Shown here: piece by piece, positions 1 through 32,086 of the stretch
Layout: the number at the start of each line of letters is the position of its first letter
How positions within the stretch are numbered: the first letter of the stretch is position 1
Assembly (NCBI GenBank): GCA_021734105.1
Contig: JAIPJP010000011.1
Location: 1-32,086 of the forward strand
Reading direction: 5' to 3'
Source of the DNA: Candidatus Woesearchaeota archaeon
GTDB lineage: Archaea > Nanobdellota > Nanobdellia > Woesearchaeales > SKGA01
Length of the DNA stretch: 32,086 bases
Notes under the pieces: model-generated
What the model saw: the letters and a program-made list of their open reading frames with translations, nothing else
Databases searched by the model: none
Told to the model about the DNA's origin: nothing
Position numbers and translations under genes: made by a program

Positions 1-91
1 CATGATATTTCATGCCTGAAGCATGAAAAACTTTAATAACTTGCTTGTGTAAACTAACTTCATACTGACCGGAAATTTCTGTCTGAACCAT
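1..91 (-). CDS. 5' end of an unidentified protein gene, cut by the window edge
   Basis: An open frame starts with ATG at 91 and stays open for 30 codons to base 1; it begins MVQTEISGQYEVSLHKQVIK. A TATA-like stretch (TATAAATA on the minus strand, about 114-121) lies about 27 nt upstream of the ATG. This is the same leaderless spacing seen for many other genes here, and it is the main reason to call the frame real. Too little protein is visible to assign a family or function. Confidence 0.55.
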   Translation of the reverse strand, partial: MVQTEISGQYEVSLHKQVIKVFHASGMKYH

Positions 92-113
92 AGTAATTTC
101 TTGTCAGTATACA

Positions 114-121
114 TATTTATA
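114..121 (-). promoter_or_regulatory. TATA box for the partial gene at the left edge
   Basis: TATAAATA on the minus strand, about 27 nt upstream of the ATG at 91, which predicts a leaderless transcript. Confidence 0.5.
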
Positions 122-189
122 CCTTTTTGAACAACGCCGGTTTTTGATGCTTAGAATAAGACAAAGTAAAAAGAGTGAGCCTGGGGGGA

Positions 190-238
190 CGTTCACAACA
201 GCTGCCGGCGTACTGCACGCTGGATGACAGTCTGCTGA
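190..238 (-). other. T-loop (59/60) intron of the UAU tRNA, 49 nt
   Basis: A textbook bulge-helix-bulge is visible. The outer helix is the T-stem GGGGG/CCCCC. The central 4-bp helix is TTCA (244-241) with TGAA (195-192). The 3-nt bulges are AAT (240-238) and CGT (191-189), and the inner helix is CAGCAG/CTGTTG. Cutting after the second bulge nucleotide removes 238-190 and gives a 7-nt T-loop. The intron itself folds further (CTGTC/GGCAG, then GCGT/ACGC). Confidence 0.88.
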
Positions 239-260
239 TTTGAACCCCCGACCACCAGCT

Positions 261-300
261 CTCTTGGAGCAAACATCCCTTACTTTGCGAGATGCCGTCA
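261..300 (-). other. Anticodon-loop (37/38) intron of the UAU tRNA, 40 nt
   Basis: It sits between A301 (position 37) and A260 (position 38). The BHB is weaker than the T-loop one. The central helix CTT/AAG has an adjacent A-C mismatch, the bulges are TAT (302-300) and AGA (262-260), and the inner stem ends in CATCTC/GGGATG around a 9-nt loop. Confidence 0.75.
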
Positions 301-365
301 TATAAGACTGGCGCTCAACCAGACTAAGCTACAGGCTCAACTAATAAAAAAAGAGCCGAAGTCCG

Positions 366-376
366 TTTATAAAAGA
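366..376 (-). promoter_or_regulatory. TATA box of the UAU tRNA gene
   Basis: CTTTTATAAAC on the minus strand, about 33 nt upstream of the first tRNA nucleotide (338). It gives the tRNA its own promoter, separate from tRNA-Gly. Confidence 0.55.
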
Positions 377-399
377 TGCGGTTGGGGAAAAAGAATGAA

Positions 400-511
400 T
401 GCGACGACTGGGAATCGAACCCAGGCCGAAGCCTCTTTGCGGGTGCAAAAAACGCGTTAGAGTTTTTAAGCACCTTGGCAAGGCCCCATTGTACCATTCA
501 ACCACCGTCGC
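400..511 (-). tRNA. tRNA-Gly(GCC) with an anticodon-loop intron
   Basis: Acceptor GCGACGG (511-505) pairs with TCGTCGC (407-401), with A73 at 400. The T-arm is CTGGG-TTCGATT-CCCAG. The anticodon stem GGGCC (486-482) pairs with GGCTT (433-429) through G-T pairs. The loop reads T-T-GCC-A-[intron]-A, so the anticodon is GCC (glycine). Removing the intron leaves 71 nt with a 4-nt variable loop. A TATA-like CGTTTAAAAACC lies upstream at about 547-557. Confidence 0.93.
435..475 (-). other. Position 37/38 intron of tRNA-Gly, 41 nt
   Basis: A BHB motif: central helix TTGC (481-478) with GCAA (440-437), 5' bulge CAA (477-475) and 3' bulge AGA (436-434). The inner helix GGTGC/GCACC has one extra unpaired C at 441. 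Cuts after the second bulge nucleotide give positions 37 and 38. Confidence 0.85.
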
Positions 512-572
512 ATAAATGTTGAACTTTTAGGAAGTAAAGATGTATGGTTTTTAAACGTTACGTTATCGTATG

Positions 573-580
573 ATTTAAAT
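573..580 (+). promoter_or_regulatory. TATA box of the UbiB-like gene
   Basis: ATTTAAAT is centred about 27 nt upstream of the ATG at 603. An AGGAGGT at 581-587 looks like a ribosome-binding site. It lies between the TATA box and the expected transcription start, so it is probably not in the mRNA. Confidence 0.5.
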
Positions 581-602
581 AGGAGGTTTTGTTGAGAATA
601 TT

Positions 603-1463
603 ATGCAAACAGAGAGATATAAACAAGTTGAAAGTGTTCTTATCAAAAGAGGCTTTGGAAACTTACTAGGCGTTGCATCAAACAAGGAAACGCATAAACA
701 ATCTCCTCAAGATAGATTAAAAATTGTTCTTGAAGAACTTGGAGGAGGATTTGTGCTTCTTGGACAACTACTCAAATTTAGAGTTGATCTCATTCCTACA
801 GACTATTGTAAAGCATTAGCAAGGTTACGAGATAAAGGAACGCCAATAGCATACAAAGAATTTGAAGAAGAACTTGCAAAGCAATATACCAGACCTCTTG
901 AAACAATTTTTTCAAATATCATCACAAAACCACTTCTTGTTGATGTAGTTTCCCAAACTCACGAAGCAACACTTGTTAACGGCGATAAGGTTCATGTTAA
1001 AATAATTAAACCTAAATCAAAAATTCTTATTAAAGAAGACATTACAATTCTTAAGTATCTAGCAAAGAAAATAAAACTACCATTAGATACCACTTACATC
1101 ATTAAAGAACTTGAAGATTACGTCAAAAATAAATCTAATTTAGAACTTGAAGAAACATTTCTTTCTCATAGTGGAAAATACGCGAGTAGCTATATACCTC
1201 AAGTTGTAAGCACTATTAGTCATAAGAAAGTTATTGTTATTAGACACCTGAAAAAAAGACCTGTTGAAGACATGAAAAAACAAATGACAAAAATTCAAGG
1301 AGATGTTAATTTCATTCAAGGAGAATTCATTATCTCGTTTATTGGACTTTTCTTTGTTGCAATCGGTCTATTTTTACCTGAGCCACTAAATAAAGTTTTT
1401 TTATACTTTAGCATTGCTTGCTTTGTCCTCGTCTTTATTTTCCTTGCTCAACATCAAAAATAA
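603..1463 (+). CDS. Truncated UbiB/ABC1-like atypical kinase homologue with C-terminal membrane hairpin
   Basis: Residues 43-95 resemble the N-terminal signature of the UbiB/ABC1/ADCK family: a KxGQ-like segment read here as LLGQ, so without the lysine, then FRVDLIPTDYCKALARLRD. Residues 112-137 match the family's glycine-poor loop and ATP-lysine strand (SQTHEATL, then VHVKIIKP with K133). The 286-aa protein is much shorter than usual family members. I see no HGDLHPGN-type catalytic loop or later metal-binding aspartate. Instead it ends in two hydrophobic segments (about 240-260 and 266-283), like the membrane hairpin that closes bacterial UbiB. It is probably a degenerate or regulatory family member without phosphotransfer activity; its role is unknown. 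It stands alone between tRNA-Gly and a zinc-ribbon gene. Confidence 0.7.
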   Translation: MQTERYKQVESVLIKRGFGNLLGVASNKETHKQSPQDRLKIVLEELGGGFVLLGQLLKFRVDLIPTDYCKALARLRDKGTPIAYKEFEEELAKQYTRPLETIFSNIITKPLLVDVVSQTHEATLVNGDKVHVKIIKPKSKILIKEDITILKYLAKKIKLPLDTTYIIKELEDYVKNKSNLELEETFLSHSGKYASSYIPQVVSTISHKKVIVIRHLKKRPVEDMKKQMTKIQGDVNFIQGEFIISFIGLFFVAIGLFLPEPLNKVFLYFSIACFVLVFIFLAQHQK

Positions 1464-1525
1464 ACAGCATCAATGGATGCATCTGTTTATCTCCAAAAGA
1501 TAAATCCGCACGTACAACGCCCAAA

Positions 1526-1822
1526 ATGAACGTCGCCACATCAATTATTATAACGCTCTTGAGCACAGCAGTGATTTTTGTACTTCTCTATATCCTCTTA
1601 ATGCCTTCATCGCTGCAAGTTCCCAAACGAGAAGAACGAATATGTCCTCGATGCAAACACCAAAACTACAAAATGGTTGGCGCAAGTAATAGTGGTGTTG
1701 GACTTATTCTTGGCATTGGCAATCCACATTATTTATGTAATAACTGCGGCTTTCGAGGGGTCTTTCCCATTATTGATGAAGATCAACGCATAATTAAACA
1801 AAAACCACCTAAAGAATTATAA
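1526..1822 (+). CDS. Membrane-anchored zinc-ribbon protein
   Basis: The open frame extends upstream to 1418, but that part overlaps the previous gene and has no protein-like character, so the ATG at 1526 (98 aa) is preferred. One transmembrane segment (residues about 5-26) is followed by a zinc ribbon with C40-x2-C43 and C71-x2-C74. The soluble part probably faces the cytoplasm. No specific family is recognised. The gene ends 6 bases inside the convergent NFACT-R gene. Confidence 0.7.
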   Translation: MNVATSIIITLLSTAVIFVLLYILLMPSSLQVPKREERICPRCKHQNYKMVGASNSGVGLILGIGNPHYLCNNCGFRGVFPIIDEDQRIIKQKPPKEL

Positions 1823-2707
1823 CTCGTTTTTTCTCTTACGTATTTTTTTTACTTGACAACCACCTGAAGGAAGAACTCTAATAATTGCATCAAGAGAAAC
1901 ATGTGCTTGCTCATGCTGCACAAAGAAATTTCTTATTTGTTTTGCAATTACACTAGCTTTTTCTTTTCCTTGTTCAATTTCAATAACCTGTTTGCAATGA
2001 TGACGAACAGCTGCAGTTGGGCCTGCAAGCACAACTACTCGCTCATCAACATCAGTTGTTGTTAGTAAACCCATCGCAAAACTAATAGAGGCATCAATAT
2101 AATTTGTTTTCCCACGAATCATAAAAGAACCTTTAGCAAGAAATTCTCCAGAATTCGCATCTTTAGTTACTTGTTCAGGCTTGACGTGAAATACTGCCGC
2201 AGTTCCCATACCTAATTTCCAAGCGCGAGCATAATCAAGAACAAAACTTCCCGCTTCGGTTATGGATTGATTCGTTGGCTCTTGGGGATACTCCTTATCG
2301 TCAAGGCCAATACCAAAAAACTGCTCCACGTCTTTTTTATTTTTCTTAATAATTGCAAAAGGAGAACCAGCCATATCCGTATGCAAAACAACATCATCTT
2401 TTTCTGTATGTTTTTTAATGAGTATTTCATTTGTTGTTGCATCACGACCACCAATAAGCAAAAAACCTTCACTAGAAATAGACCAACGAAATTTTTCAAA
2501 CCAAAATTTTTGTTTATCTTCAACACGTTTAATAGATGATACAAACTCACTACTTGCTAAATCATCTTCCACCCCATCCTTTTTTTCTGCAAACTCAGCC
2601 AACGTCTTTTCAACGCCACGAATTTTCTTTTTAGCTCTTTTTGCCTCTTCAAAATAGACTGCCGCATTTTCCTCAACAGACTTTGTAATAGACAGAGCAA
2701 TTTTCAT
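1817..2707 (-). CDS. NFACT-R (DUF814) domain protein, short Rqc2/RqcH relative
   Basis: Residues about 10-65 are charged and predicted coiled coil. Residues about 68-205 match the NFACT-R RNA-binding domain of the NEMF/Rqc2/RqcH/Tae2 family, including RWSISSEGFLLIGGRDATTN and the downstream HTDMAGSPFAI segment (109-119). Full-length archaeal members also have N-terminal NFACT-N and HhH domains that bind the 60S/50S ribosome and tRNA; these are absent. At 296 aa it is about half the usual length. The start is supported by TATAAA at 2731-2736, 27 nt upstream of the ATG. It may keep a role in RNA binding or stalled-ribosome rescue, possibly with a partner supplying NFACT-N. Confidence 0.85.
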   Translation of the reverse strand: MKIALSITKSVEENAAVYFEEAKRAKKKIRGVEKTLAEFAEKKDGVEDDLASSEFVSSIKRVEDKQKFWFEKFRWSISSEGFLLIGGRDATTNEILIKKHTEKDDVVLHTDMAGSPFAIIKKNKKDVEQFFGIGLDDKEYPQEPTNQSITEAGSFVLDYARAWKLGMGTAAVFHVKPEQVTKDANSGEFLAKGSFMIRGKTNYIDASISFAMGLLTTTDVDERVVVLAGPTAAVRHHCKQVIEIEQGKEKASVIAKQIRNFFVQHEQAHVSLDAIIRVLPSGGCQVKKIRKRKNEL

Positions 2708-2730
2708 AATGATAAAAGGTGCTTACCACA

Positions 2731-2736
2731 TATAAA
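2731..2736 (-). promoter_or_regulatory. TATA box of the NFACT-R gene
   Basis: ATTTATA-type box on the minus strand, centred 27 nt upstream of the ATG at 2707, which predicts a leaderless mRNA. Confidence 0.55.
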
Positions 2737-2837
2737 TGTTGCGAGAAATGAGTTTTATGAAAAAATAAACATCTCGTGCCGCCTAAAAGTATATTTAATT
2801 TAATAACTAGTTATGACCATACGTACACACCTTAAAA

Positions 2838-3290
2838 CTAACAAGAAGGAAGAGTTTCTTGCACGTAACTAGTAGCGCACTGAACATACTCACCAGTACC
2901 ATCATCAATTAAAGGAACAAGCTCTAGCTTAAACGCACCACCATCATACACGTATGGTCGCTCTTGCTCAACTGTTTCTCCAGGAATAATCTTGCCTTGA
3001 CTTAACGTTGTTGACGTTTCACCATACGCATCAACAATAATTAATTTTACTTTTTGTATAGATTCATCGCCAATATTTTTTACAGAAAACATCAATTTTG
3101 TATCAGCAATGCACACACCAGATTCGCTATCAAGCGCGATGGATTCACAAAGAGCAGTCTTTCCAAGTTCATCTTCAGGCGCGACACCCGCGCTCCAATT
3201 CATAATCATAGCGCCAAGTGCTACAGCAAATGCGATGAGCAGTACTGTTGCAATAAGTGGAGACATTCCTTTTTTGGATGCAAAAACCAT
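2838..3290 (-). CDS. Type IV pilin-like surface protein with four cysteines
   Basis: The N-terminus KKGMSPLIATVLLIAFAVAL is an archaeal class III signal peptide: a short basic stretch, predicted prepilin peptidase cleavage after G8, then a hydrophobic helix (9-31). This is typical of archaeal pilins (DUF1628-like) and archaellins. The exported part is about 120 aa and should form a beta-rich head. It has four cysteines (C48, C60, C138 and the last residue C150), suggesting two disulfide bonds. A TATA-like TATTTAAA lies 27 nt upstream of the ATG. It is divergent from a glycosyltransferase operon that also encodes an extracytoplasmic CxxC protein, so glycosylation and disulfide formation on the pilin are plausible inferences. 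Confidence 0.85.
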   Translation of the reverse strand: MVFASKKGMSPLIATVLLIAFAVALGAMIMNWSAGVAPEDELGKTALCESIALDSESGVCIADTKLMFSVKNIGDESIQKVKLIIVDAYGETSTTLSQGKIIPGETVEQERPYVYDGGAFKLELVPLIDDGTGEYVQCATSYVQETLPSC

Positions 3291-3414
3291 ATGGTAGATA
3301 CACTTTTAAGCAGTATTTAAAGCTTTTGTAATGAACGAGACCATTCTTGAGTAACAAAATCATTTATAAATACATTCCGCTAAGCTTTTAAACCGGTTTC
3401 ATTTCACGCAACCC
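3291..3414. promoter_or_regulatory. Divergent promoter region between pilin and glycosyltransferase operon
   Basis: The minus-strand TATA (TATTTAAA, about 3313-3321) serves the pilin gene. The plus-strand TATA (ATTTATAAA, about 3362-3370) lies about 50 nt upstream of the GT2 ATG at 3415, leaving a leader of about 20 nt. No clear operator is visible. Confidence 0.5.
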
Positions 3415-4689
3415 ATGTTAAGTTTTGGAGATATCCTTATTTACGTAGCAACATTTTTTGGGCTATTCACCTCTATTTATTTTTTTATCACACTCATAGA
3501 ACGTCGATCAAATTTGCATCAAGGAGAAACAAAAAAATACCAACCAGTAACTATTTGCATACCTTGTTATAATGAAGAACTTACTCTAGAAAAAACACTT
3601 GAATCACTTGTTGCACTAGACTACGATAAAAAACAACTTGAAATAATTATTGTAGATGATGGTAGTAAAGATAAAACATACAAAATAGCAAAACAATTTG
3701 CCAAACAACACCCCGCAAGTGATATCAAAGTCTTTCGAAAAGAAAACGGCGGAAAATATACTGCACTTAACTTTGCCCTTACAAAAGCACGAGGAAGATT
3801 CTTTGGAGCACTTGATGCAGATAGTTTTGTTGATCCTAAAGCCCTTCGGCGAATTATGAAATTCTTTGAAGACAAAAAAGTTGCTATTGTTACACCATCA
3901 ATGAAAATCTATAAACCAAAAGGAATACTCAGACGCATACAAGCAATTGAATACCTTATGGGAATTTTCTTGCGCAAGGTGTTTGCAGAACTTGGCAGCA
4001 TACACGTTACACCAGGACCATTTAGTATTTACCGAATGGAAGTCTTTGAAAAATATGGTCCATACAAAAAAGCATATCATACTGAAGACATAGAAATATC
4101 TCTGCGCGCACAAACACACCATCTAGTCATTGAAAACAGCGTTGATGCATTCGTCTACACCGTTGGACCAAAAACATTTAAAACACTCTACAAACAACGA
4201 CTTCGTTGGTATCATGGATTTATCAGAAATGTTCTTGATTACAAACAAGTATTCACCAAACAACACGGCAACCTTGGACTTTTTATTCTACCCGCAAGTT
4301 TTATCTCAGTTTTCTTACTCATCACCATTATTACCTATGTCCTTATCACAAGACTAAGCAATATACGAGAAACATTGCAAAGTTGGACTGCGATTAACTT
4401 TGATTTTAGCACATGGGAATGGTTTAATTTTGATACCTTCTTTTTGAACACGTCAGGACCTGCAATGGTTGGTATCATCGCGTTATTATTTACTATAAGT
4501 ATCATTGTTATTGCAAAAATAATTAGTAAAGAGAAAAAGCCAATATTCTACTCATATATTTTTTTTGCATTATTTTACGCGCCTTTGTACGCCTTTTGGT
4601 GGCTCGTATCTATTTGGTATGTTCTTTTTACCAAAGATAAAGTACAATGGGGACATAAATCAGAAAATAAAAATGAGGCAACATCATGA
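3415..4689 (+). CDS. Processive-type family 2 glycosyltransferase, membrane-bound
   Basis: This is a GT-A/GT2 enzyme with one N-terminal membrane segment (about 5-27), a cytoplasmic catalytic domain, and C-terminal membrane segments after residue 280. It carries all signatures of processive synthases (cellulose/chitin/hyaluronan/PgaC type): IIVDDGS (D81/D82), LDADS (DxD, 134-136), HTEDIE (catalytic ED, 224-225) and QRLRW (Q-x-x-R-W, 261-265). It should therefore polymerise or add sugars from a nucleotide sugar at the inner membrane face; the sugar cannot be told from sequence. It is the first gene of a plus-strand operon. The next gene starts inside its stop region (4-nt overlap), so the two are translationally coupled. 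Confidence 0.9.
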   Translation: MLSFGDILIYVATFFGLFTSIYFFITLIERRSNLHQGETKKYQPVTICIPCYNEELTLEKTLESLVALDYDKKQLEIIIVDDGSKDKTYKIAKQFAKQHPASDIKVFRKENGGKYTALNFALTKARGRFFGALDADSFVDPKALRRIMKFFEDKKVAIVTPSMKIYKPKGILRRIQAIEYLMGIFLRKVFAELGSIHVTPGPFSIYRMEVFEKYGPYKKAYHTEDIEISLRAQTHHLVIENSVDAFVYTVGPKTFKTLYKQRLRWYHGFIRNVLDYKQVFTKQHGNLGLFILPASFISVFLLITIITYVLITRLSNIRETLQSWTAINFDFSTWEWFNFDTFFLNTSGPAMVGIIALLFTISIIVIAKIISKEKKPIFYSYIFFALFYAPLYAFWWLVSIWYVLFTKDKVQWGHKSENKNEATS

Positions 4690-5384
4690 AACGAAAAAAA
4701 ATATCCATACAAAAAACAACAATTGTATTATTATTAACCATTGTTATTTTTTCATCGGGCGTTCTTATTGGAAATCATAACACTAATAAAAAATTTCTTA
4801 ATATCGTTGAACTCGGCGATGAACTTAGATTAGAAACACTCGGCATTGAAGTTGAATATGATATATTAGCAGAAAACATCTGTGAAAATGAAGAAGCACT
4901 CTTTCTTACAACAGAACTTTTTGATCTTGCTGAAAAATTAGACTTTATGGAAAACGAATTAGGAAGCAATAGCGATCAAGTTATTCAACTTAAAAAACAA
5001 TATTTTATTCTTGAAGCAAGACATTGGATGCTCGCAAAAAATCGCTTAGAAAATTGTTTGGAAAATGATAAAGGCATTAACAACACAGTGGTTCTTTATT
5101 TTTACTCTAACCAAGGAGATTGTCCACGATGTCAACAACAAGGAGCGGTGCTTACCTACCTACATAAAAAATATCCTGGTATGAAAGTGTATTCTTTTGA
5201 TATTAATATCGATAGCCCTGTAGTAAATGTCCTTAAACAACTTTATGACATCACAACAACACCTGGTCTAGTTATTAATGATGAAACACATGAAGGATAT
5301 ATGGATGCAGATACATTTATTACCTTTGTAACCAACCAACAAAAAACGCAAGTCAGTCAAAATATAATGGAGCAAATTGTCTAA
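4686..5384 (+). CDS. Membrane-anchored thioredoxin-fold protein (CPRC), extracytoplasmic
   Basis: A short basic N-terminus and one membrane helix (about 11-28) suggest the rest lies outside the cell. Residues 45-125 are helical and charged, with lone cysteines C66 and C124. Residues 134-225 read as a thioredoxin fold: strand VVLYFYS, redox motif C146-P-R-C149, and the cis-proline strand TTPGLV (about 191-196). The likely role is thiol-disulfide exchange on exported proteins. The neighbouring four-cysteine pilin is an obvious candidate substrate (inference). The ATG overlaps the upstream GT2 stop, and the next gene follows after 31 nt. Confidence 0.8.
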   Translation: MKRKKISIQKTTIVLLLTIVIFSSGVLIGNHNTNKKFLNIVELGDELRLETLGIEVEYDILAENICENEEALFLTTELFDLAEKLDFMENELGSNSDQVIQLKKQYFILEARHWMLAKNRLENCLENDKGINNTVVLYFYSNQGDCPRCQQQGAVLTYLHKKYPGMKVYSFDINIDSPVVNVLKQLYDITTTPGLVINDETHEGYMDADTFITFVTNQQKTQVSQNIMEQIV

Positions 5385-5415
5385 ATCGAGAGCTTAAGAA
5401 AAAACAATAGAAAAT

Positions 5416-6474
5416 ATGTTATCAATCATCCTACCCACCTACAACGAACGAGAAAGTGTTCTTACTACTATTGCGGCTATTCGTAAATATATTCCACAAG
5501 AACAACCATACGAAATTATTGTGAGTGACGATAACTCTCCAGATAAAACATGGAAACTCATTAAAGAAACATTTGCAAAAGATAAACAAGTATGGTGTCT
5601 TCGGCGAATGAAAAATAAAGGATTAAGTCCTGCAGTTATTGATGCCTTTAAACATGCAAAAGGAGATATCTTCTTAGTTACCGATGCAGATGGACAACAT
5701 GACGAAACCATCATTCCTCATATGCTTGCTGCAATTAAGAAAGCTGATGCAGTCAGCGGGACACGATTTAAAAAAGGAGGCTCTGTAAAAGGGTGGTCTG
5801 CTAAGCGAATTCTTATGAGTAAAACAGCAGCAGCACTATCACAACCATTCTTAAAACAAAAAATAAGTGACCCTATGAGCGGTTTTTTCATGATACGACG
5901 CAAAGCCTTTGAACACGTAAAAGAAAAGATCAATCCAAAAGGATATAAAATTTATTTAGAAATATTATTTGCCAATAAGAACTTACAAGTTAAAGAAATC
6001 CCCTATAAATTTAAAACAAGAAAAAAAGGAGCGAGTAAACTTGGCAGTAAAGTCATTGTTGAATATTTAATCATGCTTGCTAAACAATTCTTTAAAGGAA
6101 AATTTTTCAAATTTTGTGTCGTTGGTGGCAGCGGCGTCATTGTTAATATGAGTCTACTTTATACATTAACCGAATTCGGAGGACTTTATTATTTACTCTC
6201 AGCAGCAATTGCAATAGAAATATCTATTATCACAAACTTTTTACTAAATAATTTCTGGACATGGAAAAAGCAGAATACAAAACATTCATTCTGGCAAAAA
6301 ATGCTGCGATTTAATCTCGTTTCACTTATTGCGCTAATAGTAAATATGGGCTTGCTCTTTGCTTTCACAGAACTTATTGGTCTTTGGTATATTATTTCAA
6401 ACTTGATGGGAATTCTCGCCGCAACAATTATTAATTACGCACTCAATGACAAATGGACATTTCAAGAAAAATGA
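5416..6474 (+). CDS. DPM1-type polyprenyl-phosphate glycosyltransferase fused to GtrA domain
   Basis: Residues 1-215 form a GT2 domain of the dolichol-phosphate mannose/glucose synthase type: LPTYNERE at the start, VSDDNSPD (37-44), DADGQH (90-95) and the family-typical SDPMSGFF (151-158). Residues about 231-350 form a GtrA-like four-helix membrane domain (FKFCVVGGSG onward), which is linked to flipping or placing the lipid-linked sugar. The protein should charge a polyprenyl phosphate with a hexose from a nucleotide sugar. The downstream GT39-like enzyme would then use that lipid-linked sugar on the outside of the cell. The next gene begins within its stop codon region. Confidence 0.92.
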   Translation: MLSIILPTYNERESVLTTIAAIRKYIPQEQPYEIIVSDDNSPDKTWKLIKETFAKDKQVWCLRRMKNKGLSPAVIDAFKHAKGDIFLVTDADGQHDETIIPHMLAAIKKADAVSGTRFKKGGSVKGWSAKRILMSKTAAALSQPFLKQKISDPMSGFFMIRRKAFEHVKEKINPKGYKIYLEILFANKNLQVKEIPYKFKTRKKGASKLGSKVIVEYLIMLAKQFFKGKFFKFCVVGGSGVIVNMSLLYTLTEFGGLYYLLSAAIAIEISIITNFLLNNFWTWKKQNTKHSFWQKMLRFNLVSLIALIVNMGLLFAFTELIGLWYIISNLMGILAATIINYALNDKWTFQEK

Positions 6475-7883
6475 AAAAACATGAAATGAAATCAAAAACC
6501 AATTGGTTTTTTCAACATAAATATCTTATTATACTCCTTGTAGTTATTGCAGGAATATACTTACTGCAACTCGCCCTTTCCCATCATCTTATCTGGGATG
6601 AATATGTCTACCTTTCTAATGCGCGATCACATTTAGGAGATGCACATTTCACCGAAGACTTCAGGTTTCCTTTGTTAGAATATTTTATTAGTGGTGTGTG
6701 GGCAATCACTGGAGAATCTGTTTTGCTTGCACAACTGCTCATGATAGTTTTTTCACTCTTTAGCGTGTTTGGTGTGTATCTGCTTTCCCAAGAATTTACA
6801 ACAAATAAACTTTGGCACTACATTGCAACTGGATTTTTTGGACTGAGTAATGTTATGCTCTTTTGGAGTTTTCGAGTCTACACAGATATCCCTGCAATGT
6901 GCGCAATGATTTTCTCAGTTTATTTTTTTATGAAAGGAATACAAGCTCAGAAAAAGAGAAGCAATAAGCTTCTTTTTGTTGCAGGAGTCTTTGCAGCGTT
7001 GTCTTTCTTATTTCGCTTTCCCATCATTCTATTTATTTTACCACTAGGCGTTATTTTCCTCATCAAAAAAAAATATCCCCAATGGATAGCGTTTGGGCTG
7101 GGAGGTCTAATGCCATTACTTCCATGGCTAGGTTATAATTTAATAACATATGGTAATCCTGTCTGGGATTTGTTTGCACAAGGAGGCGCGGTTTCAAGCT
7201 ACACTACTTGGCAACCAGCGAGTTTACTTCTTTTAGAAATTATCAGAACATTTGGTCTTACATTAGTATTACTCATCCCTTTTGTTATCAAATGGTATAA
7301 AGAAAAAAAAGACTACAACCTGTGGCTGCTGATATCCCTTTTCACGGCACAACTAGCATTCTATCTTTTCATTGTTCGATTAAAACTACAACGATATGAA
7401 CTTATGTTCTTACCATTCCTCTTGCTTATTATTATACTTGGAGCAGAATATCTTACTATGCATAGCGCAATTAAACATAAGAAAAAAATAGTAATAAGCA
7501 TTATTCTTGCAGTAATTTTTCTACAAATTATTGGAGGAGGAATAGCCAGCATACAACAAGCAAAAGAAAAAGCATACTGCGAAAAAAATGGAGCACTCCA
7601 ACAATCCATTCAATACGCAACAGAATATATTCCGTCTGCTGACGTGATAAGCTCAAATGACTGGCCAGCCTACGGCTTTTACGGCAACCACTATGTGACT
7701 AGCACCTGGACTGCGAATATAACCCAACTCATCGCAGAAAGCGGTAGTAATTGGATTGCGTATGTTGCAAACAGCGGATTGGAAATTAATCAAGAAAAAT
7801 TGAATAAACACCCCCGACTTGAAAAAGAAATTTCCTTTGTTGATAAATGCAATAAAGAAATTACGTTCTACAAAGTTATTTAA
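6471..7883 (+). CDS. GT39/PMT/ArnT-like integral membrane glycosyltransferase
   Basis: The protein has roughly ten or more hydrophobic helices. The first extracytoplasmic loop contains HHLIWDEYVYLSNA, the acidic D-E motif typical of GT-C enzymes of the PMT/ArnT/GT39 type, which use polyprenyl-phosphate sugars as donors. The ATG at 6471 overlaps the upstream stop by 4 nt and is preferred to the in-frame ATG at 6453. The last ~100 residues are a soluble, probably extracytoplasmic, domain. Together with the upstream DPM1-GtrA gene it forms a donor-making and donor-using pair for glycosylating surface proteins or glycans. It overlaps dphB tail-to-tail by 8 bases. Confidence 0.85.
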   Translation: MKKHEMKSKTNWFFQHKYLIILLVVIAGIYLLQLALSHHLIWDEYVYLSNARSHLGDAHFTEDFRFPLLEYFISGVWAITGESVLLAQLLMIVFSLFSVFGVYLLSQEFTTNKLWHYIATGFFGLSNVMLFWSFRVYTDIPAMCAMIFSVYFFMKGIQAQKKRSNKLLFVAGVFAALSFLFRFPIILFILPLGVIFLIKKKYPQWIAFGLGGLMPLLPWLGYNLITYGNPVWDLFAQGGAVSSYTTWQPASLLLLEIIRTFGLTLVLLIPFVIKWYKEKKDYNLWLLISLFTAQLAFYLFIVRLKLQRYELMFLPFLLLIIILGAEYLTMHSAIKHKKKIVISIILAVIFLQIIGGGIASIQQAKEKAYCEKNGALQQSIQYATEYIPSADVISSNDWPAYGFYGNHYVTSTWTANITQLIAESGSNWIAYVANSGLEINQEKLNKHPRLEKEISFVDKCNKEITFYKVI

Positions 7884-8700
7884 GTTTAAATTCTTCTAAA
7901 ACTTCTTCTTCAACAATCTGCAGTTTACTAGGAATAATCAATGAATGTAAAGGAGCGCCAAAATCAACATCTTTAAGTTGCTTAATAGTACCTGCAACAA
8001 TTTTTGCATCTGGATGACCAAGTCTTGCTATGCCAATTGCTAATGTGTCTTCTAAGAGAACGTTTTCACCAGCAGTATTTTCTAAATGCATCAATACATC
8101 AAGTGCTTCAGAGATGTTCATGAAACGTGGCGGTTGAGGTTTAATCAGTTTTCCAGGCTGAGCGCGCAGGAGGTCATCTCTACATGGTTCTGCAACTTTA
8201 ATATCTAGAAGGCATAAAGTATGCAAGCCCATAGCTTTGTTGTTTTTAATGACATCATAAGGCGTGTTTGGATACCAACCAGCATCAGGAAACACAATGC
8301 TCGTTGTTTTCCCAAATTTATATAGTTCTAAACCAGTTAAGCCAATCGCATTCATAATGGAGGCGTTAAAAACAACTTCAGTAGTTACCTTTGCTTGTTT
8401 TGCTCTAAAAAGGAGGTCGGCGTGTGTTGTTGCACCAAATACATCTCCAACAACCAGAAGCGCCACATCTTGGTCTTTAGCAAGTTCTATGAGAAGCTCT
8501 TCAGCTTGTTTTTCTATCACATCACGAGGCGCAACAAGGACTTCTCTGCCGTAGAGTGCCTCAAGCTTTGCTTTATCCACACCAAGAACAGACGTATAAT
8601 ATTCTAAATAAACGATGTCGCATTTTTTAACAATTTCAAGTCCTCGAAGCGTGATGTCTTTTTCATCATACAGACCAAGACCGATTAAATATAGTGTCAT
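7876..8700 (-). CDS. dphB: Diphthine synthase (diphthamide biosynthesis methyltransferase)
   Basis: The whole protein matches the DphB/Dph5 family (SAM-dependent tetrapyrrole-methylase fold). The N-terminus MTLYLIGLGLYDEKDITLRG is diagnostic. It is followed by VGDVFGATTHADLL, the cofactor and substrate loop, and VFNASIMNAIGLTGLELYKF. At 274 aa it is the normal length. The enzyme methylates the modified histidine of elongation factor aEF2 on the way to diphthamide, in the cytoplasm. A TATA-like TTTTATATATTT (about 8771-8782) predicts a leader of about 50 nt that includes the hairpin at 8726-8743. Confidence 0.95.
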   Translation of the reverse strand: MTLYLIGLGLYDEKDITLRGLEIVKKCDIVYLEYYTSVLGVDKAKLEALYGREVLVAPRDVIEKQAEELLIELAKDQDVALLVVGDVFGATTHADLLFRAKQAKVTTEVVFNASIMNAIGLTGLELYKFGKTTSIVFPDAGWYPNTPYDVIKNNKAMGLHTLCLLDIKVAEPCRDDLLRAQPGKLIKPQPPRFMNISEALDVLMHLENTAGENVLLEDTLAIGIARLGHPDAKIVAGTIKQLKDVDFGAPLHSLIIPSKLQIVEEEVLEEFKLK

Positions 8701-8725
8701 TTATTTTACCCGTAACATTAATGGA

Positions 8726-8743
8726 CTTCGAACGTATTCGAAG
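8726..8743. repeat. Hairpin in the dphB leader
   Basis: CTTCGAA and TTCGAAG form a perfect 7-bp stem around a 4-nt loop. It ends about 26 nt upstream of the dphB start. It could be an operator or an RNA hairpin; nothing decides between them. Confidence 0.6.
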
Positions 8744-8819
8744 CGTCATAAGAGAAAAGAAGAACGAAGAAATATATAAAATAAGAGGAAAAAGAAAAGA
8801 AAAAAAATAAACAATTACT

Positions 8820-8871
8820 TGTTCATTGCTTTTTGAAAGACAAGAAGATCTTCAGTAGTGAGCTTTTTACC
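8820..8871 (-). pseudogene. Duplicated 3' end of the coiled-coil gene (18 codons plus stop)
   Basis: Bases 8820-8871 match 8974-9025 in 51 of 52 positions, with the first 46 identical. On the minus strand the copy still reads GKKLTTEDLLVFQKAMNK then stop. This is the tail of the gene at 8969-9853, whose last residue is R instead of K. It has no start and no upstream coding sequence, so it is a gene-tail remnant. The 102-base spacer between the copies contains the dispersed element at 8889-8930. Confidence 0.9.
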
Positions 8872-8888
8872 CGGCCATTCGTGCATAG

Positions 8889-8930
8889 GCGAGCGTAGTA
8901 TGTTTCGCTAACACTCAAGCATACAAAAAA
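8889..8930 (+). repeat. Dispersed 42-nt element, copy 1
   Basis: It matches the minus strand of 21264-21305 at about 37 of 42 positions, including an identical 16-nt core AGTATGTTTCGCTAAC and an identical CATACAAAAAA end. GTATG and CATAC can pair as a hairpin. It lies between the two copies of the duplicated gene tail. Confidence 0.8.
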
Positions 8931-8968
8931 GTGGAAAAAAAAGAATAAAAGAAAAAGTAAGAAAAAAA

Positions 8969-9853
8969 TTATCTGTTCATTGCTTTTTGAAAGACAAGAA
9001 GATCTTCAGTAGTGAGCTTCTTACCAGTCTTCACTTTTTCATCGACTTCTTTTGCTCGTTCTTTGATAGCTTTTTGCTCGACCTTTTTCTTGTCCTCTTC
9101 AATTTGCACGTTATGAGTTTCTAAAACGCCTTTTACCGCATCAAGTTCTTTTAAAAGTTCTTTAAGAACAGTATTTTTTTCAGTGAAGAGTTCTTTATAC
9201 TCTTTGAATTTTTCAAACGCAGCTTGCTCTTCTTTTTTGAGCTCATCAATCTCACCAGATCGTTCAACTAAAGCTTCGTGTTTATCCTGAGAAGACTTAG
9301 CATTATCTTGAATTTTTCGATGAGCAGCATTTGCTTTTCTTTTAAGTTTAGAAATATCACGAGTTAAATTTTTTACTTTATCCCAATCACCAGTAACACT
9401 ACTAACTTCGACATATTGTTTTTTGAGTGTTTTTAATTCTTTCATGAGCTTTTGTTCTTTATCAAAACTCATAGGTTGCGTTTCCATGGTGTATTCCATC
9501 TTCTCAATTTTTTTCTTGAGCATAGACGGACTTTCTTTTACTTGATGTTTTGCAGTTGCTTTATCAAAATTCTTTTTGAGCTCGTTAAGCTCTTTAGATT
9601 TTTGTGAAACTTCTTTATTTAAAGTATCACGTTCTGTTTTGAGATCTTTCACTTGCTCAGTAATTTCATTACGTTTATCTTTAGAACCTTTCACGCCAGA
9701 AATAAGATTACTAATCTGCTTGTTTATCTCTCCACGCTTAGCAAACCAAGACTCCTTCTCACGATTGAGTTTGTTTAACTCTTTTTTAAGAGTGCTCACC
9801 TCAACGCGGAGGTTCTTTAATTTTTGCATGTATTCTTTAACATCATCAGACAT
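8969..9853 (-). CDS. Archaeal coiled-coil protein (COG1340-like)
   Basis: The 294-aa protein is almost entirely heptad-like, rich in K, E, L and Q and without membrane segments. It is interrupted only around residues 105-125 (ESPSMLKKKIEKMEYTMETQ) and 150-160. The conserved C-terminus GKKLTTEDLLVFQK resembles the widespread archaeal coiled-coil family COG1340, whose function is not established. It lies downstream of the ribosomal stalk operon with 198 bases between, containing a terminator and probably its own promoter. Its 3' end has been duplicated 154 bases downstream. Confidence 0.8.
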   Translation of the reverse strand: MSDDVKEYMQKLKNLRVEVSTLKKELNKLNREKESWFAKRGEINKQISNLISGVKGSKDKRNEITEQVKDLKTERDTLNKEVSQKSKELNELKKNFDKATAKHQVKESPSMLKKKIEKMEYTMETQPMSFDKEQKLMKELKTLKKQYVEVSSVTGDWDKVKNLTRDISKLKRKANAAHRKIQDNAKSSQDKHEALVERSGEIDELKKEEQAAFEKFKEYKELFTEKNTVLKELLKELDAVKGVLETHNVQIEEDKKKVEQKAIKERAKEVDEKVKTGKKLTTEDLLVFQKAMNR

Positions 9854-9977
9854 GATAACTTCAACCTACTTTACTACATCAATAAATGTTCGAACGCGAG
9901 AAAATAAAATTCATTTTCGGCGCGTATGAAAACTTTGAATTCCTTTTAAATAAACTATTTCAAGCACACTACACAAC

Positions 9978-10029
9978 AAATAAAAAAAATAAAAAAAAGG
10001 AAACTATTCGCACGTAGAAGTTAAAACTT
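9978..10029 (-). terminator. Terminator of the uL1-uL10-P1 operon
   Basis: Downstream of the P1/L12 stop on the minus strand, hairpin GAAGTT-TT-AACTTC (10016-10029) is followed by long U runs (T8 and T8 at about 9979-9998). A second palindrome, AAACAATTGTTT (10038-10049), sits just before it. Confidence 0.65.
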
Positions 10030-10051
10030 CTTTATGCAAACAATTGTTTTT

Positions 10052-10366
10052 CTATCCGAAAAGTGCGCCTAAACCAGCTGCTGCTGCTTCATCGTTTTTC
10101 TTTTCTTCTTTTTTATCGTCCTTTTTTTCTTCTGCTGCAGGTGCTGCGTCGCCTCCTGCTGCTGGTGCGCTAGCTGCTACAGGAGCTGCAACTGCTGCTT
10201 TACTAATAGCATCGTCAATATCAACACCATCAAGTGCTGCTACTAAAGCTTTAACACGACCATCATCAACTGTAACCCCTGCTGCTTCTAAAACTTTTTT
10301 TACTGCAGCTTCGTCAACTTTTTGTCCTGCTTTATGCAGGAGCATTGCGGCATAAATGTATTCCAT
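10052..10366 (-). CDS. rpl12: Ribosomal protein P1 (archaeal L12, stalk)
   Basis: This is a 104-aa acidic stalk protein. The helical N-terminal dimerisation domain starts [15 protein letters not shown]. An Ala-rich hinge (60-85), a charged [12 protein letters not shown] segment and the universal tail GLGALFG follow. It recruits GTPase factors such as aEF2 to the ribosome as dimers on uL10. It is the last gene of the operon, 26 nt after uL10, which ends in the same GLGALFG tail. Confidence 0.96.
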
Positions 10367-10392
10367 TTGTTTTCACCTATAATTTGTTATCA

Positions 10393-11391
10393 TTAACCAA
10401 AGAGAGCGCCAAGACCTGCTGCGGCATCAGGCTCATCTTTTTTATCGTCTTTCTTTTCCTCAGGCATATCGTCTTCCGGAGCAACTTGCGTTGCTTGAAC
10501 AACAGGTATCGCTGCTTGCGCGCCTTTCAAATCCGCACTTAATGCTTCATCAGGCAACATTGTTACAACACCCATCATTTGGTTGTGTGCTTTAGCCAAG
10601 GTATCGCCAACCGTAAGGTCAGTTAAAATATCCTCACTAATAGCTAATGCTTTTGCATCGGCAAACGCATTTTGAATAAGAACAGGTGTCGTCTCAGTTG
10701 TCGGAAACGCGCTATGTATAGCCAGGTTAAACGCCCAACTTGCAGCGGTTGTTACATCTGAGATGTACTGATCTTCATCAATATCAAGTACAGCTTTAGT
10801 TAAAACTTCTCCATTTTCACAGACAGCTGTTAAGTCAAGTCCAATTTCCATAGGTTCAATACCTAGTCGAGTTAAAAGACCGGCAAGTGTTTGACTTACT
10901 TCATCGCCTTCTTTTGCTACGACTGCATCAGCCTTAATTGCAACTTTACCACCATCAATCCCTGCTTTAATGCCAACTGAACCAAGTTCGCCAATCACAG
11001 GACCAGGAGCAAAACTTGTTGGACCAGCAGGAACAATAATATCATTTGGCGCAATTTGACCGCCTTTAATTCCTGTTTTTGATTTATTTTTCTTTAATGT
11101 CTTAAAAAGGGTGAATGGGCTGCTATTTGTAAATAATAAAGCAGGCATACCTTTTAGGTGAGGAAGTAGTTCAACAACACCTTGTTTTTTAGATTGTTCT
11201 AAAGCAACCTTAAGTAAACGACGTTTACTCATTTTAATAAGAACAGTATCTCTTAATTGTACACGCATGTTATGAAGCTGTTTTGCAGGAAGATTTTCCA
11301 TATTAACAGCACCAATTACATCGTATTTGTCAATGAGATCAGCGAACTCTTTGACGACATTTTTTTTTGCTTCGGAAATATGATTGCTCAT
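10393..11391 (-). CDS. rpl10: Ribosomal protein uL10 (P0), stalk base
   Basis: The 332-aa protein matches archaeal uL10/P0. The N-terminal rRNA-binding domain includes YDVIGAVNMENLPAKQLHNM. The archaeal/eukaryal insertion domain follows (about 105-185, GGQIAPNDIIVPAGPTSF). Then come helical P1-binding segments and the acidic end [18 protein letters not shown]. It anchors the P1 dimers to 23S rRNA helices. It lies 13 nt downstream of uL1, with AGGTGA before its start as ribosome-binding site. Confidence 0.96.
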   Translation of the reverse strand: MSNHISEAKKNVVKEFADLIDKYDVIGAVNMENLPAKQLHNMRVQLRDTVLIKMSKRRLLKVALEQSKKQGVVELLPHLKGMPALLFTNSSPFTLFKTLKKNKSKTGIKGGQIAPNDIIVPAGPTSFAPGPVIGELGSVGIKAGIDGGKVAIKADAVVAKEGDEVSQTLAGLLTRLGIEPMEIGLDLTAVCENGEVLTKAVLDIDEDQYISDVTTAASWAFNLAIHSAFPTTETTPVLIQNAFADAKALAISEDILTDLTVGDTLAKAHNQMMGVVTMLPDEALSADLKGAQAAIPVVQATQVAPEDDMPEEKKDDKKDEPDAAAGLGALFG

Positions 11392-11404
11392 TTTATTTTT
11401 TCAC

Positions 11405-12052
11405 CTAAAGTCGAACAGGTTTACCCATTGTTAATTTGAGGATAGTTCCTCGAACGTTATGCCGTTCTTTTGGTAAGTGATGTTCAATTTGACTATACAA
11501 ATAATCAATATTTTCTGCAAGATCAACATCAGTCATATCAAGCTTTCCAACAGGAAGTTGAATTACGGGGAATTTTTTTGCAGAAATTTTAATAGTATTT
11601 TGGAGTCTATCATATAACGGTTGAAGTGATGCTTTTGGGGGCACAACACAACCAGCTTTTGGATTTGGCATTTTTCCTCGTGGACCGAAGATTCGACCAA
11701 AAACACCCGCAATTTGACCCATGATATTTGCTTGTGCAATGAAATAGGCGTATTCATCAGCTAATTTTTTTGCTGCTTTTTTATCAGCCTTATATTTGTC
11801 AAGATCGCCTTGCGTAATTACAAAGTCGCAGACCTTTTTTGCTTCATCAACAAGTTCTCCACCAACGATTGCACAAATTTTCTTTTTAGTAAAACCATGT
11901 GGCAAAGTCGTGAAGAACTCAACTTGTTCGTCAGGGTTTTTCAGATTAAGATCTTTAAGATTGACAATTAATTCAACGGTTTGTGTGAATTTTCGCTCTT
12001 TAGCGTCTGCTCGAAGTGATTTGAGCGTTTCTACGATTTGTTTTTTATCCAT
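11405..12052 (-). CDS. rpl1: Ribosomal protein uL1
   Basis: The 215-aa protein matches uL1: the N-terminal KFTQTVELIVNLKDLNLKNP strand and the hallmark loop GRIFGPRGKMPNPKAG in domain II. uL1 binds the mobile stalk of 23S rRNA. In studied archaea it also represses its own operon by binding the mRNA. The start is preceded by GGAGG about 10 nt upstream. uL11, usually encoded just before it in archaea, is absent here. Instead there is a leader of about 200 nt and then a decayed gene. Confidence 0.96.
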   Translation of the reverse strand: MDKKQIVETLKSLRADAKERKFTQTVELIVNLKDLNLKNPDEQVEFFTTLPHGFTKKKICAIVGGELVDEAKKVCDFVITQGDLDKYKADKKAAKKLADEYAYFIAQANIMGQIAGVFGRIFGPRGKMPNPKAGCVVPPKASLQPLYDRLQNTIKISAKKFPVIQLPVGKLDMTDVDLAENIDYLYSQIEHHLPKERHNVRGTILKLTMGKPVRL

Positions 12053-12277
12053 TGTAACTTTTCAGCCTCCTATGCAAAGATAGTGTTGACGATAACGGAA
12101 TCATAAAAATCAAACGATTTTTAGGATGCCAAAAATTCCAAAAGGATTTTTTAGCATGAATACAGCAGAACTAGGAATAGACCTTGTTTGCCGCATCAAT
12201 TAAGCCCGTGCCACGAAACTTGTCTAGCAAGCCCGTGTGATACGTCTAACGGTTGTAGCAGCAAGGAAACCGGTTTG
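12053..12277 (-). promoter_or_regulatory. Long leader of the uL1 operon with hairpin and duplicated 9-mer
   Basis: With the TATA box at 12278-12287, transcription should start near 12255, giving about 200 nt of leader. It contains two direct copies of CACGGGCTT about 30 nt apart (about 12201-12209 and 12228-12236), then the hairpin repeat at 12120-12157, then GGAGG before the ATG. Its length and structure fit autogenous control by uL1, but I cannot identify a specific uL1-binding fold. Confidence 0.5.
12120..12157 (-). repeat. Hairpin repeat shared with the trxA leader, copy 1
   Basis: On the minus strand TGCTAAAAAATCC pairs with GGAATTTTTGGCA around a TTTT loop, with one T-G pair and one A-A mismatch. 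The 30-nt hairpin matches that at 23453-23482 in 25 positions, at identical length, with the same T-G position and the same following TCCTAAA. Confidence 0.75.
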
Positions 12278-12287
12278 CTTTATAAAG
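12278..12287 (-). promoter_or_regulatory. TATA box of the uL1-uL10-P1 operon
   Basis: CTTTATAAAG is a palindromic TATA box. The same decamer occurs upstream of uS15 at 26277-26286. Confidence 0.55.
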
Positions 12288-12303
12288 GTTGCTGTAAACG
12301 CAA

Positions 12304-13142
12304 TCAAATAAGTTTTCGCTCGACTTTTTTCTCAGGCAACCATACATCAAGAATCGCTAGCAAAGATTCATTAAAAAAATTGCCCGGATTAAGACAAAGC
12401 GTTTTACCTAATGTATATTTATACGAACCACCCATACGAATCGTTTCATGAATATGACCATGCAAAGACAATAGGGGTTACAATTTCTCAATTGCATTAC
12501 GAACGCCAATACTACCTACATGCACGTTTCGTTTATCAATATCTAATTGCGTGTTGTATGGCGGTGCATGCGTAACTAAAATAAGATTATTTGCATCGTT
12601 AACTTTTGTAATAATATCATTCTCTATAGAATCAGTACGGTTTTCTAAAGAAATAGCTGTAGAAACTAAACCATTTTTAGTTGATTGTACACCATTTAAA
12701 ACAAAAGGATTTCTATATGTTTCTTCCAATACATCATGAGAATCAACTTTCTCCCAATCTTTGAATTTGAAAGGCGTTATTGGAACAGTAGTATAGCCAA
12801 AAATAGAAAAATTATCGAACGGCACGACTCTCTCATTCACATACTCCCATAGCCGTCCGTTGTGTTGCTCTAAAATATCTTCATTTGCCTTAAAATCATC
12901 ATTGCCAAAAATCAAGAAAAGTTTACAATCAGAAGATTTCTTAAACTCTTGAATTAAAAGAATGAGCTCTTCTTCCAAAAATTTTGCTTGTAGCTCAGGT
13001 GTTCTTTTTTCAGGCTCTTTGGGCGTCAAATCGCCCGCAATAAGAATTGCATGTACAGCCTCCTATTTAGCATATTCCAAAAGTTTTCTGAATTGAGCCA
13101 TATTGCTGTGTAAATCAGCTGTACCAGGAATCGTTGAGCCAT
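12304..13142 (-). pseudogene. Metallophosphoesterase pseudogene (frameshift plus two stops)
   Basis: The minus strand encodes all motifs of a calcineurin-like phosphoesterase in order: TADLHSN (D-x-H), ILIAGDLTP (GD), IFGNDDF (GN-D), LVTHAPPYN (H) and SLHGHIHE (GH-x-H). The frame is broken three times. One base is missing near 13122 between MAQRFLV and TADLHSN. An in-frame TAG lies at 13063-13065 after LLEYAK. An in-frame TAA lies at 12478-12480 between AIEKL and PLLSLHG. The intact stretch starting with TTG at 13029 is only the middle of the gene. A TATA-like TTTATATT (about 13165-13172) sits 26 nt upstream of the ATG at 13142, so the promoter is still recognisable. The gene seems dead, unless the lesions are assembly errors. 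Confidence 0.85.
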
Positions 13143-13337
13143 AACCCTTTCTTACACCAACGCAATATAAAGCTTAGTATTCATTCTTTTACTACTTTTT
13201 AGTGACTATAAACAGAAAAGTTTAAATAGTTCAAAAACAATAATTTATTAGTAGTCGCAAATCAACAAACGACTACCTACAAAACACAACGTATCTACAC
13301 GCAAAAATCGCCTATCTCTGCAAAAGGAAATTGAATC

Positions 13338-13829
13338 ATGACAAAAAAAACACGCACAAACGAAAGCATTTATGCACACATGAACCATTGGCAAAAACAA
13401 TATGATAACGCTGTTGCTAGTTGGGACGGTAAAACATACATCGCCGCATGCAACGAGCTTGGACGAGATCCAACAGAAGTACCCGATCTCTACGAAGAAG
13501 GGCAAATTCAAATCAGCCTTGAAGAACGAATTACATCCACGCAAACGCCAGCGCGCCAAAATAAAAACCGACACGCAGCCACAAGACAACCAGACAACAC
13601 ATCAACAAACACTAACCCTCAAGAAAAATACTTTGCACAACTTAGCAAACAAGGAGATTCAACTCGCGTGCAAGACTATATTGCCCAACGAAATCTTATT
13701 AACAAATGCTTTCCAGGACGATTCGGAGAAGATGAAGGACAAATAAATCTTAATGATAAAACCCCTGGTCAAGTCAATAAAATTTATCGAGAACTTAGCC
13801 AGCACTACATTAAAAAATACAAGCTGTAA
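13338..13829 (+). CDS. Unrecognised 163-aa protein
   Basis: No family is recognised. The N-terminal 80 residues are mixed charged. Residues about 82-110 are low-complexity and rich in T, N, Q and P. The C-terminal 60 residues look like a small folded helical domain (RNLINKCFPGRF, then QVNKIYRELSQHYIKKYKL). There are no membrane segments or signal peptide. AAAGGA about 12 nt upstream of the ATG may serve as ribosome-binding site, and TATA-like AGTTTAAATAG (about 13220-13229) gives a leader of roughly 90 nt. It ends 12 bases before the convergent pyrG stop. Confidence 0.7.
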   Translation: MTKKTRTNESIYAHMNHWQKQYDNAVASWDGKTYIAACNELGRDPTEVPDLYEEGQIQISLEERITSTQTPARQNKNRHAATRQPDNTSTNTNPQEKYFAQLSKQGDSTRVQDYIAQRNLINKCFPGRFGEDEGQINLNDKTPGQVNKIYRELSQHYIKKYKL

Positions 13830-13841
13830 AGTTCACCACCA

Positions 13842-15461
13842 TTACTTCTTTTTTGCTGCTGCAATTAAACCAACAAATAACGGTGCAGGGCATTCCAGAC
13901 TACTTTTTAATTCTGGATGCGCTTGCGTTGCCATAAAGAACGAATGGTTAGGAAGCTCGATAAATTCTACAAGTCGCTTATCAGGACTTAAACCGCAAAG
14001 ACAAAGACCGTTTTTCTTTAAGGCTTCATGATACTCCGGATTAACTTCATAGCGATGTCGATGTCTTTCACTGACAACAGTCTCGCTGTGTTCAGAATTC
14101 CGTCCAGTTCCACCATAAAGCCGTGTTACCTGCGCATCTTTATTTAAAATTGCAGGATAAGCGCCAAGACGAAGCGTACCACCCAGTTCTTTTACATCCT
14201 TTTTATCAGGTAAAATATCTACAATAGGTGTTGTCGTTTTCGGATTTACTTCCGTTGTATGCGCATCTTTTTTACCAACAACATTTCGCATAAACTCAAT
14301 AACAGCAAGTTGTAAACCATAACATAAACCCAAATAAGGAATGTTATTTTCTCGACAATACTGCACCACATTAATTTTTCCTTCAATACCACGAGAACCA
14401 AAACCACCTGGCACAATAACCGCACCACAATCAGCTAACAACTTTGCAGCGTCCTGAGAACTGTTCACTGCTTCTGTATCTATCCAAGAAATAGTAATAG
14501 CAACATCATTTGCCGCACCGGAATGACGAAGCGCTTCAACAACGGACGCATAGGAATCTTCAAGCGCTGTGTATTTACCACAAATAGCAACATTCACTTC
14601 TTGTTTAGTATCATGCATTCTTGCAACAAGCGATGTCCAAATATCCAGATTAGGTTTCGCTTGCAGCTTTAATTCTTCATTCAAATGATTAAGAATGCCT
14701 TGCTTATAATACAACAAAGGAATTTTATAGACGTTGTCAACATCAACCGCGCTAATCACAGCACTAGCTTCCACATTACAAAAGGTTGCAATTTTCTTTT
14801 TGATATTTTCTGTAATTGGTTCTCTACAACGAGGAAGAATGAGTGTTGGTGAAATACCTCGCTCCATTAACAACTTCACCGATTGCTGTGTCGGTTTTGA
14901 TTTTTGCTCGTTCACACCACCAGGAATAGGCACGTATGTTAAATGTACAAAACACACATTATTTTTTCCCTCATCAGCTCGAAGTTGTCGTGCTGCTTCA
15001 AGATATAATTCATTTTCCATATCGCCAACAGTGCCGCCAACTTCTATCAAGCAAACATCTGCGGCCTGCTTTTCGGCGACCCGTCTCCACCAATCAACAA
15101 TATGGCCTGATGCATGCGGAACAAGCTGAACTGTTTTACCTAAGAATTTTCCTTCACGCTCAGCTTCATGTAACTCATGGAAAACTTTACCCATTGTCAA
15201 GTTTTGCCTGCCTGTGCAAGTAGTTTTAAGAAAACGCTCATAATGACCAAAATCCATATCCACTTCAGTACCATCATCAAGTACGAAGACTTCTCCGTGC
15301 TCCACCGGATTCATGGTTCCCGGATCAACATTTAAGTACCCATCACATTTGATAGGAACTACTTTGTAATCATAAGACAGAAGATGACCAATCGAAGCTG
15401 TTGCAATACCTTTTCCTAAACCAGAAAGAACCCCACCGGTTACAATAATATATTTTACCAT
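13842..15461 (-). CDS. pyrG: CTP synthase
   Basis: A complete 539-aa enzyme that converts UTP plus glutamine and ATP to CTP. The synthetase domain starts KYIIVTGGVLSGLGKGI (P-loop-like) and has the CTP-inhibition/UTP segment GGTVGDMEN. The C-terminal class I glutaminase domain has GGFGSRG, the nucleophile C380 in LGLCYGLQ, and H515/E517 in AHPE. All catalytic residues are present. CTTTAAATAAA about 30 nt upstream serves as promoter, with a very short leader. Confidence 0.98.
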   Translation of the reverse strand: MVKYIIVTGGVLSGLGKGIATASIGHLLSYDYKVVPIKCDGYLNVDPGTMNPVEHGEVFVLDDGTEVDMDFGHYERFLKTTCTGRQNLTMGKVFHELHEAEREGKFLGKTVQLVPHASGHIVDWWRRVAEKQAADVCLIEVGGTVGDMENELYLEAARQLRADEGKNNVCFVHLTYVPIPGGVNEQKSKPTQQSVKLLMERGISPTLILPRCREPITENIKKKIATFCNVEASAVISAVDVDNVYKIPLLYYKQGILNHLNEELKLQAKPNLDIWTSLVARMHDTKQEVNVAICGKYTALEDSYASVVEALRHSGAANDVAITISWIDTEAVNSSQDAAKLLADCGAVIVPGGFGSRGIEGKINVVQYCRENNIPYLGLCYGLQLAVIEFMRNVVGKKDAHTTEVNPKTTTPIVDILPDKKDVKELGGTLRLGAYPAILNKDAQVTRLYGGTGRNSEHSETVVSERHRHRYEVNPEYHEALKKNGLCLCGLSPDKRLVEFIELPNHSFFMATQAHPELKSSLECPAPLFVGLIAAAKKK

Positions 15462-15519
15462 AATGGGATTATTACATCCATTTGATTTTATTTAAAGATT
15501 CAGGTACTCAAGAATATAC

Positions 15520-15885
15520 TTACTTTGGCACGTGCTGCAAATAACCAGCTAAACAATACAAGAATCCAGAATTAACATCCTCAGGCTCTTGGGAAAAAAT
15601 AATTCCTCGTTTTTCAGCATACATCATCGCTTCAACATTAAACAATAGATAAGAAATATCGCTTTGAGGAACATCTCTTGGATACTGAGCAAGAGGAGCA
15701 TCAGAAAAAATCTTTTCAGGTGAAGCCTTATTCGCAGTCATATAGTCATGAATATAGTGGATTATTTCATCAGAAAGACCTTGCAACGAATCTTTAGTGA
15801 ATCTAAACAGGTGCGAGCGGTATGGCGCGAGTCGCTCAAATAAAACAGCCCCTTTAACCCAAACTTCTAATGATGAATTATTCAT
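15520..15885 (-). CDS. Unrecognised 121-aa protein
   Basis: The frame opens at TTG 15888, but ATG at 15885 follows directly and is preferred. The protein is soluble and mostly helical (WVKGAVLFERLAPYRSHLFR, then LSDEIIHYIHDYMT), with no zinc-binding pattern or signal peptide. No family is recognised. It lies 58 bases upstream of pyrG on the same strand, but pyrG has its own promoter. Confidence 0.65.
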   Translation of the reverse strand: MNNSSLEVWVKGAVLFERLAPYRSHLFRFTKDSLQGLSDEIIHYIHDYMTANKASPEKIFSDAPLAQYPRDVPQSDISYLLFNVEAMMYAEKRGIIFSQEPEDVNSGFLYCLAGYLQHVPK

Positions 15886-15989
15886 CAAAAAGAGTCATTT
15901 CTATTATTTTTTAAAAGTTTCTACAACTAGGGCTTGTTCAAAATGAAAGGGGCTTTATACTACAAAATATGGAAGAATGAATACAAGGA

Positions 15990-16736
15990 TTAATGCATAC
16001 CATGAAGCGCGCCAATGAAGAAATAAAACGCAACCATCGTGAGGACAAAAATCGCTGTTTCTTTCCAAACAGTAGCGTGATGCTGTTTATGTTTATGCAT
16101 ACTAGGAACAATATCTGAGAGCGCTACGTAAATAAAACCTCCTGCAGCCACAAGTACAGCAAAAGGCACAATAGATTCGGCCAAATCAAACGCTATAAAA
16201 CCAATAATACCGCCAAGCACAGCAGAAAGTGCTGAAAGAAAATTAAGTTTTAAAGCGCGAAGACGAGAATAACCACTATGAATAAGCACTGCAAAATCAC
16301 CAAACTCTTGAGGAATTTCGTGCAAGAGGACAATTAATGTTGTTGCAATACCCGTTCGCACATCCAGTAAAAACGCACCTGCAATAAGAACACCGTCTAA
16401 AAAATTATGTACAAAATCACCTGTTAAAATGAGCATGCCCGCAGGTTTTTGGTCACAATCGCCATGATCATGACCACAGTGATGCCAATGAATGAATCGC
16501 TCAACAAGGAAGAAAAGAAGAATACCACCCAAAACAAAAGGTGCCGCATCGTGAAATTCGCCTATTTCTTCAGCTGCATGAGGAATTAAATCAAGGAAGG
16601 AAACCGCCAATAAAGCTCCTGCTGCAAAGCTGATAAAATAGTGAAGAAAACGCTTAATTCCTTTGGAAGAAACAAGCACGCCAACAAAACTAACAAGGCT
16701 GACAAGAATTGTTGCAATGATTATGTAAAGGAGCAT
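15990..16736 (-). CDS. ZIP family metal transporter (probably zinc)
   Basis: The 248-aa protein has about eight membrane segments. The ZIP signatures are present: DFVHNFLDG (H110-D114) in TM4 and LLHEIPQEFGDF (H139-E144) in TM5, which form the binuclear metal site. A cytoplasmic loop at 83-96 is rich in metal ligands (HWHHCGHDHGDCD). ZIP proteins carry Zn2+ or other divalent metals into the cytoplasm; the exact metal is inferred. TATA-like GTATTTAAATT is centred 28 nt upstream of the ATG, fitting a leaderless transcript. Confidence 0.93.
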   Translation of the reverse strand: MLLYIIIATILVSLVSFVGVLVSSKGIKRFLHYFISFAAGALLAVSFLDLIPHAAEEIGEFHDAAPFVLGGILLFFLVERFIHWHHCGHDHGDCDQKPAGMLILTGDFVHNFLDGVLIAGAFLLDVRTGIATTLIVLLHEIPQEFGDFAVLIHSGYSRLRALKLNFLSALSAVLGGIIGFIAFDLAESIVPFAVLVAAGGFIYVALSDIVPSMHKHKQHHATVWKETAIFVLTMVAFYFFIGALHGMH

Positions 16737-16837
16737 GGTGAACTAGTGGCAGAGAAGAGTATTTAAATTTAGTTGTTTGAGATATACATTCTGAAATGAT
16801 GTGAAAAAAGTCGTAAAACGATCCCAATCAAAAGCAT

Positions 16838-16845
16838 TTATATAT
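16838..16845 (+). promoter_or_regulatory. TATA box of the M32 carboxypeptidase gene
   Basis: TTTATATA is centred about 29 nt upstream of the ATG at 16871, which predicts a leaderless or nearly leaderless mRNA. Confidence 0.55.
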
Positions 16846-16870
16846 TAAAAAATGTTCTAAAAAAAATAAG

Positions 16871-18310
16871 ATGAGAGCGTATGATAAAGTAATGAGAGTA
16901 ATCGAACGTGTGGGCATGCTTATTTCTGTAAAACGAGTCCTTTTCTGGGACCAGCGACTGATGATGCCAACAGGTGCCGAACCAATTAGATCAAGAGAAA
17001 ATGTTGCGCTTGCAACAGCAATCCACCGACATCTTATCAGTTCAAACTTAGGAAAAAATATCGCTCAAGCAGAACAAGAAGACTTAACTTTCGAAGAGCA
17101 AGCAACCATTAGAGAAATTAAAACTAAACATCTGCGACTACGAAAAGTCAAACAATCACTTATCACGAAACGAGAACAAATACATAGCAAAGCATTACAA
17201 TCATGGAAAGAAGCATATGAACACAATGATTTCTCACTATTTGAAAAAGATCTTGAAGCAGTCTTTACAATTGCCAAACGATACGGTAAAGCAATCAATA
17301 AAGAAAACCCTTACGAAGCATTACTTCAAGAATACTCCGAAGATCTCACCTTTGAAGAAATAACTAACTACATTAAACCAATTAAAGAAAAAATACTCGA
17401 ACTCCTCACTAAACAAGAAGTTGAAAAACGAGAAGTTCAAATTGACACAACGATTATTCAACCAAAAAAGCGAAGAGAGTTTGGAAAGTTTCTTGCTCAA
17501 AAAATGGGTGTTGACCTCGATAAAGCAAGAATAGACTGGTCAACCAGATCATTTAGCACCGCTTACGGCAGAATAAGTATCGCACAAAGCAAGTGGATTG
17601 ACGAACTACAAACAATCCTGCACGAAGGAGGACACAGCATCTACGAACTTAATTTACCCATAGAGCATTACGGAACGCCACTTAGCGAAACACGATCATT
17701 TGCAATAGACGAATCTCAAGCACATATATGGGAACGACACGTCGGTAGAACAGAAGGATTTTGGGATTATTTTCTCCCCATTATCAAAGAAAATTATCAA
17801 ATACCTTACGATAAAAAAACAATCCTCAATGAAATTAATAGAATAAACAAAAGTCCTGTTCGATTAGAAGCAGATGAACTTACCTACATCGTACATCTTA
17901 TTATTCGATTTGAATTAGAACAAGATATCATTTCCGGAAAATTAAAAGTTAAACATGCCCCGCGAGAATGGAATAAAAAAGTAAAACAATACCTTGGCAT
18001 CACCCCTCAAGATGATCGAGAAGGAATACTTCAAGACATTCACTGGAGCAAAGGTTCTATCGGTTATTTTCCTAACTATATCGTTGGTGTTATGATAGCA
18101 TCCCAACTCTATGCAAAAGCAAAAGAAGAAATTAAAAACTTAGAAGAACAATTTGCAGAAGGAACATTTCAAGAATTTACCCAATGGTTAGCCCAAAACA
18201 TTCACCAACATGGGAAAAAATATCCAACACATAAACTTATTAAGAAAGCTACAGGCGAGGAAATCTCTCCTAAAAAATACATTCAATATTTAGAAGAAAA
18301 ATATTCATAA
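16871..18310 (+). CDS. M32 family metallocarboxypeptidase (Taq/Pfu carboxypeptidase type)
   Basis: The 479-aa protein matches M32 throughout. It has VLFWDQRLMMPTGAE near the start, the zinc motif H251-E-G-G-H255, the third-ligand segment DESQAHIWERHVGR (E281), and the family signatures GILQDIHW and GSIGYFPNYIVG. In the relatives I remember, the motifs read HEFGH and HESQ. Here they are HEGGH and DESQ, but all three zinc ligands and the catalytic glutamate remain. It should remove C-terminal residues from peptides in the cytoplasm. Its 3' end overlaps the convergent ATP-grasp gene by 6 bases. Confidence 0.93.
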   Translation: MRAYDKVMRVIERVGMLISVKRVLFWDQRLMMPTGAEPIRSRENVALATAIHRHLISSNLGKNIAQAEQEDLTFEEQATIREIKTKHLRLRKVKQSLITKREQIHSKALQSWKEAYEHNDFSLFEKDLEAVFTIAKRYGKAINKENPYEALLQEYSEDLTFEEITNYIKPIKEKILELLTKQEVEKREVQIDTTIIQPKKRREFGKFLAQKMGVDLDKARIDWSTRSFSTAYGRISIAQSKWIDELQTILHEGGHSIYELNLPIEHYGTPLSETRSFAIDESQAHIWERHVGRTEGFWDYFLPIIKENYQIPYDKKTILNEINRINKSPVRLEADELTYIVHLIIRFELEQDIISGKLKVKHAPREWNKKVKQYLGITPQDDREGILQDIHWSKGSIGYFPNYIVGVMIASQLYAKAKEEIKNLEEQFAEGTFQEFTQWLAQNIHQHGKKYPTHKLIKKATGEEISPKKYIQYLEEKYS

Positions 18311-19156
18311 TTTTTTTTCATATGAGCGTAGCATTTTCATCACTGCTTCTTGACCAGCAAGACTATTATCTTCAACATCCGCTTCAATTAAATTCCCAGG
18401 ACTGGAAATATTAAATTCGCCAAGATAGGGACCAATAACGTCAACACCAACCCAAGGCACATTATGCTTTCTAAAATAAGGCTCTAACTGCTGAACAATA
18501 CGTTTGTCAGTTTCTGTTATATTGGTTTTATTAGCACTACCGCCAGCAGAAATATTACACAAAAAAGATCCTTCTTTGGGCAATCTTAAAATCGCAGAAA
18601 CAGGCTCATAATCTATAACATTAATTCTCTTGTCACCTAATTTTTCTACACCTTGAATAAAATCTTGAGCAATAACTTTTTGATACGTATCAACATATTG
18701 TTTGACTAATTTTTTTAAATCACTTCTCGAATAATCATCTACTAGAATGTGTTTTATTCCCTTCCCCTGATTTGCATCATAAGGTTTGAAAACAACATCT
18801 TCTTGTGCAGAAACAAAAGCAACTAACTCATCAATATTTTCAGAAAAAATAGTTGTAGGAGTAAGCTGAGGAAATTGAAGTAAATATTCTTTTGATTGTA
18901 AATTTATTTTTGATAAAGGATCATTCACAAAAAGTCGCGAACCATCATTATATTTAGCGTATTGTTCTCTAAGAAACTCTTCATTCCAAGGAATGTCAAA
19001 TCGATTAAAAACAACATGCGCGTCTTTTGTTTTATCAAGATCTTCAGTAAAACAAAGTTCAGTATTAAACTCTTCTTTTGCAACATTATAAATGTGCATA
19101 GTAGAATCCATTGGTTCATCAAGCGCTTCTTTATCTACATAAAACAAAACATTCAT
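18305..19156 (-). CDS. GshB-like ATP-grasp ligase
   Basis: This ATP-grasp enzyme resembles prokaryotic glutathione synthetase. It has VVFKPYDANQGKGI (K124 and the glycine-rich loop), FIQGVEKLGDKRINVID (168-182), CNISAGGSANKTNITETDK (200-218, the counterpart of the GshB N-A/S-A-G-G segment) and GEFNISSPGNLIE (246-258, with metal ligand N249). At 283 aa it is slightly shorter than bacterial GshB (about 315). The start overlaps the upstream GCS2 gene by 26 nt and has AGAGGA as ribosome-binding site, so the two are cotranslated. It should join a C-terminal carboxylate to an amine. The product may be glutathione or another gamma-glutamyl peptide; the acceptor cannot be told from sequence. Confidence 0.85.
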   Translation of the reverse strand: MNVLFYVDKEALDEPMDSTMHIYNVAKEEFNTELCFTEDLDKTKDAHVVFNRFDIPWNEEFLREQYAKYNDGSRLFVNDPLSKINLQSKEYLLQFPQLTPTTIFSENIDELVAFVSAQEDVVFKPYDANQGKGIKHILVDDYSRSDLKKLVKQYVDTYQKVIAQDFIQGVEKLGDKRINVIDYEPVSAILRLPKEGSFLCNISAGGSANKTNITETDKRIVQQLEPYFRKHNVPWVGVDVIGPYLGEFNISSPGNLIEADVEDNSLAGQEAVMKMLRSYEKKL

Positions 19157-20300
19157 CTAAATCTTCCTCTAATTTTTTTGATAAATAAAATCTTAATTCT
19201 GTGCTTCCCTGTGCAGAAATAGAACTATCTTTGTAATAGCCTCCATCTTTTGCAAAAGAAGTTATTTCGTCTGAGAAATTTCTTTTTGAAGTTAACATCC
19301 GCTCAAAAGGGAAAAGAAGAATTTTTTCTTTTTCTAATAAGCCATTTCTTGCAAACTCAACTAAACTTGATAAGTAAGTATGCAATTCACCATCTTGAAT
19401 TCCTGACTCAATTGCTCGTTCTTGAAACTCCAATAATTTTTCAAAGGAAGGTAAAAGATTTTCACCATACAGATAACCATCGTCTGTTTTTGTAATCACA
19501 TCTAGCTGTCTGTTAAAACCAGCGAAGACTGTCGCTAATGCAAGTACATTAGAAACTAAATTAGTATCACAGCTTCTAGATTCAATTGTTTTTTGAGAAA
19601 ATCTAATTGGCCCCCAACACGTATTTAATCGCGTGAAACCCTCATCATTAAAACCATATTTTTTACAAATATCCAACCACTTATCATACAACGTGTCTTG
19701 CCGAACTTCAAGTTCATCTATCGAATATGCATAAGGAAGTAGTTCTCCATATTCAGGGAATTCTTCAAAAACAAGTTTACGATAAATTTCTGCTCGATAA
19801 TTATTTAATGAATTTTTGAATTTGAAAAAAGGACTGCTGGACATTAATGCAAACAAAGGATCAAGCGCAGTCATTACCGTGTGTTGTTTCACAATATCTT
19901 GTTCATACTTATCAATATGAATATGTGTGCCGCAGATATGCAGTTCAAGAGATCTCCTCTCATCACCCAAAATAACATTTTTTTTATTATATCGTGGCCC
20001 TTTTCGTTTTTCAATAACTTCATCACCAATAGGAGTGGAAGGAAGCAAAGACAAATTCTTCTCTTTAGCTAAAGATAATGTGTGTTGCACTCTAGAAATA
20101 ACATCTTTTGCAAGGTCAAGTAAATCAGTTGCAGGCTTACAAAGCACTTCAATCATCGCATTAGATAACTCAGAAACAGCATACGCATCATTTTTAGGAT
20201 GTTGTAACACGTAATCTGCATCATTAGCAATGGATCCAGTTTCATCTACAAGATGAAATTCTATTTCTAGGCCAACAAGAGGGTTAAAAGATGTAGTCAT
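19131..20300 (-). CDS. GCS2-type carboxylate-amine ligase (glutamate-cysteine ligase-like)
   Basis: A 389-aa protein of the GCS2/YbdK group of the glutamine-synthetase-like fold. It has GLEIEFHLVDE at the N-terminus (metal/glutamate site), LELHICGTHIHIDK in the middle, and RSCDTNLVSNVLAL and TELRF later. The frame is open to 20342, but a TATA box (AGTTTATAAATA, about 20341-20352) places transcription start near 20320, so ATG 20300 is preferred. Such enzymes make gamma-glutamylcysteine or related dipeptides. The ATP-grasp gene directly downstream makes a two-step glutathione-like pathway likely. It is first in a two-gene operon. Confidence 0.85.
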   Translation of the reverse strand: MTTSFNPLVGLEIEFHLVDETGSIANDADYVLQHPKNDAYAVSELSNAMIEVLCKPATDLLDLAKDVISRVQHTLSLAKEKNLSLLPSTPIGDEVIEKRKGPRYNKKNVILGDERRSLELHICGTHIHIDKYEQDIVKQHTVMTALDPLFALMSSSPFFKFKNSLNNYRAEIYRKLVFEEFPEYGELLPYAYSIDELEVRQDTLYDKWLDICKKYGFNDEGFTRLNTCWGPIRFSQKTIESRSCDTNLVSNVLALATVFAGFNRQLDVITKTDDGYLYGENLLPSFEKLLEFQERAIESGIQDGELHTYLSSLVEFARNGLLEKEKILLFPFERMLTSKRNFSDEITSFAKDGGYYKDSSISAQGSTELRFYLSKKLEEDLDECFVLCR

Positions 20301-20342
20301 CGCGCGCACCAACAGTAGTTTAAAAAAAGAGAGTGATTTCAT

Positions 20343-20609
20343 TATTTATAAACTTTATTAAAATAATTACATAAAAAGGCTCTTAATAACCCATTAAAGG
20401 AATTTTAAATAACAAAATAGCTCTAAAAAAAGCTTAAAAGTTGCTTATCTCGTTTAAGAAGTTTAAATTAGCTTTATTTTCCTAAAAAAAATTGTTTTTT
20501 TCCGTTTTCAAACATTTTCACATTGTAACGTCTACTCAGTAAATATTATCTTAGCGCGCCAAACTAATATACTAAAAAGTATACAGAAACACAATATTTA
20601 TATACTGGT
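20343..20609. promoter_or_regulatory. AT-rich divergent promoter region, GCS2 operon and winged-helix candidate
   Basis: The minus-strand TATA lies at about 20341-20352 for the ligase operon. The plus-strand TATA (ATTTATATA, about 20593-20601) lies upstream of the winged-helix gene. TATAC-TAAAAA-GTATA (20568-20583) is an inverted repeat next to the latter. The rest is AT-rich with no gene. Confidence 0.5.
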
Positions 20610-20627
20610 ATGGGTATTTATTTGTTC

Positions 20628-21032
20628 ATGGTTATCCTTTTTGACCAATTCAACCTTCCAGAGGATATCTTTGAGGTTATCTTTGCAACGATGCAGCAAG
20701 TCGAAGTAGCTCGTATGCTCGTTGAGGAAATGAAGGTCAAAGGTGGCGAAATCGGGAAAACAGAGATGAGCATGTTTGCAACGGCACTTCATGACGGTAC
20801 CAATGTAGAAACAATGACCCAAGGGCCCTTCCGGCAGAAAAAGACGGTGAAAGTATCCTATAACAAACGGCAATTTTACGACCGAATCCTGACCCCTATG
20901 AAAACCATGGGTCTTATCGATTATGACTTGTACAAAAAAACGTACAAACTCAGCGAAAAGTTCAACAAAAATATGATGCGAGTGGGCCTCATGTGGCTCC
21001 AAGAACTCCGTCGACCCCCCCTCTCCCGCTAG
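20628..21032 (+). CDS. Candidate winged-helix DNA-binding protein with atypical composition
   Basis: The frame opens at ATG 20610. The TATA box at about 20593-20601 puts the transcription start near 20622-20628, so ATG 20628 (134 aa, MVILFDQFNLPED) fits better. The C-terminal part KRQFYDRILTPMKTMGLI, then DLYKKTYKLSEKFNK, has the shape of an archaeal winged helix: a recognition helix, then a short wing. No specific family is recognised. Codons use more G and C than the neighbours, and the gene ends in a C-rich tract (PPLSR). Both suggest acquisition or a plasmid/virus origin. It sits upstream of a 12-nt palindrome and a candidate small RNA. Confidence 0.65.
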   Translation: MVILFDQFNLPEDIFEVIFATMQQVEVARMLVEEMKVKGGEIGKTEMSMFATALHDGTNVETMTQGPFRQKKTVKVSYNKRQFYDRILTPMKTMGLIDYDLYKKTYKLSEKFNKNMMRVGLMWLQELRRPPLSR

Positions 21033-21050
21033 GAAAACAAGAGATTTTCC
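21032..21050 (+). terminator. Hairpin at the end of the winged-helix gene
   Basis: GGAAAA (21032-21037) and TTTTCC (21045-21050) pair around a 7-nt loop, starting inside the stop codon. No U tract follows, so its role as terminator is uncertain. Confidence 0.35.
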
Positions 21051-21065
21051 CGGCGCATATATCAT

Positions 21066-21077
21066 GAGTAATTACTC
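21066..21077. promoter_or_regulatory. Perfect 12-nt palindrome, candidate operator
   Basis: GAGTAATTACTC is a perfect palindrome. It lies directly downstream of a TATA-like GCATATATCA (about 21053-21062) and just upstream of the predicted start of the candidate RNA. This is where a repressor would block transcription. Confidence 0.5.
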
Positions 21078-21082
21078 CTAAC

Positions 21083-21174
21083 AGTAACCCCCAACAAAAA
21101 GAAGGCACTTTGTGGATTGTTACTTCTCACAAACCACCCTCCCCTAAAACGCCGCAAGGAGCCTTCTTTTTTAT
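21083..21174 (+). ncRNA. Candidate structured small RNA
   Basis: A TATA-like box at about 21054-21061 predicts a start near 21083. The segment folds into a closing 11-bp stem, AAAAAGAAGGC (21096-21106) with GCCTTCTTTTT (21161-21171). Inside it is a 6-bp hairpin, TTTGTG (21109-21114) with CACAAA (21128-21133), and then a C-rich single-stranded stretch (21134-21150). The closing stem ends in a T6 run, which could end transcription. It has no plausible open reading frame. No known RNA family is recognised; it might also be just a large terminator. Confidence 0.45.
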
Positions 21175-21180
21175 TTACCA

Positions 21181-21369
21181 ATCTCGTATTAGGTGTACGT
21201 AGAGTATTTTCACTACGTTCAAATACGCTGTAAAGTTCTAAGTTAGCTAAAATTCTTTTTTTGTATGATTGGGCGTTAGCGAAACATACTTCGCTTGCCC
21301 AGGCAAAAGCCGACTATCAAAACATTTTTATAGAAGTAAACCTGAAAATCATTTAAAAGGGGTGGAATT
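21181..21369. other. Non-coding stretch with inverted repeats and a dispersed element
   Basis: No gene is seen. ACGTAG and CTACGT around a 10-nt loop (about 21197-21218), and GTATTT/AAATAC (about 21206-21229), are overlapping inverted repeats. The minus strand carries the second copy of the 42-nt element (21264-21305). A TATA-like ATTTTTATAG (about 21323-21332) precedes the next gene. Confidence 0.6.
21264..21305 (-). repeat. Dispersed 42-nt element, copy 2
   Basis: Reverse complement of the element at 8889-8930, about 37 of 42 identical. Here AGCGAA and TTCGCT also form a perfect 6-bp stem. Confidence 0.8.
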
Positions 21370-21678
21370 ATGCCATTTAACAAAGCGCTTAAAGAAAGAA
21401 TTTCAAGAGAAAAGAACATTGCTGTTCGTGAACGACACGAACAAACACTACGTAGAAACTATAACATTCTACTCATTCTATTTTTAGGAGGAGGCTATCT
21501 TGTATTTAGAAACTTCTTTAATATAGTAGAAGGATTATTTATTAGTGCAATCTTTTTAGCATGGTACGGCTTTTTAGAAAACGTCTTACATCGCTATGCA
21601 GACTATACTGATGAGCTTATTCGAGCGCAAGATGGAAGTAAAAAATCAGCTCCGGCAAAACGCTCAAAAAAGAAATAA
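21370..21678 (+). CDS. Small two-helix membrane protein
   Basis: A 102-aa protein: basic N-terminal helix (1-30), two hydrophobic segments (about 31-52 and 54-72), then a charged tail ending KSAPAKRSKKK. Both ends probably lie in the cytoplasm. No family is recognised. AAGGGGTGG about 7 nt before the ATG is a good ribosome-binding site. TTTTTTATTTTTT follows the stop. Confidence 0.7.
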   Translation: MPFNKALKERISREKNIAVRERHEQTLRRNYNILLILFLGGGYLVFRNFFNIVEGLFISAIFLAWYGFLENVLHRYADYTDELIRAQDGSKKSAPAKRSKKK

Positions 21679-21679
21679 A

Positions 21680-21698
21680 TTTTTTATTTTTTGTTTAG
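21680..21698 (+). terminator. U-rich terminator after the small membrane protein
   Basis: TTTTTTATTTTTT starts about 6 nt after the stop codon. Poly-U without a strong hairpin is typical of archaeal termination. Confidence 0.55.
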
Positions 21699-21777
21699 TC
21701 TGATGATTCGCAAAAATTTTATTAGAAGCAAAAATGCATCAGCCATTCTTTTAAGACATCTAGCATGTACGTGCTTT

Positions 21778-22125
21778 TTACCATTTTTTAATGGATTCGA
21801 CCACATTCTTATGCCAAGAATTGACTATGCCTAAAATAGTATGACGAAGTTCTTCCTTGTTTTTTATACTATACACAAAAGTATAACCGCCTGCATCAAG
21901 ATTAATTTGGTGTTTTTGCACAAGATTCTTTTCAACTAAACGCTTAATTGCTTTTTGAATAGTTGTTCTGTCTTTTCCAAGTTCATCACCAATGTCTGAT
22001 GCGGATAAAGATTCTTTTTGTTTAATAAGAAATAAAAATAAATTATACTCAGTCCTATTTAAGTCAAAACTACACATCACTATATCTTTAAAATCAATTC
22101 GTTTACACGCAAAAGAAAGACTCAT
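21778..22125 (-). CDS. MarR/TrmB-like HTH regulator in the thioredoxin operon
   Basis: A 115-aa winged-helix protein. Residues about 22-75 read as helix-turn-helix: NRTEYNLFLFLIKQKESLSA, SDIGDELGKDRTTIQKAIKR, then the wing LVQKHQINLDAGGYTFVYSI. Residues 80-115 are a likely dimerisation helix. The family is close to MarR/TrmB-type archaeal regulators. It is third in the trxA-trxB operon, its ATG overlapping the trxB stop by 4 nt. C7 and C18 sit just before the HTH and could sense redox state (inference), so it is a candidate regulator of the thioredoxin operon. Confidence 0.8.
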   Translation of the reverse strand: MSLSFACKRIDFKDIVMCSFDLNRTEYNLFLFLIKQKESLSASDIGDELGKDRTTIQKAIKRLVEKNLVQKHQINLDAGGYTFVYSIKNKEELRHTILGIVNSWHKNVVESIKKW

Positions 22126-23087
22126 TTTGAGCGCTCCTCATGCTCAGTTGTTTCAAGATATTTCTGTGCTTCAAGCGCAGCTATACAACCACTACCTGCA
22201 GAAGTAATTGCTTGTCGGTATACTTTATCTTGCACATCGCCTGCAGCATACACTCCAGCAATTGGAAGTTTTGTATTATCAGTTGTTAAATAACCATAGT
22301 CTGTTTCAAAAAACTCTTGCACAATTTCTGTGTTTGGAATATGACCAATAGCTAAAAATGTTCCTTGCACAGGAAGCTCGCTTATTTCATTAGTTTGCGT
22401 ATCTTTTAATCGAAGCGTTGTTAATGATTTTTCATCACCTAAAAATTCATCAATGACTTTGTTTGTCAAGATTTCAATTTTAGGATGAGCTTTTGCACGC
22501 TCAAGCATAATTGGTGATGCTCGAAAATTCTCGCTTCTATTAATCAACGTTACTTTAGTTGCGAATTTTGTAAGAAAAATTGCTTCTTCCATAGCAACAT
22601 CCCCACCACCAATAATAGCAACTTCTTTGTCTTTAAAGAAAAAACCATCACACGTTGCGCAGGCAGAAATTCCTTTACCCCAATATTCTTTTTCACTAGG
22701 CATATGAAGTCGTTTTGCTCGAGCACCAGTTGCAAGAATAATTGTTCTTGCCAGATAAGTTGTACTATCAGACATTATAGTAAAAGGTTTTTCATGCAAA
22801 TTAACTTTGGTTACCGTTTCAAATTTAGAAACTGCACCAAAACGTTTTGCTTGCTGTCGCATATTATTCATGAGAATAGGACCTTGAATTCCTTCTGGAA
22901 AACCAGCATAATTTTCAACTTCAGTTGTGGTGGTAAGTTGGCCACCAGGTTGCGGACCTTCTAAAATTAAGACAGAATGATCAGCACGAGCTCCATAAAT
23001 TGCTGCGCTAAATCCTGCAGGACCACCACCAATAATTACCATGTCATAAATAACAGGCTGCGAATCTATGTTCGGGTTGTCAGACAT
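22122..23087 (-). CDS. trxB: Thioredoxin reductase
   Basis: A complete 321-aa low-molecular-weight flavoprotein reductase. The FAD motif is GGGPAG (20-25), the redox motif C143-A-T-C146, the nucleotide-binding motif AIIGGGDVAMEEA (about 156-168), and the second FAD motif GVYAAGDVQD near residue 288. It passes electrons from NAD(P)H to thioredoxin, encoded 10 nt upstream. Confidence 0.97.
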   Translation of the reverse strand: MSDNPNIDSQPVIYDMVIIGGGPAGFSAAIYGARADHSVLILEGPQPGGQLTTTTEVENYAGFPEGIQGPILMNNMRQQAKRFGAVSKFETVTKVNLHEKPFTIMSDSTTYLARTIILATGARAKRLHMPSEKEYWGKGISACATCDGFFFKDKEVAIIGGGDVAMEEAIFLTKFATKVTLINRSENFRASPIMLERAKAHPKIEILTNKVIDEFLGDEKSLTTLRLKDTQTNEISELPVQGTFLAIGHIPNTEIVQEFFETDYGYLTTDNTKLPIAGVYAAGDVQDKVYRQAITSAGSGCIAALEAQKYLETTEHEERSK

Positions 23088-23097
23088 TTTATCAACC

Positions 23098-23433
23098 TCA
23101 AAATTTTTCTACTGCAGCATCAATTTTTGCTTTGAGCATATCTTTTGGTGCAAAGCCAACAATTCTATTTACTTCTTGACCGCCTTTTACAAAAAGAAGA
23201 GATGGAATGCCTTGAATACCAAATTGTCCTGCAAGCTGCGGATGATCTTCAGTATTAAGTTTTGCAAATTTTAGTTTGCCAGCATATGCTTCTTCATTAC
23301 TTAATTCTTCAAAGACAGGACCCATCATTTGACAAGGACCGCACCATGGCGCCCAAAAATCAATTAAGACTGCAACGTCTGATTTCATTACTTCTGCTTC
23401 AAAATTTTCTGGTGTTATATGTACTAATGCCAT
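23098..23433 (-). CDS. trxA: Thioredoxin
   Basis: A 111-aa thioredoxin with DFWAPWCGPCQMM (C31 and C34), the cis-proline segment GIQGIPSLLFVKGG, and the normal length and fold order. It is the substrate of the downstream reductase. The ribosome-binding site GGAG (23441-23444), 7 nt before the ATG, is part of the palindrome CTCC-TAAA-GGAG, directly after the leader hairpin. Translation may therefore depend on RNA folding. Confidence 0.98.
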   Translation of the reverse strand: MALVHITPENFEAEVMKSDVAVLIDFWAPWCGPCQMMGPVFEELSNEEAYAGKLKFAKLNTEDHPQLAGQFGIQGIPSLLFVKGGQEVNRIVGFAPKDMLKAKIDAAVEKF

Positions 23434-23440
23434 TTTATTT

Positions 23441-23452
23441 CTCCTTTAGGAG
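23441..23452 (-). promoter_or_regulatory. Ribosome-binding site inside a 12-nt palindrome before trxA
   Basis: CTCC-TAAA-GGAG on the mRNA would pair the GGAG ribosome-binding site with CTCC, forming a 4-bp stem with a 4-nt loop directly after the larger hairpin. Confidence 0.55.
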
Positions 23453-23483
23453 TGCCAAAAATTTCATAGAAATTTTTTAGCAT
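23445..23483 (-). repeat. Hairpin repeat shared with the uL1 leader, copy 2
   Basis: On the minus strand TGCTAAAAAATTTC and GAAATTTTTGGCA pair around a short loop (23453-23482). Copy 1 is at 12120-12157. The candidate trxA TATA (CTATATAAATAC, about 23550-23562) lies upstream, so this hairpin should be part of the leader RNA. A second TATA-like TTTTATAATA at about 23494-23503 would start inside or after it. Confidence 0.75.
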
Positions 23484-23596
23484 ATACTCCATTTTTATTA
23501 TAAAAGTGTGCGACTTTGTTGCACTAGTGGCAGCTAAACGCATAGTATTTATATAGTTTCTGAAAGAGTGCATAGACATGAGTAAAAACTGCACAA

Positions 23597-24115
23597 CTAA
23601 AGTTTTCGACTATCTATTGCCCAATGCAGTACTGCTTGGCGTTGCCGAGGTCGACACGACCAATCCCCAGGCACGCAATTTTTTTGTATTGCTTTTACGT
23701 GTCGATGTATTGCTTTCCAACGTTTTATTTGTCGCGCATCTTCTTCTGGAATTCTTCGACCCATATAATATCGAGCATACCATTGAAACCAACCCCGAGG
23801 ATCCATTGGATGAATCCAATCTCTTTTTTGCCATTCTCGCAAAGAAAGAGATGCATCAACTCCAAAGAAATTTATGTTTAGATTCTTTTTAACAGGCGAA
23901 AGTTTTGCGTGCGTAAACCAATTCGCGGGAAACTCTTGTTTACAATCAGTCATATATTTTCCACCAAACACGCCAAGAGCTAACATTTCTTTAGGCGTTA
24001 ATTCGGGTTTAAATTCTGGATGAAAATTTTTTCCCTCGGGCTCTGTGAGCGTGTACGAAAAATTCTTTTGCATCTTGTCATTGACCAGAATTTTTTTTGG
24101 CCGTGAAGCTTTCAT
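23597..24115 (-). CDS. Conserved 172-aa protein of unknown function
   Basis: The protein has a distinctive conserved centre rich in W, P and charged residues: VFGGKYMTDCKQEFPANWF (50-68), NFFGVDASLSLREWQKR, DWIHPMDPRGWFQWYARYYM, GRRIPEEDARQIKRWKA, then CRPRQRQAVLHWA. From memory this block occurs in bacteria and some eukaryotes as an uncharacterised protein, which I cannot verify. There are no membrane segments and no obvious catalytic motif. TATAAAAG is centred 27 nt upstream of the ATG, fitting a leaderless transcript. Confidence 0.8.
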   Translation of the reverse strand: MKASRPKKILVNDKMQKNFSYTLTEPEGKNFHPEFKPELTPKEMLALGVFGGKYMTDCKQEFPANWFTHAKLSPVKKNLNINFFGVDASLSLREWQKRDWIHPMDPRGWFQWYARYYMGRRIPEEDARQIKRWKAIHRHVKAIQKNCVPGDWSCRPRQRQAVLHWAIDSRKL

Positions 24116-24187
24116 AAGACAACATAAGCAGACAAAGTATAAAAGCGTTATGAAAAAGAAAGAATTGTGCCAAGGAAAAATTTTGTT

Positions 24188-25570
24188 CTACTGCGAATTA
24201 AGTTCTTTTTCTAAAGCTTTGATGAAAGCTTCTTCATCTTCAGTTTTAATAACAGCACCTGCTGCATGGTCATGACCACCTGCATCAGCACCAAATTTTT
24301 TAGTGATTTTCTCTAAAATTCTTTGCAGTCGAATACCAGAAGTATGTTTATTCAAACGAAGAGAAACTTTTGTTTTCGTAGCATCTTTACTATCTTTTGC
24401 TAACGTACAAACCACAACTCCTTCTTTATAGATTTTATTTCGAGAAAGAATAGACGCAATAATTCCTGCAAGACTTGAGCGAAGCGCATCTTTAAAATTA
24501 ATAATGACATAGTTGTCTGTTTGAATAAGTTGGTTATTATTTCGCAGCGCATCAACTAATTGTAAACTTTCATGAATCGCAGATTTATAGGTACGCAGTT
24601 GCATAATTGCCTGCTGTTGACCAACAGGATCTGCTTGAAGAGCATTAAGCGCCACATCATACTCTTCAAGACGACCGCACGCATTAATAATTGTTGCAAA
24701 CTCTTTCATATCAATTAGTTCTTGACGATAATCAGGATTAGTCAATGAATAGGTTGGCATAATTAATTCTTCCTTAGGGGTTCCTTTTTTTAATTCTAAA
24801 ATTTTATTAGTTAATTTTTCTTGATCATAAGGACGAAGATTATACCATTTCTTTAAACGACCACGCCATTCATATTGAATACACAAATCATCAAGTAATT
24901 GTTTAGTACCTTCTTCACTACCCGTTACGCCAGGAATATCAATATCAGTACTGTATTCTAACACTTTAAGAACAGGTCGAGATGTTAGACCAAAGAGTCT
25001 AATACGCTGCCCGATTTTTATATTTTTTTGAATGATAGCGTGTTGCAAAATGCGATTATTTAATTCCATAAAACCATTTCGCTCTTGCGTATCCCCAAGT
25101 GCACCAAGTACAGCAAGATGCGCAAGACTTCGATTCTCAGAATTCATACCCAAAGCAAAAAAATACGCAACCCCCGCACCACTTATTGCATTACGCTGGG
25201 TAATACCTTCAATGTGCGGATTATAATGATTAATAAAAGATGATTCGCCTTGTGGCTCGTGATGATCGAGTATGTAAATTGTTTTACCTACAAGTTTTTC
25301 CTGAATACTAGCAAGCTTTGCAGCGCCAACATCAAGAAATATCACTATATCACCAGAAATTTCATCAAGAACATCGTTGTTAATATTTTGTACAATCGTT
25401 TTAGTAAAGGGAATATTTTCTTTTCCTAATGCTTGCATTATGATACTTGCGGCACATAAACCATCGGTATCAAAATGACTTACAATTTCAATAGGAGAAT
25501 CCACCCCTAAAGCCACATTAAGAAACTCATTACCTGCTTTTCCAAGTTTATCAATAAATGCATCATACAT
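24188..25570 (-). CDS. DHH/DHHA1 phosphoesterase, archaeal RecJ-like
   Basis: The 460-aa protein has the DHH motifs HFDTDG (32-37), FLDVG (D80) and LDHHEPQG (101-108), and a C-terminal DHHA1 domain with GGHDHAAGA (431-439). This is the archaeal RecJ-like/GAN group: manganese-dependent exonucleases of the replisome or RNA/nucleotide phosphoesterases. Exact activity cannot be read from sequence. It follows uS15 on the same strand, a neighbourhood seen in other archaea. GGGGGTG before the ATG is the ribosome-binding site. Confidence 0.92.
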   Translation of the reverse strand: MYDAFIDKLGKAGNEFLNVALGVDSPIEIVSHFDTDGLCAASIIMQALGKENIPFTKTIVQNINNDVLDEISGDIVIFLDVGAAKLASIQEKLVGKTIYILDHHEPQGESSFINHYNPHIEGITQRNAISGAGVAYFFALGMNSENRSLAHLAVLGALGDTQERNGFMELNNRILQHAIIQKNIKIGQRIRLFGLTSRPVLKVLEYSTDIDIPGVTGSEEGTKQLLDDLCIQYEWRGRLKKWYNLRPYDQEKLTNKILELKKGTPKEELIMPTYSLTNPDYRQELIDMKEFATIINACGRLEEYDVALNALQADPVGQQQAIMQLRTYKSAIHESLQLVDALRNNNQLIQTDNYVIINFKDALRSSLAGIIASILSRNKIYKEGVVVCTLAKDSKDATKTKVSLRLNKHTSGIRLQRILEKITKKFGADAGGHDHAAGAVIKTEDEEAFIKALEKELNSQ

Positions 25571-25625
25571 GTATACACCCCCATAATAAATTCAAATCAC
25601 TTAGCAATTATATTACAAAGACTTA

Positions 25626-25706
25626 TTGCCTGCTCTGTACAGCAATTTGTACAAGCATTCGCGTCGAGCAAATCGCCGCAAGTTGCTTGTTAAGACTTTA
25701 AGGCAA
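25626..25706 (-). other. Inverted-repeat cluster between uS15 and the RecJ-like gene
   Basis: TTGCCT (25626-25631) and AGGCAA (25701-25706) can close a fold. TGTACA (25636-25641) pairs with TGTACA (25648-25653). ACAAGCA (25651-25657) pairs with TGCTTGT (25684-25690). The last two pairings share bases 25651-25653, so they exclude each other. The segment is GC-richer than its surroundings and has no open frame. Confidence 0.45.
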
Positions 25707-25750
25707 AACAAAAGTCGATGTTTTTGAAAATGAAAAAGTAAAAAATAAAA

Positions 25751-26206
25751 TTATTCGATGAACATCTTAATTTGTTTTGGATTGTAATTCCAATCTTTAG
25801 GAAGACGATCAACTTTTTTGTAGTATCGAATTAAACTTAGAATTTTAGATTCTGTTAATGTTAAACCCCGTCGCGCAGGTTGATCTTTATGATTCTGCGC
25901 AAGATGCTCTTGAATTGCAAGTACTTTTTTTAGCAACGCAGTTAAATCTTCAGGAAGTTTCTTTGTTAATTTCTTTTCATCTAAAATTTGCGTAATAGAT
26001 TTTTTAGTAATAAGCTTCACATCAGGAATACCATACTCATCTCGTAAAAACAAACCGATTTGACTTGGAGTTTTACCTTCTTTAGCATATTTTACAACAA
26101 GAAGTTCTGTTTCTTTTGCAGAATACTTTACCCAACTAGGAATTTTATTTACTGAAGGACCTGTACTACCAGACTTTCCTTTTTTTCTACTAAACATTCG
26201 TGCCAT
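25751..26206 (-). CDS. rps15: Ribosomal protein uS15
   Basis: The 151-aa protein has the archaeal/eukaryal N-terminal extension (MARMFSRKKGKSGSTGP, then PSWVKYSAKETELLV) and the S15 core with RRGLTLTESKILSLIRYYKK. It binds the central domain of 16S rRNA. The palindromic TATA box CTTTATAAAG (26277-26286) leaves a leader of about 50 nt. Confidence 0.97.
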   Translation of the reverse strand: MARMFSRKKGKSGSTGPSVNKIPSWVKYSAKETELLVVKYAKEGKTPSQIGLFLRDEYGIPDVKLITKKSITQILDEKKLTKKLPEDLTALLKKVLAIQEHLAQNHKDQPARRGLTLTESKILSLIRYYKKVDRLPKDWNYNPKQIKMFIE

Positions 26207-26276
26207 TTTGTTTAACCTCGTCTTTCCGAGCCTCTAACGGACCTGGATAATCGATAACGAGAAGAAGTGAAGAGGG

Positions 26277-26286
26277 CTTTATAAAG
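26277..26286 (-). promoter_or_regulatory. TATA box of uS15
   Basis: CTTTATAAAG, the same decamer as in front of the uL1 operon. Confidence 0.5.
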
Positions 26287-26297
26287 CTACCGCCACG

Positions 26298-26381
26298 AGT
26301 GCTACATTGCAGAAAGCTTGAGTTCATCGCATTTGGGGATGCGAGAGCGTACCGAAATAGTTGCGATACTGCTGCGCAGCA
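26298..26381. repeat. Dispersed intergenic element A
   Basis: The left end AGTGCTACATTGCAGAA (26298-26314) matches 31740-31756 at 16 of 17 positions. The right end TACTGCTGCGCAGCA resembles TACTGCGCAGCA at 31839-31850. A CGCAT/ATGCG hairpin lies between. The whole sits upstream of a minus-strand gene, like its partner. Confidence 0.45.
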
Positions 26382-26436
26382 TAATAACAAACATTATTCC
26401 AAAAGTTTATAAATCACCAATATAGGATGTAATGCT

Positions 26437-26583
26437 ATGATGTTATTTAATAAAAAAGGGTATATGACACCAGGAAAGCGAATGCTACTCATCATTGTAG
26501 TAATTCTTATAGCACTTGTCGTTGGTTTTCTTATTGGCCGAGGAACAATCCCTACAGCACTTACCGCACCACCCGTTGCATAA
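26437..26583 (+). CDS. 48-aa single-pass membrane peptide
   Basis: The short frame reads MMLFNKKGYMTPGKRM, then a hydrophobic helix (about 17-35, LLIIVVILIALVVGFLIG), and a short polar end. It could be a small membrane subunit or anchor; no family is recognised. Support comes from AGTTTATAAATC (about 26403-26414), 28 nt upstream of the ATG, matching the leaderless pattern of neighbouring genes. Confidence 0.6.
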   Translation: MMLFNKKGYMTPGKRMLLIIVVILIALVVGFLIGRGTIPTALTAPPVA

Positions 26584-26626
26584 AGGAATACCTTTATAAA
26601 CGGATTGTGATTTCTCAGGGATTAGT

Positions 26627-26881
26627 ATGAAAGGCACTATTGTAAACTATAAAGGTGGCAAGCACACGCAAGTCACCAACCAAATGATAATTACTGTCGA
26701 GAAAGTAGAGGACAAAGAAGCAGCAGCAAAACTTGTTGGTAAAACGGTCACTTACAATACCGGCAAAAAAAACATTAAAGGAGAAGTTAGAGCAGCACAC
26801 GGTAACAGCGGTGCTATTCGAGTTCTTTTTGAAACTGGCATGCCAGGTCAAGCAATTGGCAAAGCCGTAACACTTTCCTAA
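26627..26881 (+). CDS. rpl35ae: Ribosomal protein eL33 (L35Ae)
   Basis: The 84-aa protein matches eL33, a beta-barrel large-subunit protein. It has MKGTIVNYKGGKHTQ, the central KLVGKTVTYNTGKKNIKGEV, and the signature AAHGNSGAIRVLFETGMPGQA. TATA-like CTTTATAAAC lies about 33 nt upstream. It is first in a cluster of four information-processing genes. Confidence 0.93.
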   Translation: MKGTIVNYKGGKHTQVTNQMIITVEKVEDKEAAAKLVGKTVTYNTGKKNIKGEVRAAHGNSGAIRVLFETGMPGQAIGKAVTLS

Positions 26882-26904
26882 AAAAAGCATTAGGTGATGA
26901 ATCC

Positions 26905-27090
26905 ATGAAGAAAAAAGTTTGTAGAACATGCAAAATTTTCGTAGACGGCGACCTTTGTCCTATTTGCAAGAAATCATCATTCTCACAAAACTGGCAAGGA
27001 CTTATAACAATTGTTGATGCGAAACGAAGCAAAGTAGCGCAGCACATGGGTTTTGAAGCTAACGGCGAATACTGTATTAAGGTACGATAA
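26905..27090 (+). CDS. spt4: Transcription elongation factor Spt4 (RpoE'')
   Basis: The 61-aa zinc protein has KVCRTCK and LCPICKK zinc-binding cysteines, then the Spt4 segment SSFSQNWQGLITIVD. It pairs with Spt5 to keep RNA polymerase processive. It is followed after 2 nt by eS24, a conserved archaeal order. Confidence 0.95.
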   Translation: MKKKVCRTCKIFVDGDLCPICKKSSFSQNWQGLITIVDAKRSKVAQHMGFEANGEYCIKVR

Positions 27091-27092
27091 GA

Positions 27093-27491
27093 ATGGATAT
27101 TACAATCACAAACCAACACGAAAACAAATTATTACAACGAACAGAAATAACAGCGACCATGCTTTTTGAAGGTGCAACACCAGCACGGAAAAATGTGCAA
27201 CAATCAATTGCAGCACAAACAAAAGCAAAAGAACCACTTGTTATTATCACAACAATTGACACGGGCTTTGGCAATAGTAAAGCAATCGTTAACGCACATA
27301 TCTATCAAGATGAAAAAATTATGATGCGAAACGAACGAACAAACCTTGTGGAAAAACATAAAGGACACGATCCGCAAGAAGCAAAAGCTAAAGAAGAAGC
27401 AGCTAAAAAAGCAGCTGAAGAAAAAGCAGCAAAAGAAGCAGAAGCTAAAACAGAAGAAGCACCTGCAGCTGAAGAAGAGAAGGCAGAGTAA
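27093..27491 (+). CDS. rps24e: Ribosomal protein eS24
   Basis: The first ~95 residues match eS24 ([20 protein letters not shown], then [19 protein letters not shown]). The C-terminal ~40 residues are an Ala/Glu/Lys-rich extension ([20 protein letters not shown]), longer than in typical archaeal eS24 and likely disordered. It is spaced 2 nt from both neighbours. Confidence 0.95.
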
Positions 27492-27493
27492 AA

Positions 27494-27652
27494 ATGGCAG
27501 ACGAAAAGAAAAAAGTTCATAGCGTTCACACCATGTTTGAAAATGGTAAAAAGAAAAACAAAGATTGCCCTAAGTGCGGTCCTGGCGTAGCATTAGCCGA
27601 ACACAAAGACCGACGATCATGCGGTAAATGTGGCTATTACGAGAAAAAATAA
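27494..27652 (+). CDS. rps27ae: Ribosomal protein eS31 (S27ae)
   Basis: The 52-aa frame reads [20 protein letters not shown], then a zinc ribbon with C25-x2-C28 and C43-x2-C46, ending CGYYEKK. This is the archaeal eS31 without ubiquitin fusion. It lies directly after eS24 in the conserved Spt4-eS24-eS31 order. Confidence 0.93.
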
Positions 27653-27666
27653 ATTTTTTATTTTTA
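27653..27666 (+). terminator. U-rich terminator of the eL33-eS31 cluster
   Basis: ATTTTTTATTTTTA immediately follows the eS31 stop. Confidence 0.55.
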
Positions 27667-27771
27667 CTAACTTATTCTACGATTAATTTTTTATAATTAT
27701 ATTTTTCTAATTTTGGTTGAATATCTTTGTAGAGGAATAGTATATTAACTAGATAAAGTTATTGTAAAACA

Positions 27772-28128
27772 CTAAGTCTGTGCTAGCGCAGGACTTTGTT
27801 TAACAATATTAGGAACAGAAAGAACTGGAGCTAATTCCTTATCTTGACCCTGCAACAAAATGTTTATGATAAAAAGATTATGTCTTGTTTTTACGTCAAC
27901 TTTGCAAGCCCGCAAATGAGAAAGCAATGATTTAATTCCTGTTGCCCCTTTCACTAAATCTTTTAAGAACTTCGAAGCATTAATAAGTTGAATGCCAACA
28001 ATCTCTTTTTTTACATTATAATCAATAATTAAGTCTCCTAGTTCAATACTGCCTTTAGATTTAGAACTAGCATCATACAAAAAAAGATTATCGGAATGCT
28101 TATCATAACTAAATTCAAATTTTCGCAT
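27772..28128 (-). CDS. DUF2283-like protein, probable antitoxin partner
   Basis: Residues 1-55 match the DUF2283 pattern: FSYDKHSDNLFLYD, then IELGDLIIDYNVKKEIVGIQ and LINASKFL. A ~60-residue tail of unknown type follows. DUF2283 proteins are often encoded beside DUF4258 proteins as a toxin-antitoxin-like pair. Here the gene follows a DUF4258-like gene and overlaps it by 14 nt. Which member would be antitoxin is inferred from known arrangements. Confidence 0.75.
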   Translation of the reverse strand: MRKFEFSYDKHSDNLFLYDASSKSKGSIELGDLIIDYNVKKEIVGIQLINASKFLKDLVKGATGIKSLLSHLRACKVDVKTRHNLFIINILLQGQDKELAPVLSVPNIVKQSPALAQT

Positions 28129-28447
28129 ATTTTTCCACCACGTGTTGCCAGCGCCTATTAATTTTTATTACTGTGCAAACAACACAATTCTTTTTTAGTA
28201 CTAAAATATATCTATGACATTGCGTCTTACTATAACCAAAATAGCAATCATATTTTTCTTCAACTGCGTTAGATGATTCCTGTTTTCCTGCAAAGTAAAG
28301 CTTCTCAGGAAATAAAATGTTCTTTTTTACCTCAGCAACATCTATACTTCGCCTTATTGCTTGTATTTCAGCGTGATTAGTGAGTATAATATCTTCAGGC
28401 TTATAAGTTTTCAGTTTTTGTAAAACTCTGCTTTTATAGTTAGCCAT
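28115..28447 (-). CDS. DUF4258-like protein, probable RelE-fold toxin
   Basis: The 110-aa protein resembles DUF4258 family members of the RelE/ParE-like fold: ILTNHAEIQAIRRSIDVAEV (the H...R segment), LFPEKLYFAG, then strands YILVLKKNCVVCTVIKI and a C-terminal WQHVVEKY. It is first in a two-gene unit with its own promoter (CTTAAATAGC centred 28 nt upstream of the ATG). Confidence 0.65.
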   Translation of the reverse strand: MANYKSRVLQKLKTYKPEDIILTNHAEIQAIRRSIDVAEVKKNILFPEKLYFAGKQESSNAVEEKYDCYFGYSKTQCHRYILVLKKNCVVCTVIKINRRWQHVVEKYAKI

Positions 28448-28485
28448 TACCTGTTAAAAAATAGTTCTTGCTTAAATAGCTTTCT

Positions 28486-28497
28486 TGGACTTGTCCA
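28486..28497. repeat. Short hairpin upstream of the toxin-antitoxin-like pair
   Basis: TGGAC-TT-GTCCA is a perfect 5-bp inverted repeat, placed between the stop of the MNT gene and the TATA of the pair. It could be an operator for autoregulation or the end of the MNT transcript. Confidence 0.4.
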
Positions 28498-28502
28498 GAG
28501 CT

Positions 28503-29327
28503 TTATTCTTTTAACTTCTCAGGGCTGTGATTTAGAATAAATTTCATGCGCTTCACAAAATCACGAGCTTGCACCAAATACTTATCAATATCCTTGCCAG
28601 ACATCTTCACCAATTGATGATGACCAATGTTTTTTGCCAAGTCATAGAATTGATGCAAAACATTTATATAAGACTTATCAAGTAAATTTTTTTTCACAAA
28701 ATGTTCATTAAGTAATTCTGCAACATGACTTGGCGCGCCAGGAACAACACCAACGTGCATGAGTGCTGCGTGCGCTGCATCAATACAAGCCCAATACATA
28801 TCAACAAGAGCACCTAGCATATGACCTTCAGCATTCTTCAGCGTCTTTGGCGCTCTATCATAATAAGTCCAAACTGCTTCTTTTGTTGGACGAATACGAC
28901 CTTCATCAAGCAACAATTGTGTTGGTAAAAAAAAACCCGCATCATATACCGGCATACCCTCGCGAAGCATGTTTACAATAACAGGATCTCCTTGACGAAC
29001 ATAATCCCAAAAATTACTTAGATGCATTTGCGTGATATGAAAATTACTAGCAATCTTTCCTGCAACATTTTCAATAAGTACACGAATAGATTGTAAAACT
29101 TCGCCAGAAAGGACAACAGTTAAATCATTAAGAATTAAGAGCACATCGATATCAGAACCTTTTGTTGTATCGCCTCGAGCCACACTACCAAAAACTACCA
29201 CTGCTTTAAGTAAATCATCAAGCTCTTTATTTAATTGGTGAGCAAGCTCTTTGGCTAATTTCACATCAGCCTCACTATAATGATACTTAACCTCGCGTTC
29301 CCTTGGTTTTAAAGAAATTTCTACCAC
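28503..29327 (-). CDS. MNT nucleotidyltransferase with C-terminal helical (HEPN-like) domain
   Basis: The start is GTG at 29327, with GGTGAG about 8 nt upstream. Residues about 30-135 form a minimal nucleotidyltransferase: FGSVARG (46-52) followed by SDIDVLL (D59 and D61). Residues about 150-270 are helical (AEGHMLGALVDMYWACIDAA, then ISYINVLHQFYDL-type segments and KYLVQARDFVKRM) and resemble HEPN domains. No clear R-x4-H RNase motif is seen. MNT proteins can add nucleotides to HEPN toxins to silence them; here both parts would lie in one protein. Confidence 0.8.
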   Translation of the reverse strand: MVEISLKPREREVKYHYSEADVKLAKELAHQLNKELDDLLKAVVVFGSVARGDTTKGSDIDVLLILNDLTVVLSGEVLQSIRVLIENVAGKIASNFHITQMHLSNFWDYVRQGDPVIVNMLREGMPVYDAGFFLPTQLLLDEGRIRPTKEAVWTYYDRAPKTLKNAEGHMLGALVDMYWACIDAAHAALMHVGVVPGAPSHVAELLNEHFVKKNLLDKSYINVLHQFYDLAKNIGHHQLVKMSGKDIDKYLVQARDFVKRMKFILNHSPEKLKE

Positions 29328-29493
29328 TTAAGTCTCACCTCAAACAACTTCCTACACATCAGCGATCGGAATTCTGCCCTCTGCTCTTATATCATCTCTA
29401 TTATTTATAAAACTTTACTCTTCTTGTGCTATACATTTTTTGTTGCGTTTTGTCAACAACGGCGAAGGTTTATTGCGCGCTCTGCGCAGCAAA

Positions 29494-29547
29494 CGTTTAT
29501 CATCAAACGCGGTGATTCCTTTGCTAACGCTTCGGAATGCGTTTGAT
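29494..29547. repeat. Two mutually exclusive hairpins between the MNT and TIM-barrel genes
   Basis: ATCAAACGC (29502-29510) pairs with GCGTTTGAT (29539-29547), continued by ATTCC/GGAAT (29515-29519 and 29534-29538) after a 4-nt bulge. Alternatively CGTTT (29494-29498) pairs with AAACG (29505-29509). It lies 3' of the large gene and upstream of the MNT TATA (about 29404-29413). A terminator or processing site is possible. Confidence 0.6.
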
Positions 29548-29586
29548 TCATTGGCTCTTCACGGCCGTGATGTTGACGTTGATTTC

Positions 29587-31650
29587 TTACTCTAAAGGAA
29601 TTTCAGACCATAAACTCCATTCATTACTCGGTGCATACGCTCCAAAAATATAATTTGGGGGTGCTCTATAACCTGCAGCGCCACCTTTCCCACCATAAAT
29701 ATTTCCAAATGAGTTACCACCAGTAGGCGCGCCAAAATGATAACCACTACCCGTACTTGCGCCAAATTCACTCCACAACGAATACTGTGTTGAACCTGGA
29801 TTAAAACCTTCTTCCTCATGACCCTCCGAAACAATAGATCCTGAAAAACCCATCTTCTGCATTGCTTTAACACCATCTGCTGTTGGAAAAATACCTTCGC
29901 CAACCGGTAAATGACGATGATCGCCACTTGCACTATCAACTACTTGTACACTACCAACAACACCTTCTTTACCTAAATACTCCATTTGATTCATAAACCA
30001 TTTGTTAAAACGCTGCAAACGATGAGCTTCAGATTCTTGCTTACCCTCTTTAGGAAAATGATTATACCACATCGATAAATGAGCCGTATCCATAACACCT
30101 TTGATGTGTTCTTTAGCCATTTCTTGCATTTTTTTATCATCATATTGACTTCGATATACTGGATCTTGTTTCATCTTTTCAATCATTTTTCGTCGAGAAG
30201 ACTTAATAATTTCAACAAACTCTTCAGGATGACCACCATAACCCGTTGGCCAACCAAGCTCAGGACCAACATAAATAGGATTAGCAACTTGATGACGCTT
30301 TGTTGTCTCCATTGCTTCTAACCCTAGTTCAGCATAAGAATCAAACGTTTTTTGTTTTGCAAAATCTTCAACAGGCTTTACATGCTCCATAGTATCCCAA
30401 ATTGCATTCGCTTGACCATCAGCAGTACTTGCTGCTTCATGAATATGTTGCACACCCATACGAAGTTGATCAATTTGATCTTGACGTTCTTGACTTTTAG
30501 GAATAATATTTCCCCTATTATCGGTTGTTACCAAACCTAATTCTTTTAATTGATTAATATCTTTATTCCCTTCTAATTCGCGATAGTGTTTTTGTTCTTC
30601 TTCAAAACGTTTTAACGCATCAATTTCTGACTTGTAACGCTGAGAATAATAAATAGATTGTCCACGACTTTGCGTATACTGATTTTCTAATTGAACACGC
30701 CCATACCATTCTTCAGGAGAAAGATTCAAACCTAATTCTTTATTTCGCTCTTGCGCATAAGTTTTAAAAGCACGCCAATCAAGCTGACGAGACTTAAATT
30801 CTTTGCTCGCATCATCCCAAACAGGAACTCTATTCATTAAAAATTCTTTACTTGTCGGATCACCAGATAATTTATTTCCATGAATATCTAAATAATCTCC
30901 CTTATTATACGTTATACCGTCTTCACCAACACCGTGACTGTCTGCTCGCCTCCATTCAGGAACAGCAATCATAGCATTACCTCTTGCCCTGTCAAGTTGA
31001 CCGGTTTGAAATTGTTGCACTACATTACCCGTTCTGTCATCAACCAAGGTTTTTACAACATCTTTATTTTCATCCCAACCATCAAAATCAATAAACTTAT
31101 TTTTTCCTTTATTAAAATTAGCATCACCAATACCACGAGTAAATTCTTGACTCCAAATATCAACACCCCCTCCAGCACCAATATCAGCTGCAAAAACAAT
31201 AGCATCACGCACATGCTGCATGTCAGACTTACGCTTCTGCTCGCTAAAACCACCCTGACGAGGATCAAAACCACTTAAGTTTGTCATGTCTTGCGGAGAA
31301 AACTCTAAACCTTCCCAGGTAGCCCCACTTGCCTTGAGTACTTCTTTAATTGCTTGACGCTTCTCTTTACCAATGCTAGAAACACCGCCGCCCATTTGCG
31401 TACCAACAGGCGTACTTAATGCAAGTTGCAAAACACCTGTTCCTTTACGAATAGAAGACAACATACTACCCAACACATCAGCTTGTCCTTGTGGATTATT
31501 CTCGCCGAACGTAGCACCTAATTTACTAATAGGAATAATGGGTTCGCTTAGCTTTGGAGCGCCCTGACTTCCCGTTGTTTTGCCAGAAAGAAAACGATTC
31601 TGTTCTTGCGGCATCATATAACGATCAAGATTAGTATAGTAACTAGTCAT
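29587..31650 (-). CDS. Large xylose-isomerase-like TIM-barrel protein with insertion and Gly-rich tail
   Basis: The frame opens at ATG 31701. TTTATAAA (about 31673-31680) lies 26 nt upstream of the ATG at 31650, so the 687-aa form is preferred. Residues about 65-175 (ATWEGLEFSPQDMTNLSG, then VRDAIVFAADIGAGGGVDIW) look like the first strands of a sugar-isomerase/AP-endonuclease-type barrel. Residues about 455-615 give its metal-binding half: YVGPELGW (E464), MDTAHLSMW (D521, H524), GDHRHLPVGEG (577-586) and IVSEGHEE (E609). The middle 200+ residues are an insertion. The last ~66 residues are Gly/Ser/Tyr-rich and contain SLWSE twice. There is no signal peptide. Substrate and function are unknown. 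Confidence 0.7.
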   Translation of the reverse strand: MTSYYTNLDRYMMPQEQNRFLSGKTTGSQGAPKLSEPIIPISKLGATFGENNPQGQADVLGSMLSSIRKGTGVLQLALSTPVGTQMGGGVSSIGKEKRQAIKEVLKASGATWEGLEFSPQDMTNLSGFDPRQGGFSEQKRKSDMQHVRDAIVFAADIGAGGGVDIWSQEFTRGIGDANFNKGKNKFIDFDGWDENKDVVKTLVDDRTGNVVQQFQTGQLDRARGNAMIAVPEWRRADSHGVGEDGITYNKGDYLDIHGNKLSGDPTSKEFLMNRVPVWDDASKEFKSRQLDWRAFKTYAQERNKELGLNLSPEEWYGRVQLENQYTQSRGQSIYYSQRYKSEIDALKRFEEEQKHYRELEGNKDINQLKELGLVTTDNRGNIIPKSQERQDQIDQLRMGVQHIHEAASTADGQANAIWDTMEHVKPVEDFAKQKTFDSYAELGLEAMETTKRHQVANPIYVGPELGWPTGYGGHPEEFVEIIKSSRRKMIEKMKQDPVYRSQYDDKKMQEMAKEHIKGVMDTAHLSMWYNHFPKEGKQESEAHRLQRFNKWFMNQMEYLGKEGVVGSVQVVDSASGDHRHLPVGEGIFPTADGVKAMQKMGFSGSIVSEGHEEEGFNPGSTQYSLWSEFGASTGSGYHFGAPTGGNSFGNIYGGKGGAAGYRAPPNYIFGAYAPSNEWSLWSEIPLE

Positions 31651-31672
31651 ACTCTCTTCATAGAAGATATCA

Positions 31673-31680
31673 TTTATAAA
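31673..31680 (-). promoter_or_regulatory. TATA box of the large TIM-barrel gene
   Basis: TTTATAAA centred about 27 nt upstream of ATG 31650. It lies downstream of the alternative ATG at 31701, which would then not be transcribed. Confidence 0.6.
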
Positions 31681-31739
31681 CGTGTTGCTTACTAGGCCCA
31701 TATTATCAAAGCACCACCTTCAAGCAAAATAATAGAACT

Positions 31740-31850
31740 AGTGCTACGTTGCAGAACAAGCGGGTTGAACAGCGTGGTTCAAACCTTGCAGAACATAAGC
31801 ACCATGGGAAAAATAATTCGCCAAGCAGAGCTGAATAGTACTGCGCAGCA
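31740..31850. repeat. Dispersed intergenic element B
   Basis: The left end AGTGCTACGTTGCAGAA and right end TACTGCGCAGCA match element A (26298-26381). A TTGAAC/GTTCAA hairpin (about 31764-31782) lies between, where A has a different hairpin. Confidence 0.45.
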
Positions 31851-31932
31851 CGAAAAGAAAGAAAAGAATCTACCAATAGAATCTCTGAAAAATAAAAAAA
31901 AGTGCTAAAAAAACACCACAATTTTTGTCGCC

Positions 31933-31947
31933 TTGAGCAAAGCTCAA
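31933..31947. terminator. Perfect hairpin TTGAGC-AAA-GCTCAA
   Basis: A 6-bp perfect stem with a 3-nt loop, followed on the plus strand by an A-rich run and thus not a plus-strand terminator. Its role is unknown. Confidence 0.45.
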
Positions 31948-31958
31948 AGAAAAAAAGT

Positions 31959-32009
31959 GCCTTCACTTTTATGGGATTTGTTGGGGGGGGTAAAAACAAA
32001 AGTGAAGGC
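31959..32009. repeat. Perfect 12-bp inverted repeat
   Basis: GCCTTCACTTTT (31959-31970) and AAAAGTGAAGGC (31998-32009) are exact complements around a 27-nt loop containing G8. The arms could form a terminator-like or regulatory hairpin on either strand. Confidence 0.8.
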
Positions 32010-32086
32010 GAAGAAGTTACGTTAGATCCCGAAGGATTGTAACCGGAAAGTTTTCCCTAAGGAAAAAATAGGGCTTTTGGCCCAAT

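Follow-up and report, generated by a model that had tools for sequence, protein, structure and literature searches.

A tRNA-Ile(UAU) gene interrupted by two introns, one at the canonical site 37/38 and the other in the T-loop between positions 59 and 60, occupies positions 338→176 on the minus strand of the window (the whole 32,086-nt stretch of woesearchaeal DNA that was analyzed). The reading that best accounts for the sequence, to which we assign a probability of about 0.93, is that this is a functional, single-copy gene, probably encoding the only reader of AUA codons in the genome, whose precursor would be spliced twice at bulge-helix-bulge (BHB) motifs by the splicing endonuclease EndA together with RtcB.

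A doubly interrupted tRNA-Ile(UAU) gene

The gene spans 163 nt (176–338, minus strand, as for all features of the window given below) and consists of three exons and two introns. Exon 1 (301–338) supplies the 5' strand of the acceptor, the D-arm, the 5' strand of the anticodon arm, the anticodon TAT and A37, and is followed by a 40-nt intron (261–300) at 37/38 that has similar counterparts in orthologs from the same genus and the same family. Exon 2 (239–260) begins with A38 and continues through the 3' strand of the anticodon arm, the variable loop and the 5' strand of the T-stem to T-loop positions 54–59 (TTCAAA), where the 49-nt second intron (190–238) enters at 59/60; exon 3 (176–189) comprises T60, the 3' strands of T-stem and acceptor, and the discriminator A73 at position 176. 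Read along the minus strand, the 5' part is GAGCCTG-TA-GCTT...GAGC-G-CCAGT-CTTATA up to the first intron, and the 3' part is A-GCTGG-TGGTC-GGGGG-TTCAAA, the second intron, and then T-CCCCC-CAGGCTC-A. The acceptor strands GAGCCTG/CAGGCTC pair at 7/7 positions and the T-stem strands GGGGG/CCCCC at 5/5, or 12/12 together. The initial annotation had placed a tRNA gene with two introns, one of them at 59/60, at 176–338 of a probable DPANN genome, with no isotype given; its coordinates prove exact on the minus strand, A73 included, both introns are borne out, and the genome does belong to a DPANN lineage, the Woesearchaeota order; for the CTP synthase encoded in the window, the nearest relatives among public sequences come from Woesearchaeota MAGs.

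When both introns are deleted in silico a 74-nt cloverleaf results, which ARAGORN identifies as tRNA-Ile(tat) with the T-loop TTCAAAT, and when the T-loop intron alone is deleted ARAGORN reports tRNA-Ile(tat) with a 40-nt intron in the anticodon loop. Neither the full gene nor the version that keeps the T-loop intron yields an ARAGORN call, and any such call thus requires removal of that intron. ARAGORN applied to the window found no tRNA, Rfam applied to the window at E<=1 left the tRNA-Ile(UAU) gene unreported, and in a whole-genome Rfam search the gene scores only 15.4 bits. The neighboring tRNA-Gly(GCC) gene (400–511), which has a 37/38 intron of its own, scores 45.8 bits with Rfam RF00005 and is identified by ARAGORN as Gly(gcc) with a 41-nt intron.

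Splicing motifs and machinery

The centroid RNA fold (z = -3.0) contains a BHB in which the T-stem forms the outer helix, exon bases TTCA (T54–A57, 241–244) pair with intron bases TGAA (192–195) in a 4-bp central helix, and intron strands CAGCAG (237–232) and CTGTTG (196–201) form a 6-bp inner helix, which is absent from the initial annotation. The 3-nt bulges AAT (238–240) and CGT (189–191) lie on opposite strands, and the motif is perfect, as had been claimed. Archaeal EndA cuts each bulge after its second base. Applied to AAT and CGT, this rule predicts cleavage at AA^T and CG^T, which would leave A59 to be ligated to T60 by RtcB, restoring the loop TTCAAAT; the invariant T54-T55-C56-A57 of the exon would thereby serve as one half of the splicing motif and the TGAA at the 3' end of the intron as the other, with the T-stem as outer helix. 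The BHB at 37/38 is relaxed, with a central helix of 3 bp and an A.C mismatch (3/4 pairs); strict homotetrameric EndA enzymes may cut such motifs poorly.

Each of 24 genomes, this one and 23 relatives, has a single PF01974 endonuclease gene. The EndA encoded here is a single-domain protein of 248 aa with a Lys/Ala-rich N-terminal extension, its closest solved structure is the Nanoarchaeum equitans endonuclease (chain 3iey_A, E 2e-34), and inspection of its sequence by eye reveals a Tyr, a His and a Lys that we take to be those expected of the catalytic triad. RtcB, too, is encoded by one gene in the genome, and the predicted splicing would be carried out by this single EndA and RtcB. The single EndA gene suggests a homotetramer (alpha-4), with the proviso that a divergent second (beta) subunit could escape PF01974. 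Non-canonical tRNA introns are linked to two-subunit EndA enzymes; in these genomes they are frequent despite only one recognizable EndA gene per genome.

Orthologs of the gene in the order

Of 240 genomes in the order, 222 were matched by a model covering 40 positions in the 5' portion of the gene; the weak matches include other tRNAs. Loci were taken for the best model matches, and genes were placed by acceptor and T-stem pairing alone, with no intron feature used. All 101 distinct tRNA-Ile(UAU) genes sampled in this way have an intron at 37/38, where the central helix has 4/4 pairs in 73 and 3/4 in 27. A T-loop intron is present in 33 of the 101, a proportion that is approximate because a few loci first entered the sample through the T-loop-intron DNA pattern described below; these introns are 13–106 nt long and all lie at 59/60. 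Two introns in one tRNA of a DPANN genome, regarded as unusual in the initial annotation, are therefore not so within this lineage. In every one of the 33 the acceptor and T-stem pair at 12/12 positions, the last base of the 3' bulge is T and the spliced T-loop is TTCAAAT, the same loop as in 62 of the 68 orthologs that have no T-loop intron. The intron strand of the central helix is exactly TGAA in 25/33, and the helix has 4/4 pairs in 28/33; when 4-mers were drawn at random from these introns (2000 draws), the number of 4/4 helices averaged 1.4 and never exceeded 6, which excludes a chance structure.

The other five orthologous introns have only 3/4 central pairs, and some introns have no clear inner helix, as might be expected if the T-loop intron were real but its cleavage took place elsewhere, or did not involve EndA and a BHB. 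We regard this as very unlikely, because the introns' conserved ending TGAA-NN^T, together with a spliced loop of TTCAAAT in 33/33, is exactly what the EndA rule predicts, and Rfam reports neither a group I nor any other intron model at the locus.

Within the family the T-loop intron is patchy, being present in this genome and in G003 of the same family and absent from two genomes of the same genus (G001 and G002). The introns of this genome and of G003 are weakly similar (shuffle p = 0.008), a similarity for which homology is not claimed. At the short end of the length range, two T-loop introns (L054 in genome G067 and L263 in genome G097) measure only 13 and 14 nt and keep the TTCA/TGAA helix and the 3-nt bulges; judged from their sequences, these are minimal BHB introns.

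Decoding of AUA

Most archaea read AUA with a tRNA-Ile2(CAU) that TiaS has modified. The TiaS domain (PF08489) was found in none of 59 genomes (this one and 58 relatives) and was present in four archaeal controls, and it is for this reason that the Ile(UAU) isotype matters. AUA is in use (80 of 6154 codons in the open reading frames of the window), and the anticodon TAT occurs in an Ile tRNA of a genome in which TiaS was not found. A further intact copy, which the initial annotation names as a refuting case, was not found: a search of the genome assembly with the gene returned only the gene itself and a short match to tRNA-Ile(GAU); the assembly comprises 42 contigs and is 96.9% complete, so a second copy could lie in a gap, and the list of tRNAs for this genome was compiled from Rfam hits only. 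With TiaS not found and no second tRNA-Ile(UAU) gene found, AUA decoding in this genome probably depends on this tRNA alone, and its splicing is therefore probably essential. Known exceptions with tRNA-Ile(UAU) are N. equitans and Korarchaeum, as recorded in the tRNAscan-SE 2.0 survey (PMC8450103).

These observations bear on whether the locus might instead be a decayed tRNA pseudogene whose T-loop was broken by an insertion that is never spliced, a reading in keeping with the fact that the insert hides the gene from ARAGORN and Rfam. However, every stem is intact, the genome search found no other Ile(UAU) gene, AUA is in use although TiaS was not found, and 33 orthologs bear an insert at this very point, with their stems complete and the BHB preserved. 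A pseudogene is thus extremely unlikely, and it was rejected, along with a chance structure, on the strength of stem integrity, the lack of another Ile(UAU) gene in the search, and conservation. The preferred reading remains that of a functional gene that is presumably transcribed and twice spliced.

T-loop introns in other tRNAs

The distribution of T-loop introns was surveyed with the DNA pattern GGTTCRAA-N5-35-TGAAAGTCC, the reversed pattern serving as control. Within the order, 137 of 287 genomes contain the pattern, and its reversed form yields 5 hits. In a phylum-wide draw, counted by hand from the result table, it occurs in 84/166 genomes inside the order versus 8/113 outside, where the reversed control gave 4 hits. 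The true rate is probably higher, because the pattern misses longer introns and also the window's own intron (TGAACG^T). About half of the genomes of this order thus carry at least one T-loop intron in some tRNA, whereas the initial annotation describes such introns as known from some Crenarchaeota and rare elsewhere. After removal of the predicted intron ARAGORN finds a tRNA at 31/32 and 14/20 pattern sites in two sets, the isotypes being Pro, Leu, Ala, Phe, Ser, Val, His, Gln, Glu, Lys, Arg, Tyr and Ile; these calls are approximate where genes carry further introns, and the number of isotypes may also be given as about ten.

The universal T-loop itself supplies the 5' half of the motif, so that any tRNA could in principle host at 59/60 an intron ending in TGAA-NN; this would account for the presence of T-loop introns in many isotypes of the order. 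Introns taken from a single genome are more alike than introns taken from different ones (0 of 1000 shuffles of the labels gave a value as high); with base composition and duplicate loci only partly controlled, this hints at spread within genomes of the kind on record for Thermoproteales (Fujishima 2010, as presented in PMC4090602). That the 59/60 intron is a portable element, which spreads among tRNA genes through pairing of its 3' end TGAAAG with the universal T-loop and is kept in part because it breaks the target, running from T-loop to 3' end, of insertion elements by which tRNA 3' ends are copied in Woesearchaeota, is a speculative extension of the preferred reading that we think improbable as it stands.

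Two further observations concern introns elsewhere in tRNAs. In a probable tRNA-Arg(CCU) of this genome (L025, G000:C2:25975-26035) the D-arm and the anticodon arm are ~50 nt apart, as would be expected for another non-canonical intron, near 25/26. The introns of tRNA-Trp(CCA) (L058) and of one tRNA-Met(CAU) (L059) share GCGATGAGTCA-N-TTGACRATGATTA, an arrangement reminiscent of introns that contain box C/D guide RNAs.

Copies of tRNA 3' ends downstream of tRNA genes

About a third of the tRNA genes in this family, 22 of 64 in four genomes, are followed ~45–130 nt downstream by a 12–18 nt copy of their own 3' end, as compared with 0/64 for reversed tails. The copies usually form the 3' strand of an imperfect hairpin, are sometimes in tandem, and vary between species of one genus; they were seen at L002, L003, L004, L006, L007, L009, L010, L013, L015, L026, L057, L058 and L059 in this genome and at L046, L047, L051, L310 and L318 in relatives. 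One class starts with GGATTTGAAC (the reverse complement of the T-arm) and ends with AATCC and the tail, and a second class is marked by a conserved internal loop, CC.../ACTA. Tandem arrays directly follow the tRNA gene at L051 (a tRNA ending in TCCGGGCCGCGGCG) and also at L059 and L318, an array consisting of three ~53-nt hairpin copies with the tRNA 3' end, separated by unrelated spacers of ~41–43 nt in a CRISPR- or integron-like spacing. The copies were considered as alternative 3' exons and rejected as such, the upstream stretches inspected (Trp, Leu) being without the TGAA-NNT needed for a T-loop BHB. This side observation may outweigh the intron finding itself.

The copies resemble what insertions leave behind, and so touch on the proposal that tRNA introns protect tRNA genes (Randau and Soll, as discussed in PMC3218864). 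Applied here, T-loop introns would be selected because they disrupt the stretch from TTCAAATC to the 3' end that is targeted by integrating elements, an account of their persistence that is compatible with the preferred reading and that we consider unlikely. It draws on the frequency of 3'-end copies after tRNA genes of the family, on their lower frequency at genes with a T-loop intron (2/86 vs 19/180, p = 0.026, an exploratory test that pools unrelated genomes), and on the requirement of the Aciduliprofundum boonei casposase for TCAAATC (PMC6614799). Against it, the Ile set by itself reveals no clear difference (1/32 vs 8/65), and the geometry of casposon insertion, with its published 14-bp duplication (PMC6614799), is unlike that of the copies found here; a casposon origin of the copies is accordingly no more than a possibility.

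Relation to known tRNA introns

The kind of intron described here is known, since 59/60 is already listed among the non-canonical intron sites of other archaea, in a compilation that names Crenarchaeota and Nanoarchaeota as lineages rich in them (PMC4090602). The Thermoproteales (Pyrobaculum, Thermofilum) are similar in having BHB introns, several per tRNA, with 59/60 among the archaeal positions (PMC4090602), and similar introns in different tRNAs of one Thermoproteales genome have been attributed to intron transposition (Fujishima 2010, as presented in PMC4090602). However, they belong to a different phylum, in Woesearchaeota the site that recurs is 59/60 of the T-loop, where the introns share a 3' end, TGAAAG^T, that pairs with the invariant TTCA, and one EndA gene was found per woesearchaeal genome whereas the EndA of Crenarchaeota has two subunits. 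Among DPANN archaea, tRNAs with several introns are recorded in N. equitans and ARMAN (PMC4033280), and N. equitans also has tRNA-Ile(UAU) in place of Ile2(CAU) (PMC8450103); the EndA of N. equitans is two-subunit and that of ARMAN epsilon-2, unlike the one single-domain EndA gene found in Woesearchaeota genomes. The same isotype in the red alga Cyanidioschyzon merolae has three introns, in the D-, anticodon and T-arms (PMC9602550), and thus shares the anticodon- and T-arm introns, although no relationship is implied. In the Asgard Atabeyarchaeia and Freyarchaeia, a different lineage known from metagenome genomes, most tRNA genes bear introns, often at non-canonical sites, and a recurrent T-loop position is not described in the portion of that account at hand (PMC11291895). 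No account of T-loop introns in Woesearchaeota was found in the literature searched, subscription papers and preprints lying outside its scope.

What is noteworthy here is accordingly the lineage-wide distribution of T-loop introns in Woesearchaeota. A probably essential tRNA goes unseen by both ARAGORN and Rfam, and tRNA counts and decoding sets of Woesearchaeota are therefore likely to be underestimated. In this order, moreover, nature has gained and lost an intron many times at a single site of one orthologous gene, making the origin and spread of archaeal tRNA introns directly testable.

Follow-up and report, generated by a model that had tools for sequence, protein, structure and literature searches.

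To our knowledge, little has been established about the thiol chemistry of DPANN archaea or about how they handle small peptides. A pair of adjacent ligase genes in one of these archaea raises the question of whether it makes glutathione. The genes lie within the 32,086 nucleotides that we analyzed ("the window", by which we mean this whole stretch), from contig JAIPJP010000011.1 of a Candidatus Woesearchaeota archaeon (GCA_021734105.1, order Woesearchaeales). The original prediction was that the pair points to glutathione, a homologue of it, or a novel gamma-glutamyl peptide. A review from 2020 states that no archaeal GshB had been found (PMC7278568).

The gene pair

Both reading frames and their overlap are as originally described:

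19131..20300, minus strand: GCS2-fold carboxylate-amine ligase (gamma-glutamyl ligase-like), 389 amino acids, first gene of the pair
18305..19156, minus strand: GshB-like ATP-grasp ligase, 283 amino acids, second gene of the pair
19131..19156, minus strand: overlap of the two reading frames, exactly 26 nt from the ORF coordinates
19166..19169, minus strand: GAGG, which reads as Shine-Dalgarno-like, 10-13 nt 5' of the ATP-grasp start codon
20345..20352, minus strand: TTTATAAA, which reads as TATA-box-like, a putative promoter 45-52 nt 5' of 20300, the GCS2 start that we prefer

The GAGG is consistent with translational coupling of the pair and, together with the overlap, it supports the claim that a DPANN-type (Woesearchaeota) genome carries a cotranslated pair of ligases. 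The maximal open reading frame of the GCS2 gene extends further upstream (19131-20342, minus strand, 403 amino acids). Because the orthologues begin at the ATG at 20300 and TTTATAAA lies 44 nt upstream of it, this ATG is more likely to be the start, and TTTATAAA would act as the promoter of the pair.

Orthologues of both genes adjoin each other on the same strand in two genomes, with 40% and 43% identity in G052 and 33% and 36% identity in G102, so the pair is not a chance arrangement of reading frames. We found no orthologous pairs in further Woesearchaeota. G001 and G002, which belong to the same genus, lack the pair, whose site is flanked by an M32 peptidase gene and a gene of 140 amino acids. 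In both G052 and G102, a divergent double-HTH (Lrp/AsnC-like) regulator adjoins the pair.

The two enzymes

The GCS2 protein matches Pfam PF04107 (GCS2) across its N-terminal part only (E = 5.7e-11; 42.8 bits, above the gathering cut-off of 21). Its AF2 model (pLDDT 76, pTM 0.82) is most similar to YbdK (PDB 1r8g, E = 9.4e-11) and then to glutamate-cysteine ligases from plants and E. coli. Dop and PafA share the fold as well, but the structure search places YbdK and the glutamate-cysteine ligases nearer than either. The catalytic-type residues E12, E14, E51, H126, H128, R169, T238, E240, and R242 are kept in 75-76 of 77 relatives. Thus the protein has the fold and the catalytic acidic, His, and Arg residues of a GCS2-type glutamate-cysteine ligase (GshA/EgtA). 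Nevertheless, it scores just 14-39 bits against curated models of glutamate-cysteine ligases (cut-offs of 332-437) and 53 bits against PRK13515 (cut-off 371). YbdK (TIGR02050; PDB 1r8g and 1tt4) is the nearest fold and is among the best-matching profile families, but the score is far below the cut-off (39.1 versus 176.4 bits), and the GCS2 protein differs from YbdK in belonging to a distinct archaeal clade and in being paired with a second ligase.

The ATP-grasp protein clearly contains the GSH-S_ATP domain (PF02955, E = 1.8e-37), and its closest solved structure is E. coli GshB (1gsa, E = 3.4e-27). The DS[ST] motif of the N-terminal domain, the ATP-grasp lysines (K125 and K160 in E. coli), and GDKR are all retained. 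The scores against both models of glutathione synthase are about half of the cut-offs, however: 144.7 versus 299.05 bits for TIGR01380 and 148.2 versus 272 bits for NF003573. The true GshB proteins from three other genomes of the order, which are paired with a PF08886-type GshA, score 293-307 bits on NF003573, above the cut-off. Families of other ATP-grasp ligases (RimK/MptN/CofF) do not describe the protein either, as it scores 51.7 bits for rimK_fam (cut-off 143.4) and 66.9 bits for MptN (cut-off 350).

Two sequence features point the same way. Arg233, which lies in a flexible catalytic loop of E. coli GshB, is described as critical in the title of Tanaka 1992, as cited in PMC5774706. At this position, which is residue 199 in the ATP-grasp protein of the window, the pair proteins have Leu or Ile and the related "pair2" proteins have Val or Thr, and three alignments agree on this. 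Seven of eight canonical GshB proteins have Arg there, and in the eighth the position adjoins masked bases. Of the motif ExNVT[SC]PT[GC], which lies close to the active site, ExN is kept and PT[GC] has become PG, a loss that is common to the ATP-grasp proteins of the pair and of pair2. In a tree of 25 rows only, the pair proteins form one clade (support 100/98) and join pair2 (87/84), while the canonical GshB proteins form another clade that excludes them (90/87). For the ATP-grasp protein, the AF2 model, built from three sequences, reached a pLDDT of only 47, which is too poor for use in structure comparison. Judging from its sequence, then, the second enzyme does not qualify as a glutathione synthetase, despite its ATP-grasp core.

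Relatives, partners, and origin

GCS2 relatives are present in 85 of the 353 genomes of the order. The clade was found only in Woesearchaeales, with no more than distant relatives in haloarchaea, Nostoc, and bacteria. The partners of these proteins vary: GshB-like, RimK-like, or permuted ATP-grasp proteins, amidases similar to N-formylglutamate amidohydrolase (FGase), EgtC-like Ntn amidases, and C39-like peptidases. Most of the relatives have no GshB-like partner. The partner genes cluster near GCS2: 18 EgtC-like Ntn genes are within two ORFs (4 are farther), as are 13 C39-like genes and 9 ATP-grasp genes (none farther). For FGase the counts are 14 and 0, but adjacency counts for FGase and for the regulator are inflated because some of the seeds for the neighbor HMMs were drawn from loci that adjoin GCS2 genes. 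In locus L136, a MATCAP-like gene adjoins GCS2 and ATP-grasp genes.

A clade of just the six rows in which GCS2 is coupled with ATP-grasp was rejected (p = 8e-5), but a clade of those six with two relatives that have a permuted ATP-grasp partner was compatible with the data (p = 0.61). So the couple may have had a single origin, with later loss of the partner.

The original prediction viewed acquisition from bacteria as likely, but nothing that we found supports a recent transfer. In the collections that we searched, the best GCS2 matches from outside the order were haloarchaeal plasmid proteins. Our scan of genome contigs found only YbdK-like proteins from Streptomyces and Aeromicrobium (23-30% identity), and the GCS2 sequence on its own, used as the query against these contigs, retrieved no relatives. 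Scans of viral contigs with the GCS2 and ATP-grasp alignments did not find any relatives. The phage and plasmid matches to the ATP-grasp protein that we considered as possible relatives were instead ordinary bacterial gshB or PRK12458-type genes. Also, the base composition of both genes is ordinary relative to the window and gives no sign of horizontal transfer.

What the pair may make

If the archaeon made glutathione, it might be expected to carry enzymes that use it. As originally noted, the genome does have a thioredoxin system, both parts of which pass the NCBIfam cut-offs:

22122-23087: thioredoxin reductase
23098-23433: thioredoxin

A glutathione economy did not emerge from our searches of the genome (G000, about 97% complete). 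There is no GST_N match, and the best match to the glutathione reductase model NF004776 is the window's own thioredoxin reductase (40 bits versus a cut-off of 480). Typical glutaredoxins are absent: the sole PF00462 match is thioredoxin-like and adjoins a CcdA/DsbD-like gene. (Full-length matches to glutathione reductase in G178, G146, and G032 are probably dihydrolipoyl dehydrogenases, given N-termini of the form GGICLN.GCIP[ST]KA and, in L209, a neighboring gene that is acyltransferase-like, so we dropped them as a contrast to this genome.)

Could this still be a diverged but genuine glutathione pathway, with gamma-Glu-Cys formed by the GCS2 enzyme and glycine added by the ATP-grasp enzyme? 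The family names and the gene order fit, as do the retained motifs and the similarity to the structure of E. coli GshB. Low identity is not decisive either, as a haloarchaeal gshA with only 15% identity can restore the ability of an E. coli gshA mutant to make glutathione (PMC7278568). Like a GshA-GshB pathway (with a GCS2- or PF08886-type GshA and an E. coli-type GshB), the pair has two ligases of the same folds side by side, with the GCS2 catalytic residues and the ATP-grasp core. But low scores on models that the true GshB of the order passes, the loss of Arg233 and of PT[GC], the separate clade, the shortage of glutathione-using enzymes, and the many GCS2 relatives without a GshB-like partner all argue against this explanation, and we consider it unlikely. 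So of the products originally proposed, we favor the novel peptide over glutathione.

We also doubt two explanations that draw on the partner enzymes. The ligases might tag a protein or peptide with a tail, either glutamyl or a short peptide, and enzymes encoded in related operons (FGase, MATCAP, Ntn, or C39-like) would take it off again. Amidases and carboxypeptidases are indeed partners in related loci, including the MATCAP-like protein in L136, and Dop and PafA share the fold of the GCS2 protein. An operon on the Aminobacter plasmid pANY103b combines FGase, QEGLA/MATCAP, and PRK12458-type GshB-like genes, which are the same types of partners, but it has no GCS2 enzyme and its ATP-grasp protein keeps the Arg233 position. 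However, no gene for a substrate protein or peptide is conserved with the pair, no remover enzyme adjoins it in the window, and PafA and Dop resemble the GCS2 model less than YbdK and the glutamate-cysteine ligases do, which makes tagging improbable. Alternatively, as with EgtA and EgtC in ergothioneine biosynthesis, glutamate attached by the GCS2 enzyme might serve as a handle or protecting group while the partner modifies the adduct, and a hydrolase would then remove the glutamate. Many relatives do pair GCS2 with an FGase-like amidase or with a GATase_4 protein that starts with MCRM and matches EgtC weakly (39-53 bits, below the cut-off of 218.65). In the genome that we studied, the only GATase_4 match is GlmS, so there is no EgtC-like partner, and no amidase adjoins the pair; transient glutamylation by this pair is unlikely. 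The original prediction named a grouping with peptide-tailoring ligases as evidence against it: gene context partly shows such a grouping, but phylogeny, strictly, does not.

The explanation that we prefer, and that we give an even chance of being correct, is that the pair is a two-step amide-ligase module for a small gamma-glutamyl-type peptide rather than for glutathione. We infer the substrates, the order of the steps, and the product as follows. Using ATP, the GCS2-fold enzyme would couple an amino acid or amine, through its amino group, to a side-chain carboxylate, which is most likely the gamma-carboxylate of glutamate. Next, the GshB-like enzyme, made from the same message, would activate the carboxylate that is still free in this intermediate and add a second amine, which would yield a gamma-glutamyl-type, tripeptide-like compound. 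The pair would thus be a non-ribosomal system that works analogously to GshA-GshB without being a member of that pathway, and it would be one variant of the GCS2-centered operons of Woesearchaeales, in which the second enzyme seems to have been exchanged several times. Amidoligase systems were reportedly surveyed by Iyer et al. in 2009. The linkage of ATP-grasp and COOH-NH2 ligases in operons, with the two thought to act in sequence, is an established pattern for successive ligations (PMC4431377). The pair shares this linkage, but its GCS2 clade, distant relatives aside, was found only in Woesearchaeales.

More tentatively, and with somewhat more doubt than belief, we suggest that Woesearchaeales make a family of small gamma-glutamyl compounds that has not been described so far and that may consist of low-molecular-weight thiols. 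These would come from GCS2-centered operons with an exchangeable second enzyme (a GshB-like, RimK-like, or permuted ATP-grasp protein, or an FGase-, EgtC-, or C39-like hydrolase), with the pair in the window being the form with two consecutive ligases.

An automatic label of "glutathione pathway" for this pair would be misleading. Instead, the data point to a widespread family of ligases in Woesearchaeales with exchangeable partner enzymes. Separately, a few Woesearchaeota have a bacterial-type GshA and GshB. The distinction shows in which genomes each compound should be sought, and both can be tested directly with cloned enzymes.

An overlapping gene pair on an archaeal contig

The original prediction of overlapping GCS2 and GshB-like ATP-grasp genes is borne out by the ORF coordinates, by which the two reading frames share 26 nt, and by the Pfam matches. 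The features are as follows:

18305-19156, minus strand: GshB-like ATP-grasp ORF, 283 aa (Pfam prokaryotic glutathione synthetase ATP-grasp, E 1.8e-37)
19131-20342 (maximal, 403 aa; likely start 20300, 389 aa), minus strand: GCS2 ORF (Pfam GCS2, E 5.7e-11)
20610-21032, plus strand: 140-aa protein adjoining the pair, without a significant Pfam match
29587-31701, minus strand: 704-aa protein with an AP-endonuclease-2/xylose-isomerase-like domain in its C-terminal part only (residues 525-631)

We favour 20300 as the start of GCS2 because its orthologues begin there and because a TATA-like TTTATAAA can be read 45-52 nt upstream. A GAGG motif lies 10-13 nt before the ATP-grasp start codon, which by its position fits with translational coupling. 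Homologous-looking genes to the 140-aa protein are also found near GCS2 genes in other neighbourhoods (L032, L034, L175).

The genome to which the window belongs, as its contig 11, measures 1.07 Mb and is about 97% complete. The pair's neighbours include an NFACT-type protein gene along with what we take, by eye, to be archaeal-type ribosomal proteins and a diphthine-synthase-like gene, so the pair is on an archaeal contig. Its base composition is ordinary for the window: GC is 0.32-0.33 against 0.36, and GC3 (0.18-0.21) is similar to that of the nearby TrxR, Trx, DHH, and S15 genes.

Adjacent orthologs of both genes are present in two other Woesearchaeales genomes, G052 (40% identity for GCS2 and 43% for ATP-grasp) and G102 (33% and 36%). 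Searches of two genomes from the same genus and one from the same family matched neither gene. Both G052 and G102 have a divergent double-HTH regulator of the Lrp/AsnC type before GCS2, which is not beside the window's pair. Two more genes follow the pair in the G052 operon (L027:8817-10080): one for an amidohydrolase (PF04909) and a 163-aa ORF that matches no Pfam family and could encode a substrate or an accessory protein. Among the genome contigs searched, GCS2 relatives occur only in Woesearchaeota, besides distant actinobacterial YbdK-like proteins, and the viral contigs searched contain no relatives of the pair. On plasmids, the best GCS2 matches are haloarchaeal copies, which are single genes rather than part of an operon; many adjoin ion or other transporters, and several (among L086, L087, L089, and L090) are beside ion, amino acid, or other transporters.

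Partners of GCS2 across the Woesearchaeales

GCS2 relatives (E at most 1e-25) are present in 85 of the 353 genomes of the order. In 75 non-redundant neighbourhoods, counting genes within two ORFs of GCS2 as close, we found EgtC-like Ntn amidases (18 close, 4 further off), C39/DUF3335-like peptidases (13 and 0), ATP-grasp proteins (9 and 0), and N-formylglutamate-amidohydrolase (FGase)-like proteins (14 and 0; this count and that of the regulator are biased upward, as some neighbour HMMs were seeded from GCS2 loci). The HMM for Ntn proteins starting with MCRM was not position-seeded. Other partners are a MATCAP-like carboxypeptidase (L136), an amidohydrolase, and a permuted ATP-grasp-like ligase whose family match is under the curated cut-off (L143, L150, L174).

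Placing the partner labels on the GCS2 tree requires 20 changes, versus 43 when they are shuffled, so partners are partly inherited and have been repeatedly exchanged. The window's GCS2 clusters with those of G052 and G102 (SH-aLRT 96), and the next-nearest relatives carry FGase or Ntn partners.

Some combinations recur. A two-gene GCS2-FGase unit is seen in L029-L032, L034, L035, L064, L137, L164, L165, L167, L168, L170, and L171. GCS2 with an EgtC-like Ntn amidase (start MCRM), often with a DUF3335/C39-like peptidase, is seen in L142, L143, L148, L156, L172, L173, L177-L182, and others; these GCS2-Ntn loci recall EgtA-EgtC. In bacteria and Woesearchaeota, a MATCAP/QEGLA carboxypeptidase adjoins a GshB-like ATP-grasp gene, which looks like an add-and-remove couple:

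L097:1126-4870, Aminobacter plasmid, FGase also present
L055:5460-7749, G178
L185:3534-5657, G136
L136:2590-5731, G064, GCS2 also present

The product of the pair

The GCS2 protein scores below every equivalog cut-off among the curated models. Its AF2 model (pLDDT 76, pTM 0.82) is most similar to YbdK (1r8g; E 9.4e-11, TM 0.62/0.68), followed by plant and E. coli glutamate-cysteine ligases and then by Dop, PafA, and glutamine synthetases. It looks like an active enzyme, given that E12, E14, E51, H126, H128, R169, T238, E240, and R242 are conserved in 75-76 of 77 relatives.

The pair had been read as a glutathione-like pathway. The best solved-structure match of the ATP-grasp protein is indeed E. 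coli GshB (E 3.4e-27), than which it has a shorter N-terminal domain. It misses both glutathione synthase models, with 145 bits where the cut-off is 299 and 148 bits where it is 272. Coming from an archaeon does not explain these low scores, as GshB from three other Woesearchaeales genomes score 293-307 on NF003573 (cut-off 272). These adjoin a PF08886-type GshA:

G178: L041:32-2112 and L049:4778-6915
G146: L045:1438-3584 and L053:3734-5880
G032: L038:30-2212

The GshA of G146 is above the TIGR02049 cut-off, and we recognised those of G178 and G032 by eye. Contamination is unlikely for G178 and G146, because nearby genes are, we presume by eye, archaeal (Bud32-like and S3Ae-like). A 2020 review knew of no archaeal GshB (PMC7278568).

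Arg233 is critical in E. coli GshB, going by the title of Tanaka et al. 1992 (cited in PMC5774706). At this position, Arg is found in canonical GshB (one row is ambiguous due to masked bases) as well as in RimK and QEGLA-type proteins, Leu/Ile in the pair, and Val/Thr in the related ATP-grasp proteins of G064, G190, and G351. Nor is the canonical motif EINVT[SC]PT[GC] intact in the pair, where it reads ExNxxxPG. In a tree of 25 ATP-grasp proteins, canonical GshB form one group (90/87) with the pair outside it (100/98), and the pair clusters with those three related proteins (87/84).

As for enzymes that handle glutathione, no GST domain was found in the genome; its sole glutaredoxin-family match is a thioredoxin-like protein adjoining a CcdA/DsbD-like gene; and its best match to glutathione reductase is the window's thioredoxin reductase (40 bits versus a cut-off of 480). 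With the genome about 97% complete, their absence is likely, not certain. The predicted thioredoxin and thioredoxin reductase are genuine.

The product is probably something other than glutathione, to judge from the missing Arg233 and PT[GC], the placement in a clade of its own, and the exchange of partners. We take the pair to be real and its enzymes to be plausible, and the name of the pathway to be wrong. Most likely, the pair carries out two successive ATP-driven ligations: GCS2 would couple an amine to a carboxylate, probably gamma-glutamyl, and its ATP-grasp partner would lengthen the resulting compound at its free carboxylate. Successive action of linked COOH-NH2 and ATP-grasp ligases is a recognised pattern (PMC4431377). 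Our literature search found no paper describing the GCS2-ATP-grasp pair or the GCS2-FGase combination, although Iyer et al. 2009 may mention them in their survey. The pair is a form of a known class, the linked amide ligases.
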